64,000 bases of DNA. Source: Loktanella sp. Alg231-35. GTDB lineage: Bacteria; Pseudomonadota; Alphaproteobacteria; Rhodobacterales; Rhodobacteraceae. The stretch is taken from the NCBI RefSeq assembly GCF_900143545.1, contig NZ_FREV01000010.1:1-64000 (forward strand), read 5' to 3'. The notes beneath the pieces are model-generated. The model was not told where the DNA came from. It saw nothing but the letters and a program-made list of their open reading frames with translations, and ran no database searches. The position numbers were made by a program, and so were the translations under genes. Shown here one piece after another: positions 1-64,000 of this stretch (position 1 is the first letter of the stretch; each line of letters begins with the position of its first letter).

Positions 1-1
1 C

Positions 2-259
2 AGCCGCCTGTCCCTGTTGCGTGAAGGCGCGCCATCAGAGGCCCTGTTTCCGGCAGACCCTATCCTGTTTTCAATCTGGGCCGACGGGTATCTGACAGCC
101 TGGGAAGCCCACAAACCTCAATGGTCCGCAAAATCTCTCGGAAAAGACAGCAAAGCCATGCGTACGCTCCTCGAAGAGGCGGCGGATTGCAAAACCAAAA
201 CCGACCAAGCGCCAAAGCTACGCAAATGGTTGATCGCGAGCGCCGAAAAACAGAAATGA
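2..259 (+). CDS. C-terminal part of an unrecognised protein (runs in from the left edge)
   Basis: The reading frame is open from the first bases of the window to the TGA at 257-259, so the true start lies outside; the TTG at 17 is probably internal. The visible 85 or so residues are soluble, rich in Ala, Lys and Glu, with no membrane segment. I recognise no motif. It sits 30 bases before a broken ArdC anti-restriction gene, so it may belong to the same accessory block, or be an unrelated gene joined to it by recombination. Confidence 0.4.
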   Translation, partial: SRLSLLREGAPSEALFPADPILFSIWADGYLTAWEAHKPQWSAKSLGKDSKAMRTLLEEAADCKTKTDQAPKLRKWLIASAEKQK

Positions 260-288
260 TGCTGCTTATCTGTTGACTGTCAGGATAA

Positions 289-483
289 GTCGCCGAGATC
301 GGCGCGTGCTTTCTGGGCGTGCAGCTTGGTGTTGCACCACAATTTGATCAAAGCGCGGCCTATATCGAAGGCTGGCTAAACGCCTTGAAAGCCGACAAAG
401 ACGTGATTTTCAAGGCCGCTGCAGAGGCGCAAAAGGCCGTCGATTACATCAACAATCGAACGACACAGGAAAAGGCCGCATAG
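289..483 (+). pseudogene. ardC: 3' remnant of an ArdC-like anti-restriction protein gene
   Basis: ArdC proteins protect incoming conjugative DNA from host restriction. They have an N-terminal ssDNA-binding domain and a C-terminal zincin-like metallopeptidase domain. Only the last 64 codons are present. They read VAEIGACFLGVQLGV and then an AAYIEGWLNALKADKDVIFKAA-type tail ending in an ADYI-like helix, which is the usual ArdC C-terminus. A TAA at 286-288 lies directly upstream in frame, and no HExxH zinc motif is in the window. The gene is therefore truncated and cannot be active. It fits the conjugation module that follows. The identification rests on memory of the family's conserved tail. 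Confidence 0.7.
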
Positions 484-625
484 GCTCATACACTTTGCTT
501 CTGGTGTTCCACGCGTCAAAGCGTGGGACTTCATAGAATGGCTTAAATTGACGCCTGGCCGAGACAGGCTGGCGCCTATCGCCGCCACCCGCCCGGCGCT
601 TCGCGCCGAGGCCCATCGGGGCCGG

Positions 626-1042
626 TTAGGTGCATGAGAACATCATTGGGTCACCAAGAGTGACGTCGTAGCTGCCCGATGCGTCTTCAATCACAACCGC
701 TCCAGACGCGCGGAACCCATCAAGCAGAGATTGCCAGACGACGGTTTCGATCAGCGCCTTTGCAACCCGGCCCTTTTCCAATTTTGTTTGGACCGCCATG
801 CCGTCGCCGAAACGAAAGGTCATATCCTTTGTTTCAAACGGGTCAGATCCGACCTGTACCAAAAGTGCACTCTCGGACGAGCCGTAGACGCTGTTTGGGT
901 CGCAAACCAATGAAAGGGACACGATCTGATTGGGTGCTGTGTATAGATCGAGACCCCTCAGCATCTGGTGTTCCCAGGCGAACGTTGCTGATCCAATAGC
1001 CGACACGAAAGCGGCGAAAGCGAGTGTTCGACGAGGTTGCAT
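626..1042 (-). CDS. Secreted hypothetical protein
   Basis: A 138-residue protein that begins with a clear Sec signal peptide: two Arg, a hydrophobic stretch, then a likely cut after SATFA near residue 22. The mature part of about 115 residues is predicted periplasmic or secreted and has two Cys (near residues 47 and 137) that could pair. I do not recognise the family. It reads in the same direction as the next gene (start 1465) with about 55 bases between them, so the two may be co-transcribed. No function is assigned. Confidence 0.55.
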   Translation of the reverse strand: MQPRRTLAFAAFVSAIGSATFAWEHQMLRGLDLYTAPNQIVSLSLVCDPNSVYGSSESALLVQVGSDPFETKDMTFRFGDGMAVQTKLEKGRVAKALIETVVWQSLLDGFRASGAVVIEDASGSYDVTLGDPMMFSCT

Positions 1043-1096
1043 GCTCTGCCTCCAAATTTGGGGCGATCTTAGGAAATTCTACCTGCCGATGGAAGT

Positions 1097-1465
1097 TCAG
1101 CCGATGTTTCCGTCGGCATCTTTCCATTCGTCGGTCCAGACATCAAAGGATGCCACCACATTGCCGCGTGGATCGCACAAGGTTGCCATGCCTGTAGTTG
1201 TCTTGTCGCGTGTGAAGGCCGCACCAACTATGCGCAGCAATGTTTCGCTCGTCGCAAAAATCGATCCAAGGGTGCGACTGCCATCCATTATTCGTAGCTC
1301 GGACATGCACGCCTCAGGCATGATCACATTCGATCTTGGGCCGTCTTTCCAGCATGGCATCTGGGTGCCGTCATTCCATTCATAGAGCCACCCCACAAGT
1401 TCTCTGGTTTCGGCGTCGAGGATGCGGTTAATGGCCCTAGCGTGTTCTCGTGTTGACGGTTGCAT
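1097..1465 (-). CDS. Hypothetical protein with the HARA...ELVGWLYEWN core
   Basis: A 122-residue soluble protein. The start at 1465 is chosen because GAGGA precedes it; an upstream ATG at 1495 is also open. Residues 5-45 hold a core (HARAINRIL, ELVGWLYEWN, then P-C-W-K and SNV) that recurs almost residue for residue in the small gene at 63145-63390 near the other end of the window. The C-terminal 75 residues, which end in a VWTDEWKD segment, are missing from that shorter copy. The function is unknown. The recurrence on both sides of the mobile region suggests a family carried by these elements. Confidence 0.6.
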   Translation of the reverse strand: MQPSTREHARAINRILDAETRELVGWLYEWNDGTQMPCWKDGPRSNVIMPEACMSELRIMDGSRTLGSIFATSETLLRIVGAAFTRDKTTTGMATLCDPRGNVVASFDVWTDEWKDADGNIG

Positions 1466-1530
1466 ATCTTGATCCTCTGACTTTACCGAACGCAAAGCTC
1501 AATTGGCCTGATCCACGACATTGTGGACGC

Positions 1531-1554
1531 AGGTTTCAGCTCAGCCTGAAACCT
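1531..1554. repeat. Short inverted repeat (hairpin)
   Basis: Perfect 9-bp arms AGGTTTCAG and CTGAAACCT with a 6-base loop lie in the 260-base gap between the virC operon end and the small gene starting at 1465. There is no U-run, so it is not an obvious terminator. It may be an RNA or single-stranded DNA hairpin. Confidence 0.35.
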
Positions 1555-1660
1555 TGCTGAGCGGCGAGCGTGAGAGGATGGGGGTGAAGCGAAATCGACA
1601 GGGGTGGTGCGGCCCGCAGGGCTGCAGGCCCGAGGACACGGCCCTGTCTATTTTGCTTCA

Positions 1661-1689
1661 GGGGGAAGGAAGCCTAAACTCCTTCCCCC
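1661..1689 (-). terminator. Probable terminator or mRNA end of the virC operon
   Basis: A strong hairpin with 10-bp arms GGGGGAAGGA and TCCTTCCCCC and a 9-base loop lies 37 bases after the stop of the VirC2-like gene. The sequence after it on the minus strand has only a weak T content, so it may stabilise the mRNA end rather than terminate by itself. Confidence 0.45.
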
Positions 1690-1725
1690 TTCTCAGAAAG
1701 ATTGAGGATCGGTTTGCCGATCCAC

Positions 1726-2373
1726 CTAACCGTATTTTGCATTTAGTTCGGTTATGACTTCGTCCATGCAACTCCAAAAGAGAGGCTCAAATTGCCCTCG
1801 GAGCATGGCTCCATCTGATAGCAATTTGAGTGGATCGTGCTTTTCTCTCAAATCATCTATCAACATTGCATCAACTGCCTTGGTGGTTTTGTAGCCCTGC
1901 CGCATGGGCATACGATCTCCGTCAGGCTTTTCGACAAATTTCGGTTCTGGGTTAAATCGTTCGATTGCGCGGCGACCAGCAAGCGACATGACATCTTTTG
2001 TTGCAATTCCGTGTGTGCTCAAGGCCTCAAGTTTTGCTTGATGGGAGGGCGTGATTGACGACATCAAGGCAACTTGTCGTTTGCTCCCCTCCCCTACTGG
2101 TTCGGCCTTGGGTTTCGGTGCAATTTTTGTGGTTTTTTGTTTGGGTTTGCGCACGGGCTTTGCTGCAGGCGCAATTTCGGCCGATGGTTTCACCTTGGGT
2201 TCTGATGGAGCTTCCGTTTTTGCCGCAGGCTTCGCTGTCTGTTCAGCTTTGACCGGATTTCTCCGTTCGACCGGATCAACTTCGTCGGGCATATTGGTTG
2301 GCAGCTTCGCTGTGAAGTCCGAGGTGTATTCAGGGTCACTTCCAGCGATTTGAGGTCTGCGTTTACGTACCAT
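1726..2373 (-). CDS. virC2: VirC2-like relaxosome accessory protein
   Basis: A 215-residue protein coded directly behind the VirC1-like ATPase; its ATG overlaps the virC1 stop by one base, which points to translational coupling. Residues 1-105 are a low-complexity Pro/Lys/Ala/Glu linker that looks disordered. Residues 105-215 form a compact domain with an SLAGRRAIERF stretch and an aromatic C-terminus. VirC2 in Agrobacterium binds the overdrive sequence beside the nick site and helps VirC1 promote T-strand formation. The call depends mainly on gene order (virC1, relaxase operon across the intergenic region) and size; sequence similarity by eye is weak. An alternative is a ParB-like partner of the ParA-type ATPase. 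Confidence 0.55.
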   Translation of the reverse strand: MVRKRRPQIAGSDPEYTSDFTAKLPTNMPDEVDPVERRNPVKAEQTAKPAAKTEAPSEPKVKPSAEIAPAAKPVRKPKQKTTKIAPKPKAEPVGEGSKRQVALMSSITPSHQAKLEALSTHGIATKDVMSLAGRRAIERFNPEPKFVEKPDGDRMPMRQGYKTTKAVDAMLIDDLREKHDPLKLLSDGAMLRGQFEPLFWSCMDEVITELNAKYG

Positions 2374-3086
2374 CAGCTTGCCTCCAGAATGTCGTTGAGG
2401 ATCGATGCAGCCTCTTCAACGGCTTCGTCGAAGTGTTTGGCATGTACGCGAACGAGCCCGTATCTGCTCTGTCGTCGTTCCTCCGCTATTTTGTGCAAGA
2501 AACCATAGCTTGACGCGTCCTTGTGCTGTTTTCTGGACATAAAGTACTCAGGGATAACAGGAAAACTCTTAACTGCGCGTTCCTCAACTTCTGTCTCCGC
2601 AACGCTTTGTTTTGCCGGTACTCCAGAGAGTACGACTCGAAACGATGGAAGCGCCTTGGGATCATCAGTTCGGTCCTTGAGCCCAACATACCAATTGAAT
2701 GTGTCTTTCGTGATTTCCATGTCGTCATCGCTCAACATCATTGGGACGACGAGAGCATCGCTGGCAGCGGCGAGATCATCTGCCCAGGAACCTGCTGCGC
2801 CAATTGTGTCGACAAATATGAAGTCTGTTGAACCTTCTTCCCACGCTTCATCTGTCTTTGCCGCCAGCTCGTCCGCTACTGTCAGATGCTCTATCGTGAA
2901 GAGTGGATCGTCGATTTCGAGCTTCCTTGCCCATCTTGCAAGCGCTTGTTGCGGATCGGAGTCGTAGACGATGCATTTTTTGCCCTGAGACATTGCGGCA
3001 CTGACGAGCGCTCTTGTTAGCGTCGTTTTTCCTGCCCCGCCTTTTCTGGTCATTATTGTAATGACCTTCATGTTGTCGTTGCCCAT
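2373..3086 (-). CDS. virC1: VirC1-like ParA/MinD-family ATPase
   Basis: A 237-residue ATPase with the deviant Walker A motif KGGAGKTTL near residues 15-23, a Walker A' region (YDSDPQQALARW) near residue 40 and a hydrophobic Walker B strand ending in FVDT near residue 92. In conjugation, VirC1 recruits relaxosomes to the cell pole and the type IV channel; ParA proteins of the same fold segregate plasmids. I prefer VirC1 because it is coupled to a VirC2-like gene and faces the virD1-virD2 relaxase operon. The start at 3086 has AGGAAA upstream; an internal ATG at 3071 is possible. There is no rep gene beside it, which argues against a replication/partition role. Confidence 0.7.
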   Translation of the reverse strand: MGNDNMKVITIMTRKGGAGKTTLTRALVSAAMSQGKKCIVYDSDPQQALARWARKLEIDDPLFTIEHLTVADELAAKTDEAWEEGSTDFIFVDTIGAAGSWADDLAAASDALVVPMMLSDDDMEITKDTFNWYVGLKDRTDDPKALPSFRVVLSGVPAKQSVAETEVEERAVKSFPVIPEYFMSRKQHKDASSYGFLHKIAEERRQSRYGLVRVHAKHFDEAVEEAASILNDILEAS

Positions 3087-3200
3087 TGTTCAGTGTTTCC
3101 TGTCTCGTGTTGCTCGTTCTGTGTTCGGCGTTGATTGTTCTTTGTTTGGTGCCGATTGTTATGCGGGTATTGTTCACTGTGTCTTGTTCTGCGTCAAGCG

Positions 3201-3228
3201 TCCTGTGTCCTGTGTCCTGTGTCCTGTG
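3201..3228. repeat. Four perfect tandem copies of TCCTGTG
   Basis: The heptamer TCCTGTG is repeated four times without a mismatch, embedded in the G/T-rich stretch upstream of virC1. Surrounding sequence carries looser relatives (TGTTCGGTG, GATTGTTCG). Iterons of this kind are common as protein-binding arrays in transfer or replication origins. Slippage makes the copy number likely to vary between strains. Confidence 0.8.
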
Positions 3229-3706
3229 TGCGTTGTATGGCGTGCGGTGTCGCGTGTTTGTTGTTCGGTGGCGACTGCAATGTTGCGGGTGCGGTAAGCG
3301 TTCGTTGTTGCTTGATCGGTGTGGATTGTTCGCCGTATGGTGTCGATTGTTCGGTGTGCGTTGTCCCTTGCATGGGCTTTAAGATCAGGTGCTAGGTTCA
3401 AAACCGACTGACTCCCGTAGATTGTTCGGTGTGTGGTGTTCGGTGTTTCTTGTTCGTTGCTGATCTAAGCACATGACGGAGTATTTCGACATGCTGGGGA
3501 AGGGGAGGGGGCAAAAAAGAGTCTGGGAGCGCCTGTAGGGGCCGAGAAGTAGCCTTCTCCACAAATTACGAGGGTAGGGGAGGGAAACGGGGTTCGGGCC
3601 GCTCAGCGGGCGCTGTACGACTGCGCGCACTAGCGACACTCTTCTTTGGTCTGACCTTTGGCCAGACGAGCGATCCTTCTGATCGCCTGAAACGGAATAC
3701 ACTCAG

Positions 3707-3730
3707 TTATAAGAAAACGATTTCTTATAA
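3707..3730. promoter_or_regulatory. Operator-like palindrome in front of virD1-virD2-virD4
   Basis: Perfect 10-bp arms TTATAAGAAA and TTTCTTATAA flank the 4 bases ACGA. It can also be read as two TTATAAG sites whose centres are 18 bp apart. The same pair, 19 bp apart, lies in front of the virB operon at 20948-20975. The shared signal suggests one regulator controls both halves of the conjugation system. Confidence 0.7.
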
Positions 3731-3732
3731 GA

Positions 3733-3759
3733 TATACAGTAACCTATAATTACTGTATA
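3733..3759. promoter_or_regulatory. Second inverted repeat before virD1
   Basis: Perfect 10-bp arms TATACAGTAA and TTACTGTATA with a 7-base A/T-rich spacer end 13 bases before the ATG at 3773. The location over the presumed transcription or translation start suggests an autoregulatory operator or a relaxosome-protein site; the VirD1-like protein just downstream has a DNA-binding N-terminus and could be the ligand. Confidence 0.55.
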
Positions 3760-3772
3760 CCGGGCTGAGTGT

Positions 3773-4384
3773 ATGAAAGTGGCAGGAAATAGGGAGTCTT
3801 TGTTCAGTATGGTGAAGCGCAAGCGCCTCAGCCGTGATGAACGATTGGCAATCGTTCGAGAACGTAAGCAGGGTAAGACCCATAAGGTGTTGGCGGAGGA
3901 ATTCGGCGTCACCGAGCGGGCGATCTATTATACGTTGCGCACTGAAAAAGAGCGCCGACGAGAATCAAGCGCCCGTTCCAAGACCATTTCAGTGACATTG
4001 ACACCGGAAGAACTAGCAGAGTTTGATGCCTTCTTAGGACGACAGGGCATCAAAAACCGGTCGGAAGCACTCCGTCGATTGATCCAAAGTGCCAATGGCA
4101 TCTTTCAACCCGACGAGCATTTGGCGGGCGAGCTGCAAAGCTTTAGGGCCGCTTTGAACCGCGTCGGGAACAACGTAACGCAAATTGCCAAGCGGCTGAA
4201 CGAGGCAAAGAACCGAGGCACAGCGCCGATTTTCGGCGTTCAAAGTCTTGAACAGATCCGGTCGTTGTCTGGCTTCACATTAGATTTCGCTGACCAGATC
4301 GACATTTTGGTACGGCGCCATGCCCATCATATGACGCTCGAAGCACATCAAACGCTCAAGGAGTTTGCTGATGGCGCGGAGTAA
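3773..4384 (+). CDS. virD1: VirD1/MobC-like relaxosome protein with an added N-terminal helix-turn-helix
   Basis: A 203-residue protein encoded just before the relaxase, overlapping it by 14 bases. Residues 18-60 look like a helix-turn-helix (a VLAEEFGVTERAIYYTL segment). Residues 70-200 resemble a VirD1/MobC ribbon-helix-helix relaxase helper: SVTLTPEELAEFDAFLG followed by RSEALRRLI and the LNRVGNNVTQIAKRLNEA block typical of MobC. Such proteins bind oriT and let VirD2 nick supercoiled DNA. The extra N-terminal domain is unusual and could make the protein a repressor of its own promoter. An alternative start is ATG 3809, with AGGGAG upstream. Confidence 0.7.
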   Translation: MKVAGNRESLFSMVKRKRLSRDERLAIVRERKQGKTHKVLAEEFGVTERAIYYTLRTEKERRRESSARSKTISVTLTPEELAEFDAFLGRQGIKNRSEALRRLIQSANGIFQPDEHLAGELQSFRAALNRVGNNVTQIAKRLNEAKNRGTAPIFGVQSLEQIRSLSGFTLDFADQIDILVRRHAHHMTLEAHQTLKEFADGAE

Positions 4385-7025
4385 TGCAGTCCAGGTCGTC
4401 TCAGGTGAACTCTTCCAGGAAGGCTGGAGCCGCGTGCGTGGATCCATGCAAGGCTTGGGTCAGAAGCGGCAGCAGATGGTGCGTGCCGCGTTTGGGCACC
4501 GCGCGGCAGTCTTCAAAGCGATCCGGCACGGTGGCACCCACACCAAAGGACAGCTTTCTAACCAGCTGAACTACCTGACCACTAAGTCCTCCCACATCAT
4601 CGATAGCCGGGGCATTCATGATGGGAAGAAGACATTGAACCAGGATGAGATCAAATCTCTGGTTCAGCAGTTCACAAACCGATGGGACAAGGGGTTCAAC
4701 CCAAAGCTAGGTCATACGTCGCATATGCTCATGTCGTTCCCACGCGGCACGACAGGAGAGCATGTTAGAGACATCGCGGCAGGGGTGTGTGAACGGTTTT
4801 TCCAGAATGACGAGCGGAATTTTGACTACATTATCGCCGTGCATCAGGACCGCGACCATCCTCACGCGCATGTCGTCCTCAACAGGCGTTCGCAAGAAGG
4901 CGAGTTGTTCTATTTGGGGCGCGATCATCACTTCAACTACGATGATCTTCGCTTGGCGATGGTCGAGGAGGCTGAACGGCATGGCGTGCGGCTTGAGGCA
5001 ACACGTCGTGTACATCGCGGTGTCGCTGATTACGCACCCCGAACACGTGAAGTGTATGAGGCCAACGCCGAGGGAAGAGAAGCTGTTCAGCGGGAACGGA
5101 TTGGTTCTGATCTCGATCGAGCATTGGCGGACATAGCATCCAACGCAATGATTTACCGTTCTCTGGCCGTCGAGGCGTCGGGTGAGAACAGAGAAGACAT
5201 TGAGAACGCCTTGCTGAAGGCCAGCGAAATCCTCGCTCGCAACGGGCACCTCAAACAAAACGGAGACGTATACATGGCAACTGAGCTGAGCTTTGACGAC
5301 CTGAATTCAAAATTCTCGCAAGAACTCCAGCGCGTTTCTGCGATGATCAGTGAGGCACCGGACGGTCAACGTGCCGCGATGCAAAAGCAGTTGTCGTCTG
5401 CTTTGCAGCCCGTGGCTCACATGCAGCCGCTCGGCCTGCGGTCATCGACGCTCAATCAGGCTCCAACCGCGACAGGTGTCTATTCCGAAACGAACATAAA
5501 TACCGATCTGGTCGGAAAGTTGCGTGAAAATGAAACCCGAGCACATGTCGAGACCGCCCTTCGTGGTACCGGTATCTCGTCGGAGGCCGTCATCGACAGG
5601 ATTGAGCAGGGGGCCAACAGTGCTGCTTTGGAGCGTCAATGGTACGCCGATGACCTGCAAAAGATTGCCGAAAACTACGATCTCAATCTGGAACGCCAAG
5701 AAGATCTTCGTGTCGCGGCCGACAAGCTCGATCAGGCGCATGTTGCTCTGGGATCGGCTTTAGAACGCGCCGAGGTGATACGTCGAGATGGCGTGGTCGA
5801 TCAAGAAAGAGACGCTGTATTCCACAACGACGGAGATAGTGTTGACGAGATGAGCCGTGAGGTCCGGCAGGATCTGAGAGGGCAGGGGCTTTCTGAAGCC
5901 GAAATAGAGCAACGTGTGGACGAAATCACCATTCGAGCCGAAGTGCGTCTCGAACAGGAACAAAGTGCGTATATTGAACGCCATCCTGAGCTATTGGCGC
6001 GTCCCGGTGATGTGATTGATACATCGGACCCCACAAATACTCGCATCGTTGATCAAGACAGGGCTGATGCTATCGACCGCGAAATTGACGAAATCATTGA
6101 TCGAGCTGACTCGACGTCCACACTAAGTGACGCCATCTCAGCCGACATGAAGCAGCGCTATCCTGATATGCCAGATCATTTGGCGCGTGGCATTGCTGTA
6201 ACTTACGTCGCATCGTTCGAGACGAACAATCGGGATGAGATTATTGAGGCAGAGCGGTTGTCGGCCCGAGATGAGGTGGGTCGACATGAGCTAGCGGAAC
6301 GTCTTGCAAATGCTGCTGGGGTTGAGCGGACAGAGCGAGAAGGCATCGCCGCGAGCGAACGGTCTCTTATTTCTGAGGTTGAGCGCGGTGTTGCGGATCA
6401 ATTTGACGGGCGTGCCAACGAGTTCACCAAATTTGAGCCGTTGATCGTACATCGAGGTTCAGTCAATGGCGACAATACTAATACAGCGGTGAGCGCTCTT
6501 CAGCTGGCGGCTGATCGAAGGGAAGGGCGGCTTGATGCCCTAGACGAGCAGCGTGCCGATGCGCTGTTGCGTGATACGATGCGTGACTATGATCACCACT
6601 TTCGCGGCGCAGATCTAAATGACGAACAGCGCGCAAATCTTGAGGCATTGCGATTAGAATATGTGCCCGTGGGCGTCAACAACACCGAAATCGCGCGGGT
6701 TGTCGAGCACGAGAGAGTAGACAAGATCAATTCACCATTTGCGGATGCACAATCTCGGGAATCGTACCGTTCGGAAATCGAGCGTGAGCTCGATGATGCA
6801 CAGATCGAAGCATTACGGGATGGAGATGCGGACGCCCTTGGCGATGTCATCGATAACAGACTGGATCGTCTCTATGCGGCAAAGGCTTATCTGCAATCTG
6901 ATGAAGCGACGGCGAATAGTGACGCTGTCCGAGAGGTGGTCTCAGAGATCAATGAAGAGGAGTTCGACGCTCATCGACTAAAAGCGGTACCGAGCCACAA
7001 CGAGAAAGGCCAGACACATGGATAA
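4371..7025 (+). CDS. virD2: VirD2-type relaxase (MOBP-like)
   Basis: An 884-residue relaxase that nicks oriT and pilots the single strand into the recipient. The catalytic Tyr is probably Y68 in NQLNYLTTKS, the VirD2 motif I. The metal-binding triad is HQDRDHPHAHVVLNRR near residues 158-173. The remaining 600 residues are acidic, Glu/Arg/Asp-rich and largely helical, with many DEI and RDE repeats; they are far longer than the roughly 200-residue tail of Ti VirD2 and probably carry the secretion signal and a protein-binding scaffold. ATG 4371 has AAGGAG upstream and is preferred over TTG 4365. The gene overlaps virD4 by 8 bases. Confidence 0.85.
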   Translation: MARSNAVQVVSGELFQEGWSRVRGSMQGLGQKRQQMVRAAFGHRAAVFKAIRHGGTHTKGQLSNQLNYLTTKSSHIIDSRGIHDGKKTLNQDEIKSLVQQFTNRWDKGFNPKLGHTSHMLMSFPRGTTGEHVRDIAAGVCERFFQNDERNFDYIIAVHQDRDHPHAHVVLNRRSQEGELFYLGRDHHFNYDDLRLAMVEEAERHGVRLEATRRVHRGVADYAPRTREVYEANAEGREAVQRERIGSDLDRALADIASNAMIYRSLAVEASGENREDIENALLKASEILARNGHLKQNGDVYMATELSFDDLNSKFSQELQRVSAMISEAPDGQRAAMQKQLSSALQPVAHMQPLGLRSSTLNQAPTATGVYSETNINTDLVGKLRENETRAHVETALRGTGISSEAVIDRIEQGANSAALERQWYADDLQKIAENYDLNLERQEDLRVAADKLDQAHVALGSALERAEVIRRDGVVDQERDAVFHNDGDSVDEMSREVRQDLRGQGLSEAEIEQRVDEITIRAEVRLEQEQSAYIERHPELLARPGDVIDTSDPTNTRIVDQDRADAIDREIDEIIDRADSTSTLSDAISADMKQRYPDMPDHLARGIAVTYVASFETNNRDEIIEAERLSARDEVGRHELAERLANAAGVERTEREGIAASERSLISEVERGVADQFDGRANEFTKFEPLIVHRGSVNGDNTNTAVSALQLAADRREGRLDALDEQRADALLRDTMRDYDHHFRGADLNDEQRANLEALRLEYVPVGVNNTEIARVVEHERVDKINSPFADAQSRESYRSEIERELDDAQIEALRDGDADALGDVIDNRLDRLYAAKAYLQSDEATANSDAVREVVSEINEEEFDAHRLKAVPSHNEKGQTHG

Positions 7026-9243
7026 GGGCAAGATGGCTGTTGGCATCCTTCTTCTTACTCTGGTCGGCCTGGCGTTTGGATACGTCATCGCATCGGCTTG
7101 GATGTCTTTTCGTGATTATGGCCTGAGTGCCGAAATCGACTTCTTCTACATTGCTCAGAACTATTTTGGCCTACGTGATTACCGGCCCGATGACTTTCGT
7201 CTTATCAACCTGATTGTTGTTGGTTTCGGGTTGGCCGGGTTGCTGTTGAGTGCAGTATTGTCTGGCTCTGCGCTTACGAAGTTTGGCCGCACACACTGGC
7301 AGCGCGCGGCTGAGATGAAGCGCAACGGATTTTTCGCAAAACCCGGTGCCGGTTTCATCCTGGGCAAGATGGGAAAGCCAAAAAGCGGCGCGAAGTTCAT
7401 ATCATCAAGCGTATTTCCCCATGCTTTGATTGTCGCGCCGACGGGACGGGGCAAAACAACGGGGTTCGTTATCCCAAATCTTCTTACGTTCAGCGGGAGT
7501 GCGGTTGTCCTGGATGTAAAGGGAGAGAATTTTGAGGCGACGGCTCGGCATCGGTCGTCGCATGGGGATGATGTCTATCGGTTTGCACCCACCGATTGGA
7601 AAGACAAGCGTACGCACCGGTACAATCCATTGCTGCGCATCGCACAACTGAAAGATCCAAACCAGCAGCAGATGGAATTGCAGTTGCTCGCGACGTTGTT
7701 TCTGCAGTCCGACAGTGATCGAACAGCAGGTCTTCTTAAAGGCGGTATCGACCTGTTCGTTGCTGCTGGTTTGCTGGCGTTTGAGCGCAAGCGTCCGACC
7801 TTGGGAGAGATTTATCAAATCACAGCATCTGGCGGGGACAAACGGAAAGAATGCATGAATCTGCGCGATGAGGTTCAGAATAGGGCCGCGAAGCTCATAT
7901 TCGAACGCATGGCGTCGATGAACAATGATACATTGACGTCATATATTTCACTATTGATGACTTCCGGCTTGGACCAATGGAGCAATCCGGCCATCGATGC
8001 GGCCACCCGCGTGTCCGATTTTGACTTCAGAACTATTCGCAAGAAGCCTTTCACTGTCTATCTGGTTGTCGCGCCAAATATGGTTCGCCCCATGGCGGCT
8101 TTGATCAGGTTGTTTTTCTCGGACTTGATTTCGTCGCTTCAAGATAACGAGCCAGGCAAAGATGAGCCTTGGCCGGTGATGATCATGTTGGACGAATTCA
8201 ATCGCTTGGGAAAGATGCCGATCGTCGTCGAAAGCATAGAGACGCTTCGGGCCTATCGAGGACATTTGGCCGTTGTTACACAGACGATTCCGGCGCTTGA
8301 TGAGATTTACGGCGAGAACACGCGAAAAGCACTACAGGGCAACGCTGGTGTGAAACTCTACCTTACCCCATCGGATGAAAAGACAGTTGAAGAATTGAGC
8401 AGCGCTGTCGGCATGACAACAAAACGGGTCGTCACAAGATCTCGGGCCATAGGTAGAAATCCGTTCGAAGGCCGCAGTATGTCTGAACGTACCGAGGAAA
8501 CTTCGCTGCTTCCAAAAGACGAGGCGCGGAGAATGCCCTTGGATGAGATTGTCATGATCGTTGACGCCCAGATGCCGATAAGAGCGAAGCGCATCCAGTA
8601 CTTTGATGATCCCTACTTCAAGAAGATCCATGCCACCCAAAAAGGTGCACTGCCGTTTCCAAAGCCCGCCGTGGCAACCAAGGCAAGACATGTTCCGACA
8701 GTGGTTGCAACAAGTGCTAATCTGGTGGCTGAAAAGCTTGATACGGCAGAGACGGAGAAGGAGGCGCCTGGAACGCCTCCCTCCGCTCGCAGTGTTGCGA
8801 TTGCGATGGCAACAGAGAGTTCCGGCGGCCAGCTCAAACTTCCATCTCGTAAAAAGCAACGCTCGGCAGCTCTAGAGACTGAGGATGGAACGGTGGCGCA
8901 GGGGGCACTCGAATTACAAGTCCAACAGAGACTTCAGTTCGGAGGAACCGGCTCACTCAGCAATGACGATTCAGAGGCAATGCAAAAAGCGCTGAAAAGC
9001 CTTTCTGAAATTGGTGAAGTAGGGCAGGGCGGTGAAGTGTCGTATAGCCCATCTGGCAGCTCCGAAGTTTCGAAAACTGCCAATGAATCCGCCGACAGAC
9101 AGCCTGAAATTCTCGTCAGCGATGAGGCTGGGCATGGAGGGGGCACCGTTGGTGATAGCGATGATACCCAAGTTCATCGTATTCGCGACGGAGAAGACAT
9201 TGACGCAGCTTTCCTCGAGGAAGCTTCAGTGCACAAGGCCTAG
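7018..9243 (+). CDS. virD4: VirD4-type coupling protein (T4CP)
   Basis: A 741-residue inner-membrane ATPase that delivers the relaxase-DNA complex to the VirB channel. Two membrane segments lie near residues 7-28 and 60-85. Walker A is APTGRGKTT near residue 138, and Walker B is MIMLDEFNRLGK near residue 389. The RNP/T4CP core ends near residue 545. The last 190 residues are low-complexity, Glu/Ser/Gly-rich and acidic, unlike ordinary VirD4; such tails in other T4CPs take part in substrate recognition. It ends the virD1-D2-D4 operon and is followed by a hairpin terminator. It faces the convergent virB operon. Confidence 0.9.
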   Translation: MDKGKMAVGILLLTLVGLAFGYVIASAWMSFRDYGLSAEIDFFYIAQNYFGLRDYRPDDFRLINLIVVGFGLAGLLLSAVLSGSALTKFGRTHWQRAAEMKRNGFFAKPGAGFILGKMGKPKSGAKFISSSVFPHALIVAPTGRGKTTGFVIPNLLTFSGSAVVLDVKGENFEATARHRSSHGDDVYRFAPTDWKDKRTHRYNPLLRIAQLKDPNQQQMELQLLATLFLQSDSDRTAGLLKGGIDLFVAAGLLAFERKRPTLGEIYQITASGGDKRKECMNLRDEVQNRAAKLIFERMASMNNDTLTSYISLLMTSGLDQWSNPAIDAATRVSDFDFRTIRKKPFTVYLVVAPNMVRPMAALIRLFFSDLISSLQDNEPGKDEPWPVMIMLDEFNRLGKMPIVVESIETLRAYRGHLAVVTQTIPALDEIYGENTRKALQGNAGVKLYLTPSDEKTVEELSSAVGMTTKRVVTRSRAIGRNPFEGRSMSERTEETSLLPKDEARRMPLDEIVMIVDAQMPIRAKRIQYFDDPYFKKIHATQKGALPFPKPAVATKARHVPTVVATSANLVAEKLDTAETEKEAPGTPPSARSVAIAMATESSGGQLKLPSRKKQRSAALETEDGTVAQGALELQVQQRLQFGGTGSLSNDDSEAMQKALKSLSEIGEVGQGGEVSYSPSGSSEVSKTANESADRQPEILVSDEAGHGGGTVGDSDDTQVHRIRDGEDIDAAFLEEASVHKA

Positions 9244-9268
9244 TAGGAAGAGCGAAAGAACGAATGTA

Positions 9269-9288
9269 GGGCTCGCTATCGCGAGCCC
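9269..9288 (+). terminator. Rho-independent terminator after virD4
   Basis: Perfect 8-bp stem GGGCTCGC/GCGAGCCC with a TATC loop, followed on the plus strand by ATTTCATTTTTT. It ends the plus-strand virD operon only four bases from the end of the convergent virB6. On the minus strand no T-run follows, so it mainly serves virD. Confidence 0.8.
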
Positions 9289-9291
9289 ATT

Positions 9292-10398
9292 TCATTTTTT
9301 GCCAGCATCTCGGATGCGTTGCGCGCGTGCAATTTGTCCTTCCATCTTCGCGCCGGTGCCGGTCGGCTGCGGAGGGGCAGGATTAGCTGGTGCGGAATTG
9401 TTAGCAGGCTGAAAAGTCGAGGCTCTTGACTGTGCCGGTTGCTGGATTCCAAGGAGCTGTCTTCCTCGAATTGCAGCATATTCTGCACCAGATGCCGTAC
9501 CTACCTGATATCGATTATAAGCTTGTTGGCTACCGGCAGCGGCTCTTCCAAATGCGTAGGCTCCCCCGAGGCCCCCGGACAGGGCGGGCATAACGATATT
9601 TCCGGATATTGCTCTTACTAGGAATGGTGTGGCCAGAATAAACCCCTTCGCCATGAAGATCATCATGAAAAATGGCACCACAGCTCCTATCGTCGTTGCG
9701 CCATCGGGGTCGCCGAGTTCAGCAATGAGCGCATTCGAGACACCAATAATGGTGGCAAAGACCCCGGCAATAATGACTGGATAGATGCCGAATGATATCA
9801 ACGCTGAAAGCCACCTTGCGAAGTAGTCTTTGGTTACGTCGAAGAGTGTAAGAAAAATCATGATAGGCGCGAGACCCAGTAGCAGAGCAATCATCAATCT
9901 TGCCGCGATCAGGAAAAACGCCGCGAGCCCACCCAAAAGTGACAAGAGAACAGTTCCGACGACGCCCATCACGGCGCCAGCCATCCAGTGCATGCCGTCG
10001 CCAATGGTGTTCATGTATTCCGAAAACTCCGCGATTATTGCGTCAAATGCCTCCGCAAATGTGCCTGAGGGTCCCGGTGTGCCGCCACCAACGGATGAGA
10101 CGAGCGCTCCGGCAATGCTATCGATTCCGCTCAATACAGCAGTTGAGAATGAATTGAACTGCACCCAGTTGGTGGCAAATATTCCAATAAGGACAAGTTT
10201 GACCGCCAACCAAAAGGCAGAACGACCATCCATAGATCGGACCTGAAAGACCATATTGATGAAAACAAGTATGATCAGCAGTGTAATTGCTACCAACAAT
10301 ATGCTGCCGGTCGTTGCCGCTACAGCCCCAAACTGAGTTTCAGCAGCGTCTTCAAGGTAGCCGTCGGCAGTCTCTACGAAAAATGTGACGATGCTCAT
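9292..10398 (-). CDS. virB6: VirB6-type inner-membrane channel protein
   Basis: A 368-residue polytopic membrane protein of the TrbL/VirB6 family, which forms part of the inner-membrane channel that contacts the transferred strand. At least six hydrophobic segments are visible between residues 25 and 275, including a GAVMGVVGTVLLSLLGGL stretch and an RLMIALLLGLAPIMIFLTLF stretch that matches the conserved core of the family. The C-terminal 70 residues are a Gln/Ala/Pro-rich soluble tail. It is the last gene of the virB operon here, instead of sitting between virB5 and virB8, an order seen in roseobacter plasmids. Confidence 0.85.
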   Translation of the reverse strand: MSIVTFFVETADGYLEDAAETQFGAVAATTGSILLVAITLLIILVFINMVFQVRSMDGRSAFWLAVKLVLIGIFATNWVQFNSFSTAVLSGIDSIAGALVSSVGGGTPGPSGTFAEAFDAIIAEFSEYMNTIGDGMHWMAGAVMGVVGTVLLSLLGGLAAFFLIAARLMIALLLGLAPIMIFLTLFDVTKDYFARWLSALISFGIYPVIIAGVFATIIGVSNALIAELGDPDGATTIGAVVPFFMMIFMAKGFILATPFLVRAISGNIVMPALSGGLGGAYAFGRAAAGSQQAYNRYQVGTASGAEYAAIRGRQLLGIQQPAQSRASTFQPANNSAPANPAPPQPTGTGAKMEGQIARAQRIRDAGKK

Positions 10399-10409
10399 TT
10401 TTCAACTCC

Positions 10410-10817
10410 CTACTTCCAGTTGTTTTTAGCGATACAAATATCTCTGGCAGCTGGACGGTTTTTGTTGATGGAGTCCCGGTAGACCTTCGTGGTTTCTTGT
10501 ATCTCCCATTGGTCTTCAAGCCGCGCATAGTTTTCCAGATAGTAGTTCACTGTGATATCCCATGCAGGGAATCTGGCGTCACATGAGCAGTCACCGGTTT
10601 CGACGATGGTTTGAAACGATGCAGCCCGATACATTCTCTGGACCAAGATTTTCTTTAGAGAATCTCGAACGTCCATATTTTCCAGAAAAGGCGGCTCTGA
10701 CGGACGATCAGGGCATATTTCAGGCTGTGTCTCTGGAGTTGCTACCAGTTGGGCGGTTGCCTGCGATGGCAAACAGCCCAAAATGGATAGGGCGAGCATT
10801 CTAAGCAAATCAGACAT
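10410..10817 (-). CDS. Secreted conjugation-operon protein of unknown function
   Basis: A 135-residue protein with an N-terminal signal peptide (MSDLLRMLALSILGCLPSQ, likely cut after ATAQ). Four Cys are in the mature part: one near residue 35, a close CSC pair near residue 77, and one in the tail DICIAKNNWK. The start at 10817 overlaps the stop of the upstream DUF4177-like gene by 8 bases; a longer open frame reaches 10886 but would overlap that gene entirely. The position between virB11 and virB6 implies a periplasmic role in pilus or channel assembly. It could be a VirB5- or VirB7-like accessory factor, but I see no family match. Confidence 0.6.
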   Translation of the reverse strand: MSDLLRMLALSILGCLPSQATAQLVATPETQPEICPDRPSEPPFLENMDVRDSLKKILVQRMYRAASFQTIVETGDCSCDARFPAWDITVNYYLENYARLEDQWEIQETTKVYRDSINKNRPAARDICIAKNNWK

Positions 10818-11019
10818 TTTGTTCGCCCTCGTTGTCAGCATTGTTGTTGACCTCACGTTTGAGAAAGACCGTAAAGTCTGAGCCATTCATCGAAGTCCCA
10901 ACAACTGAAACGATCTCAAAACCAGATTCTCCCCACTCACGGAGGGTAGCTTGCATAGCCGCATATTCTTTTTTGCCGTTTGCATCGAATGACAGTACTT
11001 CATGCTCGAATTTCTTCAT
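10810..11019 (-). CDS. Small DUF4177-like protein
   Basis: A 69-residue soluble protein with the pattern of DUF4177: an initial YE/FE strand (FEHEVLSFD), a central helix ending in LREWGESGFEIVSV, and a final strand FTVFLKRE. The fold is a small alpha-beta unit of unknown function, usually found as a short accessory ORF. Its start overlaps the virB11 stop by 4 bases (ATGA-type), so it is translated with the T4SS ATPase. Confidence 0.65.
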   Translation of the reverse strand: MKKFEHEVLSFDANGKKEYAAMQATLREWGESGFEIVSVVGTSMNGSDFTVFLKREVNNNADNEGEQNV

Positions 11020-11999
11020 TTTGTTTCTCCTTCCGTCTGACCGGGCAGGAAAAATTCCGTAATGCCACGATCACCATCGTGCCGAGCGGCTTGGATGATA
11101 ACATCTATTGATTTTTCAATGTATTGTACCATGTCGCCATAGGTCATTGGGACGTCTGTTTTTAGTGCAGCGATGGCTAGGCGCTGAACCGCCAATTGGG
11201 GCGTTTCAGCATGCAGCGTTGTCATCGAACCGCCGTGACCAGTGTTGATCGCCTCGAGAAATGTCATTGCTTCCGCCCCACGCACTTCGCCAAGTACGAT
11301 GCGATCGGGCCGCATACGTAGCGTGGAAGTAAGAAGGGCACCCGCCGAGCGCTGCTTGTTTTCGCGGTCGGCAAGTAGCGTGACCGTGTTAGGCTGCGAT
11401 GGGATCAGCTCTGCGGCCTCTTCAATTGTGACAATCCGCTCTTCAGGCGGCACGTAAGAGAGGATTTTGCGGGCCGCGACAGTCTTGCCAGTAGATGTTC
11501 CACCCGAAACGATCATGTTGAGCTTGTGGTTCACTGAAAATCTGATCGCTTCGTAAATATCGCCGTCTTGAACCACATCCCTAAGTTCGCGGTTGCGCTG
11601 CAAGCGCTCGGCTTCCAGACTCTTTTCGGCACCAAACAGGAATTTCAGATCGATAGACTCCAACGGAAGAGTCGAAAAGAAGCGTAGCGAAATCGAAACG
11701 CCGTCGGCGACAGCCGGTGGCATTATGACTTGAGCTCTGACAGGGCGATCCCGGTACTTAATGCTGACAGACACAATCGGTTTGTCTTTGCTGATAGTTG
11801 TCTTGGCAGCTGAGGCGATCTGATTGCCGAGATCGTGAATGTCGGTATGCGACATGGTGTCTTTGAGGCACCTCATAAAGTGATCCCCTTGGAATTCACC
11901 CCAAATGGAACCGTCTGGGTTTATGCAGATTTCAATGACATCCTCACGCTTGGCATCAGCAAGCTTATCCAGGGACGCTTCTAGGTAAGCTCCGGACAT
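11016..11999 (-). CDS. virB11: VirB11-type hexameric ATPase
   Basis: A 327-residue traffic ATPase at the cytoplasmic base of the type IV channel. Motifs in order are Walker A SGGTSTGKT near residue 165, the Asp box and an LRMRPDRIVLGEVRGAE Walker B block near residues 225-242, and the His box GHGGSMTTLHAETP near residue 250. The length is normal for VirB11/PulE proteins. It begins one base before the end of virB10 and overlaps the following small gene, in the dense virB operon. Confidence 0.95.
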   Translation of the reverse strand: MSGAYLEASLDKLADAKREDVIEICINPDGSIWGEFQGDHFMRCLKDTMSHTDIHDLGNQIASAAKTTISKDKPIVSVSIKYRDRPVRAQVIMPPAVADGVSISLRFFSTLPLESIDLKFLFGAEKSLEAERLQRNRELRDVVQDGDIYEAIRFSVNHKLNMIVSGGTSTGKTVAARKILSYVPPEERIVTIEEAAELIPSQPNTVTLLADRENKQRSAGALLTSTLRMRPDRIVLGEVRGAEAMTFLEAINTGHGGSMTTLHAETPQLAVQRLAIAALKTDVPMTYGDMVQYIEKSIDVIIQAARHDGDRGITEFFLPGQTEGETK

Positions 12000-13379
12000 T
12001 CAGAAGATCTCCAAGTCACGATCAACCATGACAGTAATTCTAGCGCCCTGATCGACGTAGATTACGGGCCCAATTGACAGATATTCATCGATCACGCCTT
12101 CGGTGCTGTCAGCAAAATCGTCTCCGACATCTTCGAGAATCTCGGCAGAAGTTTCGTCTTGCACTTGTGCGGCAGCCGCGCCGGGAAGGGCTGAAATCAA
12201 AGATATCAAAGCGGCGGAGCCGAACCTTTCTCCAAAACGGGTATCGACGAAGCCTGTAACACCGGAACGCCCCAGTTCATCCCCGCCGAAAGAGCTGATT
12301 TTGACGGTTTGGTTGTTGGGGAGGATGATCCTGTCCCATGCGACAGTGATACGGCTTTGGGCGATATCAGCACCCGCTCGATATCGCCCAATGAGCTTTG
12401 AGCCGCGAGGGATCAAAATTCGGGAACCATCGTATGAGTGAACGTCTTCGGAGATTACAGCGCGCACCTGGCCAGGCAATTCACTGGAAATCGCCGTTTC
12501 CATTGCAGCTTGGATCATTGTCCCTTGAACGACGGTATTGGCGGGGTTCGCGATGACTTCTGCCTGAGTGACGGTAGTTGGAAGCGCGCCATTCAATACA
12601 AAATCGGTGACATCACCAAACGTGCGTTCATCAAGAGCAGAGTCTGATCCACCCGAAGTTCCACCAAACGCAATAGTGGGCGAGTCGATTCGTGCTTGCT
12701 GGAAGGCTTGCTCATCGGCACGCCTCCGTTCCAATTCGGCCAATCTTCGGGCTTCTTCTTCGCGTTCGAGACGAAGCCGCTCGGCATCAAGCAGATCTTC
12801 TTGAGAAGGCCCTGGGGCAGGAGTCTGTTTTTGCAATTGCGCAAGCTCGAGATCCATTCTTAGTTGTTGAAGTTCGCGGTCTCGGGCAGCGAGTTCCTGA
12901 GCGAAACTATCTTGAGCATTTTGAGAAGATTCCTGCAGTGCCGCTATCTGTTCGGTGAGCGCATCGATTGCATCGGCTGCCGCTGAGTCTTCATCAACGA
13001 CCGGTTCAGGTGCGTTTTGCAGTGCACTAATTTGTCTCTGCAATTCAGCCAGTTGTGCAAGTAATTCTGCGTTTGGTTCGGGGTCGCGTTCCACAACCAC
13101 CACTTCTGGTTCTGGCGTTAGCGTCGGAGGAGGGACGAATGGAGCAATTTCGCCAAATCCATCTCCGCTGGTCTGAAATTCTTCGGGCTGTGCCGTAGGT
13201 AATGCGGCCTCTGGTTTTGGTTGAAGCGACAGATAAGCGAATGACCCCAAAGCGATTATGGCGGTGCAACCTAACAAGGCAAACAGCAGGGAAGGTCGTC
13301 GGTTTTGTGTGTCTCTTCCTCCGGGCTGTGAACCTTCCAGCACCGCAAGCCTTTCTCTTAGCTCATCGACTTCACTCAT
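12000..13379 (-). CDS. virB10: VirB10-type channel scaffold
   Basis: A 459-residue protein that spans the envelope from the inner membrane to the outer-membrane core complex. Features in order: cytoplasmic N-terminus, one membrane segment near residues 32-55, a long Pro/Glu/Gln-rich coiled linker (residues 60-230), and a C-terminal TrbI/VirB10 beta domain with ILIPRGSKLIGRYRAG and RITVAWDRIILPN. ATG 13379 overlaps the virB9 TGA as ATGA, which decides the start over ATG 13412. Confidence 0.95.
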   Translation of the reverse strand: MSEVDELRERLAVLEGSQPGGRDTQNRRPSLLFALLGCTAIIALGSFAYLSLQPKPEAALPTAQPEEFQTSGDGFGEIAPFVPPPTLTPEPEVVVVERDPEPNAELLAQLAELQRQISALQNAPEPVVDEDSAAADAIDALTEQIAALQESSQNAQDSFAQELAARDRELQQLRMDLELAQLQKQTPAPGPSQEDLLDAERLRLEREEEARRLAELERRRADEQAFQQARIDSPTIAFGGTSGGSDSALDERTFGDVTDFVLNGALPTTVTQAEVIANPANTVVQGTMIQAAMETAISSELPGQVRAVISEDVHSYDGSRILIPRGSKLIGRYRAGADIAQSRITVAWDRIILPNNQTVKISSFGGDELGRSGVTGFVDTRFGERFGSAALISLISALPGAAAAQVQDETSAEILEDVGDDFADSTEGVIDEYLSIGPVIYVDQGARITVMVDRDLEIF

Positions 13380-14074
13380 GAGCTTGCCCCCGGTGCCGAG
13401 ACTTGAATGCAAACAATTTCATCGCCTAGGCGCAGAACCCATTGGCCACTCACGCCGGATACGCGCAAGACGCCGTCCTCGGTCTGAGTGCTGTTGACCG
13501 AGCGTTCCCGACCATTGCTGTATTGGAAAATAGCGGGGACCGGAGCGTTTCTTGGGAACTTGAAATAGGTGAACGTGCCGTCATCTGATACCGACGTGGG
13601 AGTGAAAGCAGTCCGATTGCTTGCGGCATAATTGAAGTTAGGTGCCTGCCTAGCGACAGCGTTCACGACGCGACGGTTCTCGTTTGGATATCGAAATTGG
13701 ACCACATAGTAGGTCGGTGAGGCGCTTTCTTTGACGTTGAAGTAGTAGCTCCGACGGTTTGTGTAGACCGTGATGTTCGTATGAACACCACGCGCATTCG
13801 GTTTCACCGCAAACGCGCGCCCTCCAGGGACACCATCGAGTTGGAAGCCTTCAGTGTCACCAGCGACAATTGAGCGGATGGTCTCGCCCTGTCCGAATTC
13901 TACGGTGGTAACGTGTGTTAGGCTGACCTGAAGCCGGTAAACTTGCCCGTCTTGATAAGTTGCAAGTCTTACGCGTGCATCGTTTGGACCTGATCTAGGA
14001 ATGGATTCCGAGAAAACGGGTGCCGCTGCTATGACCAACGAGAGCGACAAGGCGCTTGCGCGAAGAATATTCAT
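13376..14074 (-). CDS. virB9: VirB9-type outer-membrane core protein
   Basis: A 232-residue periplasmic protein with a signal peptide (MNILRASALSLSLVIAAAPV, cut near SES) and a VirB9/CagX beta-sandwich. Typical patterns are VRLATYQDGQVYRL, the EGFQLDGVPGGR region, NRRSYYFNV and the C-terminal VNSTQTEDGVLRVSG...WVLRLGD. It forms the outer-membrane ring with VirB10. ATG 14074 starts the signal peptide and lies 2 bases after the virB8 stop on the minus strand. Confidence 0.93.
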   Translation of the reverse strand: MNILRASALSLSLVIAAAPVFSESIPRSGPNDARVRLATYQDGQVYRLQVSLTHVTTVEFGQGETIRSIVAGDTEGFQLDGVPGGRAFAVKPNARGVHTNITVYTNRRSYYFNVKESASPTYYVVQFRYPNENRRVVNAVARQAPNFNYAASNRTAFTPTSVSDDGTFTYFKFPRNAPVPAIFQYSNGRERSVNSTQTEDGVLRVSGVSGQWVLRLGDEIVCIQVSAPGASS

Positions 14075-14076
14075 GT

Positions 14077-14733
14077 TCAGTTCTCCAATCTGTCGGATCG
14101 AATGGCGTATTCTGTTACGGTAAAGCCGAACGGATTGGTCCAAACATCGTCAATGGAGCGGCGCTCTTCTGGCCGAAACTCGAACAGTAGCGTCGCGGTA
14201 AATAGTCCCGCTTGAATGCCCTGAGGCGATGTGAGGCGCTTGCGAATACGGACAGTTGCACGGTTTTCACCGATGCGATTGATGCTCAAGATTTCGACAT
14301 CCAATCGAGCATTTGGTCCATAGACTTCTGGCGGATACACATCACTGTTGGCACTATTCCAGATGGATCGCATTGATGCACTGGCGGCACCGTCAGAGCG
14401 CTCAAGAATACTGCGAACGCGCACGTCATTGTCGAGTTGATTGTAGATCTCGCGATCGCTGACATAGCGAAATACGGCACTTTCGATAATTGCTTGATTT
14501 TGGGTGACTTGGACTGCCACGACAGAAGCATTGGGTAGTGCCATCCCGGTTTCTGGGTCGTAGGGGACAACGACAGGAGCTGGGTCGACGTCCAGTATTG
14601 CGACTGCCGCAGCGGCTAAGCATCCGGAGACGCCAAACAGAAGACCAACAAAAGCTAGTTTCTGCCATAGCTGCTCGCGACGGCGGGCACCGTAGATAAG
14701 CTCTTCTTCAATGATTTCTGCTTCGCTCGCCAC
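14077..14733 (-). CDS. virB8: VirB8-type inner-membrane assembly factor
   Basis: A 218-residue bitopic protein. Residues 1-25 are cytoplasmic, a single membrane segment lies near 26-48, and the periplasmic VirB8 domain follows, with VVPYDPETG, IESAVFRYVSDREIYN and the conserved SINRIGENRATVRIRKRL strand before a Phe-rich end. It nucleates channel assembly. I choose GTG 14733 because the upstream ATG at 14883 would overlap most of the virB5 end and add unrelated residues; AAGAGAA lies before the GTG. Confidence 0.9.
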   Translation of the reverse strand: MASEAEIIEEELIYGARRREQLWQKLAFVGLLFGVSGCLAAAAVAILDVDPAPVVVPYDPETGMALPNASVVAVQVTQNQAIIESAVFRYVSDREIYNQLDNDVRVRSILERSDGAASASMRSIWNSANSDVYPPEVYGPNARLDVEILSINRIGENRATVRIRKRLTSPQGIQAGLFTATLLFEFRPEERRSIDDVWTNPFGFTVTEYAIRSDRLEN

Positions 14734-14746
14734 GTTTTTCTCTTTC

Positions 14747-15592
14747 TTAGTCGGCTTCAAGCTCAGGTAGCGTGAAGTCCATGTATCGTTGTTCCTCGGC
14801 AATGGTCGCGGCGTCGATGACACCTGCTTGGCCCGACCCCACAGTCTGGACCGCTTCCAGTTGCCACATCGCGACCATCGCAATTGCTAGCTCTGCAGTT
14901 ACGCGTGTATTGAGGTCCAAGCTGTCTTTGAGTTCTTCCATGTCGCCAATCATGTTCACCAACCGGTCGACACGCTGCAGGGACTGCCCGGCTTCTTCAT
15001 ATGAAGTTTGAGCGGCAGCGGACATGACTGCACCGGTCGTGGCTTGGGTTGCCGTCCGGGCGGCACCGTTGTTACCGCTAGTTGCCATTTCACGGAGTGT
15101 GTCTTCGTCGAAGCCTGCTTCTGCCAAGACGCGCGACATTTGGGTTTCAATGCGACCTGCATTGTTCCCTGCGAGACGTGAGAAGTCTCCCTCTCGGATT
15201 GCATCAATTGTCGCAAGAATGTCACCAAATTCCTGATCAAGTAGGCCATTCAGCTCATCTTCCATCTGAGTGCGAATGATCTCGGGCAGTTCCATTAGGC
15301 CGGTCAGCGCATTGTACGTCGCTTGCAATTCGGCAAGCTGCTCGGTCAGGGTTTCGTATTGTTCCCGCAACTGCAGAAGCTGTTCGTTCTGAAGAATCTC
15401 GTCCTCGATCATCTGCCGTAGTTGTTGGATTTCTTGGGCAATGTTGCGCGTATCCACTGTTGGAACGCCTTGTGCCATGGCCGCGTCACCGCTCCACAGT
15501 AGGGGTGCAGAAAGCGCACCAACCGTGAGCAAGGTTGCGATCGCCGTCGAGCGTCCGAAAGCCCCAATTGTGCTCAAGAAGACATTTGTCAT
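14747..15592 (-). CDS. virB5: VirB5-type minor pilin / pilus-tip protein
   Basis: A 281-residue secreted protein with a signal peptide ending at AMAQ near residue 41. The mature helical coiled-coil body fits VirB5/TrbJ proteins, which sit at the pilus tip and mediate contact with recipients. It begins QGVPTVDTRNIA and ends with YMDFTLPELEAD. Both the start and the end of the mature protein are repeated in the next upstream gene (15589-16734), which shows that the two are paralogues. Start and stop overlap the neighbour by 4 bases. Confidence 0.85.
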   Translation of the reverse strand: MTNVFLSTIGAFGRSTAIATLLTVGALSAPLLWSGDAAMAQGVPTVDTRNIAQEIQQLRQMIEDEILQNEQLLQLREQYETLTEQLAELQATYNALTGLMELPEIIRTQMEDELNGLLDQEFGDILATIDAIREGDFSRLAGNNAGRIETQMSRVLAEAGFDEDTLREMATSGNNGAARTATQATTGAVMSAAAQTSYEEAGQSLQRVDRLVNMIGDMEELKDSLDLNTRVTAELAIAMVAMWQLEAVQTVGSGQAGVIDAATIAEEQRYMDFTLPELEAD

Positions 15593-16734
15593 TCCAATTC
15601 CTCCAGTGTGAAATCCATGAATTGTTGTTCGTTAAGTTGAGACGCAGCCATTGCCAATTCTTCGGCGCTGAGTGGTCGGGTTCTCGTCGCTTGCAATCTT
15701 GTTCGAGCTGCAATTAGGCGAACGAGTTCGGCCCGAGCGTATGCATTCAGCGCCATTGATTCCTGCAGGTCCTGAGTTTCGCCAATCCGTTGCACGATGT
15801 TCGCAACCCTCTGGGCCGCAGCCTGGATCGATGCCATCGAGTGGTTGCCGTAAGTCGCGGCACCGGCGCTCGCTAGCGACAGATTGGAGTTTGCAAGAAG
15901 TGCAGGGTCGATGGTGCCAAGCGCTTCAACGCCACCCATACTGGCAAGGTAGGCATTGTACTTTTGCGGAATTACAGTGACGTAATGCTGGGTTTCTTGG
16001 AAAGGTGGAACGCCGCTGTATTCGATCACGCGCCCGGGACCAGCATTATAGGCGGCCAAAGCATAGATGATGTTTCCATCAAACCGCGCAAGTTGGGCGG
16101 CGAGATAACGAGCGCCGCCTTCGACCTGAAGATATGGGCTGTCGTAATACTCTGGGTAGATGCCAAGATCTCCGGCGGTGCCTGGCATGATTTGGGTAAG
16201 GCCAAATGCCCCGACGTGGGATCTAGCGCCGATTGTGAAACGGCTTTCTTGCCATATCAAGGCCTGGAGCAGCGCACGCCATTGGCGGACTGATAGCCCT
16301 GCCTCACCGACGCCACCAAGAGAATGTGTTTCTTGTGCAACCTGGATTATCAATTGCTCGATGTTGAGCGCAGCGTCTCCGAACATTTGATCGCTGGCCG
16401 GGTTCGGATCTGCCTCACCATAAAGGAGATCCGCTGATTGTTCTGGCGTCGATCCTGTCTCCAACGAGGCCACCATCTCGGGGATGCCTTGCCCGCCAAA
16501 ACTTGACTGAGTGTCGAGAATTTGCTGCAGCACGCGAAGTTGCTCACGCTCGATTTCGGTAAGCTCCTCTTCCACAGTTAGCGTTTCCCGCTGCACAGCG
16601 AGATCACTTTCCCGTTGAGCGTTTGCGGCCTGATTTCGGATCGCGAGGCCTGCGTCCACCGTCGGGACACCTTGAGCGACCGCAACGGTTGACCACATCA
16701 ACCCAAAAGCAGTGGATGTCAGCAGTTTGCTCAT
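15589..16734 (-). CDS. Hybrid of VirB5-like ends and an internal lytic transglycosylase domain
   Basis: A 381-residue secreted protein. After a signal peptide (cut near AVAQ, residue 20) it starts QGVPTVDAGLAIRN and ends QQFMDFTLEELE, matching the start and end of the mature VirB5 next door. Between residues 140 and 265 lies a soluble lytic transglycosylase (SLT/VirB1) domain: ALIWQESRF with the catalytic Glu near residue 159, GAFGLTQIMPGTA, GGARYLAAQLARF and [13 protein letters not shown]. The rest is helical. It probably opens peptidoglycan while docked at the VirB5 site of the pilus. The operon also has a separate VirB1, so two murein hydrolases are present. Confidence 0.85.
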   Translation of the reverse strand: MSKLLTSTAFGLMWSTVAVAQGVPTVDAGLAIRNQAANAQRESDLAVQRETLTVEEELTEIEREQLRVLQQILDTQSSFGGQGIPEMVASLETGSTPEQSADLLYGEADPNPASDQMFGDAALNIEQLIIQVAQETHSLGGVGEAGLSVRQWRALLQALIWQESRFTIGARSHVGAFGLTQIMPGTAGDLGIYPEYYDSPYLQVEGGARYLAAQLARFDGNIIYALAAYNAGPGRVIEYSGVPPFQETQHYVTVIPQKYNAYLASMGGVEALGTIDPALLANSNLSLASAGAATYGNHSMASIQAAAQRVANIVQRIGETQDLQESMALNAYARAELVRLIAARTRLQATRTRPLSAEELAMAASQLNEQQFMDFTLEELE

Positions 16735-16901
16735 TGAACGTCCGTCAACTCATACAGGTCTTCACCCTCGAGTGGCAGGAAGTCGCAGTTGAGATTGGTT
16801 GCACCGCGCGAAACGAAGCTAAAGCAGTTCGCTTCCGATGGTTGGTATTCTGTGCAAGCTCCCAAAGCTATCAGGAGCAAAATAGTTGCTTTCGTTCTCA
16901 T
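16731..16901 (-). CDS. Small lipoprotein, possible VirB7
   Basis: A 56-residue precursor with a short signal peptide and a lipobox LIALGAC; Cys16 would be lipidated. Two further Cys lie in the mature part (NCFSF and NLNCDF), enough for a disulphide such as the one VirB7 makes with VirB9. VirB7 proteins are equally small, but normally sit before virB8; here the gene lies between virB4 and the transglycosylase hybrid and overlaps both by 4 bases. The start ATG 16901 is chosen because it directly opens the signal peptide. Confidence 0.65.
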   Translation of the reverse strand: MRTKATILLLIALGACTEYQPSEANCFSFVSRGATNLNCDFLPLEGEDLYELTDVQ

Positions 16902-19261
16902 GAAACTCTCCAAAAATCTGGTGATTGCCGATAATTCTCGCCAACCAACTGTTCGCCTTTTTCCATCCCCCCAAGGATTGTAAGAAGGGGGCCTAAGGCG
17001 GATAGGTCAGTGTCAATTACGACCGAGCCTTGATCATCTCTAACAAGCCCCAAGCGAGAGTTGCTGCCGGTGTTCAGCAACACGTCGAGTTCCTTATCGT
17101 GAAGGTTCAGCATCGCGTAGTCGGATGCATTCGCTCGAATGTTGGGAAGCAAAATCTGTGTTGGAACAGCTTCTATGATGGTCTTGCCGGTTCGGGTCTG
17201 CTCCAATTGGCTTGCATATTGGGTCATCATCACAACAACGGCGTTCTGTTTTCGAGCCGTGACCAACCAATTTGACAGCCGTTCTGCGAAGTAGGGATTG
17301 TCGAGCGCCTTCCATGCCTCGTCTATGACAATAACGGTCGGTTTGCGGTCTTCGATTTTCCTTTCAACGCGTCGGAATAGGTAAGAAAGAACGGCCATCC
17401 GTTCCTTTTCACTTTCGCTGTCTAGGATTCCGGTTAGGTCAAAACCGACGACGTCACCCTCAAGTGAAAATGTGTCCTCGTTGTTTTGCCCAAAGATCCA
17501 ACCATAACGACCATTCTTCGTCCATTCTTGAAGCCGCTCGTGTAGGTCACCACCGTCATCGGTTGAAGCAAACAATGACGCGACATCCGTCCAGTTTCGC
17601 AATTCTACGTTTGGAGCGGTTGCATTTTGTCTGACAACTTCTTGGATGCGATTGGTTTGCGCAGGTGAAAGTGGCTTGTCAGAGCGGTGGATTAATGCCG
17701 CCAGCCAATCGGACAGCCAGGATTGTCCGCGTTCATCGATCTCCGTTCGCAGCGGATTGAGTCCGGTCGGCTCTCCCGCCTTTACGGATGAGAAACTACC
17801 GCCGTTGGCCCTTACGGCCATTTCCATACCCTGACGGTAATCGAAAACGAATACTCGTGCACCGACGCGGCGGGCTTGCGTTAGAAGAAATGCGGACAGA
17901 ACGGATTTGCCTGAGCCTGGACGCCCGAGGATGAGAGTGTGGCCGCCTGTTGGCTCTTTGTTAGGCGAGCCTTGCTCATGGTAGTTGAACCAAAAGCCAG
18001 ACTGCTCTGGCGTTGGAAACATAGTTATTGGTTCGCCCCAAGGGACTTGATCCCCGCGTTTGCCAAGTTGGGTGCGGTGGAAGGCCGCGAAATCAGCGAA
18101 GTTGCGGTTTGTTATTGCCGCTTTGCGGCTGCGGGCCGAAGTGTTGCCTGGGTGCTGGCCAAAGAAATGGGTTTTTCCTGCAAACCCCTCGTTGATCATG
18201 TTGACGCCCTCAGTGGCACCAATATTGCGAACTTCGCCAGCTATTGCGTCCAATTCTTCCGGTGAATCCGCGAATACTGTGACTGTCATGTGATGATCGC
18301 CAAAACTCAGACGTTTAGATTCCAAGTCATCCAATGCATCGGCGAGTTGTGCTTCAAGAGACAGCGCGCCGTCGTCGGCCGCTCGCATCAGCCGTTGTTG
18401 GCGCTTGATGCGGGCAGACATGATGTTCGAATTGATTGGAGTGAACGAGTGCGTGACGACCATATCGACCGGCAAATTGAGATCATCGAACATCGTGCAG
18501 GAAGTTTTTGCAGGGTAAGTTTTGACGGCAAATGTGGTGCCGCAGCGTGCGCCAACTGACCCACCGTCGACGAGGAATGATGTCCCCTTGAATGTCACAC
18601 GGCAGTTCGAGATATCGTGAGACAGAAAGCCGTATTTTGACGACTGAAAAAGAGGCAGTTCTTGGCCGGTGTTCAGCCCACCAAGAAAACCCAACAGTTC
18701 GCCTGACGAAGCCGTGAGAAGCCGTGGGGTCATGTTCGAAAACGTCGACTTCAAGAATCCGACGACTTCGCCGAGTCGCCGCATTCGCTTTTGGGTTTGA
18801 TCATGTAGCTGCAACATCGATTTTTTGCTCGAAAACGGCAACTTCGACGACAGCGGGGGTCGATGCATTACGGTCAGGGTTAGCGTCTTGTCGCGCAGTC
18901 CTTTTTGCGAGAGCGATGCTCTCCATTGGGCATCTACGCTAGCTGCGAAGCCGTCACCTTCGATTGCCCTGAGATCGGCTGATACGCCTTTCGAGACCTT
19001 GTGGACGTAGAACCCAAATTCGGGGCCAATCTGTGCGATGATCTGAGCAAAGAGGGCGCGCGTTTTGTCAAGGTATTCGTCGTCGGTCGTATTGCTGTTG
19101 TTTCCCTGTAAACGAATGCACTGAAAGAGTTCATTGCCTCGGGTACGGACCGACACGTCATCAACCAGGCTTACGTATGGAAGCATGTGAGCAAGTTGCT
19201 TTTCTTTTCTCGCCCACTCAGGAAGCAGTAGAACAGGATCGAAATGATCGTCACGGGGCAT
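16898..19261 (-). CDS. virB4: VirB4-type ATPase
   Basis: A 787-residue AAA ATPase, the largest energiser of the T4SS, at the inner membrane. The N-terminal CagE/VirB4 domain (residues 1-400) is followed by Walker A LGRPGSGKSVLSAF near residue 447, an FDYRQGMEMAVRANGG segment, Walker B PTVIVIDEAWKALDNPYF near residue 637 and an ARKQNAVVVMMTQ motif. The length is usual. ATG 19261 is preferred to 19270; both overlap the virB3 stop. It ends by overlapping the lipoprotein gene. Confidence 0.95.
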   Translation of the reverse strand: MPRDDHFDPVLLLPEWARKEKQLAHMLPYVSLVDDVSVRTRGNELFQCIRLQGNNSNTTDDEYLDKTRALFAQIIAQIGPEFGFYVHKVSKGVSADLRAIEGDGFAASVDAQWRASLSQKGLRDKTLTLTVMHRPPLSSKLPFSSKKSMLQLHDQTQKRMRRLGEVVGFLKSTFSNMTPRLLTASSGELLGFLGGLNTGQELPLFQSSKYGFLSHDISNCRVTFKGTSFLVDGGSVGARCGTTFAVKTYPAKTSCTMFDDLNLPVDMVVTHSFTPINSNIMSARIKRQQRLMRAADDGALSLEAQLADALDDLESKRLSFGDHHMTVTVFADSPEELDAIAGEVRNIGATEGVNMINEGFAGKTHFFGQHPGNTSARSRKAAITNRNFADFAAFHRTQLGKRGDQVPWGEPITMFPTPEQSGFWFNYHEQGSPNKEPTGGHTLILGRPGSGKSVLSAFLLTQARRVGARVFVFDYRQGMEMAVRANGGSFSSVKAGEPTGLNPLRTEIDERGQSWLSDWLAALIHRSDKPLSPAQTNRIQEVVRQNATAPNVELRNWTDVASLFASTDDGGDLHERLQEWTKNGRYGWIFGQNNEDTFSLEGDVVGFDLTGILDSESEKERMAVLSYLFRRVERKIEDRKPTVIVIDEAWKALDNPYFAERLSNWLVTARKQNAVVVMMTQYASQLEQTRTGKTIIEAVPTQILLPNIRANASDYAMLNLHDKELDVLLNTGSNSRLGLVRDDQGSVVIDTDLSALGPLLTILGGMEKGEQLVGENYRQSPDFWRVS

Positions 19262-19529
19262 AGCTGTCACCTCCGTGTATCTTGCGGTTCGGAGTTGGTG
19301 GCGTTTCTTGCAAAGTCACAGCAACTACGTCGAGGAAGTGAGGGTCCCAATCGGCAGCCTTCCACAGGGCGGGGTAGGCAATCGCCGCAAATACAGCGAT
19401 CGCCCAATGCTGGATCCAGAGGAACAGCAGAACAGAGCCGAACAACCAAACCATTGCGTACAGGATTGGCAGTCCCAAAAGCTTGGGAGGTCGTACAAGA
19501 CCAATAAAGAGAGGCGATTGTTCTGCCAT
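19251..19529 (-). CDS. virB3: VirB3-type inner-membrane protein
   Basis: A 92-residue protein with the VirB3/TrbD layout: FIGLVRPPKLLGLPILYA near the start, then two adjacent membrane segments (about residues 20-55), then a conserved DPHFLDVVAV segment. VirB3 works with VirB4 in pilus assembly. ATG 19529 starts 11 bases after virB2; the longer upstream frame overlaps virB2 and is rejected. Confidence 0.9.
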   Translation of the reverse strand: MAEQSPLFIGLVRPPKLLGLPILYAMVWLFGSVLLFLWIQHWAIAVFAAIAYPALWKAADWDPHFLDVVAVTLQETPPTPNRKIHGGDSYAP

Positions 19530-19540
19530 TGTCTCGAACC

Positions 19541-19831
19541 TCAAGAACCCCAAATTGCAGAAACGATGAGCGGCGCACCTGCAATGCCCGCGATGCCAAC
19601 TAAGACCCACATTGCTTGACGGAAATCCACGAAGCCAAAGAGCCAGCCAAGGAAGACGCCGATGAGCGCGAGCGTTCCAATTACAATGCCCAAGGGACCA
19701 GTTATGGCATCCACGATGCCTTGAAGGAGGTTCTGAACGGGAGAGAGATCAATGCTCTGAGCGAGTGCCGGAGACGCTGCAAATAGCAGTATCGTTCCCA
19801 ATGTGACGATGACGTTAGAGTTTGGCCTCAT
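19541..19831 (-). CDS. virB2: VirB2-type major pilin
   Basis: A 96-residue pro-pilin. A signal peptide (cut after PALAQ, residue 25) is followed by two long hydrophobic helices separated by a short FGFVDFRQA loop, the usual architecture of TrbC/VirB2 pilin subunits that build the conjugative pilus. Its ATG overlaps the virB1 stop as ATGA, so it is translated directly after VirB1. Confidence 0.9.
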
Positions 19832-20544
19832 GAGTTTTCTCCTTCAAGTCTGTTGAAGACAGCCAGAACGCGGCTGACGTGATTTTGGGTTTCTCGGTAG
19901 GGGGGAATGCCGCCGTAACGGGATACGGCAGCAGGGCCAGCGTTGTATGCTGCCAAAGCCAGCCTTACATCGCCGAACTTCACCATCATTTGCGCAAGGT
20001 ATCGGGCAGAACCGTCTAGGTTTTGCCGCCAGTCATGTGGATCGACGTTAAGGACGCGCGCTGTTTCCGGCATGAGTTGTCCAAGGCCAATGGCTCCAAC
20101 GGTACTGCGTGCCCGGGGATCGTATGCGCTTTCAATCTCGATGTTTGAGCGAAATACAAGGCGCCACTCTGATACAGAAATTCCAGCGCGACGAAGGCCC
20201 GGGTGTGTTGCGTAGCGATGTGCGACCGCATCGATTTCGGACAGGATCTCAGGGCGCGGTGCTGAACGGTTCGGGGCAACAGTTGCTACGCGAAAGCTCT
20301 CGCTTTCATCGTCAGAGTCCAAATCCTTTTGGCCGAACAACTTAAGTTCGTCAGCAGCGGTCCCTTGACCGATGCCGTCGTTGTAGTTCCGGGAAAAGTT
20401 GTCTTGTGGGGTTGATGCTTCCAGCGACCCGTCGCCTTGCATCACAAGCACCATGCCTTGAGATAGGGCAGGGGTGCAGAATAGGATTAACGCAAAGGCG
20501 CTACTCCACGACGGTATCCTCGGAGCCTGAAGGGTCGGCGGCAT
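19828..20544 (-). CDS. virB1: VirB1-type lytic transglycosylase
   Basis: A 238-residue secreted murein hydrolase that makes the opening for the channel. A signal peptide (residues 1-30, cut near ALSQG) and an Asp/Ser-rich linker precede an SLT domain: [20 protein letters not shown] with the catalytic Glu, [25 protein letters not shown] and ALAAYNAGP. The start at 20544 lies inside the end of the preceding gene, in another frame. The N-terminal linker motif NYNDGIGQG is also found in a truncated copy at about 21.4 kb. Confidence 0.9.
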
Positions 20545-20887
20545 CTGCAGGCAAGACTTGTATGCGTGCGTCGCCTTCGTTGAACGGAATATCTGCTGAA
20601 TTATACCCGGCCGCATGAAGGAATGAGATAAGGCCGTTTGCGGTTTTGAATGTCCTAAATCTAATCTCTTCGATTCCGTCAGTTGGGATCGTAGTTGACG
20701 CAAGCATTCTGAATGCTGATTTGTCCGGTGAGAGAATCCGAATGAACCATTCTGCGTACCAGACATTGGCTTTTTTGAAGGCTGTGCTCTTACACACAAC
20801 CTCTGCATGAAAACCTTCCCTGATGAGTTTTTGGAAGAACTGCGTGGTGACCACATTCGGCGCTTCTTTTTGTAAATCTATCGCCAT
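20501..20887 (-). CDS. First gene of the virB operon, unknown function
   Basis: A 128-residue soluble protein with no signal or membrane segment. Recognisable blocks are APNVVT, an [24 protein letters not shown] segment and the core [17 protein letters not shown] diverged second copy lies at 21527-21889. The order (this gene, then virB1, overlapping by 44 bases) and the upstream TTATAAG operator make it the leader gene of the virB operon. I recognise no family; a regulatory or assembly-chaperone role is only a guess. Confidence 0.6.
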
Positions 20888-20947
20888 GTTCACGCACTTT
20901 CTTCCGCATACGAACAAGGCACCCTCCTCGGGTACCCTGTTTCTAAC

Positions 20948-20975
20948 TTCTTATAAGAAACCTGACAAGTTATAA
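20948..20975. promoter_or_regulatory. Paired TTATAAG operator between the virB operon and a divergent gene
   Basis: TTCTTATAAGAA (20948-20959, perfect palindrome) is followed by a second TTATAAG whose centre is 19 bp away. It lies about 60 bases before the virB leader gene and 80 bases before the divergent secreted-protein gene. An almost identical pair precedes virD1 at 3707-3730, so virB and virD are probably co-regulated. Confidence 0.7.
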
Positions 20976-21051
20976 GTTTTTTGCTTGCGCAGATTTCTTG
21001 CTTGTCGCACCATTACGCACGAAAGCCGTTGTTTCCAAGGGAATATGGGAG

Positions 21052-21354
21052 ATGTTTGACGTGCAAAAAAGATTTTTGAGCATCAAGTGTCTTATTTTCT
21101 TAGGAGTTTTGTTCGCAACGACAGCAAGGGCAGAAACCTGTTTATCGCCAGCTAGACCGTTTGTTCCAAGTGACCCGCAGGCAACCAAAGAGTACAGCGA
21201 CATCATCAAATCAGATTTCGAGACCTATATCAGCGAGATACAAAGCTACTTTCGGTGCTTAGATCAAGAGCGATCCCGAGCGTTCGAGGAGGCTCGTGAG
21301 GTTTCAAAAGAGTATGGTTCTTTTCTTACAACCGTTGGCGAAGTCAGACGTTGA
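21052..21354 (+). CDS. Small secreted protein divergent from virB
   Basis: A 100-residue protein with a signal peptide (residues 1-27, cut near ARAE), then a Pro-rich stretch and a helical C-terminal half containing DFETYISEIQSYFRCLDQER and AFEEAREVSKEYG. ATG 21052 with AAGGGA upstream is chosen over the earlier in-frame start. A second copy of the C-terminal half is found at 21935-22138. It shares the TTATAAG operator with virB, so it may be a periplasmic factor expressed together with the pilus, such as an exclusion or entry function. No family match. Confidence 0.6.
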   Translation: MFDVQKRFLSIKCLIFLGVLFATTARAETCLSPARPFVPSDPQATKEYSDIIKSDFETYISEIQSYFRCLDQERSRAFEEAREVSKEYGSFLTTVGEVRR

Positions 21355-21603
21355 ATAGCAGTTTTTCGGGAACCAACTTGCCCGAATGGGGGTTTTCCCC
21401 AGACCAATACCGTCGTTGTAGTTTCGGGCGAAACTGCCCCGCGAACGCGAGGCTGCTAGTGTGCCGTCGCTTTCCTTCGTGAAGATCATTTGAGTGGGAG
21501 TCGTCGTGAGGAGGAAGGCTAGGAAACTAGCCTTCGATAACGTCGTCGTCCGATTGTGATAACGAGTAGCTCCAACGCTGCCCTTCGTTAACTGGGAAGG
21601 CAA
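21304..21603 (-). pseudogene. Truncated virB1 copy (5' end only)
   Basis: The frame shows the start of a VirB1 protein: a hydrophobic signal-like stretch, then ESDGTLAAS and [10 protein letters not shown], matching GDGSLEAS and [10 protein letters not shown] of the intact virB1. After that, similarity stops and no transglycosylase domain follows. It lies downstream of the second leader-gene copy, exactly as virB1 follows the first, which marks it as the broken end of a tandem duplication. Confidence 0.7.
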
Positions 21604-21889
21604 TAAGCGAGAAGCCGAGGTCGATAAGGAACGACATCAGGCCTATGACCGTCTTGAACGTTCTGATCCGAATGTGGTCGCCTTCGCTTCTGGCACGAGC
21701 AGTGACAAGCTGCTTTTCAACACCCTCTTCGCTGACAGCACGCAGAACCCAGAGTCCATGCCAGACCGAGTTCTTCCGGAAGGCAGCGGTCTTGCATACA
21801 ACTTCGACGTGATATCCGGATTCAATTAGAACTTTGAAGCCGGCTTCTGTAACCACATTCGGCTCTTCTTTTGCTAAGCTCATCTCCAT
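21527..21889 (-). CDS. Second copy of the virB leader gene
   Basis: A 120-residue protein clearly paralogous to the gene at 20501-20887: KEEPNVVTEAGFKVLI, YHVEVVCKTAAFRKNSVWH and IRIRTFKTVIGLMSFL match in order. The start at 21889 is chosen by alignment with the paralogue. Sequence divergence is high and the frame is intact, so this could still be a working protein, but the TTATAAG operator upstream has been lost and the virB1 copy after it is cut short. Confidence 0.55.
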   Translation of the reverse strand: MEMSLAKEEPNVVTEAGFKVLIESGYHVEVVCKTAAFRKNSVWHGLWVLRAVSEEGVEKQLVTARARSEGDHIRIRTFKTVIGLMSFLIDLGFSLIAFPVNEGQRWSYSLSQSDDDVIEG

Positions 21890-21934
21890 GGTCGCGCTCA
21901 TTCGTTTGCTGGGTACACCGACACATTTGCATCG

Positions 21935-22138
21935 ATGAACCAATACTACAATAATAGGGTTGTGTACACAAGGTACGGTTTTGTCTTTCGGAATTTGATT
22001 AGCAACGATTTCGAAACATACATTGGAGACATACAAAGCTACTTTCGATGCCTTGAAGAAGAGCGAACGCGCGCTTTCGAAGAGGCCCGAGAGGTGAGTT
22101 ATAACTACGGAAGGTTCCTGCAAGTTACTGAAGAATAG
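21935..22138 (+). pseudogene. 5'-truncated second copy of the small secreted protein gene
   Basis: Codons from about 21996 read NDFETYIGDIQSYFRCLEEER and AFEEAREVSYNYGRFL, near identical to the C-terminal half of the gene at 21052-21354. The signal peptide is gone and the first 20 codons are unrelated. It mirrors the divergent arrangement of the intact copy and ends 73 bases before the insertion sequence. Confidence 0.7.
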
Positions 22139-22291
22139 GGCAGGGGCGGCCCTTACCAGACATTCATTCGCGGATCGGTATGCCGCGCTGCTGCGCGTCA
22201 TTCCTGATGGGGTGGATGGCTCCTGCTTCAACCGGCGTCGCGATGCGCCATAATGCAGGTGTCAAAAACTGCTTATGAGAGGAGCCACCCC

Positions 22292-23314
22292 ATGCAAGCT
22301 ACCACAATCGGCATTGATCTTGCCAAGAACGTTTTTCAAATCCACGGCATTACCACCAATGCGGAAGTTGTGTTCAACAAGCCGCTGCGCCGGGCACAGT
22401 TTCTGCCATTCTTTACAAAGTTAGAGCCCTGTCTCGTAGGTATGGAATCCTGCAGTAGTGCCCATCATTGGGCCCGTGAATTGACAGCTTTGGGGCACGA
22501 AGTTCGGCTGATCCCACCAATGTATGTGAAGCCCTACGTTAAACGCGGGAAGTCCGACGCCATTGATGCCGAGGCGATCTGCGAGGCTGTGACCCGACCG
22601 ACGATGCGGTTTGTGGCGGTCAAAACGATCGAGCAACAAGCCCTGCTGTCGTTGCATCGGGCACGCGATCTTTTGGTTCGTCAAAGGACGCAGTTGATTA
22701 ATGGCTTACGCGGCTTGGTGGCTGAGTTTGGCATTTTCATTCCAAGAGGCCTGGCCCGTGTAATCGGCTTTGCCGAAGACATCACTCTGGGTGAGGTTTT
22801 TGATTTACCCGACATCGCCAATGAGGTGATCCTAAATCTGTCTGAACAGCTCATAGCGCTGCATAAACGGATCCGCTGGTACGAAGATCGTCTGAAGCAA
22901 GTTGCCAAAGAAGATGAACGGGTACGGCTACTTCGCACCATCCCAGGTATTGGCGCTGTCACTGCCTCAGCGATCATTGCCACCATCGGAGACGGACATC
23001 AGTTCCGAAACGGCCGGGAATTCGCGGCGTGGCTGGGCCTTACACCAGCAAACAAGTCCAGTGGCGGCAAAGAGAAATTCGGTCGAATTACAAAAATGGG
23101 TGATCAATACTTACGATCGTTGCTGGTGGTCGGGATGACCTCGTTGGTTCGGCAAACCCGATCCCACCCTGAGCGTGCCAGCAAATGGCTGACCGGATTA
23201 CTAGAGCGCAAACCAGCCCGCGTCGCAACCGTCGCCATGGCCAATAAGACTGCCCGGATCGTCTGGGCGGTGCTTACCCGCAATGAACCTTACAGCCCAC
23301 GCGCTGTGGCCTGA
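22292..23314 (+). CDS. IS110-family transposase (RNA-guided DEDD/Ser recombinase)
   Basis: A 340-residue transposase. The N-terminal RuvC-like DEDD domain shows GIDLAKN (Asp9), an acidic residue in GMESC near residue 50 and the KSDAIDAEAI pair near residue 88. The C-terminal Transposase_20 domain has RTIPGIGAVTASAIIATIG and GLTPANKSSGGKEKFG with the catalytic Ser. IS110 enzymes use a bridge/seek RNA to choose the target. ATG 22292 follows GAGGAG and is preferred over the ATG at 22253. Confidence 0.92.
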   Translation: MQATTIGIDLAKNVFQIHGITTNAEVVFNKPLRRAQFLPFFTKLEPCLVGMESCSSAHHWARELTALGHEVRLIPPMYVKPYVKRGKSDAIDAEAICEAVTRPTMRFVAVKTIEQQALLSLHRARDLLVRQRTQLINGLRGLVAEFGIFIPRGLARVIGFAEDITLGEVFDLPDIANEVILNLSEQLIALHKRIRWYEDRLKQVAKEDERVRLLRTIPGIGAVTASAIIATIGDGHQFRNGREFAAWLGLTPANKSSGGKEKFGRITKMGDQYLRSLLVVGMTSLVRQTRSHPERASKWLTGLLERKPARVATVAMANKTARIVWAVLTRNEPYSPRAVA

Positions 23315-23540
23315 GAAGAGAAAGGAACAACGAGTTAGCAAGACCCGCGAGATGATGGTGCATAAGTCTGCCGCCAAAACCAAGACACTCCGCCGAATGT
23401 CCGGGGCGTAATTGCCCGAATTCCTGTAAGGAACTTGGTTTGCGGAACCCATCAGGGCCAGCGGTCAAATCCGCGCAAACAGGCCGGACACATGACTGCT
23501 TCTGACAAATGCACAAATCGGATCAAAAATGTCTTGCTAT
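23315..23540 (+). ncRNA. Candidate seek/bridge RNA region of the IS
   Basis: The 226 bases between the transposase stop and the right inverted repeat hold no credible gene. In IS1111-type elements the targeting RNA is encoded in this downstream flank, whereas IS110-type elements encode it upstream. Only position supports the call; loops complementary to the flanks were not worked out. Confidence 0.45.
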
Positions 23541-23609
23541 GCAGGAGCCATCCACACAGGCCATTCGCTGCATAGGCGAAAAAACTTGCAGATGATCTCA
23601 TGCTGGTTG

Positions 23610-24194
23610 TCATCTCTGGGCAATGACCCTCCGCACGGCGCGCGAGAATTGGTTGAGAAGGTTGGGTTCGGAAAGCAGATCGCCACGGAGAGACTTCGGA
23701 ATTTCAAGTTGCACACCCATTGAACGGCGGCCTCGATTGCAGATGTTGTTCTTATGCTCTCCAGCAAGCTCACCGCACCCAACTGCAGCATCGAAACCGT
23801 CCGACGAAAGCTCGTTAACTATGGCGTCTCTGGTAGCCGCATCCAGCCCTCCAACATGAACAGTCGCGGGATCATCGCGGTCTCTGCGACCATGGAAAGC
23901 TACTACGATAGCATGCTCGCTGACAATCTTGATTGCTTCCTCATCGTCGTATTTATGAGACGTCACATGCAAATCACTGTGAGGTCTTTTTCGAATACCC
24001 TCGAACAGGTACAGCGAATGGTCTTCGCTCGCCACGGCTTTAGCCAACTCGGACGTCCCCGGCTCAATTTTGCCTCCATGAGGGGCCATGATCAAACAAT
24101 CCGAAGTTCTACTCTCGGCTTGCTTCTGATAGTCGGTCCCATCTTTCTCGACATCGTAGAGCTCCTTAAAGCTAGAATATCTATCTTTCGCCAT
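23610..24194 (-). CDS. Poly-gamma-glutamate hydrolase family protein
   Basis: A 194-residue zinc peptidase of the phage PghP/DUF867 type. Residues 33-50 give IMAPHGGKIEPGTSELA with the His and Glu zinc ligands, residues near 75-80 give LHVTSHKYD, and VVAFHGRRD near residue 103 supplies another His. PghP-type enzymes from Bacillus phages degrade poly-gamma-glutamate capsules. The start is ATG 24194. It lies between the IS right end and the DUF2130 gene. In a Gram-negative context the role is unclear: capsule entry, or a cargo gene of phage origin. Confidence 0.75.
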   Translation of the reverse strand: MAKDRYSSFKELYDVEKDGTDYQKQAESRTSDCLIMAPHGGKIEPGTSELAKAVASEDHSLYLFEGIRKRPHSDLHVTSHKYDDEEAIKIVSEHAIVVAFHGRRDRDDPATVHVGGLDAATRDAIVNELSSDGFDAAVGCGELAGEHKNNICNRGRRSMGVQLEIPKSLRGDLLSEPNLLNQFSRAVRRVIAQR

Positions 24195-24431
24195 TGTCCA
24201 CCTATCGATATCCATCCAGTTCACATGGTAATTCCAACAAACGTCCTAGAGTGTTCGAAGCTGATATTGAAGATTGCACTGCATTCATCCGCGCAGCGGT
24301 CGGTTGAATGCCTGCGGCCCAAGCCTGCTGTTCTCCCACACTCGACGACGCTACCTTGCTGCGCGTCATACCGGACATGCCTAGTGGCGGACGCGACCCC
24401 ATAGTTTTACTGTGGGAAATCTGGGGCAGCC

Positions 24432-25583
24432 TTAATCGTCTTTCTCGATCACCAATGCCTCAACGCTCTCGATTTCGGGCATCGACCGCCCTGCGATCCC
24501 TTGTAAGTCGCCATGCATTCCAACCGTCGATGCGATCACCAGATCAATCTGTTTTGCCCGAAGCGCCCATTGTTTTTCGATGAAAACGCGTTCCTTGCGA
24601 AGGTTATCTTGCATGTCCTCAAACCGCTCGACAATTGCATCAACGCGTTGCTTAAACTGTGTTCCGGTCAGATAGTCATAGACCATCTCCATCTTGGTTT
24701 CCTGCCCCATGGCGCGTCCCTTGGCACTCGCCACATCAATCAAACCCTGCCGCAATGATGTCGCCAAAGGTACTGCATAACGCGGTGCGCAGACCCAAAT
24801 GCCGTCAACTATGCCAAAACTTTCGACTCCCTCCGGCAAGGCGTGGGAGGTGATAACCGCGACTTCGCACCCTGACGCCCTTTGATCATCGCGCAACTTG
24901 GCAAGCCACCCCGCGGTCCAGTTTTTCGTTCGCTTGCTTTCCCAAAGAATACTGCCTGCAATACCGTTGGGGCCAGTGACATCTTGACGTACATCAGCAC
25001 CGCTGACCCCTTTGGCTATAGGCAGAAATTCATCAATCGGGAAAGCTACGGCCAAGGTTTCCTCAAGAACGATCTCAGCTGCCTCTCCCTGGGTCTGCAT
25101 CGACCCCTGTTCTGACTTCTGCTTAAGCGCTTCAATTTGGCGTTTCATGCCTTCCATGACCTGCGCTTGTTCGGCCAGCTTTAGCCCGGCTTTTTCATCT
25201 GCCTCACGGGATAGTTTTTCAGCCAAAGCCGGGCGTTCCGCTGCAAGCATTTTTTGGAGCGTCAGCTCCATTTCAGCTTCTTTGTCTTTCAGCTCCTGCT
25301 CGCGTTTCAGTGCGGCGGTTTGTGCAGCCTGCGCGTCAGAGAGCTTTTCATCCTGTGCCTTGATCCGATCAATTAAAGCTGATTGCTCAGCAGCAACCTC
25401 GGCTTTGGCGGCTTCCTTAGCTTGTGCTTGTGCCGCGGCTAAGGCGTCGGCCGCCTGCGTCTCTCGTTTTACCAGCTCATCATTGAATGAAGCCCGCAGA
25501 TCGGCCAACATTGGGCCCGCTAACTGTTCGGTCAGCTCAATCTCGTTGGAACAATTCGGGCACTTGATCTTCAACTCGGACAT
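24432..25583 (-). CDS. DUF2130 protein (coiled coil plus nuclease-like domain)
   Basis: A 383-residue protein. Residues 5-10 form a single CPNC knuckle, residues 20-185 are an Ala/Glu/Lys-rich coiled coil, and residues 190-380 are the DUF2130 core (SILWESKRTKNWTAGWLAKL and VRQDV/GVSGAD region, then RVFIEKQWALRAKQIDLV). The WESK segment resembles a PD-(D/E)xK catalytic lysine motif. DUF2130 proteins are widespread and uncharacterised, often in variable islands. The neighbouring Gabija genes suggest a defence-island location, but it is separated from them and on the other strand. ATG 25583 is chosen over 25616. Confidence 0.75.
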   Translation of the reverse strand: MSELKIKCPNCSNEIELTEQLAGPMLADLRASFNDELVKRETQAADALAAAQAQAKEAAKAEVAAEQSALIDRIKAQDEKLSDAQAAQTAALKREQELKDKEAEMELTLQKMLAAERPALAEKLSREADEKAGLKLAEQAQVMEGMKRQIEALKQKSEQGSMQTQGEAAEIVLEETLAVAFPIDEFLPIAKGVSGADVRQDVTGPNGIAGSILWESKRTKNWTAGWLAKLRDDQRASGCEVAVITSHALPEGVESFGIVDGIWVCAPRYAVPLATSLRQGLIDVASAKGRAMGQETKMEMVYDYLTGTQFKQRVDAIVERFEDMQDNLRKERVFIEKQWALRAKQIDLVIASTVGMHGDLQGIAGRSMPEIESVEALVIEKDD

Positions 25584-26001
25584 GCGTTTACCTTGGCAAT
25601 CTAGAAGAGGTTTCATCTACCATGTATCTGAACACGTCTCCAGCGCAGGTATTGTTGGAATCCTTAGCCTATAGACACAGTTAAATCCGATGATAATTGA
25701 GGCAACCAAATACACGCAGCCCAATGCAGCGCTAAATGGACTCCAAGCGGACGACCATAGCGAGCACCATTTCGATCACTAGTTAGTCCATACCGTCGAT
25801 CCCAAAATCTAGCATCTAATCCGTGAAGATCATAGATTACGCTCTGCTTTTTTGACGGGCTAGTTTGTGCTCGCAGAGCACAATAAACTAAGGATATACA
25901 ATGCGGGGGAAAGCAAGGCAGCTGATCCGCGAAGCTATTGCTTTGGTTTGTCTTCCAGATCGCATCTGGTCTGAGGTCAGCATTGAGCCCATGGAGAACG
26001 C
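25584..26001. other. Divergent promoter region between DUF2130 and the Gabija genes
   Basis: About 420 bases without a long gene. It contains the palindrome at 25865-25883 and a short ORF at 25901-26026, both close to gajA. The first 200 bases are featureless. Promoters for both flanking genes must lie here. Confidence 0.5.
25865..25883. promoter_or_regulatory. Palindrome upstream of the Gabija genes
   Basis: TTGTGCTC-GCA-GAGCACAA is a perfect dyad with 8-bp arms. It lies 18 bases before the small ORF and 119 bases before gajA. It could be a repressor site, or an RNA hairpin in the leader. Nothing recognisable encodes the matching regulator in the window. Confidence 0.5.
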
Positions 26002-26026
26002 ATGCACATTTCGCGATTGCAACTAG
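25901..26026 (+). CDS. Short leader ORF overlapping the gajA start
   Basis: A 41-codon frame beginning ATG with AAGGA seven bases upstream. It encodes a basic helical peptide (MRGKARQLIREAIALVCLPD...) and stops at 26024-26026, 25 bases inside gajA. The good ribosome site and the overlap suggest a translated leader that could couple or gate gajA translation. It may equally be chance; there is no homology evidence. Confidence 0.3.
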   Translation: MRGKARQLIREAIALVCLPDRIWSEVSIEPMENACTFRDCN

Positions 26027-28137
26027 TCAACTACCGCAACTTCTCACGGGCAACAGTAAAATTTCAGAAAGGCGTGAACACGATCATCGGCGAGAACGGT
26101 TCGGGAAAAACAAACCTGTTTCGCGCCATACGTTTGTTACTGGATGATAACCTCATGCGTATGGCTTATCGGCTAGATGAACGTGACTTCCATCGTGGTC
26201 TAGGAGAGTGGCGCGGCCATTGGATCATTATCAGTTTAGAATTCACTGACGTCTCGCAAGATGAAGCGATTCAGTCTCTCTTTCTTCATGGCGTTGGCAA
26301 TATCGCGGGCGCTGCGGTGGATCGGGCCACCTACAATTTGGTCTTTCGCCCCAACGTTTCGATCCGGCAAAAGTTATCGGAGCTAGCGGCGGGAGACGAG
26401 ACTGCCTTGGCTGCGCTTCGTCAGGAAATCAGCCTTGCCGACTATGAGACGGTATTCACTGGAAAGAGTAGCGCGGACTTTGCGGACCCGGCTGTCTATC
26501 GATCTCTAGTGGGCGACTTCGAGGCAGTCATGTTCCCGAACGAGCTAACGCCACCCGAAATTGGCGGAATCGTCCCTGGTATGTTCTCAATTTCGAACGA
26601 GATCGGCTTCACGTTTATCCAAGCGCTGCGCGACGTGGTCGCCGAATTCCAGAACAATCGCACCAATCCCCTTTTGACGCTGTTAAAGGGTAAGAGCGGC
26701 GAAATCGACGAAGCGGCTTTTGCGCCGATCACCAAATTGGTCCTCGATCTCAATAGCTCGATAGAAGAACTCGACGATGTGAGCGCTATCCGGCACGACA
26801 TTCGCGATACCATTACCGATGCAGCGGGCGAGACATATTCCCCCAAATCGCTTTCAATCCGTTCCGATTTGTCGGACGAGCCCGATCGTCTCTTCCAGTC
26901 GCTGAAGTTGTTCGTTGGAGAGGCCGAGGCCGACTATGAAGGAGGCATCCACGAGCTCAGCCTTGGCGGAGCCAACCTGATTTATTTGACCTTGAAACTT
27001 CTGGAATTCAAATACCAGAAGGTTAAGCAGACCTTCGCCAACTTCCTCATCGTTGAAGAGCCAGAGGCGCACATCCATACCCATATCCAGAAGACTCTAT
27101 TCGACCGCATGAACTATGACGAAACGCAGATAATCTACTCTACCCACTCGACGCACATTTCCGAAGCCAGCAATGTAGAAAATATCAACATCCTCGGACG
27201 CAATGGCAGTGTTTGCGAGGTTTATCAGCCTTCTACCGGTCTCGACCCAAACGAGATCGGCAATATCCAGCGTTACCTCGACGCGGTGCGCAGCAACTTG
27301 CTATTCGCGAAAAGCGTTCTGCTGGTCGAGGGTGATGCAGAGGAAATTCTTATCCCCATTCTCATAAAGCAAGTATTTGGCATCAGTCTCGACGAGCTTG
27401 GGGTCAGCCTCATCAACATTCGCAGCACTGGCTTCAGCAACGTCGCCATTTTGTTTCATGATCAACGTATCCGGAAGAATTGCGCGATCATTACAGACCT
27501 CGACAAGGCCTTCATCGATCTTACGCCCGACCCACTCGATGGCGATGATCTAAAGAAATCCAAAAAACGCGCGTTTGCATCCCAGAAGGCTGGACAAGGT
27601 CGGGCCAGTGCACTGGCCAGTTTATGTCAGGGTAACAACTGGCTGAGCGCACATTTTGCAGATCACACATTCGAGGTCGACTTCATTCTCGCCGGCAACA
27701 GTGCCGCCGTCGTTTCCATCGTGGGTGACGTCTATAGTGATCCTGCAACTATCACGCTGGCTAAAGCAGACCTCGTGTCGGGAGACATAGCTAGATCTGG
27801 GACGCGCGTGCTCACCATGGCGCGTCACGTTGGCAAAGGTTGGTTCGCGATCATTCTCGGCAAAGCCATTACTCCCGAAGTCTACATTCCAGGCTACATC
27901 GTTAAGGCCTTATTCAACGCGCATCGCCCGATCTCTGACGAAATTTTGGCCTGCATCATCGACTATCGCCTTAAAGTCCAACTTGAGGCAAATGACGCTC
28001 TACGTGCGCAATTTGAGACGATGCACATTTACCTTGAACGGTTTCGCACCGGCGATATCGATTTTGCCGATGTCCGAGACGAGATGCTGACAGCCTTTCC
28101 TGGCGACCGCATCAACACCATTCTCGCGACACTTTGA
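26002..28137 (+). CDS. gajA: Gabija-type GajA: OLD-family ATPase-nuclease
   Basis: A 711-residue protein. An ABC-type ATPase occupies the N-terminal part: Walker A GENGSGKTN near residues 30-38, a signature-like LSLGGANL near residue 326, Walker B FLIVEEPEAH near residue 348 and the H-loop IYSTHSTHISE near residue 377. A TOPRIM nuclease domain follows: LLVEGDAEE near residue 440 and the metal-binding TDLD near residue 497. GajA nicks phage DNA when nucleotide levels fall. This protein is longer than the 578-residue Bacillus GajA, with about 150 extra C-terminal residues. RBS GGAGA precedes ATG 26002. It overlaps gajB by 4 bases. Confidence 0.85.
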   Translation: MHISRLQLVNYRNFSRATVKFQKGVNTIIGENGSGKTNLFRAIRLLLDDNLMRMAYRLDERDFHRGLGEWRGHWIIISLEFTDVSQDEAIQSLFLHGVGNIAGAAVDRATYNLVFRPNVSIRQKLSELAAGDETALAALRQEISLADYETVFTGKSSADFADPAVYRSLVGDFEAVMFPNELTPPEIGGIVPGMFSISNEIGFTFIQALRDVVAEFQNNRTNPLLTLLKGKSGEIDEAAFAPITKLVLDLNSSIEELDDVSAIRHDIRDTITDAAGETYSPKSLSIRSDLSDEPDRLFQSLKLFVGEAEADYEGGIHELSLGGANLIYLTLKLLEFKYQKVKQTFANFLIVEEPEAHIHTHIQKTLFDRMNYDETQIIYSTHSTHISEASNVENINILGRNGSVCEVYQPSTGLDPNEIGNIQRYLDAVRSNLLFAKSVLLVEGDAEEILIPILIKQVFGISLDELGVSLINIRSTGFSNVAILFHDQRIRKNCAIITDLDKAFIDLTPDPLDGDDLKKSKKRAFASQKAGQGRASALASLCQGNNWLSAHFADHTFEVDFILAGNSAAVVSIVGDVYSDPATITLAKADLVSGDIARSGTRVLTMARHVGKGWFAIILGKAITPEVYIPGYIVKALFNAHRPISDEILACIIDYRLKVQLEANDALRAQFETMHIYLERFRTGDIDFADVRDEMLTAFPGDRINTILATL

Positions 28138-29927
28138 TGTTCGTCTGGAACGCCGATGATCTAGATGCGGATCAGGTCGAGGCGATCAAGCAGCCGGGAA
28201 GCGTATTTCTCTCAGCCTGCCCAGGAAGCGGCAAAACGCGGACGCTTACCTACAAGATCGCGTTGGAACTGTCTCTGCTGACCACTGACAAACAGCGGGT
28301 GGTCGCGATCACGTATACTCACCGAGCGGCGGATGAAATTCGGGAACGGATTGAGCAACTGGGCGTTGATACAGGACAACTATGGATTGGAACGATCCAT
28401 TCTTTCTGCCTCGAATGGATCTTGCGTCCTTATGCGATCTATCACCCTGCCTTGAAGAACGGCTTCGGAGTGATAAACGCGCACGATAGCGAGCGAGCGC
28501 ATGAGGCACTGTGCCTTCAGCACGGAGGCGGTCTTCGAAGTTTTGACTGCGGCCATTATTTTACTCCGACGGGCTATGTCATTAGCTGTGCTGATTGGAA
28601 ACGGCCGAAAGTTGATGCGTTGCTCCAGCGGTATTGGCAAGAGTTGCGTGCCAATCGGCAAATTGATTTTGAAATGATCTTGGCCTACGCGCATCAATTG
28701 ATCTCCGACGTACCTTCGATCAGCATACTGTTGGGCTCGATCTTCACGATTGTGCTTGTCGACGAATTTCAAGACACCAAGGAAATACAGTACGGGATTC
28801 TTGGCGCAATCCTCAAGGCATCCAAAGGACAGGCAAGGGCGTTTATCGTCGGCGATCCAAACCAGGCAATTTATGGTTCACTCGGTGGTTATGCGATCAC
28901 GTCTGCCGAACTTTCCAGACTAAGCGGCGTAGCGTTCAAAGAGCTGAACCTGTCGAAAAACTACCGGTCGGCCGATCGGATCGTTAGCTTTTTTGAGAAT
29001 TTCAATCAGCTCGCCTCCAATATCACCGCAGAAGGCGAACTCAAGGATTTTGCCAGCGTCATTTCTTATGACTGTTCGACCAATCGCAATGCCCTCGAAG
29101 CCGAAATCGTCCGGCTTATCCGTTACAATATCGAGATGGTCGGAATTCCGCCGAGCGAGGTTTGTATCGTGGGACCGCAGTGGCCGCTCCTTGCGAGCAT
29201 GACGCGTCACCTCGTTACGGCGCTCCCAGAATACAGTTTCTCTGGCCCTGGCATGGTGCCGTTCGCGCGCGACATCGACAATTTTTGGTACAAACTCGCG
29301 CGTATTATTCTGACAGAAGCTTCGCCACAACTATACATCCGGCGAAATCGTTGGGCTGGGGAGGTCATCGCAGCTTTCGACCTGGCAGGCGTCAACACCG
29401 ATGCCATCACGCGGAAATCGCTGTTGCGCGTTTCGAACGGCATCACCTCCAACGTGACCGACGGTCTCGCAAATCTGGTCGAATGTTTCAACGCAATGCT
29501 TCCAGCGCTCGGCATCGATTATACGACCTATCCGATGCTAACTGAACACTATGATGCGTTCGTCGAAAGCTCCCAGAAGCGGATTGATCGGCTGACCGCA
29601 GACGGAGTCGACGCTATCGCCGATATCGCAACGTTCCGAAAAGTGTTCGACCTGAAATCCGGGATCACTGTGTCAACAATCCATGGAGTCAAAGGCGCTG
29701 AGTTTGAAGCTGTGATTGCCTTCGGCCTGCTAGAAGGCATGGTTCCTCACTTCAACGAAAGCGACAAGGTCGCTGCCGCAAGTAAACTCCTGTACGTCAT
29801 CGGGTCTCGTGCAAAAAAGAACCTTCACCTCATATCTGAAACAGGCCGGAGACGACGCGGAAGCGAGCTTTACATGCCGACAGATACCCTACTCGCCTGC
29901 AGCTTTACTTACGATCTGGTGACTTAA
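28134..29927 (+). CDS. gajB: Gabija-type GajB: UvrD-like helicase
   Basis: A 597-residue superfamily 1 helicase. Motifs in order: CPGSGKT (I, near residue 28), TYTHRAADEI (Ia), VDEFQDT (II, near 209), VGDPNQAIYG (III), LSKNYRSADR (IV), STIHGVKGAEF (V, near 517) and LYVIGSRAKKNL (VI). GajB senses DNA ends and joins GajA in a supramolecular complex that stops phage replication. The ATGA overlap with gajA shows joint translation. Class 2 OLD nucleases are defined by exactly this UvrD-type neighbour. Confidence 0.85.
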   Translation: MMFVWNADDLDADQVEAIKQPGSVFLSACPGSGKTRTLTYKIALELSLLTTDKQRVVAITYTHRAADEIRERIEQLGVDTGQLWIGTIHSFCLEWILRPYAIYHPALKNGFGVINAHDSERAHEALCLQHGGGLRSFDCGHYFTPTGYVISCADWKRPKVDALLQRYWQELRANRQIDFEMILAYAHQLISDVPSISILLGSIFTIVLVDEFQDTKEIQYGILGAILKASKGQARAFIVGDPNQAIYGSLGGYAITSAELSRLSGVAFKELNLSKNYRSADRIVSFFENFNQLASNITAEGELKDFASVISYDCSTNRNALEAEIVRLIRYNIEMVGIPPSEVCIVGPQWPLLASMTRHLVTALPEYSFSGPGMVPFARDIDNFWYKLARIILTEASPQLYIRRNRWAGEVIAAFDLAGVNTDAITRKSLLRVSNGITSNVTDGLANLVECFNAMLPALGIDYTTYPMLTEHYDAFVESSQKRIDRLTADGVDAIADIATFRKVFDLKSGITVSTIHGVKGAEFEAVIAFGLLEGMVPHFNESDKVAAASKLLYVIGSRAKKNLHLISETGRRRRGSELYMPTDTLLACSFTYDLVT

Positions 29928-30101
29928 AATACCTTGCTCATCAAGCTTCTTCTCCTGAGTTTGAACAATGGTGCTAACCAAATTGTCCGAAGTATTTAGT
30001 ATATGTGCGCGCTGCCCTCGGCGATATCCGCGCGGCCTGCGGCGACGACGATGTTCGGGCAGGTGCCGGTAGAACTGCTCATCACGACCATCTTTGGAGT
30101 A

Positions 30102-30132
30102 GGCCTAGCTGGCCCGAAGCTGCATATTTGGG
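30102..30132 (+). repeat. Left terminal inverted repeat
   Basis: 31 bases identical to the reverse complement of 31687-31717. It begins GGCCTAGCTGGCCCG and ends with GCATATTTGGG. The outer flanks are unrelated, which fixes the boundary. Confidence 0.9.
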
Positions 30133-30167
30133 TTTTTTGGAGAACACGGCGTGAACAAAACCCAACG

Positions 30168-30452
30168 CTATTCTACAAGATCAAAGTCATCATCTTCAAT
30201 GATTTCAAGTTTCAGAATGGTTGCTTCTGTCTCCACTAAGAACCGATCAAGGCTACCCAGCTCCGCCTCAGCGGCTTGACGATTAAACCGCTTAGACTTT
30301 CGGGTAATAAACTGCGCCCTAACAAATTGGCCTTCCTTGCTGGCTTCTCCAGATACGATCATCGCCTTCAGTTCGGCCTCTCTGGTCTTGAGCGCCTTGA
30401 CCTGCTCCCTAATTTTCTGAATCTCATCGACGGGGCGCAAGTTGGACGACAT
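30168..30452 (-). CDS. Small coiled-coil protein of unknown function
   Basis: A 94-residue charged protein, mostly helical: residues 8-30 (DEIQKIREQVKALKTREAEL) and 60-90 look like coiled coils around a basic, Arg/Lys-rich middle (FITRKSKRFNRQ). A good RBS (AAAGGGAG) precedes ATG 30452. It is divergent from the resolvase inside the inverted-repeat unit. Its size and charge would suit a small DNA-binding or accessory protein, but nothing identifies it. Confidence 0.55.
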   Translation of the reverse strand: MSSNLRPVDEIQKIREQVKALKTREAELKAMIVSGEASKEGQFVRAQFITRKSKRFNRQAAEAELGSLDRFLVETEATILKLEIIEDDDFDLVE

Positions 30453-30524
30453 GGAATTTTCTCCCTTTCCATGTCATCAAATCATAACCATGGGCGCTGT
30501 CACAATGTGGTCATTTAGGATATA

Positions 30525-30634
30525 CCCAAAACGACATGGCGCATGAACACTGAGACGTACCGTTTTTGTGTTCACTTTGGGCCTATTTATCGATAATGAA
30601 CACATTATGTCGAAGGCACACCCAAAATGAACAC
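30525..30634. promoter_or_regulatory. Probable res site and operator of the resolvase
   Basis: The region repeats the half-site CCCAAAAnnTGAACAC: GTGTTCACTTTGGG at 30568-30581 faces CCCAAAATGAACAC at 30621-30634 (13 of 14 matches), and another CCCAAAA...TGAACAC pair spans 30525-30550. A TGAACAC also lies at 30597-30603. Serine resolvases bind such paired sites upstream of their own genes and there repress transcription and recombine DNA. The last half-site overlaps the resolvase start codon. Confidence 0.65.
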
Positions 30635-31184
30635 TTATCAGGCCAAAATCGGATATGCGCGCACCTCAACCACGGATCAGAACCTCGATGCGCAGATTGC
30701 TGCCTTGAAAACAGCCGGGTGCGGCATGGTCCGCACCGAGCAAAAGAGCGGTGCCAGTCTTGAGGGGCGGCCCGAACTCAGGACGATCCTCGACTTCATC
30801 CACTCAGGTGAGACGCTGGTTGTCACGCGTATTGATCGATTGGCGCGCAGCCTCAGTGACCTACAGACTATCGTCGTCCAGCTGAATTCCAAGGGTGCAC
30901 ATCTGGCTGCAACCGAGCAGCCGGTGGACACATCAAACGCCACGGGAAAGGCTTTCTTCGACATGCTCGGTGTCTTTGCCGAGTTCGAGACAAACCTGCG
31001 GCGTGAGCGGCAGGCCGAGGGCATTCTCGCTGCCAAGCAACGTGGCGTGTATCGCGGCCGCCTCCCGAAAATCGATATGGCCATCATTCAGGCGAAGCTG
31101 TCAGAGGGCATGTCGCCAACGGAAATTGCACGCGACATGGGAATATCGCGGGGCACGGTCTATAAAGCAAAGGCCTTGATGTGA
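30627..31184 (+). CDS. Serine resolvase/invertase
   Basis: A 185-residue serine recombinase. The catalytic Ser14 lies in GYARTSTTDQN, followed by VVTRIDRLARSLSDL near residue 67, with active-site Arg residues, a long E helix, and a C-terminal helix-turn-helix (SPTEIARDMGISRGTVYKAK). The length is typical for Tn3-type resolvases. ATG 30627 overlaps a res half-site, which allows autoregulation. Its last codons overlap the GTG start of the next gene. Confidence 0.92.
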   Translation: MNTYQAKIGYARTSTTDQNLDAQIAALKTAGCGMVRTEQKSGASLEGRPELRTILDFIHSGETLVVTRIDRLARSLSDLQTIVVQLNSKGAHLAATEQPVDTSNATGKAFFDMLGVFAEFETNLRRERQAEGILAAKQRGVYRGRLPKIDMAIIQAKLSEGMSPTEIARDMGISRGTVYKAKALM

Positions 31185-31660
31185 AAAAGAACAAGAAAAA
31201 GCAGCGGTCGCCAACCGCCAAACCGCCCGCCAAAACAAACACAAAAGTACCGCCGCCGCGCAACCTTACGCCCCCGCTCTGTGAGAAATTGCGCCGCGAC
31301 ATGATGCAAGCGTGTCTCAAGGTAGCGGAGACACACGGGTTGACGGTTGAAGGCGGGGAGTTGAGCGACATCGATCTGCGTCACGGCTTCGACATCAGCT
31401 TCCGCGTCGGTATTCCGATGCCCGACGGTGCGATCTATTCGCCGGACAAAGCCATGTTCGAAGTCCTCGCTCCACATTTTGGCCTTGAGCCATCTGACTA
31501 TGGACGGACCTTCAAGTCGCGGGGAGACCTCTACCGGATCGTGGCGATCAACCCCAACAGACCAAAGTACCCGATTAGCACTGAGCGTGTCTCCGATGGG
31601 CGCGGGTTCAAGATGCCGGCCGAAAACGTCGTGATGTATCTACAGAAGTCAGGAGCCTGA
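31181..31660 (+). CDS. Hypothetical protein linked to the resolvase
   Basis: A 159-residue protein starting at GTG 31181, overlapping the resolvase stop by 4 bases, so translation is coupled. The first 30 residues are Lys/Pro-rich and disordered. The rest is an alpha/beta domain with LSDIDLRHGFDISFRV, a long helix around LRRDMMQACLKVAETHG and KYPISTERVSDGRGFKMPAE near the C-terminus. The function is unknown. Coupling to the resolvase suggests a role in mobility, or a passenger using its promoter. Confidence 0.6.
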   Translation: MKKNKKKQRSPTAKPPAKTNTKVPPPRNLTPPLCEKLRRDMMQACLKVAETHGLTVEGGELSDIDLRHGFDISFRVGIPMPDGAIYSPDKAMFEVLAPHFGLEPSDYGRTFKSRGDLYRIVAINPNRPKYPISTERVSDGRGFKMPAENVVMYLQKSGA

Positions 31661-31686
31661 AAGTTCATGAATTGTTCCCGAAGAAG

Positions 31687-31717
31687 CCCAAATATGCAGC
31701 TTCGGGCCAGCTAGGCC
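31687..31717 (-). repeat. Right terminal inverted repeat
   Basis: Exact 31-base inverse of 30102-30132, lying 26 bases after the stop of the 159-residue gene, as expected for a transposon end close to its last gene. Confidence 0.9.
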
Positions 31718-32720
31718 AGTTTAGAATGTGCCCCGGCTACAGTTCCAATTCGCATAATAGTAGTTATGTTAAATAAGTCAGCATTACTGACCTAAACTCT
31801 CTGAATCACTCTTATGTTAATTATTAATAAGTGTAGAGCATGATCCCCAATGGGTTCATCGCGCTTTGTAGTATAATTTTTGGTTGGTCGCGCAATATGA
31901 TTGGATATCCATTGGCTCAATTCATCTGTTTTTCTACTTACGAACCAAAGGAGAGTTCCAAGATTAACTCCTGAAGATCACCGAGCAGGACTTGGTCGGC
32001 ATCGTGCGTCAGAAGAATTACGTCCCTTAGAATGTCTGGTTTTGACCTTTCTGGTTCCAACAGTTTTGTCGTCGATAAACCCACACTGATGTGAATTGCT
32101 GATGTCCATTGTTGGTATTGGACTTCTTGAGGTGGTCGATAGCGGGCAGAAACATTGCGAGTGTCACCGCATCGGAAGTGATATCACATTACCTGCGAGC
32201 GGGTGGTCTCAGAGTAAATCGCTATGTACTCGGATACGAGCAGAGGTGGCGATCACGTCTGCCGCAACGGCAGTCCGAACAGCAGTTTCATTGTCAAGAA
32301 GGTCTGAGATTCAGCGTCGCAGGAACTCTTTTAAGGACCACGTTTGCTACTGGGAGGTGGCACTCAATCCATCTCTGGATCAAACCAGATCGACAGCGAC
32401 CCACGCTGCTTCAAGCTGTTATTGTAAGACGACCGGTTTGTGATCTTGCGCATCATTGCAGGTCAATCGTTCATGCCTTCCAGCTATCCTGCTGGCGTCG
32501 CAACATGAATTCCCTCGACCGATTTGTGCAACAATGCCAAACCGCCACTACAACATCCCCTCAGTGGTTGGACGGCAGCCTTGAACGGATCCGGATCACG
32601 GCATGAGGTTTGGGTTTGGGAATACTCCACCTTGCATTCGATCGAGTGCCTCTGTTGGCAGGCTGGGATCTCTTCATCATCTCAATGCTTTTGCGTCTGC
32701 TTGCCCGGTCTCAACTCCGG
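31718..32720. other. Kilobase without a convincing gene; possible decayed coding remnant on the minus strand
   Basis: The first 200 bases are A+T-rich. Plus-strand frames here are long but have poor, biased translations. On the minus strand a frame from about 32190 down to a TAA at 31938-31940 reads like a protein end (RDVILLTHDADQVLLGDL and LILELSFGS), without a start. I could not identify it. The stretch is probably the scar of past insertions between the defence patch and the catabolic island. Confidence 0.35.
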
Positions 32721-33608
32721 TCAAGAGGCGAACTTCTCTTTGATCCAGCCTTCAAATATCTTAACGGCAGAGTCGTGCGGCTTTGACTTCTGGCCTCTAA
32801 CAATAAAGTGGCTTTCCTCGATAGGGATGCGGTCTCCGACTATGGCGATGGTTCTGCCTGTATCTATGGCACTCTTAGCGAACCTTTCCAAAACCACTGC
32901 ATATCCGCCGCCAGCAGCGACGACATCCACTGCTGCTATGGTTGTATCCACTGCGACAGGTGAGGATGCGGTGGCATACTCTACATCGAGCGCCGCTAGA
33001 TACCTCAGCCACATGTCTTGAAAGCCCAATATCTGGATCTGTGGTCCTTGCAGAAGTTCTTTGCCAGAGAGTGTTGTCGCTCCGTTTTTGCTGCATGCAA
33101 TTGGAACGATGTGCTCATCTGAGATCTTTTCGAAAGGCGCATCGTTCCAGTCTCCTGTTCCCAGACGCAGCTCGAAATCGACTTGTTCACGACCTGCGGA
33201 CTCGGCCCAAATGCTTGAAATAAGCCGGATAGAGACATTGGGGTGATTGCAAGAGAACTCGGGCAATCGGTGTGCAAGGAACATCGTCGCGGTGGAAATC
33301 GGGACCCTAACGATCAGGTCCTGCGTCTGACTGGTTCCAAAGAGGCTAGTTGTCGACAGGTCAATATCACCCAACGCGCGGCGAATTGAGAACGCATAGG
33401 CTTGCCCGACTTCCGTCAGACTGAGATGGCGGGCTGCGCGAAAAAATAGGGGGCAACCTAGATGAGCCTCTAGGGAACGCACATGCAGACTTAGCGCCGA
33501 TTGGGTAATGCCAAGCTCTTGTGCGGCGACAGTAAAACTCAGATGCCGAGCAGCACATTCAAAAGAGCGCAGCCAGATGAGGTTGGGGGAGTTCTGCATA
33601 TCTAGCAC
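32721..33608 (-). CDS. LysR-family regulator (GcvA-like)
   Basis: A 295-residue regulator. Residues 10-70 are the winged helix-turn-helix (LRSFECAARHLSFTVAAQELGITQSALSLHVRSLE split by normal spacing), followed by a linker helix and the periplasmic-binding-protein-like effector domain. The WLRSFECAARHLSF pattern is the usual start of GcvA-type members. It is divergent from the beta-hydroxyacid dehydrogenase gene at 33731, with 122 bases between, which makes that gene its likely target. ATG 33599 is an alternative start. Confidence 0.88.
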   Translation of the reverse strand: MLDMQNSPNLIWLRSFECAARHLSFTVAAQELGITQSALSLHVRSLEAHLGCPLFFRAARHLSLTEVGQAYAFSIRRALGDIDLSTTSLFGTSQTQDLIVRVPISTATMFLAHRLPEFSCNHPNVSIRLISSIWAESAGREQVDFELRLGTGDWNDAPFEKISDEHIVPIACSKNGATTLSGKELLQGPQIQILGFQDMWLRYLAALDVEYATASSPVAVDTTIAAVDVVAAGGGYAVVLERFAKSAIDTGRTIAIVGDRIPIEESHFIVRGQKSKPHDSAVKIFEGWIKEKFAS

Positions 33609-33730
33609 CGAAAAATTTCGCTAATAAGCGCAATTATTATTCGTTTTACAGAGGGTAAACAACACTTATACGCTCTACGAAATTTCAACAAACTGGTCAT
33701 CGGATTGGTTTCAGCAAAGGATACGCGCAA

Positions 33731-34696
33731 GTGAAAGTTGGATTTATCGGCCTTGGAAACGTGGGCGGCAAGCTTAGTGGATCGCTGCTGCGCAATGGCA
33801 TTGATCTTACAGTGCATGACCTGAACCCGGATCTGGTTGCAGACTTCGTTAGCCGAGGTGCCAAACCGGCAGAAAGTCCAAGCCAACTGATGCGCGATTG
33901 TGACGCGGTGATCACCTGTCTGCCGTCGCCTGCGGCCTCGGATGCGGTGATGCAGCAGATGCTGCCCGAAGTAACCGACGGCAAGATCTGGATGGAGATG
34001 TCCACCACCGACGAAGAAGAGGTCAAGCGTCTCGGTGCGATGGTGATGAACGCGGGTGGTTCGGCTGTGGATTGCCCCGTGTCGGGCGGATGTCACCGGG
34101 CTGCGACTGGCAATATCTCGATCTTTGCCGGATGTGACCGCGCCACTTTCGAACAGATCGCGCCGTTCCTGAAAACCATGGGCCGCCGCATTCTGCACAC
34201 TGGGGAGCTGGGGTCTGCCTCCGTTCTGAAGGTTGTCACCAATTATCTGGCCACGGCTAATTTGGTGACCTGTTGCGAGGCGCTAGTGACGGCCAAGGCC
34301 GCGGGTATGGACCTGAACACCACTTATGAGGCGATGAAGATCAGCTCGGGCACCTCTTTCGTGCATGAAACTGAAAGCCAGGTGATCTTGAACGGGTCGC
34401 GCGATATCTCATTTACTATGGATCTGGTGAAGAAGGACGCAGGCCTCTTTCAACAGGTGGCCGACCGTCACAACGTGCCGCTGGAAATCTCACCCATGCT
34501 GGTACAGATCTTTGAAGACGGCATCGAGCGCTACGGCGAACGTTGCTATTCGCCCAACATCATCAAGCGTCTGGAAGAAGCCACCGGCCTCGATATACTT
34601 GCGCCCGGTTTCCCGGCGGAAATGCTCGATGATGAGCCAGAAGAACCCGGTTACGAGGTGATCCCGAAGGGGTCGCAATTGAAAGCAACGCAATAG
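33731..34696 (+). CDS. NAD(P)-dependent beta-hydroxyacid dehydrogenase (3-hydroxyisobutyrate dehydrogenase family)
   Basis: A 321-residue oxidoreductase. The Rossmann motif GFIGLGNVGG is at residues 4-13, the substrate-binding DCPVSGG lies near residue 115, and the catalytic Lys in SVLKVVTNYL is near residue 167. The family oxidises 3-hydroxyisobutyrate, tartronate semialdehyde, 4-hydroxybutyrate and similar acids. The specific substrate is unknown. GTG 33731 is used; AAGGA precedes it. The gene stands alone, with a divergent LysR, and the following 220 bases hold no gene. Confidence 0.85.
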   Translation: MKVGFIGLGNVGGKLSGSLLRNGIDLTVHDLNPDLVADFVSRGAKPAESPSQLMRDCDAVITCLPSPAASDAVMQQMLPEVTDGKIWMEMSTTDEEEVKRLGAMVMNAGGSAVDCPVSGGCHRAATGNISIFAGCDRATFEQIAPFLKTMGRRILHTGELGSASVLKVVTNYLATANLVTCCEALVTAKAAGMDLNTTYEAMKISSGTSFVHETESQVILNGSRDISFTMDLVKKDAGLFQQVADRHNVPLEISPMLVQIFEDGIERYGERCYSPNIIKRLEEATGLDILAPGFPAEMLDDEPEEPGYEVIPKGSQLKATQ

Positions 34697-34918
34697 GATC
34701 GGGACGCGACCGCCAATAACCGGATCTAGGCCGCAATCGCCCAAACCGTTGGCATCGACCATGATCTTGCCGGGGTGCGCGCAGGCGCTCCCAATATCTT
34801 TACCATCGCCGCCCGTTTCATGAGTAACCCGGTGTTTTCCAAAACGTCACGAAAACATCCAAACGTACCTCCACTCCGTCTGATCTGAGCCGGAAATCTT
34901 CTCGGGAAGGAACAGAGC

Positions 34919-35968
34919 ATGACCGCAACCGATACTCGAAACGAGCCCCCAAAAAAACCTGATCCCGGCCCGATGAGCCGCGAATGGTACTGGCATCCCG
35001 ATTTGCCGTTGAAATTCGCTCCTTACTGGCAGTGGCCCCTTGAACCTGCCGCGCTGGCAAAATGGGTATGGCAAAACTGGCTGCAATTCTCGGATCGTTC
35101 GATGTACGTGGCGCTGGCCTTTGTCGTGGCTTTCTGGCTGCAACCAGTTGGGTCGGAACAGGCCACGCTAGCTTTTCACTGGGTGTCTTGGGTGTTCATC
35201 CGCAACTGGGTGTTTTTGTTGATCGTGGCGGGCGGGCTGCACCATTGGTTTTACGGCATCGATGCGCAAGGCAAACTGCTGAAATACGATCCTCGCCCCT
35301 ATATGAAGCGCAAAAACGCACTGTACAAATTTGGCTATCAGACTTGGGACAACATCTATTATTCGATGGTCTTCGGCGCGACTTCCCTGTCGGTTTTCGA
35401 AGTCATCTTACGGCTTGCCTTCGCCAGTGAATTCGCCAGAACTCTGAGTTTCACGGCGCATCCAGTGTGGTTCGTGGTGCTTTTCCCGGTGCTCGCGCTC
35501 TGGCAAAGTTTCCACTTTTATGTCGTCCATCTTTTTCTGCATCAGCCCTTCATCTACAAGCATGTCCATGCCGTACATCACCGCAACGTAAATCCCGGGC
35601 CGTGGTCAGGAATGGCGATGCATCCGGTCGAAGCTCTTGGGTATACCTCTGCGATGCTTGTCCTGCTAATCCTGCCCGCGCACCCTGTTCATATGCTGTT
35701 TCTGGCCTATTGGCTGATGCTTGGCGCAGCCTCATCACATTCTGGCTATGAAGCACTTTGGGCCAAAGATCGTCAGGCTTTGCTATTGGGAGCGTTCTTT
35801 CATCAGCTGCACCACCGATATTACGAATGCAATTATGGCAATGCGGAAATGCCCTGGGACAAGTGGTTCGGCACGTATCACGATGGATCCGAAGCGGCGA
35901 CACGCATCACCCGTGACCGCAAACGCCAGATGCACGCGCAGGGCCAGGCGCGCAAATCAAAACAATGA
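34919..35968 (+). CDS. Sterol desaturase / fatty-acid hydroxylase family membrane protein
   Basis: A 349-residue integral membrane di-iron protein. Several hydrophobic segments (about residues 60-80, 92-108, 150-190, 235-262) flank the His boxes HLFLHQPFIYKHVHAVHHR near residues 204-222 and HQLHHRYYECNYGN near residue 297. These ligand sets are typical for C-4 sterol and carotenoid hydroxylases and bacterial relatives. GGAAGGA precedes ATG 34919. Reaction and substrate are unknown; the catabolic surroundings might mean a membrane-bound hydroxylation of a lipid-like compound. Confidence 0.8.
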   Translation: MTATDTRNEPPKKPDPGPMSREWYWHPDLPLKFAPYWQWPLEPAALAKWVWQNWLQFSDRSMYVALAFVVAFWLQPVGSEQATLAFHWVSWVFIRNWVFLLIVAGGLHHWFYGIDAQGKLLKYDPRPYMKRKNALYKFGYQTWDNIYYSMVFGATSLSVFEVILRLAFASEFARTLSFTAHPVWFVVLFPVLALWQSFHFYVVHLFLHQPFIYKHVHAVHHRNVNPGPWSGMAMHPVEALGYTSAMLVLLILPAHPVHMLFLAYWLMLGAASSHSGYEALWAKDRQALLLGAFFHQLHHRYYECNYGNAEMPWDKWFGTYHDGSEAATRITRDRKRQMHAQGQARKSKQ

Positions 35969-36027
35969 TGAGCAAGTTGGATTGCAGTTTCTAACGGAAA
36001 GAAGACCACGTTGAAATGGAAGCTTTT

Positions 36028-36945
36028 CTACGAAACAACACTGCGCATGTTATCGTTTGATCTGCACACACGATATATGTGTTCGACCAACTTCTTCTCG
36101 AACAGCTCTGCCACTTTCCTGGGTCGCTGATGCTTTGGAATTAGCAATCCGAATGTCATCCACCTTTCGGGTTCTATTGGAACGCCAACCACTCGATCTC
36201 CGAACGAGTTGGCGACCATTTCATCGGCGATTGTGACACCAGCTCCTTCCGCTACCAAGGCACAGGCGAGTTCGGAAGATGAAACCTCATGCGTCACCTC
36301 GGGCATGACGCCAGCCGAATTAAACGTATCATCAAGCTGATCCCGCAGCAGCAAACCCTGCATCAGACGAATGATCGTTTCGTGGGAGAGTTGACCAGCG
36401 GTAATCGATGTTTCGTGCGCAAGCGGATGACCGGCGGGCAAGATCGCGAGCGCACGCACACGCACAAGCGGGATCGTTTTGATGTCAGGATGACTAACTG
36501 GTAAGGCGGCAATCCCGATATCGTATTCTCTCCCGGCCAACCATTTCCCGGCCTCCCGTCGTGCTCGAACGTCCAAGGTTACGCTCACTTCAGAGTTCTC
36601 TTGTGTAAACAGCGCCACAGCGGGTGCGGAAAGAAATTGGGCGATCCGAGGCATGGTCACAATCCGAAGGCTCTCAGTACGTCCTGCGCGAATTTCAGAG
36701 GTAATGCGCGGAATTTCGTCTAGATTATCCAGAATGCGCCCCGCTTCGCGATAGAAAGCCACACCTTCTGTGGTTGGTGTCAGGCTTCGCCCAGATCGAT
36801 CGAACAATTGAAGCCTAATCTCGGCTTCTAGGCCGCTGATTAATCTGCTGATGGCTGGTTGGCTCAGATGCATCACTTCTGATGCCGCGGCCACAGAACC
36901 TTCGGAAAACACTAATCTGAATGCCTTCAGCGCCTTGATGTTCAC
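36028..36945 (-). CDS. LysR-family regulator of the adjacent TTT transporter
   Basis: A 305-residue regulator with an N-terminal helix-turn-helix (VAAASEVMHLSQPAISRLISG near residues 17-37) and an effector-binding domain. It is divergent from tctC, with 104 bases between, and a TTCA-N7-TGAA dyad lies in that gap. The usual role is to sense the transported acid and activate tctCBA. Downstream on the minus strand, 60 bases separate it from the convergent desaturase gene. Confidence 0.88.
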   Translation of the reverse strand: MNIKALKAFRLVFSEGSVAAASEVMHLSQPAISRLISGLEAEIRLQLFDRSGRSLTPTTEGVAFYREAGRILDNLDEIPRITSEIRAGRTESLRIVTMPRIAQFLSAPAVALFTQENSEVSVTLDVRARREAGKWLAGREYDIGIAALPVSHPDIKTIPLVRVRALAILPAGHPLAHETSITAGQLSHETIIRLMQGLLLRDQLDDTFNSAGVMPEVTHEVSSSELACALVAEGAGVTIADEMVANSFGDRVVGVPIEPERWMTFGLLIPKHQRPRKVAELFEKKLVEHIYRVCRSNDNMRSVVS

Positions 36946-37003
36946 AATATGACTCTTTCGAATTTGGCATGATTAAATGCTATGTTTGCAGTTTTGACAA
37001 GTC

Positions 37004-37020
37004 ATTCAGATGCTATGAAT
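37004..37020. promoter_or_regulatory. LysR-type box before tctC
   Basis: ATTCA-N7-TGAAT fits the LysR consensus T-N11-A and lies 30 bases before the tctC ATG, in the divergent promoter shared with the LysR gene at 36028-36945. Confidence 0.5.
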
Positions 37021-37049
37021 AGGACAGAAAATCAACGGAGGAGCAAAAA

Positions 37050-38003
37050 ATGAAACGCAGAACATTTATTGGAACAGCTGCTGCGGCGCTCGCCGCCAGC
37101 ACAACCGCAACCTTTGCAGCAGAATGGCCGAGGCGCCCAATCAACTTAGTGGTGCCTTACAAGGCTGGTGGAGGCACGGACGCCTATGCGCGGGCGATCT
37201 CTGCAGCAGCAGAAGGCATTCTAGACGTGCCAGTGGTCGTTGTGAACAGACCAGGTTCCGGTGGCCTGAACGGCGCAAACTCAGTGGTCGGGGCACGGCC
37301 CGACGGCTACACCATGATGATGACATCAGGTGGGTCGTTCCTGCTGTCCACAATGACACGGGACACAGACATCGACGCGCTTGAGAGCTTTGAGGTTGTC
37401 GCCCAAGTCGGCCAACTTCGCACGTCGCTTATGGTACCGAAGAACAGCCCCTATCAATCGGTTCAGGATGTCATCGATGCAGCCAAGGCAAACCCCGGTT
37501 CGCTTCGCTGGGCGCATTCCGGGCGCGGTGGGTTCCATCACGTCGGCGGCCTGGGCTTTCTGGCCAACAATGACATCCAAGCGCAGGACGTTCCGTTCAA
37601 AGGCGGCGGCCCAACCCGTGCAGCCCTGATTGGAGAACAGGCCGATTTCGGGTTCCTCGGCGTACAACAGCTGCGCGGCTTTGAAGAGCAGTTGCGCGCA
37701 CTAGCGGTTAACAGTGCTGATCGCGACACGATCATGGCAGACGTCCCATCGTTTGGCGAATTGGGCATTCCCTTTGCGGCTGTTTCGTCACCTGTGATCG
37801 TCTTTGCCCCAAAAGGAACGCCGGCCGAAGTGGTTTCCGGCATGGAAGCCGCGCTGTCAGAGATTGCTGCCAAACCTGAATTTGCAGAACTTTTGGCAGA
37901 ACGCGGTACCGGTCCGGTTTATGCCTCTGGCGCAGATGCAATGGCTGGTCTTGCGGCAATGAAGGCGGATGCGGCACCCTTGGTTCAGAGTTTGACCAAC
38001 TAA
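37050..38003 (+). CDS. tctC: TctC/Bug-type periplasmic carboxylate-binding protein
   Basis: A 317-residue solute-binding protein with a signal peptide (MKRRTFIGTAAAALAASTTA, cut near TFAA; the two Arg suggest Tat or Sec export). The Bug fold shows NLVVPYKAGGGTDAYARAI, RPGSGGLNGANSV and a WAHSGRGGFHHV block. These proteins deliver citrate, aromatic acids or other carboxylates to the TctAB permease. GGAGGAG precedes the ATG. It starts a tctC-tctB-tctA-lyase operon. Confidence 0.9.
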   Translation: MKRRTFIGTAAAALAASTTATFAAEWPRRPINLVVPYKAGGGTDAYARAISAAAEGILDVPVVVVNRPGSGGLNGANSVVGARPDGYTMMMTSGGSFLLSTMTRDTDIDALESFEVVAQVGQLRTSLMVPKNSPYQSVQDVIDAAKANPGSLRWAHSGRGGFHHVGGLGFLANNDIQAQDVPFKGGGPTRAALIGEQADFGFLGVQQLRGFEEQLRALAVNSADRDTIMADVPSFGELGIPFAAVSSPVIVFAPKGTPAEVVSGMEAALSEIAAKPEFAELLAERGTGPVYASGADAMAGLAAMKADAAPLVQSLTN

Positions 38004-38013
38004 TATGAACGTC

Positions 38014-38043
38014 GTCCGGGTCAGCGAGAACTCTGACCCGGAC
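38014..38043 (+). other. Stem-loop between tctC and tctB
   Basis: Perfect 10-bp arms GTCCGGGTCA and TGACCCGGAC lie right after the tctC stop. With only TTTT soon after, it probably stabilises the tctC mRNA end or partly stops transcription, giving more binding protein than permease. It also shows that the ATG at 38005 is not the tctB start. Confidence 0.7.
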
Positions 38044-38076
38044 AACCTTTTAAGCGAATTCGAAAGGGAGACTGGC

Positions 38077-38547
38077 ATGGAAAGGCAAGCAGAAGGCATC
38101 GTTCTTGCCATATTAGCCATTTTGGCGATTTGGGGCGCGTGGCAGGTTCCGGGCGCGAGTCCGGGAGACACCTGGGCGGGTATCGTTCCATTTTCCACTT
38201 CGGTTGCATTGCTTGTGCTGTCGAGCTTGATGATCTTGTCGTCGATACGTGCATCCTCGACGGGACGCGAGATGGCGGGGTCGGAAAGCCATGGCACTGT
38301 TGATATACTGATCCTTTTCGCAATAGCGATGATCTATCAGCAATCATTCCGGTGGTTCGGCTACGTCCTGCCTACCGCAATCGTCGCGCCTGTCGTCCTC
38401 TACATATTTGGCGTTCGCAGCTGGGTCGGGCTGGCAGTGTCCGTCGTCCTTTGCCCACTCATCTTTCACATTCTCTTTTTCGTGCTTCTCGGCGTCTTTC
38501 CTCCTTATGGCGAAGTGTTCGATCTGCTCGACTGGCTTCAGGGGTAA
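38077..38547 (+). CDS. tctB: TctB-type small membrane subunit
   Basis: A 156-residue membrane protein with four hydrophobic segments (starting at residues 6, 40, 75 and 110), as in TctB subunits of tripartite tricarboxylate transporters. ATG 38077 has GAAAGGGAG upstream. The longer frame from 38005 runs through the intergenic stem-loop and is rejected. It is followed 5 bases later by tctA. Confidence 0.85.
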   Translation: MERQAEGIVLAILAILAIWGAWQVPGASPGDTWAGIVPFSTSVALLVLSSLMILSSIRASSTGREMAGSESHGTVDILILFAIAMIYQQSFRWFGYVLPTAIVAPVVLYIFGVRSWVGLAVSVVLCPLIFHILFFVLLGVFPPYGEVFDLLDWLQG

Positions 38548-38552
38548 CTCAA

Positions 38553-40067
38553 ATGGAAATCTTTCCCGCTCTGCTATCTGTCATCACTGACCCAACACTT
38601 TTGTTCGCAATCGTTCTGGCCGCCGCTGTCGGCATGATTGTCGGCGCAACGCCGGGGCTGACCGCCTCTGCGGCAATTGCGATGTTGCTGCCGATCACCT
38701 TCTACATGCCGCCTCTTTTTGCTCTCGCCTTTCTCTACGTCATTGGAAAGTCGGGGCGTTATGGTGGATCAGTGGCGGCCATCCTGTTCAATACACCCGG
38801 CACGGCAGCAAGTGCGGCGACCCAAATTGACGGCTATCCGTTGGCACGCGCCGGCAAAGCCGGAAAAGCAATGAAGGTTGCAACGATCTCGTCCGTAATC
38901 GGTGACTTGATGGGTGACATCATGTTGGTGGTCGGCGTTGGGTTCATCGCGTCCATTGCGTTGAAGCTTGGACCGCCCGAGACATTCGCGATCTATTTTG
39001 CTGCGTTTGTGGTGATTGGGTCGGTGATTGGGAAGTCCATTGTCAAAGGTTTGGCCTCAGCCTTGCTAGGCATTCTTGTAGCGATGGTAGGCCTTGATCC
39101 GATTTCAAGCGAAGAACGCTACACGTTCGGTTCGTTCGATCTATCCAACGGCATTGGTTTGGTGCCGCTTATGATCGGTGTTTTTGTGCTGGGCGAAGTG
39201 TTTGCGCAGCTTGAGGAACGTAAAAAGACAAAGGGTGAAATCAAGGAGAATGCCATCGATCCGACTGGGCACTCATTGACCTATGAAGAATACAAACCCT
39301 GTATTCCTCATGCTGTCCGTGGCGGGTTTATCGGTGCCGGGATCGGTGTATTGCCCGGCCTTGGGTCAGCAATCGCCGCGTTCATATCCTACGGTGAAGG
39401 CAAGCGACGCGCAAAAAATCCCGAACAATGGGGCAAAGGCGCACTTGAAGGTGTTGCCGCACCTGAGGCCGCAAACAACGCTGTATCGGGGCCTTCGATG
39501 GCGCCACTTCTTACGCTGGGTATTCCGGGCTCCACCATTGGTGCAATCCTGCTGGGCGTGTTTCTGATCCACGGCATTCAGGTCGGTCCGACCTTGTTTC
39601 TGACGGACAAGGAACTGGTCTATCAACTGTTTGCATGCGGCATGCTGGGCATCGTGGCTTATGGCGTCATTGGTTACTTCGGCGCCACTCAAGTCGCCCG
39701 ACTGATCCTGAAAGTACCGGTCAATGTGCTTTATCCGTTGATCTTCCTGACGGCTTTTATTGCGTCATACTCCGCCAGAGGATCCATGTTCGATGTGACC
39801 GTGATGACCGTCGCCGGGTTCGTAGGATGGCTGATGCGCAAGTATGACTTCAATGTTGCGGCTTTCGTAATTTCCTTCGTGCTTGCAAAGGGGGCAGAAG
39901 AAACGTTCCGCCAATCACTGCTGATGTCTGACGGCGGCGCCCTGATATTTGTCGAACGTCCTATTGCAGCTTCCTTCATTCTGCTTGGGTTGGCAGCCAT
40001 GGGCTTCCGTATCCGATCGATCATGAAAGAGCGCCGCCTCGCCGAAGGAGGATTGGGGGATGCTTAA
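38553..40067 (+). CDS. tctA: TctA-type permease subunit
   Basis: A 504-residue polytopic permease of the TTT family. It shows the conserved N-terminal GATPGLTASAAIAMLLPITFYMP motif, the YGGSVAAILFNTPGTAASAAT motif and about eleven membrane segments, with a second repeat around GVLPGLGSAIAAFISYGEGKR. ATG 38553 is directly behind tctB. The sequences before it in the longer frame are tctB read in another frame. It overlaps the lyase gene by 8 bases. Confidence 0.92.
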   Translation: MEIFPALLSVITDPTLLFAIVLAAAVGMIVGATPGLTASAAIAMLLPITFYMPPLFALAFLYVIGKSGRYGGSVAAILFNTPGTAASAATQIDGYPLARAGKAGKAMKVATISSVIGDLMGDIMLVVGVGFIASIALKLGPPETFAIYFAAFVVIGSVIGKSIVKGLASALLGILVAMVGLDPISSEERYTFGSFDLSNGIGLVPLMIGVFVLGEVFAQLEERKKTKGEIKENAIDPTGHSLTYEEYKPCIPHAVRGGFIGAGIGVLPGLGSAIAAFISYGEGKRRAKNPEQWGKGALEGVAAPEAANNAVSGPSMAPLLTLGIPGSTIGAILLGVFLIHGIQVGPTLFLTDKELVYQLFACGMLGIVAYGVIGYFGATQVARLILKVPVNVLYPLIFLTAFIASYSARGSMFDVTVMTVAGFVGWLMRKYDFNVAAFVISFVLAKGAEETFRQSLLMSDGGALIFVERPIAASFILLGLAAMGFRIRSIMKERRLAEGGLGDA

Positions 40068-41196
40068 TTCTCACGTCTATCGCGACTGTTACTCCTCTTC
40101 CGAGATGCGAACCGTCTGGTCAGAGCAAGCGACGATTTCGGCATGGCTTAAGGTCGAACAAGTTCTCGCCCGATGTCAGGCCGACCTTGGTCTGATACCA
40201 AAAGAGGCAGCTTCGATGATCGAAGCAATCAGCATTGCGGATCTGGACGTTGACGGGCTGGCATCAGAGATGGCTCTCGTCGGACGCCCGATTGTTGGGT
40301 TGGTCAAACAGCTTCGATCTCTTGTTCCGGAGCATGGGTGCCACGTGCATCACAACTCAACTACGCAAGACATTATGGACACTGCAGTTGCCATGCAGAT
40401 GAAACATAGCGTCGATTGCATCCGGGCCGGAACGGATCGGCTGATAACTCAATTGAAGGCGCACATCGCGTTCCATTCATCAACGACAATGATGGGCAGA
40501 ACCAACGGCCAACACGCTTTCCCAATTCGGCTGGCTACGAAATTGCAGGTTTGGCAATCAGAGCTGGAGCGGCGTAGCGACGCTTTGGACTTTTCTGCGT
40601 CCAGAGGCCTGAATGTCCAGATCGGGGGGCCGTTAGGTGATTTTCGTGGTTACGAAGAGGGCGTGGGCGAGACTGTTAGGGCTGCTGTTGCAACGAGGAT
40701 TGGACTGGGAGTCATCGAGCCGCATTGGCAAAGCGCACGCGATGGTGTCGCCGAAATCCTGACCTCGCTGGGCCTGCTTTGTGCGACCCTTTGTAAGATT
40801 GGCCACAACGTGAACCTCTTGTCGTCGTCGGACATTGCCGAGGTGTCCGAAGGGCATATGAACGGAAAAGGCGCGTCATCTTCGATGCACCACAAGCGCA
40901 ATCAAAGAGCGTCCGAGTTTTTGGAAGCAGTTGCACGACTTGGGCGTCAACGGTCTGAACAAATCGGTGAATTTACTCTGCATCAACATGAGCGTTCAGG
41001 AGGCGCGTGGATCGGTGAATGGGTCGTCGTGCCCGAAGCCTTCTTGCTGACATCCGGTGCCGTAAATTGGGCAGAGGCCCTTTTTGCAGACATCACATTT
41101 CAAACCGACCAAATGCAGGGTCGCGCGAAGAAAATTACGGGGTTGAGTGGTGCAAAGGCTGCAGCAATCAGCCCGAGCACAGCAGTGGTGAAATAA
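40060..41196 (+). CDS. Lyase of the fumarase/aspartase superfamily
   Basis: A 378-residue class II lyase. The superfamily signature loop is GASSSMHHKRNQ near residue 267; typical members have GSSxMPxKxNP, so the Met-His-His variant is notable. Other conserved parts are HHNSTTQDIMDT near residue 104 and MMGRTNGQHAFP near residue 147. It groups loosely with adenylosuccinate lyase, 3-carboxymuconate cycloisomerase and EDDS-lyase-like enzymes. GAAGGAGG precedes ATG 40060. Being in the operon with a TTT importer, it most likely acts on the imported carboxylate by elimination (fumarate release) or cyclisation. Confidence 0.75.
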   Translation: MLNSHVYRDCYSSSEMRTVWSEQATISAWLKVEQVLARCQADLGLIPKEAASMIEAISIADLDVDGLASEMALVGRPIVGLVKQLRSLVPEHGCHVHHNSTTQDIMDTAVAMQMKHSVDCIRAGTDRLITQLKAHIAFHSSTTMMGRTNGQHAFPIRLATKLQVWQSELERRSDALDFSASRGLNVQIGGPLGDFRGYEEGVGETVRAAVATRIGLGVIEPHWQSARDGVAEILTSLGLLCATLCKIGHNVNLLSSSDIAEVSEGHMNGKGASSSMHHKRNQRASEFLEAVARLGRQRSEQIGEFTLHQHERSGGAWIGEWVVVPEAFLLTSGAVNWAEALFADITFQTDQMQGRAKKITGLSGAKAAAISPSTAVVK

Positions 41197-41209
41197 TTGA
41201 TTGTCATTA

Positions 41210-41245
41210 TTGACAGTAAAGCAGCTCCACCCTATTTACTGTCAA
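41210..41245. promoter_or_regulatory. Probable TetR operator
   Basis: Perfect 11-bp inverted repeat TTGACAGTAAA and TTTACTGTCAA with a 14-base spacer, followed by a third half-site GACGGTAAA. It lies about 50 bases before the TetR gene and is the natural autoregulatory operator. Confidence 0.6.
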
Positions 41246-41297
41246 CTTCGACGGTAAATTTGGATCGTGCTTTTTTGAGCACATGAAGGCAGACAAC

Positions 41298-41885
41298 ATG
41301 GCAGGACGCCCAACAAATCGAGACGAACGGTATCTGCAGGTGATGCAGGCCCTTGTGCGCTGTGTCGCGCGTTTCGGACTGGAGGGTGCGACTTTGACCC
41401 AGATCGCAAAGGAGGCGGGGCTGACCCGCCCCTTGATCCGGCATCATCTGGGCAACCGCGAGGAAATGATCGGGTACCTGACAGAATTCGTGATCTCTCG
41501 CTTTTCGGAACAAAACACCACCATGATAAGTGCCCTGCCAAAGCAGGAGCGGTCAACAGCACTTGTCCAGATGCTGTTTTCAGAGAGTGCCGTGTCAGCC
41601 CCTGACATGGTGCTAGCCTTTGCATCACTTACGGCGCGCGCCACAGATGATGCGGACCTCCGAGCAAAATGCAGAACATCGCTTTTGTCATTTGAAGATG
41701 CCATCGCAAAGATCCTGCGAGACGACCACCCTTCCGTCGACGATATCAGGATAGACGCGACAGCACATGGGATCGCGGCACTCTATTTTAACGTCACCTC
41801 ACTCGCACCGCTTGCTATGCCTGAGAACAGGAAATCTCTGGCCAGTCTTGTTGCGCACAACCTCCTTGAAGATTTGAAAGATTAA
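41298..41885 (+). CDS. TetR-family repressor
   Basis: A 195-residue regulator with a TetR helix-turn-helix (VARFGLEGATLTQIAKEAGL followed by TRPLIRHHLGNREEM, residues 22-57) and an all-helical ligand domain. ATG 41298 is chosen because GAAGGC precedes it; ATG 41283 is possible. It heads the Rieske oxygenase gene group, with the next gene 2 bases after its stop, so the operon would be self-regulated and induced by the oxygenase substrate. Confidence 0.85.
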   Translation: MAGRPTNRDERYLQVMQALVRCVARFGLEGATLTQIAKEAGLTRPLIRHHLGNREEMIGYLTEFVISRFSEQNTTMISALPKQERSTALVQMLFSESAVSAPDMVLAFASLTARATDDADLRAKCRTSLLSFEDAIAKILRDDHPSVDDIRIDATAHGIAALYFNVTSLAPLAMPENRKSLASLVAHNLLEDLKD

Positions 41886-41887
41886 AC

Positions 41888-42139
41888 ATGAACCAGTCAC
41901 GGATTCTAAACTACATCACCTTCGCCGCCCTGATGATCGCCACAGCGCTTGGCTATCAAGCTCTGTGGGGACTTTTGTTCCTCTATTGGACGATCCCGAA
42001 CTTTTATTCCGGCCACGCATTCCTTGTGTCCGATGTCACACGTGATGACGATCCAATCCTGTTTTGGTTGATCCAGGTCGCTTGGGTGGTTCTAGGACTG
42101 ATGCTGGTGGCGATCGATTTCATTCCCGTAGGAGGTTAA
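41888..42139 (+). CDS. Small membrane protein before the Rieske oxygenase
   Basis: An 83-residue protein with two membrane segments (about residues 12-34 and 58-77) and a short acidic periplasmic or cytosolic loop (VSDVTRDDDPI). It lies between the TetR gene and the Rieske gene, with 2- and 3-base gaps. A second membrane protein ends the same operon. They might form a transporter or membrane anchor, but no family is recognised. Confidence 0.6.
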   Translation: MNQSRILNYITFAALMIATALGYQALWGLLFLYWTIPNFYSGHAFLVSDVTRDDDPILFWLIQVAWVVLGLMLVAIDFIPVGG

Positions 42140-42142
42140 ATC

Positions 42143-43297
42143 ATGACACGCAAACTGCACTTGTTGCCTGTTGAGGCTTACACTTCGCGAGACTGGTTTG
42201 ACCGCGAAATGCGCGACATCTTTTCGAAGACTTGGCGCTATGCGGGGTTCATGGAAGATGTTAGCGAACCGGGTCAGTACATCACCGTTCAAGCCGGGCT
42301 GAACAACATCTTTATCGTCATGGGCCGTGACCGCCGCTTGCGCGCCTTTCACAACATTTGTCGCCATCGGGGTACGCAATTGATCCGCGCCGTCGGCAAG
42401 ACGCAAAAGGCGCTGACCTGTCCCTACCATGACTGGACTTACGATCTGGAAGGCAATCTAATCTCCATCCCGGAAGAAGAGGAAGAATTTGGCAAAGTCG
42501 ACAAATCTTGTTTGGGTCTGAAACCGGCGCGTGTCGATATCTGGAAGTCGATGATCTTTGTGCATCCAGATCCGGATGCACCTTCCATCGCCGAATGGTT
42601 TGGACCCGTTGAGCCGCATATCGGCCCGCATGTACCCGAGGAACTGGTTGAGTATGAAGACCTGAACACCAGCTACGAGATCAAGGCGAATTGGAAGATC
42701 GTCGTCGAAAACTACATTGACGTCTATCACCTGAGCCACCTGCATTCGAGCACCCTGCAGATGTATGATCACAAGGCGGGGAAATTCCACTGGGAAGGTC
42801 CCCACTACATGTTTTGGGAGCCGCCGGTTGACGCGTTTCTGAAAGATCAGGAAAGCAAGCTGATCGCACCACGCGTCATTCCCAAGGACATGAATGGTGC
42901 TTGGGTACCGATGCTGTTCCCCGGTATCGGACTGGCAGGATCTGAGGAAGGTTGGAACATATTTATTATTGAGCCTTTGGGTCCTGAATTGACACGGGTT
43001 TCAAATCGCGGACGGGTGTCAAACAGCTCCGGTTGGGAATTCACCAAGCAATCGATGAAATCCTCGATGTTCTGGACCAAGTTCGGCCTCAGCGGAAAAT
43101 ACGAGGCCCATGATGCCATGAGCGAAGACGACCCGATGGTCGCGGGCGATTTCACGGGAGAAGACATCTACGCCTGCGAACAACAGCAGAAGTCTCTGAA
43201 ATCCCCATACTTCGAAACCGGACCTGCCGCCGTTGGGGAAAGTCAGGTCGTTGAGCACCAGAGGGTTATTCTTGAATGGTTGGGAGATGATGAATGA
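42143..43297 (+). CDS. Rieske non-heme iron oxygenase, alpha subunit
   Basis: A 384-residue terminal oxygenase. The Rieske [2Fe-2S] site is CRHRGTQL then CPYHDWTY near residues 73-95 (Cys-X-His ... Cys-X2-His). The catalytic iron site is ENYIDVYHLSHLHSS near residues 190-204, with two His; an Asp is expected downstream. Such enzymes hydroxylate or demethylate aromatic acids, betaines or carnitine. GGAGG precedes the ATG, and the reductase follows with ATGA overlap. The TTT importer and lyase nearby suggest a carboxylate substrate, but this is inference. Confidence 0.9.
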   Translation: MTRKLHLLPVEAYTSRDWFDREMRDIFSKTWRYAGFMEDVSEPGQYITVQAGLNNIFIVMGRDRRLRAFHNICRHRGTQLIRAVGKTQKALTCPYHDWTYDLEGNLISIPEEEEEFGKVDKSCLGLKPARVDIWKSMIFVHPDPDAPSIAEWFGPVEPHIGPHVPEELVEYEDLNTSYEIKANWKIVVENYIDVYHLSHLHSSTLQMYDHKAGKFHWEGPHYMFWEPPVDAFLKDQESKLIAPRVIPKDMNGAWVPMLFPGIGLAGSEEGWNIFIIEPLGPELTRVSNRGRVSNSSGWEFTKQSMKSSMFWTKFGLSGKYEAHDAMSEDDPMVAGDFTGEDIYACEQQQKSLKSPYFETGPAAVGESQVVEHQRVILEWLGDDE

Positions 43298-44358
43298 GCC
43301 AGCGCAATTTCCACCCCCTTACTATTCTGGGCACCCGCGAAGAGATCGGCGGCATGGCCAAGACGGTCATGTTTGACGTGCCTGACGCCTTGCGCGAGAC
43401 CTTTGCTTGGCGCGCGGGGCAACACCTCTCTTTCCGCTTTCTGATCAACGGCGAGGAGCAACGCCGGAGCTATTCGATTTCGTCCTCTCCCTTCACGGGT
43501 GATCCACTGCGGATCACCGTGAAGCGGGTTAAGGGTGGCGTGGTCAGCAACCACATCAATGACACAGGACAAAAAGGCGACGTGATCGACGTGATGCCCC
43601 CTTTCGGCAGTTTCTGCCTTGATCCGGGCGAAAATACGCGGCGGACGCACTACTTCTTTGGCGCGGGTTCGGGCATAACACCACTTTACGCGATGCTCAG
43701 CTCGGTCATGGCGGCAGAGCCGAATTCGTTTGCCCATTTGGCTTATGGCAACAACAACGAAAAATCCGTTCTGCTGCTGGATGAGTTGAACACCGTCTGG
43801 GAAACAAATCCCGAACGAATGTCGATCCATCACGTGTTCTCTAAACCAGGCTTTTGGTCCAGCGCCGATTATTGGCGTAAGGGCATTGTGGACAAACCGG
43901 TCATCGAAGCACTGATCGCCGAAAATCCCCCCTATGCGCAGGATGCTCAATACTACGTCTGCGGTCCCGGCGGGATGAATGCTGCGGTCAAGGCAGTCTT
44001 GATGTCACTCGATGTCCCTGCAGGGCGTATCCACATGGAAAGCTATGGCGGCGTTGGCGAAGTGGACACGAGTGTCGAGGGGATCGCCGCGACGGCCTCC
44101 GTCACATTGGGCGGCAAACAACATGTGGTCGACATAGCAAAGGGGCAGACCGTACTGGAAGCGGCAAAGGTTGCAGGATTGAAACCACCGTTTTCCTGTC
44201 AATCCGGTGTCTGCGGGGCTTGCCGCGCAACTTTGGCAGACGGCACTGTACACATGCTCGCTCGAATGGCGTTGGAGGACCGCGACATTTCCAAGGGCGC
44301 GATCCTTACATGCCAGTCTTTAGCCACGAGCGAGAAATTGACTGTTAAATATGACTAG
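43294..44358 (+). CDS. Ferredoxin-NAD(P)H reductase partner of the oxygenase (PaaE/GbcB type)
   Basis: A 354-residue electron-transfer flavoprotein. Residues 1-100 bind FAD (RRSYSISSSPF), residues 105-230 bind NAD(P)H (FGAGSGITPLYAML and YYVCGPGGMN), and residues 265-354 form a plant-type [2Fe-2S] ferredoxin (CQSGVCGACRATL and a last Cys in ILTCQSL). This FAD-NAD-ferredoxin order is that of class IB/PaaE-like reductases that feed a Rieske oxygenase. It overlaps the oxygenase gene by 4 bases. Confidence 0.9.
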   Translation: MSQRNFHPLTILGTREEIGGMAKTVMFDVPDALRETFAWRAGQHLSFRFLINGEEQRRSYSISSSPFTGDPLRITVKRVKGGVVSNHINDTGQKGDVIDVMPPFGSFCLDPGENTRRTHYFFGAGSGITPLYAMLSSVMAAEPNSFAHLAYGNNNEKSVLLLDELNTVWETNPERMSIHHVFSKPGFWSSADYWRKGIVDKPVIEALIAENPPYAQDAQYYVCGPGGMNAAVKAVLMSLDVPAGRIHMESYGGVGEVDTSVEGIAATASVTLGGKQHVVDIAKGQTVLEAAKVAGLKPPFSCQSGVCGACRATLADGTVHMLARMALEDRDISKGAILTCQSLATSEKLTVKYD

Positions 44359-44896
44359 TTCGTTCAATGGTAAAGAGGCAGGTGCATTCTTTGTGGTCAC
44401 TATCGCGCTTGCGCTTGGATCTTGGCCCGTCAGCTTTGCCTTGGGCGCCTACGGAGAAGTCTTTTACACGAGCGTTCTGACCATTTGGGTTGCCTCACTT
44501 GCCGCGCTCTTCGCGGGCGCCGTGATCGGGAAAACGACAGAAGGCGAAGCCTATTTCACATGGTGGGGGTTGCTATTGCTGCTGATCCCTACCCTTTCTC
44601 TTAGCAGCGGATACTGGTCACAAAGCGCGCCCGTTATTGCTAGTTTGGCGGAATGGGGAATTCTGCTTTCCTTGCCCTATATCGCTTACATTCTTCTGAC
44701 TGTTTCGACCCAGGAAGCCTTTGATATCCAGGACAAACGTCTAATCTTTTGGGTGGTTGTTGGGTTTTTAGGATTGAATACGCTGTCCTACGCTGCTGGA
44801 GTGTTCAACTACACCTTTCTGACCTGCGATGATTTCATCGTTGCTGGCGATCAGGCTCCAAACAACTGTTGGAGCCTTGAGCCCAAGACTGAGTAA
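44351..44896 (+). CDS. Five-segment membrane protein closing the oxygenase operon
   Basis: A 181-residue hydrophobic protein with about five membrane segments and a Cys-containing C-terminus (FLTCDDFIV, NNCWSLEP). It overlaps the reductase stop by 8 bases, so it belongs to the same transcript. I recognise no family. A role in export of a product or in tethering the oxygenase complex is possible but unsupported. Confidence 0.6.
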   Translation: MTSSFNGKEAGAFFVVTIALALGSWPVSFALGAYGEVFYTSVLTIWVASLAALFAGAVIGKTTEGEAYFTWWGLLLLLIPTLSLSSGYWSQSAPVIASLAEWGILLSLPYIAYILLTVSTQEAFDIQDKRLIFWVVVGFLGLNTLSYAAGVFNYTFLTCDDFIVAGDQAPNNCWSLEPKTE

Positions 44897-45238
44897 GTAA
44901 TATCCGATCACTGCCGGTCAGTCGACTTGCAGTCTCTAACATTTTGAGCTCAACGCTGCTGTAGAAAGTGTTAGATGACACCGGAAGCTGCGAGAAGATG
45001 AACGACATCAACCAACCCCCAATTTTCGTGTACGTCGATTCACTCGAAGATTCTCCGCGCGAATTCGAGTCCAACACACAAGATAGTCGTCGCTAAAAGC
45101 CGCACCAGTCTGCGGTTCCTAAACCTCCACAGCGCCAACAGCGGCACGGGAAGTTGGGACCAAATCAACAATTTTCTTGATCAGGAAGTCATAGGTCACG
45201 CCAATCACCTCGCCCGGACGGCCAGTTTCAACTCGTGA
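44897..45238. other. Gene-free stretch; possible decayed C-terminus on the minus strand
   Basis: No intact gene. On the minus strand, about 45112-45205, a frame reads GVTYDFLIKKIVDLVPTSR and stops, looking like the end of a protein whose start may be the ORF at 45239-45481 after a frameshift. Otherwise nothing is visible. Confidence 0.3.
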
Positions 45239-45481
45239 TTAAGTCTGACTGCGAGCGCCCCCGAATAGATCAGTGACCACCAGGTAAACGGTCGCTCCCG
45301 ATGCTAAATGCGGAAAGACCCGCCCACCAAGTGAGCCGTCGGCATACTGGCGTTGATCTGAAATGGTGCCGCAAAGGCCGCAAGTCCAAAAAATCACGAG
45401 TAAGACGCCAACAGCAGCTGATGAATTCAGACGGCCTGCAATGATCGCCCGTGACGTTTGTTCCTTTGACCTTCCGTTCAT
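45239..45481 (-). CDS. Short membrane protein, possibly a broken TctB
   Basis: An 80-residue frame starting 9 bases after the CoA-transferase stop. A membrane segment (residues 20-40) is followed by GSLGGRVFPHLASGATVYLVV, which resembles the GP-x-FP-x-L-x-G motif and second membrane helix of TctB subunits. It ends early, and a TctB-sized gene would be about 150 codons. It is most likely a truncated tctB belonging with the orphan tctC at 47810-48766. An independent small gene is possible. Confidence 0.35.
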   Translation of the reverse strand: MNGRSKEQTSRAIIAGRLNSSAAVGVLLVIFWTCGLCGTISDQRQYADGSLGGRVFPHLASGATVYLVVTDLFGGARSQT

Positions 45482-45490
45482 CTGGTCGCT

Positions 45491-46669
45491 TTAAACCGTA
45501 CCTTGATCTTTCAGCTTGGCAATGTCCTCTGGGGACAGACCTATCGATCCAAGGATATCTTCGGTATGTTGCCCTTTGTCAGGTGCCGACTGTCGCAGTT
45601 CGCCAAGACCTTCTGAGAACAGAACCGGATAACGCACCTGGAATGAGGTACCATCGCCTGTCTGGTCGGGCAGATCATGGAACATATCCCGAGCCTGCAT
45701 ATGTGGGTCTTCGAACAGGCGCAGGTCCTCGATCACGGGTGCCCAAGGCAGATCGGTCGGGTCAAAAATCAGTTCCCATTCGGCCAGGGTCTTTGATGCA
45801 AAGACCCGGCACAGCAGCGCGTGGGTTTCCTGTTTGGCAGCGTTTCGCTTTCGGTTTGTCGCAAAGCGCTCGTCAGACAATTCGGGAAATTCGTCTTTTA
45901 ACAATTCCGCAAGGGAGATCCAAAACTTGTTCTCGAACAGGCCGATGGCAATGTTTTGGCCGTCTTTGGTCGGATAAGTATCATTGTCTGGCATTACAAA
46001 CGGCATCTTGTCAGGATCGCCGCCACAGACTTCATGCGCGATGCGCACCAAGGGCGCGGTCCAAGCCGTAATCGCATCCAGAATGGCGACGTCCAGATAC
46101 TGGCCCTTCCCGCTTTGTTTTGAACTGGCAATCGCAATGCTCATCGATAAAGCTGCGTACATGGCCCCAGCATAATCGCTGAGACGAACGTTCGGGCGCG
46201 AAATCCGGGCATTCACCTGAGATGGAACGCCAAAATATCCTGAAAGCGCAAGGAAATCGATGTCGTGGCCGGCGCGTTTGGCATAAGGACCGGTTTGGCC
46301 GAACCCGCTGAGCGAGCAATAGACGATGTTGGGGTTGATCTCGCGCACCTGTTCCCACGAAAACCCCAGCCGTTCCATCACTCCGGGTCGGAAGCTTTCG
46401 ACGATTGCGTCGGCGCTTTTGATCAATGTGGTGAAGAGTGCTTTGCCTTCGTCAGATTTGAGGTTCAGGGTCAGGGATTTCTTGTTGCGATTGAGGCGGG
46501 CGAACATGTCCTTGCCCAAATGTCGCCCAGTGTCACCCTCGACCGGTTCTTCGATCTTGATAACTTCCGCGCCAAGATCGGCGAGAAGTTGCGTTGCCAT
46601 CGGACCAGGCAAAAGCCGGGACAGATCCAAAATTCGTACATCGTTCAGAAAAGACCAAGTATTTGCCAT
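45491..46669 (-). CDS. CaiB/BaiF-family (type III) CoA-transferase
   Basis: A 392-residue enzyme that moves CoA between carboxylic acids. The N-terminus VRILDLSRLLPGPMATQLLADLGAEVIKIE is typical for the family, and the catalytic Asp is probably D165 in VRLSDYAGAMY. The length matches formyl-CoA and succinyl-CoA:acid transferases. ATG 46669 follows GGGGG. It is divergent from a LysR gene, which probably controls it. It offers a second way, beside the AMP-forming ligase at 51319, to activate an acid. Confidence 0.88.
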   Translation of the reverse strand: MANTWSFLNDVRILDLSRLLPGPMATQLLADLGAEVIKIEEPVEGDTGRHLGKDMFARLNRNKKSLTLNLKSDEGKALFTTLIKSADAIVESFRPGVMERLGFSWEQVREINPNIVYCSLSGFGQTGPYAKRAGHDIDFLALSGYFGVPSQVNARISRPNVRLSDYAGAMYAALSMSIAIASSKQSGKGQYLDVAILDAITAWTAPLVRIAHEVCGGDPDKMPFVMPDNDTYPTKDGQNIAIGLFENKFWISLAELLKDEFPELSDERFATNRKRNAAKQETHALLCRVFASKTLAEWELIFDPTDLPWAPVIEDLRLFEDPHMQARDMFHDLPDQTGDGTSFQVRYPVLFSEGLGELRQSAPDKGQHTEDILGSIGLSPEDIAKLKDQGTV

Positions 46670-46795
46670 GTGTACCCCCATCGTCAGCACAACCTATACT
46701 GCGACCTCAATCAATCGTAAAATATGACTTTGTTGTCTTAGCGATAGGAAAACTATATGAGTTGGGCATCTGGGTAACTGCACTGAGGAGCAGCC

Positions 46796-47743
46796 ATGAA
46801 TTCAAGGCAACTCCAGTACTTTGCCGCAATCGTTGAGTGCGCCAGTATCACCAAGGCGGCGCGAAAGCTGCGTATCGCCCAGCCAGCGTTGAGCCAGCAC
46901 ATTTCGAATTTGGAACATGAATTGGGCACCGATCTTTTGATCCGGTCGGCCAAGGGTGTCACGCCAACACGCTCAGGCGATGTTCTGTATCAGCATGCGC
47001 TCAAAATCCTGTCTCAGCTTCAACATGCGGCTATTGAGGTCAGCAACGAGGCGATCACACCGCATGGTCGGGTTTCGATTGTGCTTCCTCCGATGTTGGG
47101 CGAGCATATTGCGCCCCTGCTAATGTTGGAGGTGGAGCGGGACTACCCCGATATTCAATTGGATGTGAACGAGGCGCTGAGCCTGGACGGCATTCAATTC
47201 GTTCAAAGTGGGCGTGCCGATTTGGGGATTTTGTCAGGCAATTCATTTCCGCCAAAGTTGGGAACCTGGGAGCTCTATCAAGAACCGCTTTTTCTTGTGG
47301 ATTCCAAAGGAAAACACATTGAAGATGAAACTGTGACGATGGTCGACGTCCTCAAAGCACCACTTGTCCTGAGCCGGCAGCGGCATGCTATTCGCCTAAT
47401 GCTGGATTCAATTGCCGAAGAACAAGGCGTTGAATTCAATATCAAAATCCAATCTGATGCGTTTCGTCTTTACCGGGGGTACGTTCGGCGAGGACTGGCG
47501 GCAGCCGTCTGGCCCTGGCCCACGTTTTATGAGATGTGGCGCAGTGGCGATGTCCGGGCACGTCGTATAGTTGAACCAGACTTGGAGCGACAGATCTCGA
47601 TCGCGTGGTCCAATGATTTACCAATGAGTGCTGCAACAGAAGTCGTGCGGGGGATGGTGGTTCGGTTGACTGGCGACCTGCATCGCATGGGCATCATCAC
47701 AGGCGAATTGTCGGATTTGTTCACGCAAACCAGTGACGCGTAA
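46796..47743 (+). CDS. LysR-family regulator (divergent from the CoA-transferase)
   Basis: A 315-residue regulator with helix-turn-helix MNSRQLQYFAAIVECASITK then AARKLRIAQPALSQHISNLE (residues 1-40) and an effector domain. It is of the CynR/NAC-like class that starts with MNSRQLQYF. The 126-base intergenic region with the CoA-transferase contains the small dyad ATAG-N5-CTAT at 46744-46756. Its stop is followed by a shared terminator with the convergent tctC. Confidence 0.85.
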   Translation: MNSRQLQYFAAIVECASITKAARKLRIAQPALSQHISNLEHELGTDLLIRSAKGVTPTRSGDVLYQHALKILSQLQHAAIEVSNEAITPHGRVSIVLPPMLGEHIAPLLMLEVERDYPDIQLDVNEALSLDGIQFVQSGRADLGILSGNSFPPKLGTWELYQEPLFLVDSKGKHIEDETVTMVDVLKAPLVLSRQRHAIRLMLDSIAEEQGVEFNIKIQSDAFRLYRGYVRRGLAAAVWPWPTFYEMWRSGDVRARRIVEPDLERQISIAWSNDLPMSAATEVVRGMVVRLTGDLHRMGIITGELSDLFTQTSDA

Positions 47744-47751
47744 AGTCAAAA

Positions 47752-47783
47752 AAACCCACGTGCTTCTTAGGGCACATGGGTTT
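47752..47783. terminator. Bidirectional terminator
   Basis: AAACCCACGTGC and GCACATGGGTTT form a 12-bp stem with one wobble and an 8-base loop. A-runs before and T-runs after it let it serve both the LysR gene (plus) and the tctC gene (minus) that converge here. Confidence 0.8.
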
Positions 47784-47809
47784 CAGGTTTCGGTGGGTAA
47801 GAACGCGCG

Positions 47810-48766
47810 TTAGTTCGACAGGGAATTCAACAGCGGTTCCGCATCCTTCTTAAGCCCGGACAGGGCAGCTTCTGCTCCATTCGCATCCGCGAACACTGGT
47901 GCCAGACCACGGGATTTCATAACTTCTGCAAAGCCGTCTTTCGCGGTCACGCCTTCCAGAACGCTTTGGAGATACGCAACAGCCTCGACCGGCGTTCCGG
48001 CGGGCGCCATCATCACCACAGGGGATGACACGTCGGCGGACCCAATACCCAATTCAGCAAGTGTTGGCACGTCAGGATGCACTGGGTCTCTCTGGGCCGA
48101 TGTCACGGCAAGAACACGTAGATCGTCAAATCCATCTGCCTGTTGAATGCCGATAATCCCGAAATCGACTTGTGATCCCAGCAATGCGGTACGGGCTTTT
48201 GCGCCACCTTTGAAGGGGACGTCCTGTGCTGCCAATCCATTCTTATCCAGGAAACTCAGGCCCGCGACATGGAACGAGCCCCCGCGTCCGGAATGTGCCC
48301 AACGCAAGCTATCGGGCTGGCTCCGGATAGCCTCAACCAGTTGCTCGGCAGTTTCGTAAGGACTTGATGCGGGCACGATCACGGCGGATCTCAGAAGGCC
48401 AACCTGACCGATATAAGTAAAGTCGGCGAACGGATCGATATCGGTGTCTCGGGTCATTGTGGACAATATCAATGCCCCACCTGATGTGAGCATCACTGTA
48501 TAGCCATCCGGGCGTGCAGATTTGACCGTTTGCGCACCGTTCAGACCACCCGAACCACCTACGTTAGCGACGGTGATCGGAACCGGAACAGTGTCGCTTG
48601 CAGCATCTGCAACGGCACGGGCGATCGTATCGATACCGCCACCGGCACTGTAAGGCACGACAATGGCGACAGGCTTTCTGGGAAAGTCCTGAGCGAATGC
48701 AGCTGTCGCGCCGAGCGCCATCGCAACCCCAGCGATCAGCGATAGAGATGTTTTATAAAGTCCCAT
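47810..48766 (-). CDS. Orphan TctC/Bug-type binding protein
   Basis: A 318-residue solute-binding protein with a signal peptide (MGLYKTSLSLIAGVAMALGA, cut near AFAQ). It keeps AIVVPYSAGGGIDTIARAV, GGSGGLNGAQTV and the WAHSGRGGSFHV block, and is close in pattern to the TctC at 37050-38003 (same WAHSGRGG and GALILSTMTRDTDIDPF-like stretches). No tctA or intact tctB is adjacent; many proteobacteria have such orphan Bug proteins. It may share the permease at 38077-40067 or act in sensing. Confidence 0.88.
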   Translation of the reverse strand: MGLYKTSLSLIAGVAMALGATAAFAQDFPRKPVAIVVPYSAGGGIDTIARAVADAASDTVPVPITVANVGGSGGLNGAQTVKSARPDGYTVMLTSGGALILSTMTRDTDIDPFADFTYIGQVGLLRSAVIVPASSPYETAEQLVEAIRSQPDSLRWAHSGRGGSFHVAGLSFLDKNGLAAQDVPFKGGAKARTALLGSQVDFGIIGIQQADGFDDLRVLAVTSAQRDPVHPDVPTLAELGIGSADVSSPVVMMAPAGTPVEAVAYLQSVLEGVTAKDGFAEVMKSRGLAPVFADANGAEAALSGLKKDAEPLLNSLSN

Positions 48767-48889
48767 TTATTCCTCCCAAAGTGGTTTGGATAACTCAACG
48801 AAGTTTGATGTCCTTCGATACATCTTGCGTGCGTCACAAGGAAATACGATGATTATATCGCCCTCATAACATTTTCGGATAACTCAATC

Positions 48890-50095
48890 TCAAACACGCT
48901 CCAGCGCAATTGCGATGCCCTGACCGACGCCAATGCACATGGTACACAGCGCGATTTTGCCACCCGAAAAGTGCAATTGCTGCGTTGCGGTTTGGACAAG
49001 CCGGGCCCCGGACATACCCAGAGGGTGACCAAGAGCAATCGCGCCGCCGTTCGGATTTACATGCTCTGCGTCATCTGCCAACCCAAGTGCACGGGTCACG
49101 GCAAGCCCTTGGGCTGCGAAGGCTTCGTTCAGCTCGATCACATCAACCTGCCCGATATTCAAACCCAGTCGCGCCAACAGCTTTTCGGTGGCCGGGGCCG
49201 GACCAAAGCCCATGATGCGTGGGGCGACGCCTGCAGCGGCCACACCAAGCACACGCGCGCGTGGTGTCAGCCCGTGCCTTTTCACTGCAGCCTCGCTGGC
49301 CACGATGATTGCTGCCGCACCATCATTTACGCCTGATGCATTGCCGGCTGTCACACTGCCGCCTTCCCGGAACGGCGCGACTAATTTGCCCAATGCCTCG
49401 GCGGTCGTTTGTGGACGCAGATGTTCATCTTGATCCAATCGCATCGGGTCGCCGCGCCGCTGCGGCACGGAAACCGCAACGATTTCCTCCGCAAAAATCT
49501 CGCCGGATTGTGCAGCCGCCGCCCGTTGCTGTGAGCGCAAAGCAAAGGCATCCTGATCTTCCCGCGAGATACCGAAATCCTCAGCCACGTTTTCTGCGGT
49601 TTCAGGCATTGAATCTACGCCGTATTGCGCCTTCATCAACTTGTTGACGAACCGCCAGCCAATTGTGGTGTCAAAGATCTCGGCCGATCTTGAAAAGGCC
49701 TTTTCTGCTTTGGGCATCACAAAGGGTGATCGGCTCATACTTTCGACACCGCCCGCAATCATCAGATCGCAGTCGCCGGACTTGATTGCCCGTGCCGCAG
49801 TTCCTACGGCATCGATGCCGGATCCACACAACCGGTTAACTGTGCTGCCAGATACCCGGTCAGGCAATCCCGCCAGCAAGGCCGACATGCGCGCTACGTT
49901 GCGGTTGTCTTCGCCTGCTTGATTGGCACAGCCGAAAATCACATCGTCCACAGCATCCCAATCGACATCAGGGTTTCGTTCCATAAGCGCCCTGAGGGGC
50001 AAGGCGCCGAGATCATCGGTACGAATCGACGAAAGCGCGCCGCCATAGCGGCCGATTGGCGTGCGGATGGCGTCGCAGATATAGGCTTCGGTCAC
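48890..50095 (-). CDS. Acyl-CoA thiolase (acetyl-CoA / 3-oxoadipyl-CoA type)
   Basis: A 401-residue thiolase that cleaves 3-oxoacyl-CoA to acetyl-CoA and a shortened acyl-CoA. The nucleophile is Cys90 in NRLCGSGIDA, the His is in GGAIALGHPLGMSG near residue 357, and the second Cys is in LCTMCIGVGQG near residue 387. The pattern (EAYICDAIRTPIGRYGG) is most like PcaF-type thiolases. ATGA overlap joins it to the acyl-CoA dehydrogenase gene upstream on the minus strand; it ends a ligase-dehydrogenase-thiolase operon. Confidence 0.92.
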   Translation of the reverse strand: MTEAYICDAIRTPIGRYGGALSSIRTDDLGALPLRALMERNPDVDWDAVDDVIFGCANQAGEDNRNVARMSALLAGLPDRVSGSTVNRLCGSGIDAVGTAARAIKSGDCDLMIAGGVESMSRSPFVMPKAEKAFSRSAEIFDTTIGWRFVNKLMKAQYGVDSMPETAENVAEDFGISREDQDAFALRSQQRAAAAQSGEIFAEEIVAVSVPQRRGDPMRLDQDEHLRPQTTAEALGKLVAPFREGGSVTAGNASGVNDGAAAIIVASEAAVKRHGLTPRARVLGVAAAGVAPRIMGFGPAPATEKLLARLGLNIGQVDVIELNEAFAAQGLAVTRALGLADDAEHVNPNGGAIALGHPLGMSGARLVQTATQQLHFSGGKIALCTMCIGVGQGIAIALERV

Positions 50096-51312
50096 TGCTG
50101 GCCCTCCACTTGGTCCGGATTAGCTTTGCGCCAGTTCTTGCTGATGCCTTTGCCGATGGTGTTCCGCTGGATTTCAGATGATCCGGTCAGAATTCGGAAC
50201 ATGCGTAGGCGTCGGAACACCCACTCGACCGGGTGGCTTTGGGTCATGCCGATCGAGCCGTGGATCTGGATCGCCTTATCGGCCACTTGAAAGCTATTTT
50301 CGGCAATGAACACCTTGCACATTGAGGCTTCAGAGCGAATGTCTTCGCCTCGGTCTGCCTTGGCCGCGGCCTCGTGGATCATCGCATGAGCCGCGTAATT
50401 CGCTGTCTTCATGTCGGCCAGCATATGTTGAATTGCCTGAAATTCGGCAATCGGTTTACCAAATTGCACCCGGCGATGCGCATAGTCGATCGCCTGATCC
50501 AGAGCGAATTCTGCGTGACCCAACATGGTCGGGCATTGCAGCAATCGGTTGATGTTGATGCGCTCCATTCCCAACTTGAAGCCGTTGCCAAGCCCGCCAA
50601 GGATGTTGCGCGCCGGAACCCTGACATTGGTTAGGTGAATGTCGTTGTCGATATGCTGACCCGACATCGGAAGATAATGCCCACGGATTTCGTAGCCCTC
50701 AGACGCGGCATCAACCAGAAAGGCCGTGACGCCATTTGCACCGGCGTCGGGATCAGTGACGGTTAGAATAATCGCGAAGTCGGCAGTGCGCGATGCAGTG
50801 ATGAACTGCTTGTGACCATTAATAATATAGTCGTCGCCATCCTTGACGGCGCTGGTCTTGATACGCATCGCATCCGAGCCTGCCTGAGGTTCCGTCATCG
50901 CGAAACAACCGGCACGCTCCCCGCGCGCCACGGGTCGGAAAAACTCCTCCATCTGTTCGGCAGTGGCGGAATTTACGATGTAGCCGATCCGCATCGGGCC
51001 GCCATTTTCACCCAACACACACCCATACAAAGCCGCGTTCGAACGCGTGCAGTCCGTTTTCAGCGTGCAAAGCTGATCGATCGAAAGGCCCATCCCCCCA
51101 TGTTCTAGCGGTAGGTTCGCGCCGTAAATTCCCAACTCATATGAGCGCCTCCACCCTTGCTCCAGCTGTGCCCTTTCAAAGCGGGTCTCGTGGGTAAGGC
51201 CCTGTTCCTTTTCCATCGGAATCAGTTCGTCGTAGAGATAGTCATGAACTTTCTTGCGCAGCGTGCTGAAAGCTTCGGGTGCAATGCCATCATTTGCTTT
51301 GAGTAGAGCCAT
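50092..51312 (-). CDS. Acyl-CoA dehydrogenase
   Basis: A 406-residue FAD enzyme that introduces the alpha-beta double bond in an acyl-CoA. It has CFAMTEPQAGSDAM near residues 136-149 and the C-terminal FRILTGSSEIQRNTIG near residue 372. The usual MCAD-type catalytic Glu before the Gly is replaced by Thr376, whereas a Glu (E250) is found in KLGMERININR, the place used by isovaleryl-CoA and long-chain dehydrogenases. This suggests branched or otherwise bulky substrates. It sits between the ligase and the thiolase. Confidence 0.9.
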   Translation of the reverse strand: MALLKANDGIAPEAFSTLRKKVHDYLYDELIPMEKEQGLTHETRFERAQLEQGWRRSYELGIYGANLPLEHGGMGLSIDQLCTLKTDCTRSNAALYGCVLGENGGPMRIGYIVNSATAEQMEEFFRPVARGERAGCFAMTEPQAGSDAMRIKTSAVKDGDDYIINGHKQFITASRTADFAIILTVTDPDAGANGVTAFLVDAASEGYEIRGHYLPMSGQHIDNDIHLTNVRVPARNILGGLGNGFKLGMERININRLLQCPTMLGHAEFALDQAIDYAHRRVQFGKPIAEFQAIQHMLADMKTANYAAHAMIHEAAAKADRGEDIRSEASMCKVFIAENSFQVADKAIQIHGSIGMTQSHPVEWVFRRLRMFRILTGSSEIQRNTIGKGISKNWRKANPDQVEGQQ

Positions 51313-51318
51313 TATCAA

Positions 51319-52866
51319 TCAGACCTTGCGATCCGCCTCCTTCCAGTATCCATCACGTAAGACACGACGCAAAACCTTGCCTGCGTCGTTTTTTGGCAGT
51401 TCATCGACAAAACTCACGATCCCCGGTTTCTTGAATTTTCCAAGGACTGTCGCGCAATGGTTTGCCAGTTCCTCTTCCGTGACGGACGCGCCGGGACGAC
51501 GCACGACGACAGCGGCAACCATCTCGCCCATATCCGGGTCCGGCGCACCAACAACGCAGGCTTCAAAAACACCGGGGTGCTCATAAAGCGCGTGCTCGAC
51601 CTCGTTGGGGTAAACATTGAAGCCACCCGAAACGATCATGTCCTTCTTGCGATCAACGATAAAAATATAACCTTCGTCATCGGCGTAGGCGATGTCACCG
51701 GTATGATAGACGCTATCTTTTATTGCTTCCGCAGTCAGGTCTGGTGCGTTCCAATAGCCCGCCATGACATCGGGGCCCGAAATCACCAGCTCGCCGCGCT
51801 CGCCAATCGGGGTTTCGACACCATTGTCGTCGACAATTCTCACAATAGTGTCGAACATCGGACGCCCACAGGACGACAGCAGCTCCGGCTTATCGCCAAC
51901 AGCCCGTTTGTGATCTGCTTCAGTCAACATGGTGACGGAAGAGCACGTCTCGCCACCGCCATAACCTTGGTTGAGAATGGGACCGAAGAAATCGATCGCT
52001 TCTTTTAGCCGGGTCGGCGAGATTGGGGCGGCACCGTATCGCACCATACGCAGGCTGGACAGATCGTAATCGTGGCGGGTGTCGGTCGAGACGATCCGGT
52101 TGATCATTGTCGGCACCAGATAGGTTTGCGTGGCCTTTTCAGTCTCGACGGCGGTCAGATAGCTATCCACGTCAAATCTGCTCAGAAGAATGTTCGAATG
52201 TCCCATCGACAAGAGCGCCAAAATAGACATGCCCGAGGCATGGGTGATCGGCCCCACATGCAGAAAGATTTCATGCTGATCAGGGCTAAGTCGTGAACGG
52301 AACGCCATTTTGCGCATCAATGCGTGGCGGTTGCCGACAGTCTGCATGGCAGCCTTCAGAACCCCCGAAGACCCGGATGTATAGTGATGGACAGCTACAT
52401 CGGACAGTGCGACATCCACACAGACCGGTGTGTCTGATGCCGCCGCCAACGCAGTTTCATAGCTAGTTTCGCTATCATCTGAGCCGAAAATCAAAATCTC
52501 AAGGTTGGGGTCCTCGGCGCTGGCTTGATTTGCTGCTGTGCCATGCGCTGCATCTGCCAGCAAGATCTTTACACCAGAATCCTTGCAAATATGCGTGACT
52601 TCAGATGCTGAAAGCCGCGCGTTGATCGGGACACGGGTAAAACCACCTTTCAGCAAGGCCACCTGTACCTCGACCAGCTCATTACGGTTCCAAGCAAGGA
52701 CCGCGACACGATCGCCCTTTGTCAGCCCTTTTGCAGACAACAAGTTGGCAAGGCGATTGCTTCGCTCATCCAGCTCCGAATAGGTTTTCACGCCGTTCTC
52801 GTCTTTAAGCGCAATACGATCGCGCCAATAGCGCGCACTGCGTGCTACCAGATATCCTAGGTTCAT
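51319..52866 (-). CDS. AMP-forming acyl-CoA ligase
   Basis: A 515-residue member of the ANL superfamily, activating a carboxylic acid to its CoA ester at ATP cost. The P-loop-like HYTSGSSGVLKA lies near residue 164, YGGGETCSSVT near residue 300, and the hinge and catalytic parts GELVISGPDVMAGYW, HTGDIAYADDEGYIFIVDRKKD and PKNDAGKVLRR follow, with the catalytic Lys near residue 503. The substrate cannot be read from the sequence. It starts the minus-strand beta-oxidation operon and is divergent from the fadB-like gene. Confidence 0.9.
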   Translation of the reverse strand: MNLGYLVARSARYWRDRIALKDENGVKTYSELDERSNRLANLLSAKGLTKGDRVAVLAWNRNELVEVQVALLKGGFTRVPINARLSASEVTHICKDSGVKILLADAAHGTAANQASAEDPNLEILIFGSDDSETSYETALAAASDTPVCVDVALSDVAVHHYTSGSSGVLKAAMQTVGNRHALMRKMAFRSRLSPDQHEIFLHVGPITHASGMSILALLSMGHSNILLSRFDVDSYLTAVETEKATQTYLVPTMINRIVSTDTRHDYDLSSLRMVRYGAAPISPTRLKEAIDFFGPILNQGYGGGETCSSVTMLTEADHKRAVGDKPELLSSCGRPMFDTIVRIVDDNGVETPIGERGELVISGPDVMAGYWNAPDLTAEAIKDSVYHTGDIAYADDEGYIFIVDRKKDMIVSGGFNVYPNEVEHALYEHPGVFEACVVGAPDPDMGEMVAAVVVRRPGASVTEEELANHCATVLGKFKKPGIVSFVDELPKNDAGKVLRRVLRDGYWKEADRKV

Positions 52867-52930
52867 CTTGGTCTAGCCTCGCTGCTTGAACATTCTCGAA
52901 CCCAGTTTAGTCATAGCAAGTATGCAAAAG

Positions 52931-53031
52931 AAAATACGATTTAACTCTGCTTTTCATCGCTTTTTAATATCGGATGGTCATGAGCCATGTGATAGAAAAA
53001 AGTGATGAATGATATTCATTATTCGTATTTT
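52931..53031. promoter_or_regulatory. Inverted repeats in the divergent ligase/fadB-like promoter
   Basis: AAAATACGA (52931-52939) and TCGTATTTT (53023-53031) form a widely spaced inverted repeat, and the smaller palindrome AATGA-TAT-TCATT lies at 53008-53020. This 228-base region must contain both promoters; the repeats may bind a regulator that controls the whole beta-oxidation set. Confidence 0.4.
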
Positions 53032-53094
53032 ATTATCGCTGAGATCAAGTCTACTGTTTGACATCTTCCACAACAAATGACGGGCGGTTTTGCG

Positions 53095-55041
53095 ATGACT
53101 GAAGTTCGCTTTGAAACACAAGGTGCAATTGCGATCATAAGGATCTGCAACCCGCCTGTTAATGCGATATCACAGGCGGTTCGTCAGGGAATGCTTGAGG
53201 CCGTCCAGACATTTGCAGACACGCCAGAATGCAAGGCTGCTGTCCTGATTTGCGAAGGGCGTACGTTTATGGCGGGCGCGGATGTGAAGGAATTCGGTGC
53301 CCCACCAATCCCGCCGCATCTACCTGAATTAATTTCTGAAATAGAAACCTGCCCCAAACCTATTGTCGCTGCCATTCATGGTCAGGCACTTGGCGGAGGT
53401 CTGGAAATCGCGTTGGGCTGTGCATGGCGGATCGCCGTTGAGCGGGCACGGTTCGGCCTGCCAGAAGTTACGCTTGGCGTTATTCCGGGTGCCGGGGGGA
53501 CGCAGCGGTTGCCGCGCTTGGTTGGTGTCCAGTCGGCGCTGGACATTGCAGTCGGGGGACGTCCGGTGAATGCGGCGAAAGCACTGAAAATCGGCCTTAT
53601 CGACAAAATCATCGGCGATCTGGAAACCGAGGCGATAGCCTTTGCTACCGAAATTGCGGGCACTGACCCTGCATCTCGCAGGCTCGACATGGCAATGCCG
53701 GGATCAGAAAGCGCATCGATATTTGAGACCACTCGCACAATGCTCGGGAAACGCAAACCGGGTCAGAACGCACCGCTTGCGGCTGTGACTGCAATCGAGG
53801 CCGCCACTCAATTGCCGTTCGACGAAGGCATGGCGATCGAGCGCAAACTGTTTCTTGAATTGCGCGGCAGCCCGCAGGCCGCTGCGCTCCGCCACATCTT
53901 CTTTGCCGAACGCGCCAGCACCAAGGTCGCCGGTATCGATTTGAAATCTGCCGGCCGGATCGAACGGGTTGCAGTGATTGGGGCCGGAACCATGGGGGCT
54001 GGGATCGCCTTGTTTTTTGCAGGCAGGAATATCCCGGTCACATTGGTCGAAATCACAAAAGAAGCCGCCGAAGCCGGGCTTGGGCGTATCAAAGATAATA
54101 TCGCCCAAAGTGTTCTGCGTGGTAAACTTTCGGATGCGGACGCAGAGGCCATTCTGGAACGAATTTTCCTGACGACGGACTACGATGACTTGGCCGACAC
54201 CGATTTGGTAATTGAGGCAGCAGTCGAAAACCTGTCGATCAAGAAAAAGATATTTGCGCAACTGGATGATGTTTGCCGATCAGACGCAATTCTAGCGACC
54301 AATACATCGTATCTAGACATCAACGACCTGGCCGCTTCGACCAAATGCCCCAACCGGATTGTCGGATTGCATTTCTTCAGCCCGGCACATGTGATGAAAC
54401 TGGTCGAGATTGTACGCACCGACAAAAGCGACGATCAGGTTATTGCCACCCTGACATCTGAGATGAAAAAGCTTGGTAAGACAGCCGTCATTGCGGGTGT
54501 TTGTCACGGATTTATCGGCAACCGAATGTATCAGTCCTACCAGCGCGAAGCCGGGCTGCTGCTTTTGGAAACCGGCAAGCCGGAGATTGTAGATTCTGCA
54601 CTGCGGCAATTCGGGATGGCGATGGGTCCATTTCAGACCCTTGATCTGTCGGGCATCGACATCGGATATCTGATGCGCAAATCACTACCCGTCGACGCCA
54701 TCCATCCATACGCCTTTCAGGTGCATGATCGTCTTGTTGAAATGGATCGCAAGGGGCGTAAGTCCAAGACGGGTTTCTATCGCTACGTTGCTTCGAAGCC
54801 TGAGACCGACGATCTGGTGTCTAAGTTGGTTGCGCAGGTTGCCTCTGAATTCGACATAACGCAGCGCGATATCCCCCCAGAAGAGATCGCTCGGCGTTGC
54901 ATGCAGGCGTTGTCGATTGAGGGGCAAAAAATTCTGCAAGAAGGTATCGCCGACAAACCAGGTGACATCGATGTCGTATTCGTGAACGGATACGGTTTCC
55001 CCCGGCATCTGGGTGGACCGATGTATTTTGCAAGGAATTGA
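53095..55041 (+). CDS. Bifunctional enoyl-CoA hydratase / 3-hydroxyacyl-CoA dehydrogenase
   Basis: A 648-residue fusion. Residues 1-190 are a crotonase: oxyanion motif MAGADVKEFG near residue 63 and GLPEVTLGVIPGAGGTQRLPR near residue 120, with the Glu of PEVTLG. The second crotonase Glu position has Asp (SALDIAVGG), as in peroxisomal multifunctional enzyme 1. Residues 290-480 are the NAD-binding dehydrogenase (VIGAGTMGAGIALFFAG; catalytic His in GLHFFSPAHVMKLVE), and the rest holds its C-terminal domains. It supplies the middle two steps of beta-oxidation. ATG 53095 is preferred to 53077, with weak support. Confidence 0.9.
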   Translation: MTEVRFETQGAIAIIRICNPPVNAISQAVRQGMLEAVQTFADTPECKAAVLICEGRTFMAGADVKEFGAPPIPPHLPELISEIETCPKPIVAAIHGQALGGGLEIALGCAWRIAVERARFGLPEVTLGVIPGAGGTQRLPRLVGVQSALDIAVGGRPVNAAKALKIGLIDKIIGDLETEAIAFATEIAGTDPASRRLDMAMPGSESASIFETTRTMLGKRKPGQNAPLAAVTAIEAATQLPFDEGMAIERKLFLELRGSPQAAALRHIFFAERASTKVAGIDLKSAGRIERVAVIGAGTMGAGIALFFAGRNIPVTLVEITKEAAEAGLGRIKDNIAQSVLRGKLSDADAEAILERIFLTTDYDDLADTDLVIEAAVENLSIKKKIFAQLDDVCRSDAILATNTSYLDINDLAASTKCPNRIVGLHFFSPAHVMKLVEIVRTDKSDDQVIATLTSEMKKLGKTAVIAGVCHGFIGNRMYQSYQREAGLLLLETGKPEIVDSALRQFGMAMGPFQTLDLSGIDIGYLMRKSLPVDAIHPYAFQVHDRLVEMDRKGRKSKTGFYRYVASKPETDDLVSKLVAQVASEFDITQRDIPPEEIARRCMQALSIEGQKILQEGIADKPGDIDVVFVNGYGFPRHLGGPMYFARN

Positions 55042-55502
55042 CAATTCTTACAAACGGGTCAAAGCGCTAATGGAATGTGACTTGTCCGCGAAGCGCGAGC
55101 TCACCGATCAAGTTTCGCTGTTGAAAACTCGAATGTCCGGTTCTTCCGGTGCATGGCAGCACAGATCGAGTCGTGCTTGCAGCTTGGAAACCGGATTCAC
55201 ACAATGGGCTCGGAGCAGTTATCCACTGCATATTTCACGACTGGCCAAATTGAGAGTGATCAGCCTCCTGCCCTTTGAGATCAAACTAGAGGCGAGAGCA
55301 TTAAACTTCACATAAGCGCGCTTACGCGAATCCGAGGTAAGCATTCCCCCCTGCCCTATCATGAAGGCCATTTGCGGACCTTCGCGCTTTGTGCGGCGAA
55401 TGCCAGCAACGAGCCCATATTGACCAATGCTGCAACTTGTATGAATGGCTGCTTCGCTTGGCGAAGACGGAAAGTTCGGTTTCGCAAAAGTTAGAAGAAA
55501 AG
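55042..55502. other. Gene-free stretch between convergent operons
   Basis: About 460 bases after the fadB-like gene with no coding frame I can support; short minus-strand frames near 55219-55608 overlap the dctM end and show no family pattern. No strong terminator for the plus-strand gene was seen. Confidence 0.5.
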
Positions 55503-55528
55503 CGGCGATGCCAAAACTGACACCGCCG
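55503..55528 (-). terminator. Terminator of the dctPQM operon
   Basis: CGGCGGTG and CATCGCCG (minus strand, one G-U pair) form an 8-bp stem with a 10-base loop, followed by CTTTTCTTC, and lie 23 bases after the dctM stop. On the plus strand TTTTTT follows, so it may also end transcription coming from the fadB-like gene. Confidence 0.65.
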
Positions 55529-55550
55529 TTTTTTGCTCGCATTGCTACAT

Positions 55551-56960
55551 CTAGTTCGTGATGATTTCTGGCCCCATGAACGTATTTGGCAGTATGGTCG
55601 AAATCCACGGCACATAGGTCACCAGGATCAAGAAAACAAAGAGCACCGCGAGGAATGGTAGTGCCGCACGCACTACGCTCATCATTGGCATACCGGCGAC
55701 ACCGGAGGTAACAAAGAGGTTCAGTCCAACCGGAGGTGTAATCATACCGATCTCCATATTGACGACCATGATGATGCCGAGATGGATCGGATCAATGCCA
55801 AGCTCGATCGCGATTGGGAACACCAGTGGCGCTACGATCACCAGCAGTCCCGACGGTTCCATGAACTGGCCGCCGATCAACAGGATGATGTTGACGACTA
55901 TCAAGAACATAACCGGCCCGAAGCCCGCAGAAAGCATCGCATTGGCGATATGTTGTGGGATTTGTTCGTCTGTTAGAACGTGCTTCAAGATAAGCGCGTT
56001 TGCGATCACGAACAGCAACGTGACTGTCAGCTTGCCGGCATCGAACAAAGTGCGTTGTGTATCTGGATGGAAAAACGCGGTCACGATGGCCCATGGGCGG
56101 CTCCGCAACGGAATGCTGCCGGGGGTTTCGTTCACCGCTGCAGCGGAAAGACTACGTGGCTGTCTATCTGCGAGTGGCCCCATATCCTTGTAGACGAACG
56201 TCGCGATGAAGAACGCATAGACTGCGGCGACTGCGGCCGCTTCGGTTGGGGTAAAAATGCCCCCGTAGATGCCGCCAAGGATGATGACGATCAGGAAAAG
56301 TCCCCAGCCCGCCTCACGGCCAGAGGCAACGATTTCGCCCCAACCCTGCCACTCACCCTTGGGCAAATTCTTAATTCTTGCGATGACATAAATGGTCGTC
56401 ATCAGCATGAAACCGGCTAGCAATCCGGGGATGACCCCAGCCAGAAACATACGACCGACTGAAACCTCAACCGACGCAGCATAGACCACCATCACGATGG
56501 ACGGTGGGATCAAGATACCCAATGTCCCTGCTGTACAGATGACGCCTGCGGCAAAGTCTTTGGTATACCCGACCTGTCGCATACCTCCGATCACGATGGT
56601 TCCGATTGCCACAACAGTCGCAGGCGAAGATCCTGAAAGAGCCGCAAACAGCATACAGGCGAAAACGCCAGCAATTGCCAGCCCACCGGGCAGGTGCCCG
56701 ACACAGGCAATTGAGAACCGAATGATCCGTTGGGCAACGCCGCCTGTCGTCATGAAGGAAGACGCTAATATAAAGAACGGGATAGCGAGCAGGGTATAGT
56801 GCCCCTCAAACGCGCTGAATAGGGTTTGTGCCACTGATGCCAGTGAGCTGTCTGAATAGACCAACAGAAAAAGAACCGATGACATGCCAAGCGAAATGGC
56901 AATCGGAACACCGATCAGCATGAGGCCGATGACCATTGAAAAGAGAAGTGCGACTTCCAT
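55551..56960 (-). CDS. dctM: TRAP transporter large permease subunit (DctM)
   Basis: A 469-residue permease with about twelve hydrophobic segments, the sodium-coupled translocation subunit of TRAP systems. Conserved parts are FFILASSFMTTGGVAQRIIRF, the SGSSPATVVAIGTI loop and GTLGILIPPSIVMVVYA. An inserted hydrophilic loop (about residues 265-300) is longer than normal. It overlaps dctQ by one base. It sits in a dctP-dctQ-dctM operon on the minus strand. Confidence 0.93.
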   Translation of the reverse strand: MEVALLFSMVIGLMLIGVPIAISLGMSSVLFLLVYSDSSLASVAQTLFSAFEGHYTLLAIPFFILASSFMTTGGVAQRIIRFSIACVGHLPGGLAIAGVFACMLFAALSGSSPATVVAIGTIVIGGMRQVGYTKDFAAGVICTAGTLGILIPPSIVMVVYAASVEVSVGRMFLAGVIPGLLAGFMLMTTIYVIARIKNLPKGEWQGWGEIVASGREAGWGLFLIVIILGGIYGGIFTPTEAAAVAAVYAFFIATFVYKDMGPLADRQPRSLSAAAVNETPGSIPLRSRPWAIVTAFFHPDTQRTLFDAGKLTVTLLFVIANALILKHVLTDEQIPQHIANAMLSAGFGPVMFLIVVNIILLIGGQFMEPSGLLVIVAPLVFPIAIELGIDPIHLGIIMVVNMEIGMITPPVGLNLFVTSGVAGMPMMSVVRAALPFLAVLFVFLILVTYVPWISTILPNTFMGPEIITN

Positions 56961-57625
56961 TAGCTTTCTCCCTGCCTCTGTTCGCGGATTTCTTGAATTT
57001 CGTCTTCAACCTCGTGGCTGGCCACAACGCGGTCGGTTTTGCCAGACCAAAGCGCCCAGCCAGCTTGGACAAAGCGCAAAAGTAACAGCGCCATTGATAA
57101 TGGCAGAACAACGTAGGGCAGCAGGCGGGGGATTTTTTCGTAGCTTTGGCCGTCGTTGAACACGGTTTCCATCCAGCCCAAAACAGCGGGATGCGGGATG
57201 TCATTGACCTCGTACCATCCCTTGCCGCGGAAGCTCTCCTCAAACCCAAGCGGGAACCAGCGCCCATCGGTGCCAGGAAGGTTCGCGAAGTTGGCCCAGT
57301 AGTCCCATGCGCCTTTCAACATTAGAAAGCTAAAAGCGATACAGACGGCAACCGCAGCCAGCCCCATCATGCGACGTGGTTTTGGTGTCAGTGCATTGAT
57401 GACGATGTCGACGCCCAAATGCGCGCCTTTCTTGACCGCATAGGATGCACCGAGAAGAACGAGCCAACCGAACAAAAAGACGGTCAGCTCCAACGCCCAA
57501 AGAATATTCCGATTGAAGCCGTATCGCATGACGACATTGGCGAATGTGATTAATGTCATCACGCCAAGGATGCCCGCAATTAGGGTCTCTTCTATCCGAT
57601 CAATGAACGATCTCGTGTGATCCAT
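56960..57625 (-). CDS. dctQ: TRAP transporter small permease subunit (DctQ)
   Basis: A 221-residue protein with four membrane segments, and the typical DctQ sequence FANVVMRYGFN near residue 27 and an LVLLGASYAVKKGAHLGVDI block. An extra periplasmic loop between segments three and four (residues 110-165) makes it longer than the 160-180 residues of most DctQ proteins, a feature of the larger-Q TRAP class. The C-terminal 30 residues are acidic and cytosolic. Confidence 0.9.
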   Translation of the reverse strand: MDHTRSFIDRIEETLIAGILGVMTLITFANVVMRYGFNRNILWALELTVFLFGWLVLLGASYAVKKGAHLGVDIVINALTPKPRRMMGLAAVAVCIAFSFLMLKGAWDYWANFANLPGTDGRWFPLGFEESFRGKGWYEVNDIPHPAVLGWMETVFNDGQSYEKIPRLLPYVVLPLSMALLLLRFVQAGWALWSGKTDRVVASHEVEDEIQEIREQRQGES

Positions 57626-57644
57626 GTCGGACCTCCCTTTGCGT

Positions 57645-57671
57645 GCCGAGGGCAGATCAACCGCCCTCGGC
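57645..57671 (-). other. Stem-loop between dctP and dctQ
   Basis: Perfect 9-bp arms GCCGAGGGC and GCCCTCGGC with a 9-base loop lie in the 56-base gap. As with the loop between tctC and tctB, it probably protects or attenuates the transcript so that more periplasmic binding protein is made than membrane subunits. Confidence 0.7.
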
Positions 57672-57681
57672 TACTTCTGAT

Positions 57682-58683
57682 TTAGGTGCCGCCGTTGAAC
57701 GACTGTGCCGCGTCGATCATGTCTTGGCCGACGTCGTCAGAGAATTGCTCCCAAACCGGTTTCATCGCATTGACCCACGCCAAACGTTCTTCTGCTGTGA
57801 GGGTGCGCACCTCGCCACCGGCATCGATGATGGCCTGACGATTGGCCTGGTTCACCGCAAAGGACTCTGCGTTTCGAAGCTCTGTGACTTCATCCAAGAT
57901 CGTCAAGAATTGGTCACGGACATCGGCATCCAAGCCTTCAAGCCAATCGACATTCGTCACGACCAAATAGTCGATAACACCGTGGTTGGTTTCGGTAATG
58001 CCATCCTGAACCTCGAAGAACTTTTTGCCATAGATGTTGGACCAAACGTTCTCTTGGCCGTCGACAACGCCTTGTTGAAGTGCGCCATAGACCTCTGAGA
58101 AGGCCATCTTTTGCGGCGCGCCACCGATCGCTTCCATCTGCGCGACAAGAACGTCGGATGACATCACGCGGAACTTGAGCCCGTCAGCGTCTGCTGGTGA
58201 CATTAAAGGAACATTGGCGGACATTTGCTTCATGCCATTGTGCCAGAAGGTCAGACCCTGAAGACCTCGGTTCTGCATGCTGTCTAGCAGTGCCTGCCCA
58301 GCCTCAGATGCTTGAAACGCATCAACAGCCTCGATGTCTTCAAACATGAAAGGCAGGTCGAAAATACGGAATTGCTTGGTGAATTTTTCAAACTTTGACA
58401 GCGACGGTGCGGCGAGTTGAACGTCACCCTGCAGTAGCGCCTCTAGCACCTTGTTGTCATCATAAAGGGTGGAGTTCGGAAAAACCTCCATACAGGCTGT
58501 TCCGTCCATCTCGGTGTTGACGCGCTCGGCCAGCAAAGTGGCCGCGATGCCCTTGGGGTGCTTGTCTGTGTTCGTGACGTGGCTGAACTTGATGACGATC
58601 TCGCCTTCGTCGCAAGCCGCGAAAGCCGACGAAGCACTTGTCGCCAATGTCAGGGATAGTGCAGTGGTTAGCAGAAATTTCAT
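57682..58683 (-). CDS. dctP: TRAP transporter substrate-binding protein (DctP)
   Basis: A 333-residue periplasmic protein with a signal peptide (cut near SSAFAA, residue 22). The DctP core has IKFSHVTNTDKHPKG near residue 30, the conserved substrate-binding Arg in GLKFRVMSSD near residue 157, and ALQQGVVDGQENVWSN near residue 200. It binds a carboxylate. AGAGGAGG precedes ATG 58683, which decides the start. It is divergent from the dehalogenase-like operon, so the imported acid may be that operon's substrate. Confidence 0.92.
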   Translation of the reverse strand: MKFLLTTALSLTLATSASSAFAACDEGEIVIKFSHVTNTDKHPKGIAATLLAERVNTEMDGTACMEVFPNSTLYDDNKVLEALLQGDVQLAAPSLSKFEKFTKQFRIFDLPFMFEDIEAVDAFQASEAGQALLDSMQNRGLQGLTFWHNGMKQMSANVPLMSPADADGLKFRVMSSDVLVAQMEAIGGAPQKMAFSEVYGALQQGVVDGQENVWSNIYGKKFFEVQDGITETNHGVIDYLVVTNVDWLEGLDADVRDQFLTILDEVTELRNAESFAVNQANRQAIIDAGGEVRTLTAEERLAWVNAMKPVWEQFSDDVGQDMIDAAQSFNGGT

Positions 58684-58763
58684 GGTATCCTCCTCTGATC
58701 CGGTTCGCGGCACCATGCGATGCTGCAAATGTCGTTAAAGACTATCGAGGTTTCACATGAGGA

Positions 58764-58797
58764 TTAGTCGGCATTACTGATCAGTTTTGCCGATTAA
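58764..58797. promoter_or_regulatory. Large palindromic operator between dctP and the dehalogenase-like operon
   Basis: Centred between 58780 and 58781, TCGGCATTACTGA faces TCAGTTTTGCCGA with 11 of 13 pairs matching, around the perfect core ACTGATCAGT; weaker symmetry extends to 34 bp. It lies in the 171-base divergent promoter. The likely ligand is the LysR regulator at 61767-62651 that ends the plus-strand operon, or a dimeric regulator from elsewhere. Confidence 0.65.
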
Positions 58798-58854
58798 ACC
58801 TTTTGATTTAATCTGAGATAGTGGATAAAAATTCATGTCCTCAGGGGGATCGAA

Positions 58855-59760
58855 ATGTTCAAGGACTTCGTGGAAGAGCGTATCGTAGGCGATGGTGCGA
58901 CCCTGTTCCTCCGCCGCGCAGGACCTGTCGGTGCGCCGCCGCTTGTTCTATTGCATGGGTATCCGCAGACGTCCGCCATGTGGCACGGTGTGGCCCCCAT
59001 TCTGGCCCGTACGTTTCAGGTTATTTGCCCTGATCTGCGCGGCTACGGTCGGTCTGACAAGCCAGCGTCCGATGCAGCACACGCGCCTTATGCAAAGCGG
59101 GCTATGGCGAACGACATCGTCGCTGTCATGCGGCGCTTGGGCCACGAGCGGTTTCTTGTTGGTGCCCATGATCGCGGTGCGCGGGTCGCGCATCGGTTGG
59201 GTCTGGACCATCCTGACCGCGTCTCAGCCATGGCATTGCTCGACATCGCTCCGACCCGTGAAATGTATGCCGGGACAAGCGCCGGATTCGCACAGGCATA
59301 CTGGCACTGGTTCTTTCTGACACAGCCTAGCCCGCTACCTGAACGCATGATCGGTGCAGATCCTGAAGGGTTCTGGAAACTGAAATGCTTCAATCAGGCA
59401 CGCGGCGATAATCCGTTTTCACCTGAAGCTTTGGCAGAATACCTAAGTGCCTTCGCAGACCCCGACGCTATTCATGCAAGCTGTGAAGACTATCGGGCCG
59501 CCGCCACGATCGACATCGCACATGATGATGCGGATCAGGGCCGCAAACTTCGCATGCCCGTTTTGACCCTTTGGGCGAAACGTGGCGTGATTGAGACGTG
59601 CTTTGACGCGCTTGCCCTATGGCGACAGCGGGCTGAAAGGGCTGAGGGCGAAGCGCTCGACACCACACATTACATGGCCGAAGAAATCCCGGATGACATA
59701 GCTGCGCGCATGTCGGATTTCTTTGCCCGCAACCCAATTCACGCAAAGGCAACCGCATGA
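58855..59760 (+). CDS. Alpha/beta hydrolase of the fluoroacetate (haloacetate) dehalogenase type
   Basis: A 301-residue hydrolase. Residues known from fluoroacetate dehalogenases are all visible: nucleophile Asp106 in GAHDRGARV, carboxylate-binding Arg107 and Arg110, Asp130, halide-pocket His151 and Trp152 in AYWHWFF, Tyr213 and catalytic His272 in THYMAEE. The oxyanion HGYPQ motif is at residues 34-38. The family cleaves C-F or C-Cl bonds of short 2-haloacids to 2-hydroxyacids. Related enzymes with other substrates exist, so activity is inferred. It is first in an operon with LeuC/LeuD-like genes (ATGA overlap). Confidence 0.8.
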   Translation: MFKDFVEERIVGDGATLFLRRAGPVGAPPLVLLHGYPQTSAMWHGVAPILARTFQVICPDLRGYGRSDKPASDAAHAPYAKRAMANDIVAVMRRLGHERFLVGAHDRGARVAHRLGLDHPDRVSAMALLDIAPTREMYAGTSAGFAQAYWHWFFLTQPSPLPERMIGADPEGFWKLKCFNQARGDNPFSPEALAEYLSAFADPDAIHASCEDYRAAATIDIAHDDADQGRKLRMPVLTLWAKRGVIETCFDALALWRQRAERAEGEALDTTHYMAEEIPDDIAARMSDFFARNPIHAKATA

Positions 59761-61136
59761 GCCGGACACTTTATGACAAACTGGTCGACGCCCATAAGGT
59801 GTGCGATCTGCCAGATGGCGACATGCTGATCTATGTCGATTTCCACATCATGAATGAATACACCAGCCCGCAAGCCTTCTCGGGGCTCGACGCAAAGGGC
59901 TTGGACGTTTGGCGGACCGAGGCGCATCTTGCCGTGGTCGATCATGTGAACGCAACCCGCAGCAATGAACCGCATGATAAGGCTTCCAAGCTCCTAATCG
60001 ACAATCTGGAATCCAATTGCACCAAGCACGACATCGCTTTTTATGGTCTGGGCGACCCGCGACAGGGCATTGAACACGTCGTGGTTCCCGAACAGGGGTT
60101 GGTCATACCCGGCATGTTAATTGCCTGCGGTGACAGCCACACGACAACCTATGGCGCATACGGCGCGCTGGGGTTTGGCATCGGCACCTCGGAAGTGGAA
60201 CATGTTCTGGCAACCCAAACGCTACGCTACAAACGTATGAAAACGATGCGCGTTTTGATCGACGGCGAAACCGCACCCGGCGTGACGGCGAAAGACATCA
60301 TCATGAAAGTCGTGCAAGTCGTGGGCGCTGGCGGGGCCAATGGATTTGCGGTGGAGTTTGCAGGTTCCGCCGTTCGCCACCTCGACATGGCCGGACGCAT
60401 GACCGTTTGCAATATGGCGGTTGAGTTAGGCGCGCGTGCGGCTTTGATCGCAGCGGATGAGGTCACCGAAGCGGCATTGCAAGGCCACTCTCATAGCGGT
60501 CGGTTTGCGTTCTACGGGGAGAGTTGGCACAGCGACCCCGAGGCCGTCTTTGACAATGAGGTCGCAATAGCAGGGGGCGATATCGAACCGCTGGTCACAT
60601 GGGGCACCAGCCCGGATCAATCGGTGCCGATCACTGCACATGTGCCGGTCGCGTCCGACTATGTCTCGCCGAAAGCCAAGGCCGCTTTGGCGCGGTCGTT
60701 GAATTACATGGGGCTAACCGAGGGGCAGTCAGCCCAGTCGATCGCAATCGACACGGCCTTTATCGGTTCTTGCACCAACAGCCGGATTGAAGACCTGCGC
60801 GAGGCGGCCAAGATACTCGAAGGTAGGAAGGTCGCGGTGGGCGTCGAAGCCATCGTCGTGCCCGGCTCTGCCATGACACGGATCAAAGCCGAAGCCGAAG
60901 GCCTGCGCGCGATCTTTGAGGCTGCAGGTTTTGAATGGCGACCCGAGGCGGGCTGTTCCATGTGCCTTGCAATGAACGACGACATCGCCATGGATGGTGA
61001 ACGCGTCGCATCATCCACCAACCGAAATTTCGAAGGCCGACAGGGTCGCGGCGCACGCACGCACCTTATGTCACCTGCAATGGTCGCGGCGGCTTCTGTC
61101 GCGGGGCATCTGGCAGATGTGCGAGATTTCAAATGA
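59757..61136 (+). CDS. LeuC-like 3-isopropylmalate dehydratase large subunit
   Basis: A 459-residue aconitase-superfamily enzyme with a [4Fe-4S] cluster. Cluster Cys residues are in IGSCTNSRIEDL near residue 339 and the CSMCLAMN pair near residues 401-404; other family parts are GDSHTTTYGAYGALGFGIGTSE and the N-terminal DFHIMNEYTSPQAF. The usual HxVHEVTSPQAF is changed to FHIMNEYTSPQAF, so the substrate pocket may differ from true LeuC. With the small subunit it would isomerise or hydrate a hydroxydicarboxylic acid, such as a malate homologue. No other leucine genes are near, which favours a catabolic role. Confidence 0.88.
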   Translation: MSRTLYDKLVDAHKVCDLPDGDMLIYVDFHIMNEYTSPQAFSGLDAKGLDVWRTEAHLAVVDHVNATRSNEPHDKASKLLIDNLESNCTKHDIAFYGLGDPRQGIEHVVVPEQGLVIPGMLIACGDSHTTTYGAYGALGFGIGTSEVEHVLATQTLRYKRMKTMRVLIDGETAPGVTAKDIIMKVVQVVGAGGANGFAVEFAGSAVRHLDMAGRMTVCNMAVELGARAALIAADEVTEAALQGHSHSGRFAFYGESWHSDPEAVFDNEVAIAGGDIEPLVTWGTSPDQSVPITAHVPVASDYVSPKAKAALARSLNYMGLTEGQSAQSIAIDTAFIGSCTNSRIEDLREAAKILEGRKVAVGVEAIVVPGSAMTRIKAEAEGLRAIFEAAGFEWRPEAGCSMCLAMNDDIAMDGERVASSTNRNFEGRQGRGARTHLMSPAMVAAASVAGHLADVRDFK

Positions 61137-61747
61137 AAGACCAACAGATGAAAAAGATGATCAAAGGGATCGCAGCACCTTTGCCGCTGGCCAATGTCGA
61201 TACTGATGTGATCATGCCCAAGCGGTTTCTGATCACGATCACCCGCGAAGGATTGGCGGATGGCACATTCGCCGATTTGCGCTTTGACAATGCTGGGGGT
61301 CCTCGCCCAGACTTTATCTTGAACAAAGCACCTTGGACGCAGGCCAATATTTTGGTTGTCGGCGACAATTTCGGCTGTGGGTCCAGTCGCGAACATGCTG
61401 TCTGGGGTATGCGCCAACTTGGGATTGATGCCTGCATCGGCACAAGTTTCGCCGGTATTTTCTACGACAATGCCCGCAAAAACGGTTTGGCATTGCCGAT
61501 TGTCTCGCCGGAGACGCGGGACTTGCTTTTGCAGGCCGCAGGCAACGGTGCCGAGATAACAATCGACCTAAGTGGCCGCACGATCACAGCTGGTGACATT
61601 CGCGCGCCATTCGAGATGGACGCCGCGACACAAACAGCGCTGATCCGAGGTCGCGATGATACGCTAGACTCGTTAGAACATGCAGGTGCGATCCGAGACT
61701 ATGAGGCGGGATTGAAAAGCCAGATGCGGGTCAGCGTCATCAAATAG
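61133..61747 (+). CDS. LeuD-like 3-isopropylmalate dehydratase small subunit
   Basis: A 204-residue swivelling domain partner of the LeuC-like protein. Key parts are PLPLANVDTDVIMPKRFL near residue 17, GDNFGCGSSREHAVWGMRQLGIDA near residue 76 and FYDNARKNGL near residue 105, all as in LeuD. The gene overlaps its partner by 4 bases. Start ATG 61133 is used; ATG 61148 and 61157 are alternatives. It completes the heterodimeric dehydratase. Confidence 0.92.
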   Translation: MKDQQMKKMIKGIAAPLPLANVDTDVIMPKRFLITITREGLADGTFADLRFDNAGGPRPDFILNKAPWTQANILVVGDNFGCGSSREHAVWGMRQLGIDACIGTSFAGIFYDNARKNGLALPIVSPETRDLLLQAAGNGAEITIDLSGRTITAGDIRAPFEMDAATQTALIRGRDDTLDSLEHAGAIRDYEAGLKSQMRVSVIK

Positions 61748-61766
61748 ACCAATAAGGGAACACAGA

Positions 61767-62651
61767 TTGGATATCAGACAGCTGGAATGCTTCGTCGCCG
61801 TGGCGGAAGAACTTCACTTCCGGCGAGCAGGCGAACGTTTGGGGCTAAGCCAATCGGCTCTTTCTGAACGGGTCTCTGCGTTGGAACATGAACTTGGTGC
61901 GCGACTGTTTTTCAGAACGACACGGCAGGTCAGCCTGACCCAAGCTGGGTCAGAGTTCGTCCAGGATGCCAAAAGGATACTTGCCGATATCGAAAGGGCG
62001 GTCTCAAATGTTCGCCACACCGCCGAGTCTGACCTACGCCACATCCGTGTGAGCGGGGTAGATGAGGCGATTTCGATGCTGCTGCCCAAAGCTCTGCTAG
62101 CTTTTCGCAGGACGGACCCGAAGGTTCACGTGCAGGTACTGGAAACCTCATCTTCTGAACAACATTCGCAAGAGTTGATTGGCCATCGCACCGATGTGGC
62201 CTTTGTCAGAACGCCGCAGCAAGACGATTTCATCACCAGTGAACTGCTTCACCGGCAGCCGGTTTTGGTGGTTCTTGCGGATACAAACCCTCTTTCAAGC
62301 TCTGTGTCTCTATCGGCGTCCGATATCGTCGACCAACCGATCGTGGGCTACCCCAAACACGCACGCCCAATCTTGCACGAAGCATTATGGAGCGGCTTTC
62401 GCCGAATAGGCGCGCAGCCCAACATTGTCTGTGAGATTATTGATAAGTCCACAATGTTGCAGTTTGTAGCTCAGGGCCTCGGAATCGCATTGGCACCTGC
62501 TTGGGTCCGGAATATCGCCCCCTTAGGTGTTTCCTTCGTCCCATTTGAGCCATGTGAAAACCTCATTGACCTATACGTTGCATTTCGCAAATCGGGAAAT
62601 TCAGACACCGTCAAAAGATTCGTCGATGCAGTTAGAAAAACCACGGTCTAA
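61767..62651 (+). CDS. LysR-family regulator at the end of the dehydratase operon
   Basis: A 294-residue regulator starting at TTG 61767, with AAGGGA upstream. The helix-turn-helix is LECFVAVAEELHFRRAGERL and GLSQSALSERVSALE (residues 6-40), followed by an effector domain. The LHFRRAGERL pattern is typical of CatM/BenM-like and CbbR-like LysR proteins of degradative operons. It follows leuD by 19 bases, so it is auto-transcribed with the genes it probably controls. A strong terminator covers its stop codon. Confidence 0.87.
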   Translation: MDIRQLECFVAVAEELHFRRAGERLGLSQSALSERVSALEHELGARLFFRTTRQVSLTQAGSEFVQDAKRILADIERAVSNVRHTAESDLRHIRVSGVDEAISMLLPKALLAFRRTDPKVHVQVLETSSSEQHSQELIGHRTDVAFVRTPQQDDFITSELLHRQPVLVVLADTNPLSSSVSLSASDIVDQPIVGYPKHARPILHEALWSGFRRIGAQPNIVCEIIDKSTMLQFVAQGLGIALAPAWVRNIAPLGVSFVPFEPCENLIDLYVAFRKSGNSDTVKRFVDAVRKTTV

Positions 62652-62671
62652 GGGTCCGAGACCGTGGTTTT
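62637..62671 (+). terminator. Rho-independent terminator of the dehydratase operon
   Basis: AAAACCACGGTCT and AGACCGTGGTTTT make a perfect 13-bp stem with a 9-base loop, overlapping the LysR stop at 62649-62651 and ending in TTTT. Confidence 0.85.
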
Positions 62672-63069
62672 CCTCGATGGTATGGTACCGCTGTTCAATG
62701 CAGCACTTAACAAACGCGTGGCCGCCAAACTCTGGAAGCAGCCGTTAACAAAGAAAGCGTCAAAGTCTGGAATGTCCCGCATCTTGCCTATTCGAATGGG
62801 ACGCAGCGAATGCCCGGTTTCGGTTCGCCAAAGCAAAGCGCGAAGCTAGGTAGTCGCTCTTCTTGTCAGCCGGCATCGTAGCACAGACTGTCCAAATTGA
62901 ACCCATGTCTGCGCGCAGATTTTCTGTGACGTAGCAACCCGATCAACTACAAGGAAGTTGAAATTCTTGATAGTCAATTGGCGGAAACTCGCCTTAGAAT
63001 GTCCCTTGCTCACGTTCGACGTTTAACATCGAGAAGCCCCAATCTAAACTGCGCCTAGAACAAAATTGG
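62672..63069. other. Gene-free stretch
   Basis: About 400 bases with no supported gene; the short frame at 62664-62849 is Lys/Arg-rich and shows no family pattern. Nothing else is visible. Confidence 0.5.
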
Positions 63070-63100
63070 TTCGACCCAAAGAAACAGCGGTTGGGTCGAA
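63070..63100 (-). terminator. Hairpin after the small 3'-end gene
   Basis: Perfect 10-bp arms TTCGACCCAA and TTGGGTCGAA with an 11-base loop lie 45 bases after the stop of the gene at 63145-63390. On the minus strand CCAATTTTGTT follows, a modest T-run. Confidence 0.6.
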
Positions 63101-63144
63101 ACGCCTAGCGCTCGTGCATTTTTCTAGTTTTAAATGAACGGGGA

Positions 63145-63390
63145 TCATTCGTAGTACACGTTGCTATGCACCTTCGACTTCCATCGGGGCACAGTTTCTC
63201 CAGTGTTCCATTCGTAAAGCCAACCGACGAGCTCTCCTGACGCTGTGTCAAAGATCCGCTTAACGGCCCGTGCATGTATTCGGTCCAACTCTGCTTTGGG
63301 TACCCGAGACTCAGAATGATTTTTTGGTACTACGTGTCTGATTTTGACTAGTACGGCAGGTGTCAGATGAGGTTTGGCAGCTGCAGTCAT
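63145..63390 (-). CDS. Hypothetical protein with the HARA...ELVGWLYEWN core (shorter paralogue)
   Basis: An 81-residue soluble protein. RBS AGAGGAAG decides for ATG 63390 over 63438. Residues 34-77 read IHARAVKRIFDTASGELVG then WLYEWNTGETVPRWKS and SNVYYE, aligned with residues 5-45 of the protein at 1097-1465. Here the protein stops right after that core. The N-terminal 30 residues are a basic, Pro-containing lead. The function is unknown; the pair flanks the mobile and catabolic regions of this window. Confidence 0.65.
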   Translation of the reverse strand: MTAAAKPHLTPAVLVKIRHVVPKNHSESRVPKAELDRIHARAVKRIFDTASGELVGWLYEWNTGETVPRWKSKVHSNVYYE

Positions 63391-63498
63391 AATTCTTCCT
63401 CTTAGTTCGAGCCAGCGATGATCATCAGAATCCGTCACTTGGTTCGGTCATCGGCATCTAGGTGCCTCACGTTCAAGTTGTGTTTACAAATGCTGTGA

Positions 63499-64000
63499 AT
63501 GCACGACAGAAAACGCAAAGAGGCGCAAAACAACGCAAAATGGCAGTTTAATACATTGATAAAAAACAATAAGTATTTCGTTGCACCGCAGAAAGAAGCT
63601 GACAGTTTTAAGCAGCTTTTCGCTCGTTTAGCAGCAGCTGGCGCAGGACGCCCTGTAGATGCCGAGGGGTTTCCTGACGGACCTTGGACGCCTGAGAAAC
63701 TGACTGATGCCATTTCTTCTTTTGAGGCCAACGAGAAGGGTATCGAGGTGCGAGCTGTGCAGGTTTGGTTTCAAGATAATTATAACGGCATCAGCAATGA
63801 GAACATACGCTGGCTAGCGCGCATATTCGGGTGCGATGACCCCGAAGCAACGGCTCAGTGGCAAGCGGAGCTGAACGCCGCTCGAGAGAGACTGGCATCT
63901 GAAAGGCGTGAAAAGAGGCGACGCGCTGCGTCCACAGAAGCCAAGAGCGAACAGGCAAAGGCGCTACATGGCAATTTTGTGGCCAGGCTGACCTTCGCGG
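63499..64000 (+). CDS. Unknown protein, runs off the right edge (N-terminal 167 codons)
   Basis: The frame opens at ATG 63499, just after an in-frame TGA, and stays open to the end of the window. It encodes a basic start (MHDRKRKEAQNNAK), an ADSFKQLFARLAAAGAGRPV block, then KGIEVRAVQVWFQDNYNG and ISNENIRWLARIFGCDDP, and a Glu/Arg-rich helix. The middle block resembles the cytosolic N-terminal part of proteins annotated as RcgA-family putative transporters in Rhodobacterales, as far as I remember; the membrane part would lie beyond the window. It is divergent from the gene at 63145-63390. Confidence 0.6.
   Translation, partial: MHDRKRKEAQNNAKWQFNTLIKNNKYFVAPQKEADSFKQLFARLAAAGAGRPVDAEGFPDGPWTPEKLTDAISSFEANEKGIEVRAVQVWFQDNYNGISNENIRWLARIFGCDDPEATAQWQAELNAARERLASERREKRRRAASTEAKSEQAKALHGNFVARLTFA

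Follow-up and report, generated by a model that had tools for sequence, protein, structure and literature searches.

A probable TIME-RES-like, transposase-less derivative of a roseobacterial Tn3-family transposon in Loktanella sp. Alg231-35

Mobile insertion cassettes consist of the ends of a transposable element around genes other than a transposase; those described derive from insertion sequences, and we know of none with a resolvase-res module. The element analysed here is closer to TIME-RES from Pseudomonas (Szuplewska et al., 2014; PMC4133298), a unit of 1186 bp in which, by the published description, 40-bp ends enclose tnpR and res and no transposase. The passages of that paper on TIME-RES report its capture by transposition with a 5-bp duplication, record one database copy without flanking direct repeats, and use the term portable recombination system for it. 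Mobile insertion cassettes are mentioned there and in PMC3281130, which together with PMC13367494 gives, in the sections concerned, the wider setting of such elements. A search of the open-access literature found no paper on the present element or its parent.

The element occupies positions 30102–31717 of the 64,000-nucleotide stretch of Loktanella sp. Alg231-35 DNA that we analysed (the window). It is about 1.6 kb long and is bounded by exact 31-bp inverted repeats at 30102–30132 (plus strand) and 31687–31717 (minus strand), the outer parts of two 45-bp terminal inverted repeats (30102–30146, plus; 31673–31717, minus) that are 91% identical. At even base frequencies, about 7e-11 such repeat pairs within 5 kb are expected by chance in 64 kb. 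In the 3.9-Mb genome the 31-mer occurs at these two places only, with up to three mismatches allowed. Between the ends lie, in order, ORF94 (minus strand), a res site, tnpR (plus) and ORF159 (plus), and no match to a transposase was found there. A sequence-only reading of the window had described exact repeats around a serine resolvase and a res-like site with no transposase, and the sequence and the profile matches bear this out. A hairpin or a chance repeat is ruled out by the chance expectation together with the exact 31-mer in many other genomes, and the 31-mer bounds elements in other Rhodobacterales instead of recurring as a conserved hairpin, once per genome and unlinked to insertion. 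No RNA family was found at 29900–32000, and a promoter scan of 30000–31800 returned two candidates against 1.1 expected.

Scanning bacterial and archaeal genomes for the exact 31-mer returned 30 stretches from 13 genomes, counted by accession prefix. Twelve of the 13 are labelled alphaproteobacterial, mostly Rhodobacterales; the other is a metagenome-assembled genome (MAG) labelled Halobacteroidaceae, whose contig L006 has an exact end and a fragment of ORF159 and is likely a misbinned roseobacterial contig. A match to the transposase of stretch L010 (Halocynthiibacter), whole or partial, adjoins the end in 22 of the 30 stretches, the remaining eight being cut by the end of the contig or stretch. 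Complete parents, with both ends and all genes, are present in L010, L027, L031, L034, L035, L075 and L013/L029, with a frame break in ORF159 of L035 and a possible one in tnpA of L013/L029. They measure 4.8–5.8 kb and have the order end, tnpA (970 aa), variable cargo, res, tnpR, ORF159, end. The L010 TnpA matches PF01526 (3.9e-132) as well as DUF4158, scores 794 bits with NF033527 (cut-off 500), and matches the Tn4430 transposase in the PDB at 2.4e-70. Most parents hold a pRiA4b ORF-3-like gene (PF07929) in the cargo slot; other genes are found in L027 and L096, and in L038 only about 120 bp precede tnpR at this place. In this Tn3 subgroup the place between tnpA and res holds changing cargo and is worth mining. 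The genome search for the end that the sequence-only reading had proposed has thus turned up both full-length parents and other cargo.

The end, with up to three mismatches, was found in 5 of the 394 genomes of a family sample, our genome included, so these elements are sparse in the family. Similar ends on sphingomonad plasmids are 78% identical over 45 bp, at an E-value of 0.7 only; one of this kind, on Sphingobium cloacae NZ_AP017657, is 90 bp away from the gene of a transposase that is 63% identical. The exact end was absent from viral contigs. The Rhodobacteraceae MAG CATOSB has exact ends in 14 stretches (L007, L009, L011, L012, L015, L016, L019, L021, L023, L024, L027, L030, L032 and L033), some of which may overlap or repeat, and 13 of them have a tnpA match. 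This abundance suggests a recent burst of the parent.

In relatives, the ends that bound the window copy adjoin a Tn3-type transposase gene, the product of which presumably recognises them. The window copy also has a resolvase and a three-subsite res, its subsites assigned by conservation. Neither a tnpA between the ends nor a PF01526 match anywhere in the genome was found, and a search of the genome with the L010 TnpA was empty. The element is therefore a derivative of the Tn3 family and not an autonomous member. The same PF01526 search was positive in genomes G104, G065 and G046 (in G046 with a fragment only) and in 2 of 14 control genomes. In G046, which is of the same genus, an end of the parents' type and the start of tnpA lie at a contig end, so a helper may exist within the genus. 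Mobilisation in trans by a compatible TnpA is plausible.

The left end resembles the tnpA side of the parents. Its match to the tnpA-side ends of L010, L026, L031, L034 and L035 reaches 30159–30160, past the 45 bp common to tnpR-side ends; for the tnpA-side ends of L013 and L027 it covers the 45 bp only. In L010, tnpA starts 88 bp in from the end, and the window copy accordingly retains no part of tnpA itself. The longest matches to relatives in BLAST restart at 30509–30512, the edge of res site I, and others restart later, up to 30569. Three res subsites are conserved in an alignment of 17 res regions. Site I (30510–30535, plus), the presumed crossover palindrome, is placed by this alignment and by the limits of the BLAST matches to parents, and its consensus is GTCATnATGGGTATACCCATnATGAC. 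Site II (30568–30603, plus) contains the inverted GTGTTCA/TGAACAC, and the site III region (30604–30634, plus) overlaps the start of tnpR. The names of these putative subsites follow the order of sites I, II and III known for Tn3.

Both boundaries of the element are fixed by uninserted relatives, at 30101/30102 and 31717/31718, the right one by two short matches. To the left lies a fragment of an IS30-type transposase gene (30021–30101, minus) that is 80–90% identical to three same-genus genomes, in matches that begin at 30021 or before and end at 30101. This flank was matched in 5 of 56 genomes of a genus search, our own included; the match stops at 30101 in three of the four others, and in the fourth it covers 33 bp further in. 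Beyond the equivalent of 30101 the sequence continues in uninserted relatives, in genome G027 as an intact IS30-family transposase gene (L114:1467-2477; NF033563 transpos_IS30 at 6.3e-84). To the right, 31718–31769 (plus) is 81–83% identical to the same-genus genomes G017 and G040, in matches of 41–52 bp (E 2e-4 and 7e-4) that start exactly at 31718 and are preceded by other DNA there. The first 17 bp, identical in G017 and G040, may be the end of an IS30-type element; beyond them, 31749–31774 is what we take to be a dif-like (Xer-type) site. In G017 the start of an IS30-type transposase fragment, which is 51% identical over 94 residues to that of G027, lies 48 nt ahead of the junction; no IS30-type gene was seen at the right junction in G040. 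The two flanks are oriented as in one IS30-type element from which about 420 nt are absent (372 nt of the gene plus 48 nt). They thus appear to derive from a single IS30-type copy, as judged from different genomes at the left and right junctions. The prediction of a Tn3-derived, non-autonomous element bounded exactly at its repeats holds, since parents with the same end carry tnpA and relatives part from the window copy precisely at both junctions.

The comparison with empty sites confirmed the boundaries on both sides. The window copy has no 5-bp target duplication, the flanking sequences being GAGTA and AGTTT. Among ten elements with visible flanks, the duplication is present in L010, L027 and L013/L029 and absent from L031, L034, L075, L037, L097, L071 and the window copy. 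It accompanies three of the six tnpA-bearing elements with both flanks visible and none of the four without tnpA, a difference that is not significant (Fisher p = 0.2). Next to the right junction, about 1 kb (31718–32720) has no convincing gene and short matches within the genus, including five copies of 95% identity in G029; it is probably the remains of insertion sequences. A dif-like site with a variable spacer closely follows an insertion-sequence-like end in the window and also in five genomes of the genus (at about L116:2044, L117 reverse 1963, L118, L119 and L114:2555), as if some insertion sequences settle beside dif-like sites.

We consider it very probable that the element derives from a roseobacterial Tn3-family transposon and is non-autonomous and TIME-RES-like, with the following working model of its moves, resolution and adjacent deletion. 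The window copy has lost all of tnpA, retains about 59 bp of a tnpA-side end and has ORF94 between this end and res. If a compatible Tn3 transposase entered the cell, it would use the two 45-bp ends to move the element replicatively, and TnpR would resolve the cointegrate at res, as expected for the family. Between moves, the res-tnpR module could resolve dimers of its replicon, with ORF159, from its linkage and selection, as a putative accessory of this module. Insertion would have been into an IS30-type insertion sequence, followed by loss of about 0.4 kb beside the element, most simply by intramolecular replicative transposition, which would leave an adjacent deletion. Because the orientation of the flanks fits one IS30-type element minus about 420 nt, a single insertion with adjacent deletion is favoured, and fusion of two insertions comes second. 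With no target duplication, the transposition of this very copy is unrecorded; the absence fits either adjacent deletion or fusion.

Fusion would make the element a chimera of two separately inserted elements that TnpR, acting at res, or homologous recombination had joined, with the end and ORF94 from one and res-tnpR-ORF159 from the other. Such an origin would explain the absent target duplication. It is also favoured by the start of the longest parental homology at the edge of site I, by the GC contrast between the left arm (47.6%) and tnpR (57.5%), and by the variation of the cargo between tnpA and res among parents. However, the flanks fit a single IS30-type element, in one orientation and short of about 0.4 kb, which one insertion with adjacent deletion explains more simply, and the genome has no second copy of the ends. 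We regard a chimera as rather unlikely.

The gene tnpR (30627–31184, plus) encodes a serine resolvase of 185 aa (PF00239 at 9.7e-38; HTH_7 at 6.6e-6) that resembles the Gin, Sin, gamma-delta and Tn3 resolvases of known structure. ORF159 (31181–31660, plus) has a GTG start, overlaps tnpR by 4 nt and adjoins it in the parents. Compared with three relatives, dN/dS is 0.05–0.07 for tnpR and 0.05–0.11 for ORF159. These values point to purifying selection on both genes, over a period that includes history shared with tnpA-bearing relatives and is not specifically that after the loss of tnpA. Two unknown passenger genes had been proposed; ORF94 stands as cargo, and ORF159 is, by its place in the related sequences, a gene of the parents' resolvase module and not a passenger.

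In a tnpR-ORF159 tree of 16 elements, three copies lack tnpA: the window copy, L037 3886-5210 on plasmid p2 of Paracoccus albus, and L097 5179-6539 on pSC52_5 of strain SC52. The window copy groups with the tnpA-bearing L034, L029 and L020, and well-supported branches force three changes. We read these as three losses of tnpA, on a tree whose count gives no direction and among elements in which exchange at res could move tnpR. In another genome of the genus (G018), a fourth pair of ends without a transposase, 1538 bp apart (L071 3082-4619), surrounds genes for a MarR-type regulator and a 4HBT-like thioesterase; tnpA and tnpR are both missing, and the unit is a passenger-carrying non-autonomous element. 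The SC52 element borders on a fragment of a further resolvase gene, with AbiEii and abortive-infection genes nearby (L097 4879-6539), and in L028 (2409-2837) an end lies directly beside a resolvase gene; possibly, this reflects a taste for res regions. In L076 (6095-6136, genome G040) two end-like sequences overlap head to head and form a 42-bp palindrome, which may be a minimal remnant or else a terminator.

The element could also be a plasmid-type multimer-resolution cassette, selected for resolution, whose dead transposon ends are kept by history. The purifying selection on tnpR and ORF159 suits this explanation, as do the similar tnpA-less cassettes on the P. albus and SC52 plasmids and the lack of a detectable Tn3 transposase in the genome. 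Yet the ends match each other exactly over 31 bp and are the same as in full-length elements, where long neutral decay would have eroded them, and the selection estimates also cover history in common with tnpA-bearing relatives. We regard this explanation as unlikely.

ORF159 relatives occur in 44 plasmid records, and we read the surroundings of ten. In six of these (L036, L037, L094, L095, L096 and L097) tnpR lies beside the relative, although in L095 and L096 it is broken or lacks annotation. The other four, from Cereibacter, Geoalkalibacter and Sinorhizobium LM21 (31–46% identity) and from Sulfitobacter dubius (81.5%), have no annotated resolvase next to them, which argues against an obligatory link between ORF159 and tnpR. 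In a class sample, ORF159 was found in 2 of 367 genomes, our own included. It has no match in Pfam at a threshold of 1, in NCBIfam at 0.1 or in PADLOC at 0.01. The best of five models of its fold has a mean pLDDT of 77.7 (range 42.0–77.7). With Foldseek, this model had no match in the PDB at 0.001 and 12 among viral proteins (best 8.1e-8), the named ones uncharacterised. A further structure comparison gave Z scores of at most 5.7 over approximately residues 87–159, with residues 1–86 barely covered; the tied rows include SH3/KOW-like barrels and a chain of a VapXD complex, and we draw no function from them. As a tentative proposal, ORF159 could regularly accompany TnpR within one alphaproteobacterial Tn3 subgroup, as an undescribed accessory of resolution that binds nucleic acid or protein, and res-tnpR-ORF159 could be a self-sufficient resolution cassette that has repeatedly been freed from its transposase and is maintained by selection on replicons. 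ORF159, unstudied and travelling with a resolvase, is the most interesting loose end of this locus.

ORF94 (30168–30452, minus; GGGAG-type ribosome site) is a cargo gene at the place of tnpA and encodes a small protein with a long N-terminal helix (AlphaFold2 mean pLDDT 70.4, pTM 0.33). At E up to 0.01 it has matches in 17 of the 387 other genomes, all of them weak (18–31 bits); a seven-row alignment of these relatives has eight invariant positions. ORF94 had no match in plasmids at 0.01, one in phages at E 0.1, and none confirmed among 21 candidate stretches of viral contigs, and no further copy inside such an element was found in plasmids, phages, viral contigs, genomes or related elements. 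In four neighbourhoods read by eye from their open reading frames, the relatives are solitary among ordinary-looking chromosomal genes, and ORF94 appears distantly to resemble solitary chromosomal coiled-coil proteins. Identification as TraC was rejected, with just 20 residues matching PF07820 at 0.004, under the cut-off. ORF94 and ORF159 had been suggested to form an undescribed functional pair (toxin-antitoxin or defence) carried by the element; both are small with no assigned function, the element adjoins Gabija, and ORF159 has an insignificant HicB-like PHROG match (0.12), but the pair is highly improbable, since the two genes are on different strands and are separated by res and tnpR, ORF159 accompanies tnpR also in elements that have no ORF94, the ORF94 relatives with surroundings read stand alone, and PADLOC gave ORF94 only 0.0041 to one candidate model, with its other family matches weak and no family match for ORF159.

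The genes upstream of the element are indeed Gabija (GajA model 1028 bits, GajB model 804 bits), as first read, and are separated from it by the IS30-type fragment instead of directly preceding it. Gabija as cargo was rejected: the genes lie outside both ends, and no third end turned up anywhere in the window when as many as 11 mismatches were allowed. There is no evidence here that this element moves Gabija.

The features of the TIME-RES type, as published, are present in the window copy: Tn3-type ends without a transposase, and tnpR with res between them. TIME-RES has 40-bp ends with 8 mismatches and a 309-aa resolvase as in Tn5563, and its description reports no further genes, whereas the window copy has 45-bp ends, a 185-aa resolvase, ORF159 and ORF94, and its mobility is presumed. 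TIMEs, TIME-COMPs and IS101, as characterised in the relevant sections of PMC4133298 and PMC13367494, likewise have Tn3 ends without a transposase, some with a suspected res; TIMEs are about 260 bp long with no genes, TIME-COMPs are bounded by two TIMEs, and TIME-COMP1 holds a resolvase-like gene and another open reading frame. The Rhodobacterales Tn3-family elements have ends, res, tnpR and ORF159 in common with the window copy, the nearest being L029 (90% DNA identity over tnpR-ORF159), but carry tnpA and mostly pRiA4b ORF-3-like or other cargo where the window copy has ORF94. By published description, the window element is of the TIME-RES kind in a new lineage; its ends and its resolvase are different, and it has two additional genes. 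It takes the known range of Tn3 derivatives that carry a resolvase and no transposase from Pseudomonas to marine Rhodobacterales, where they occupy three separate places in the tree.
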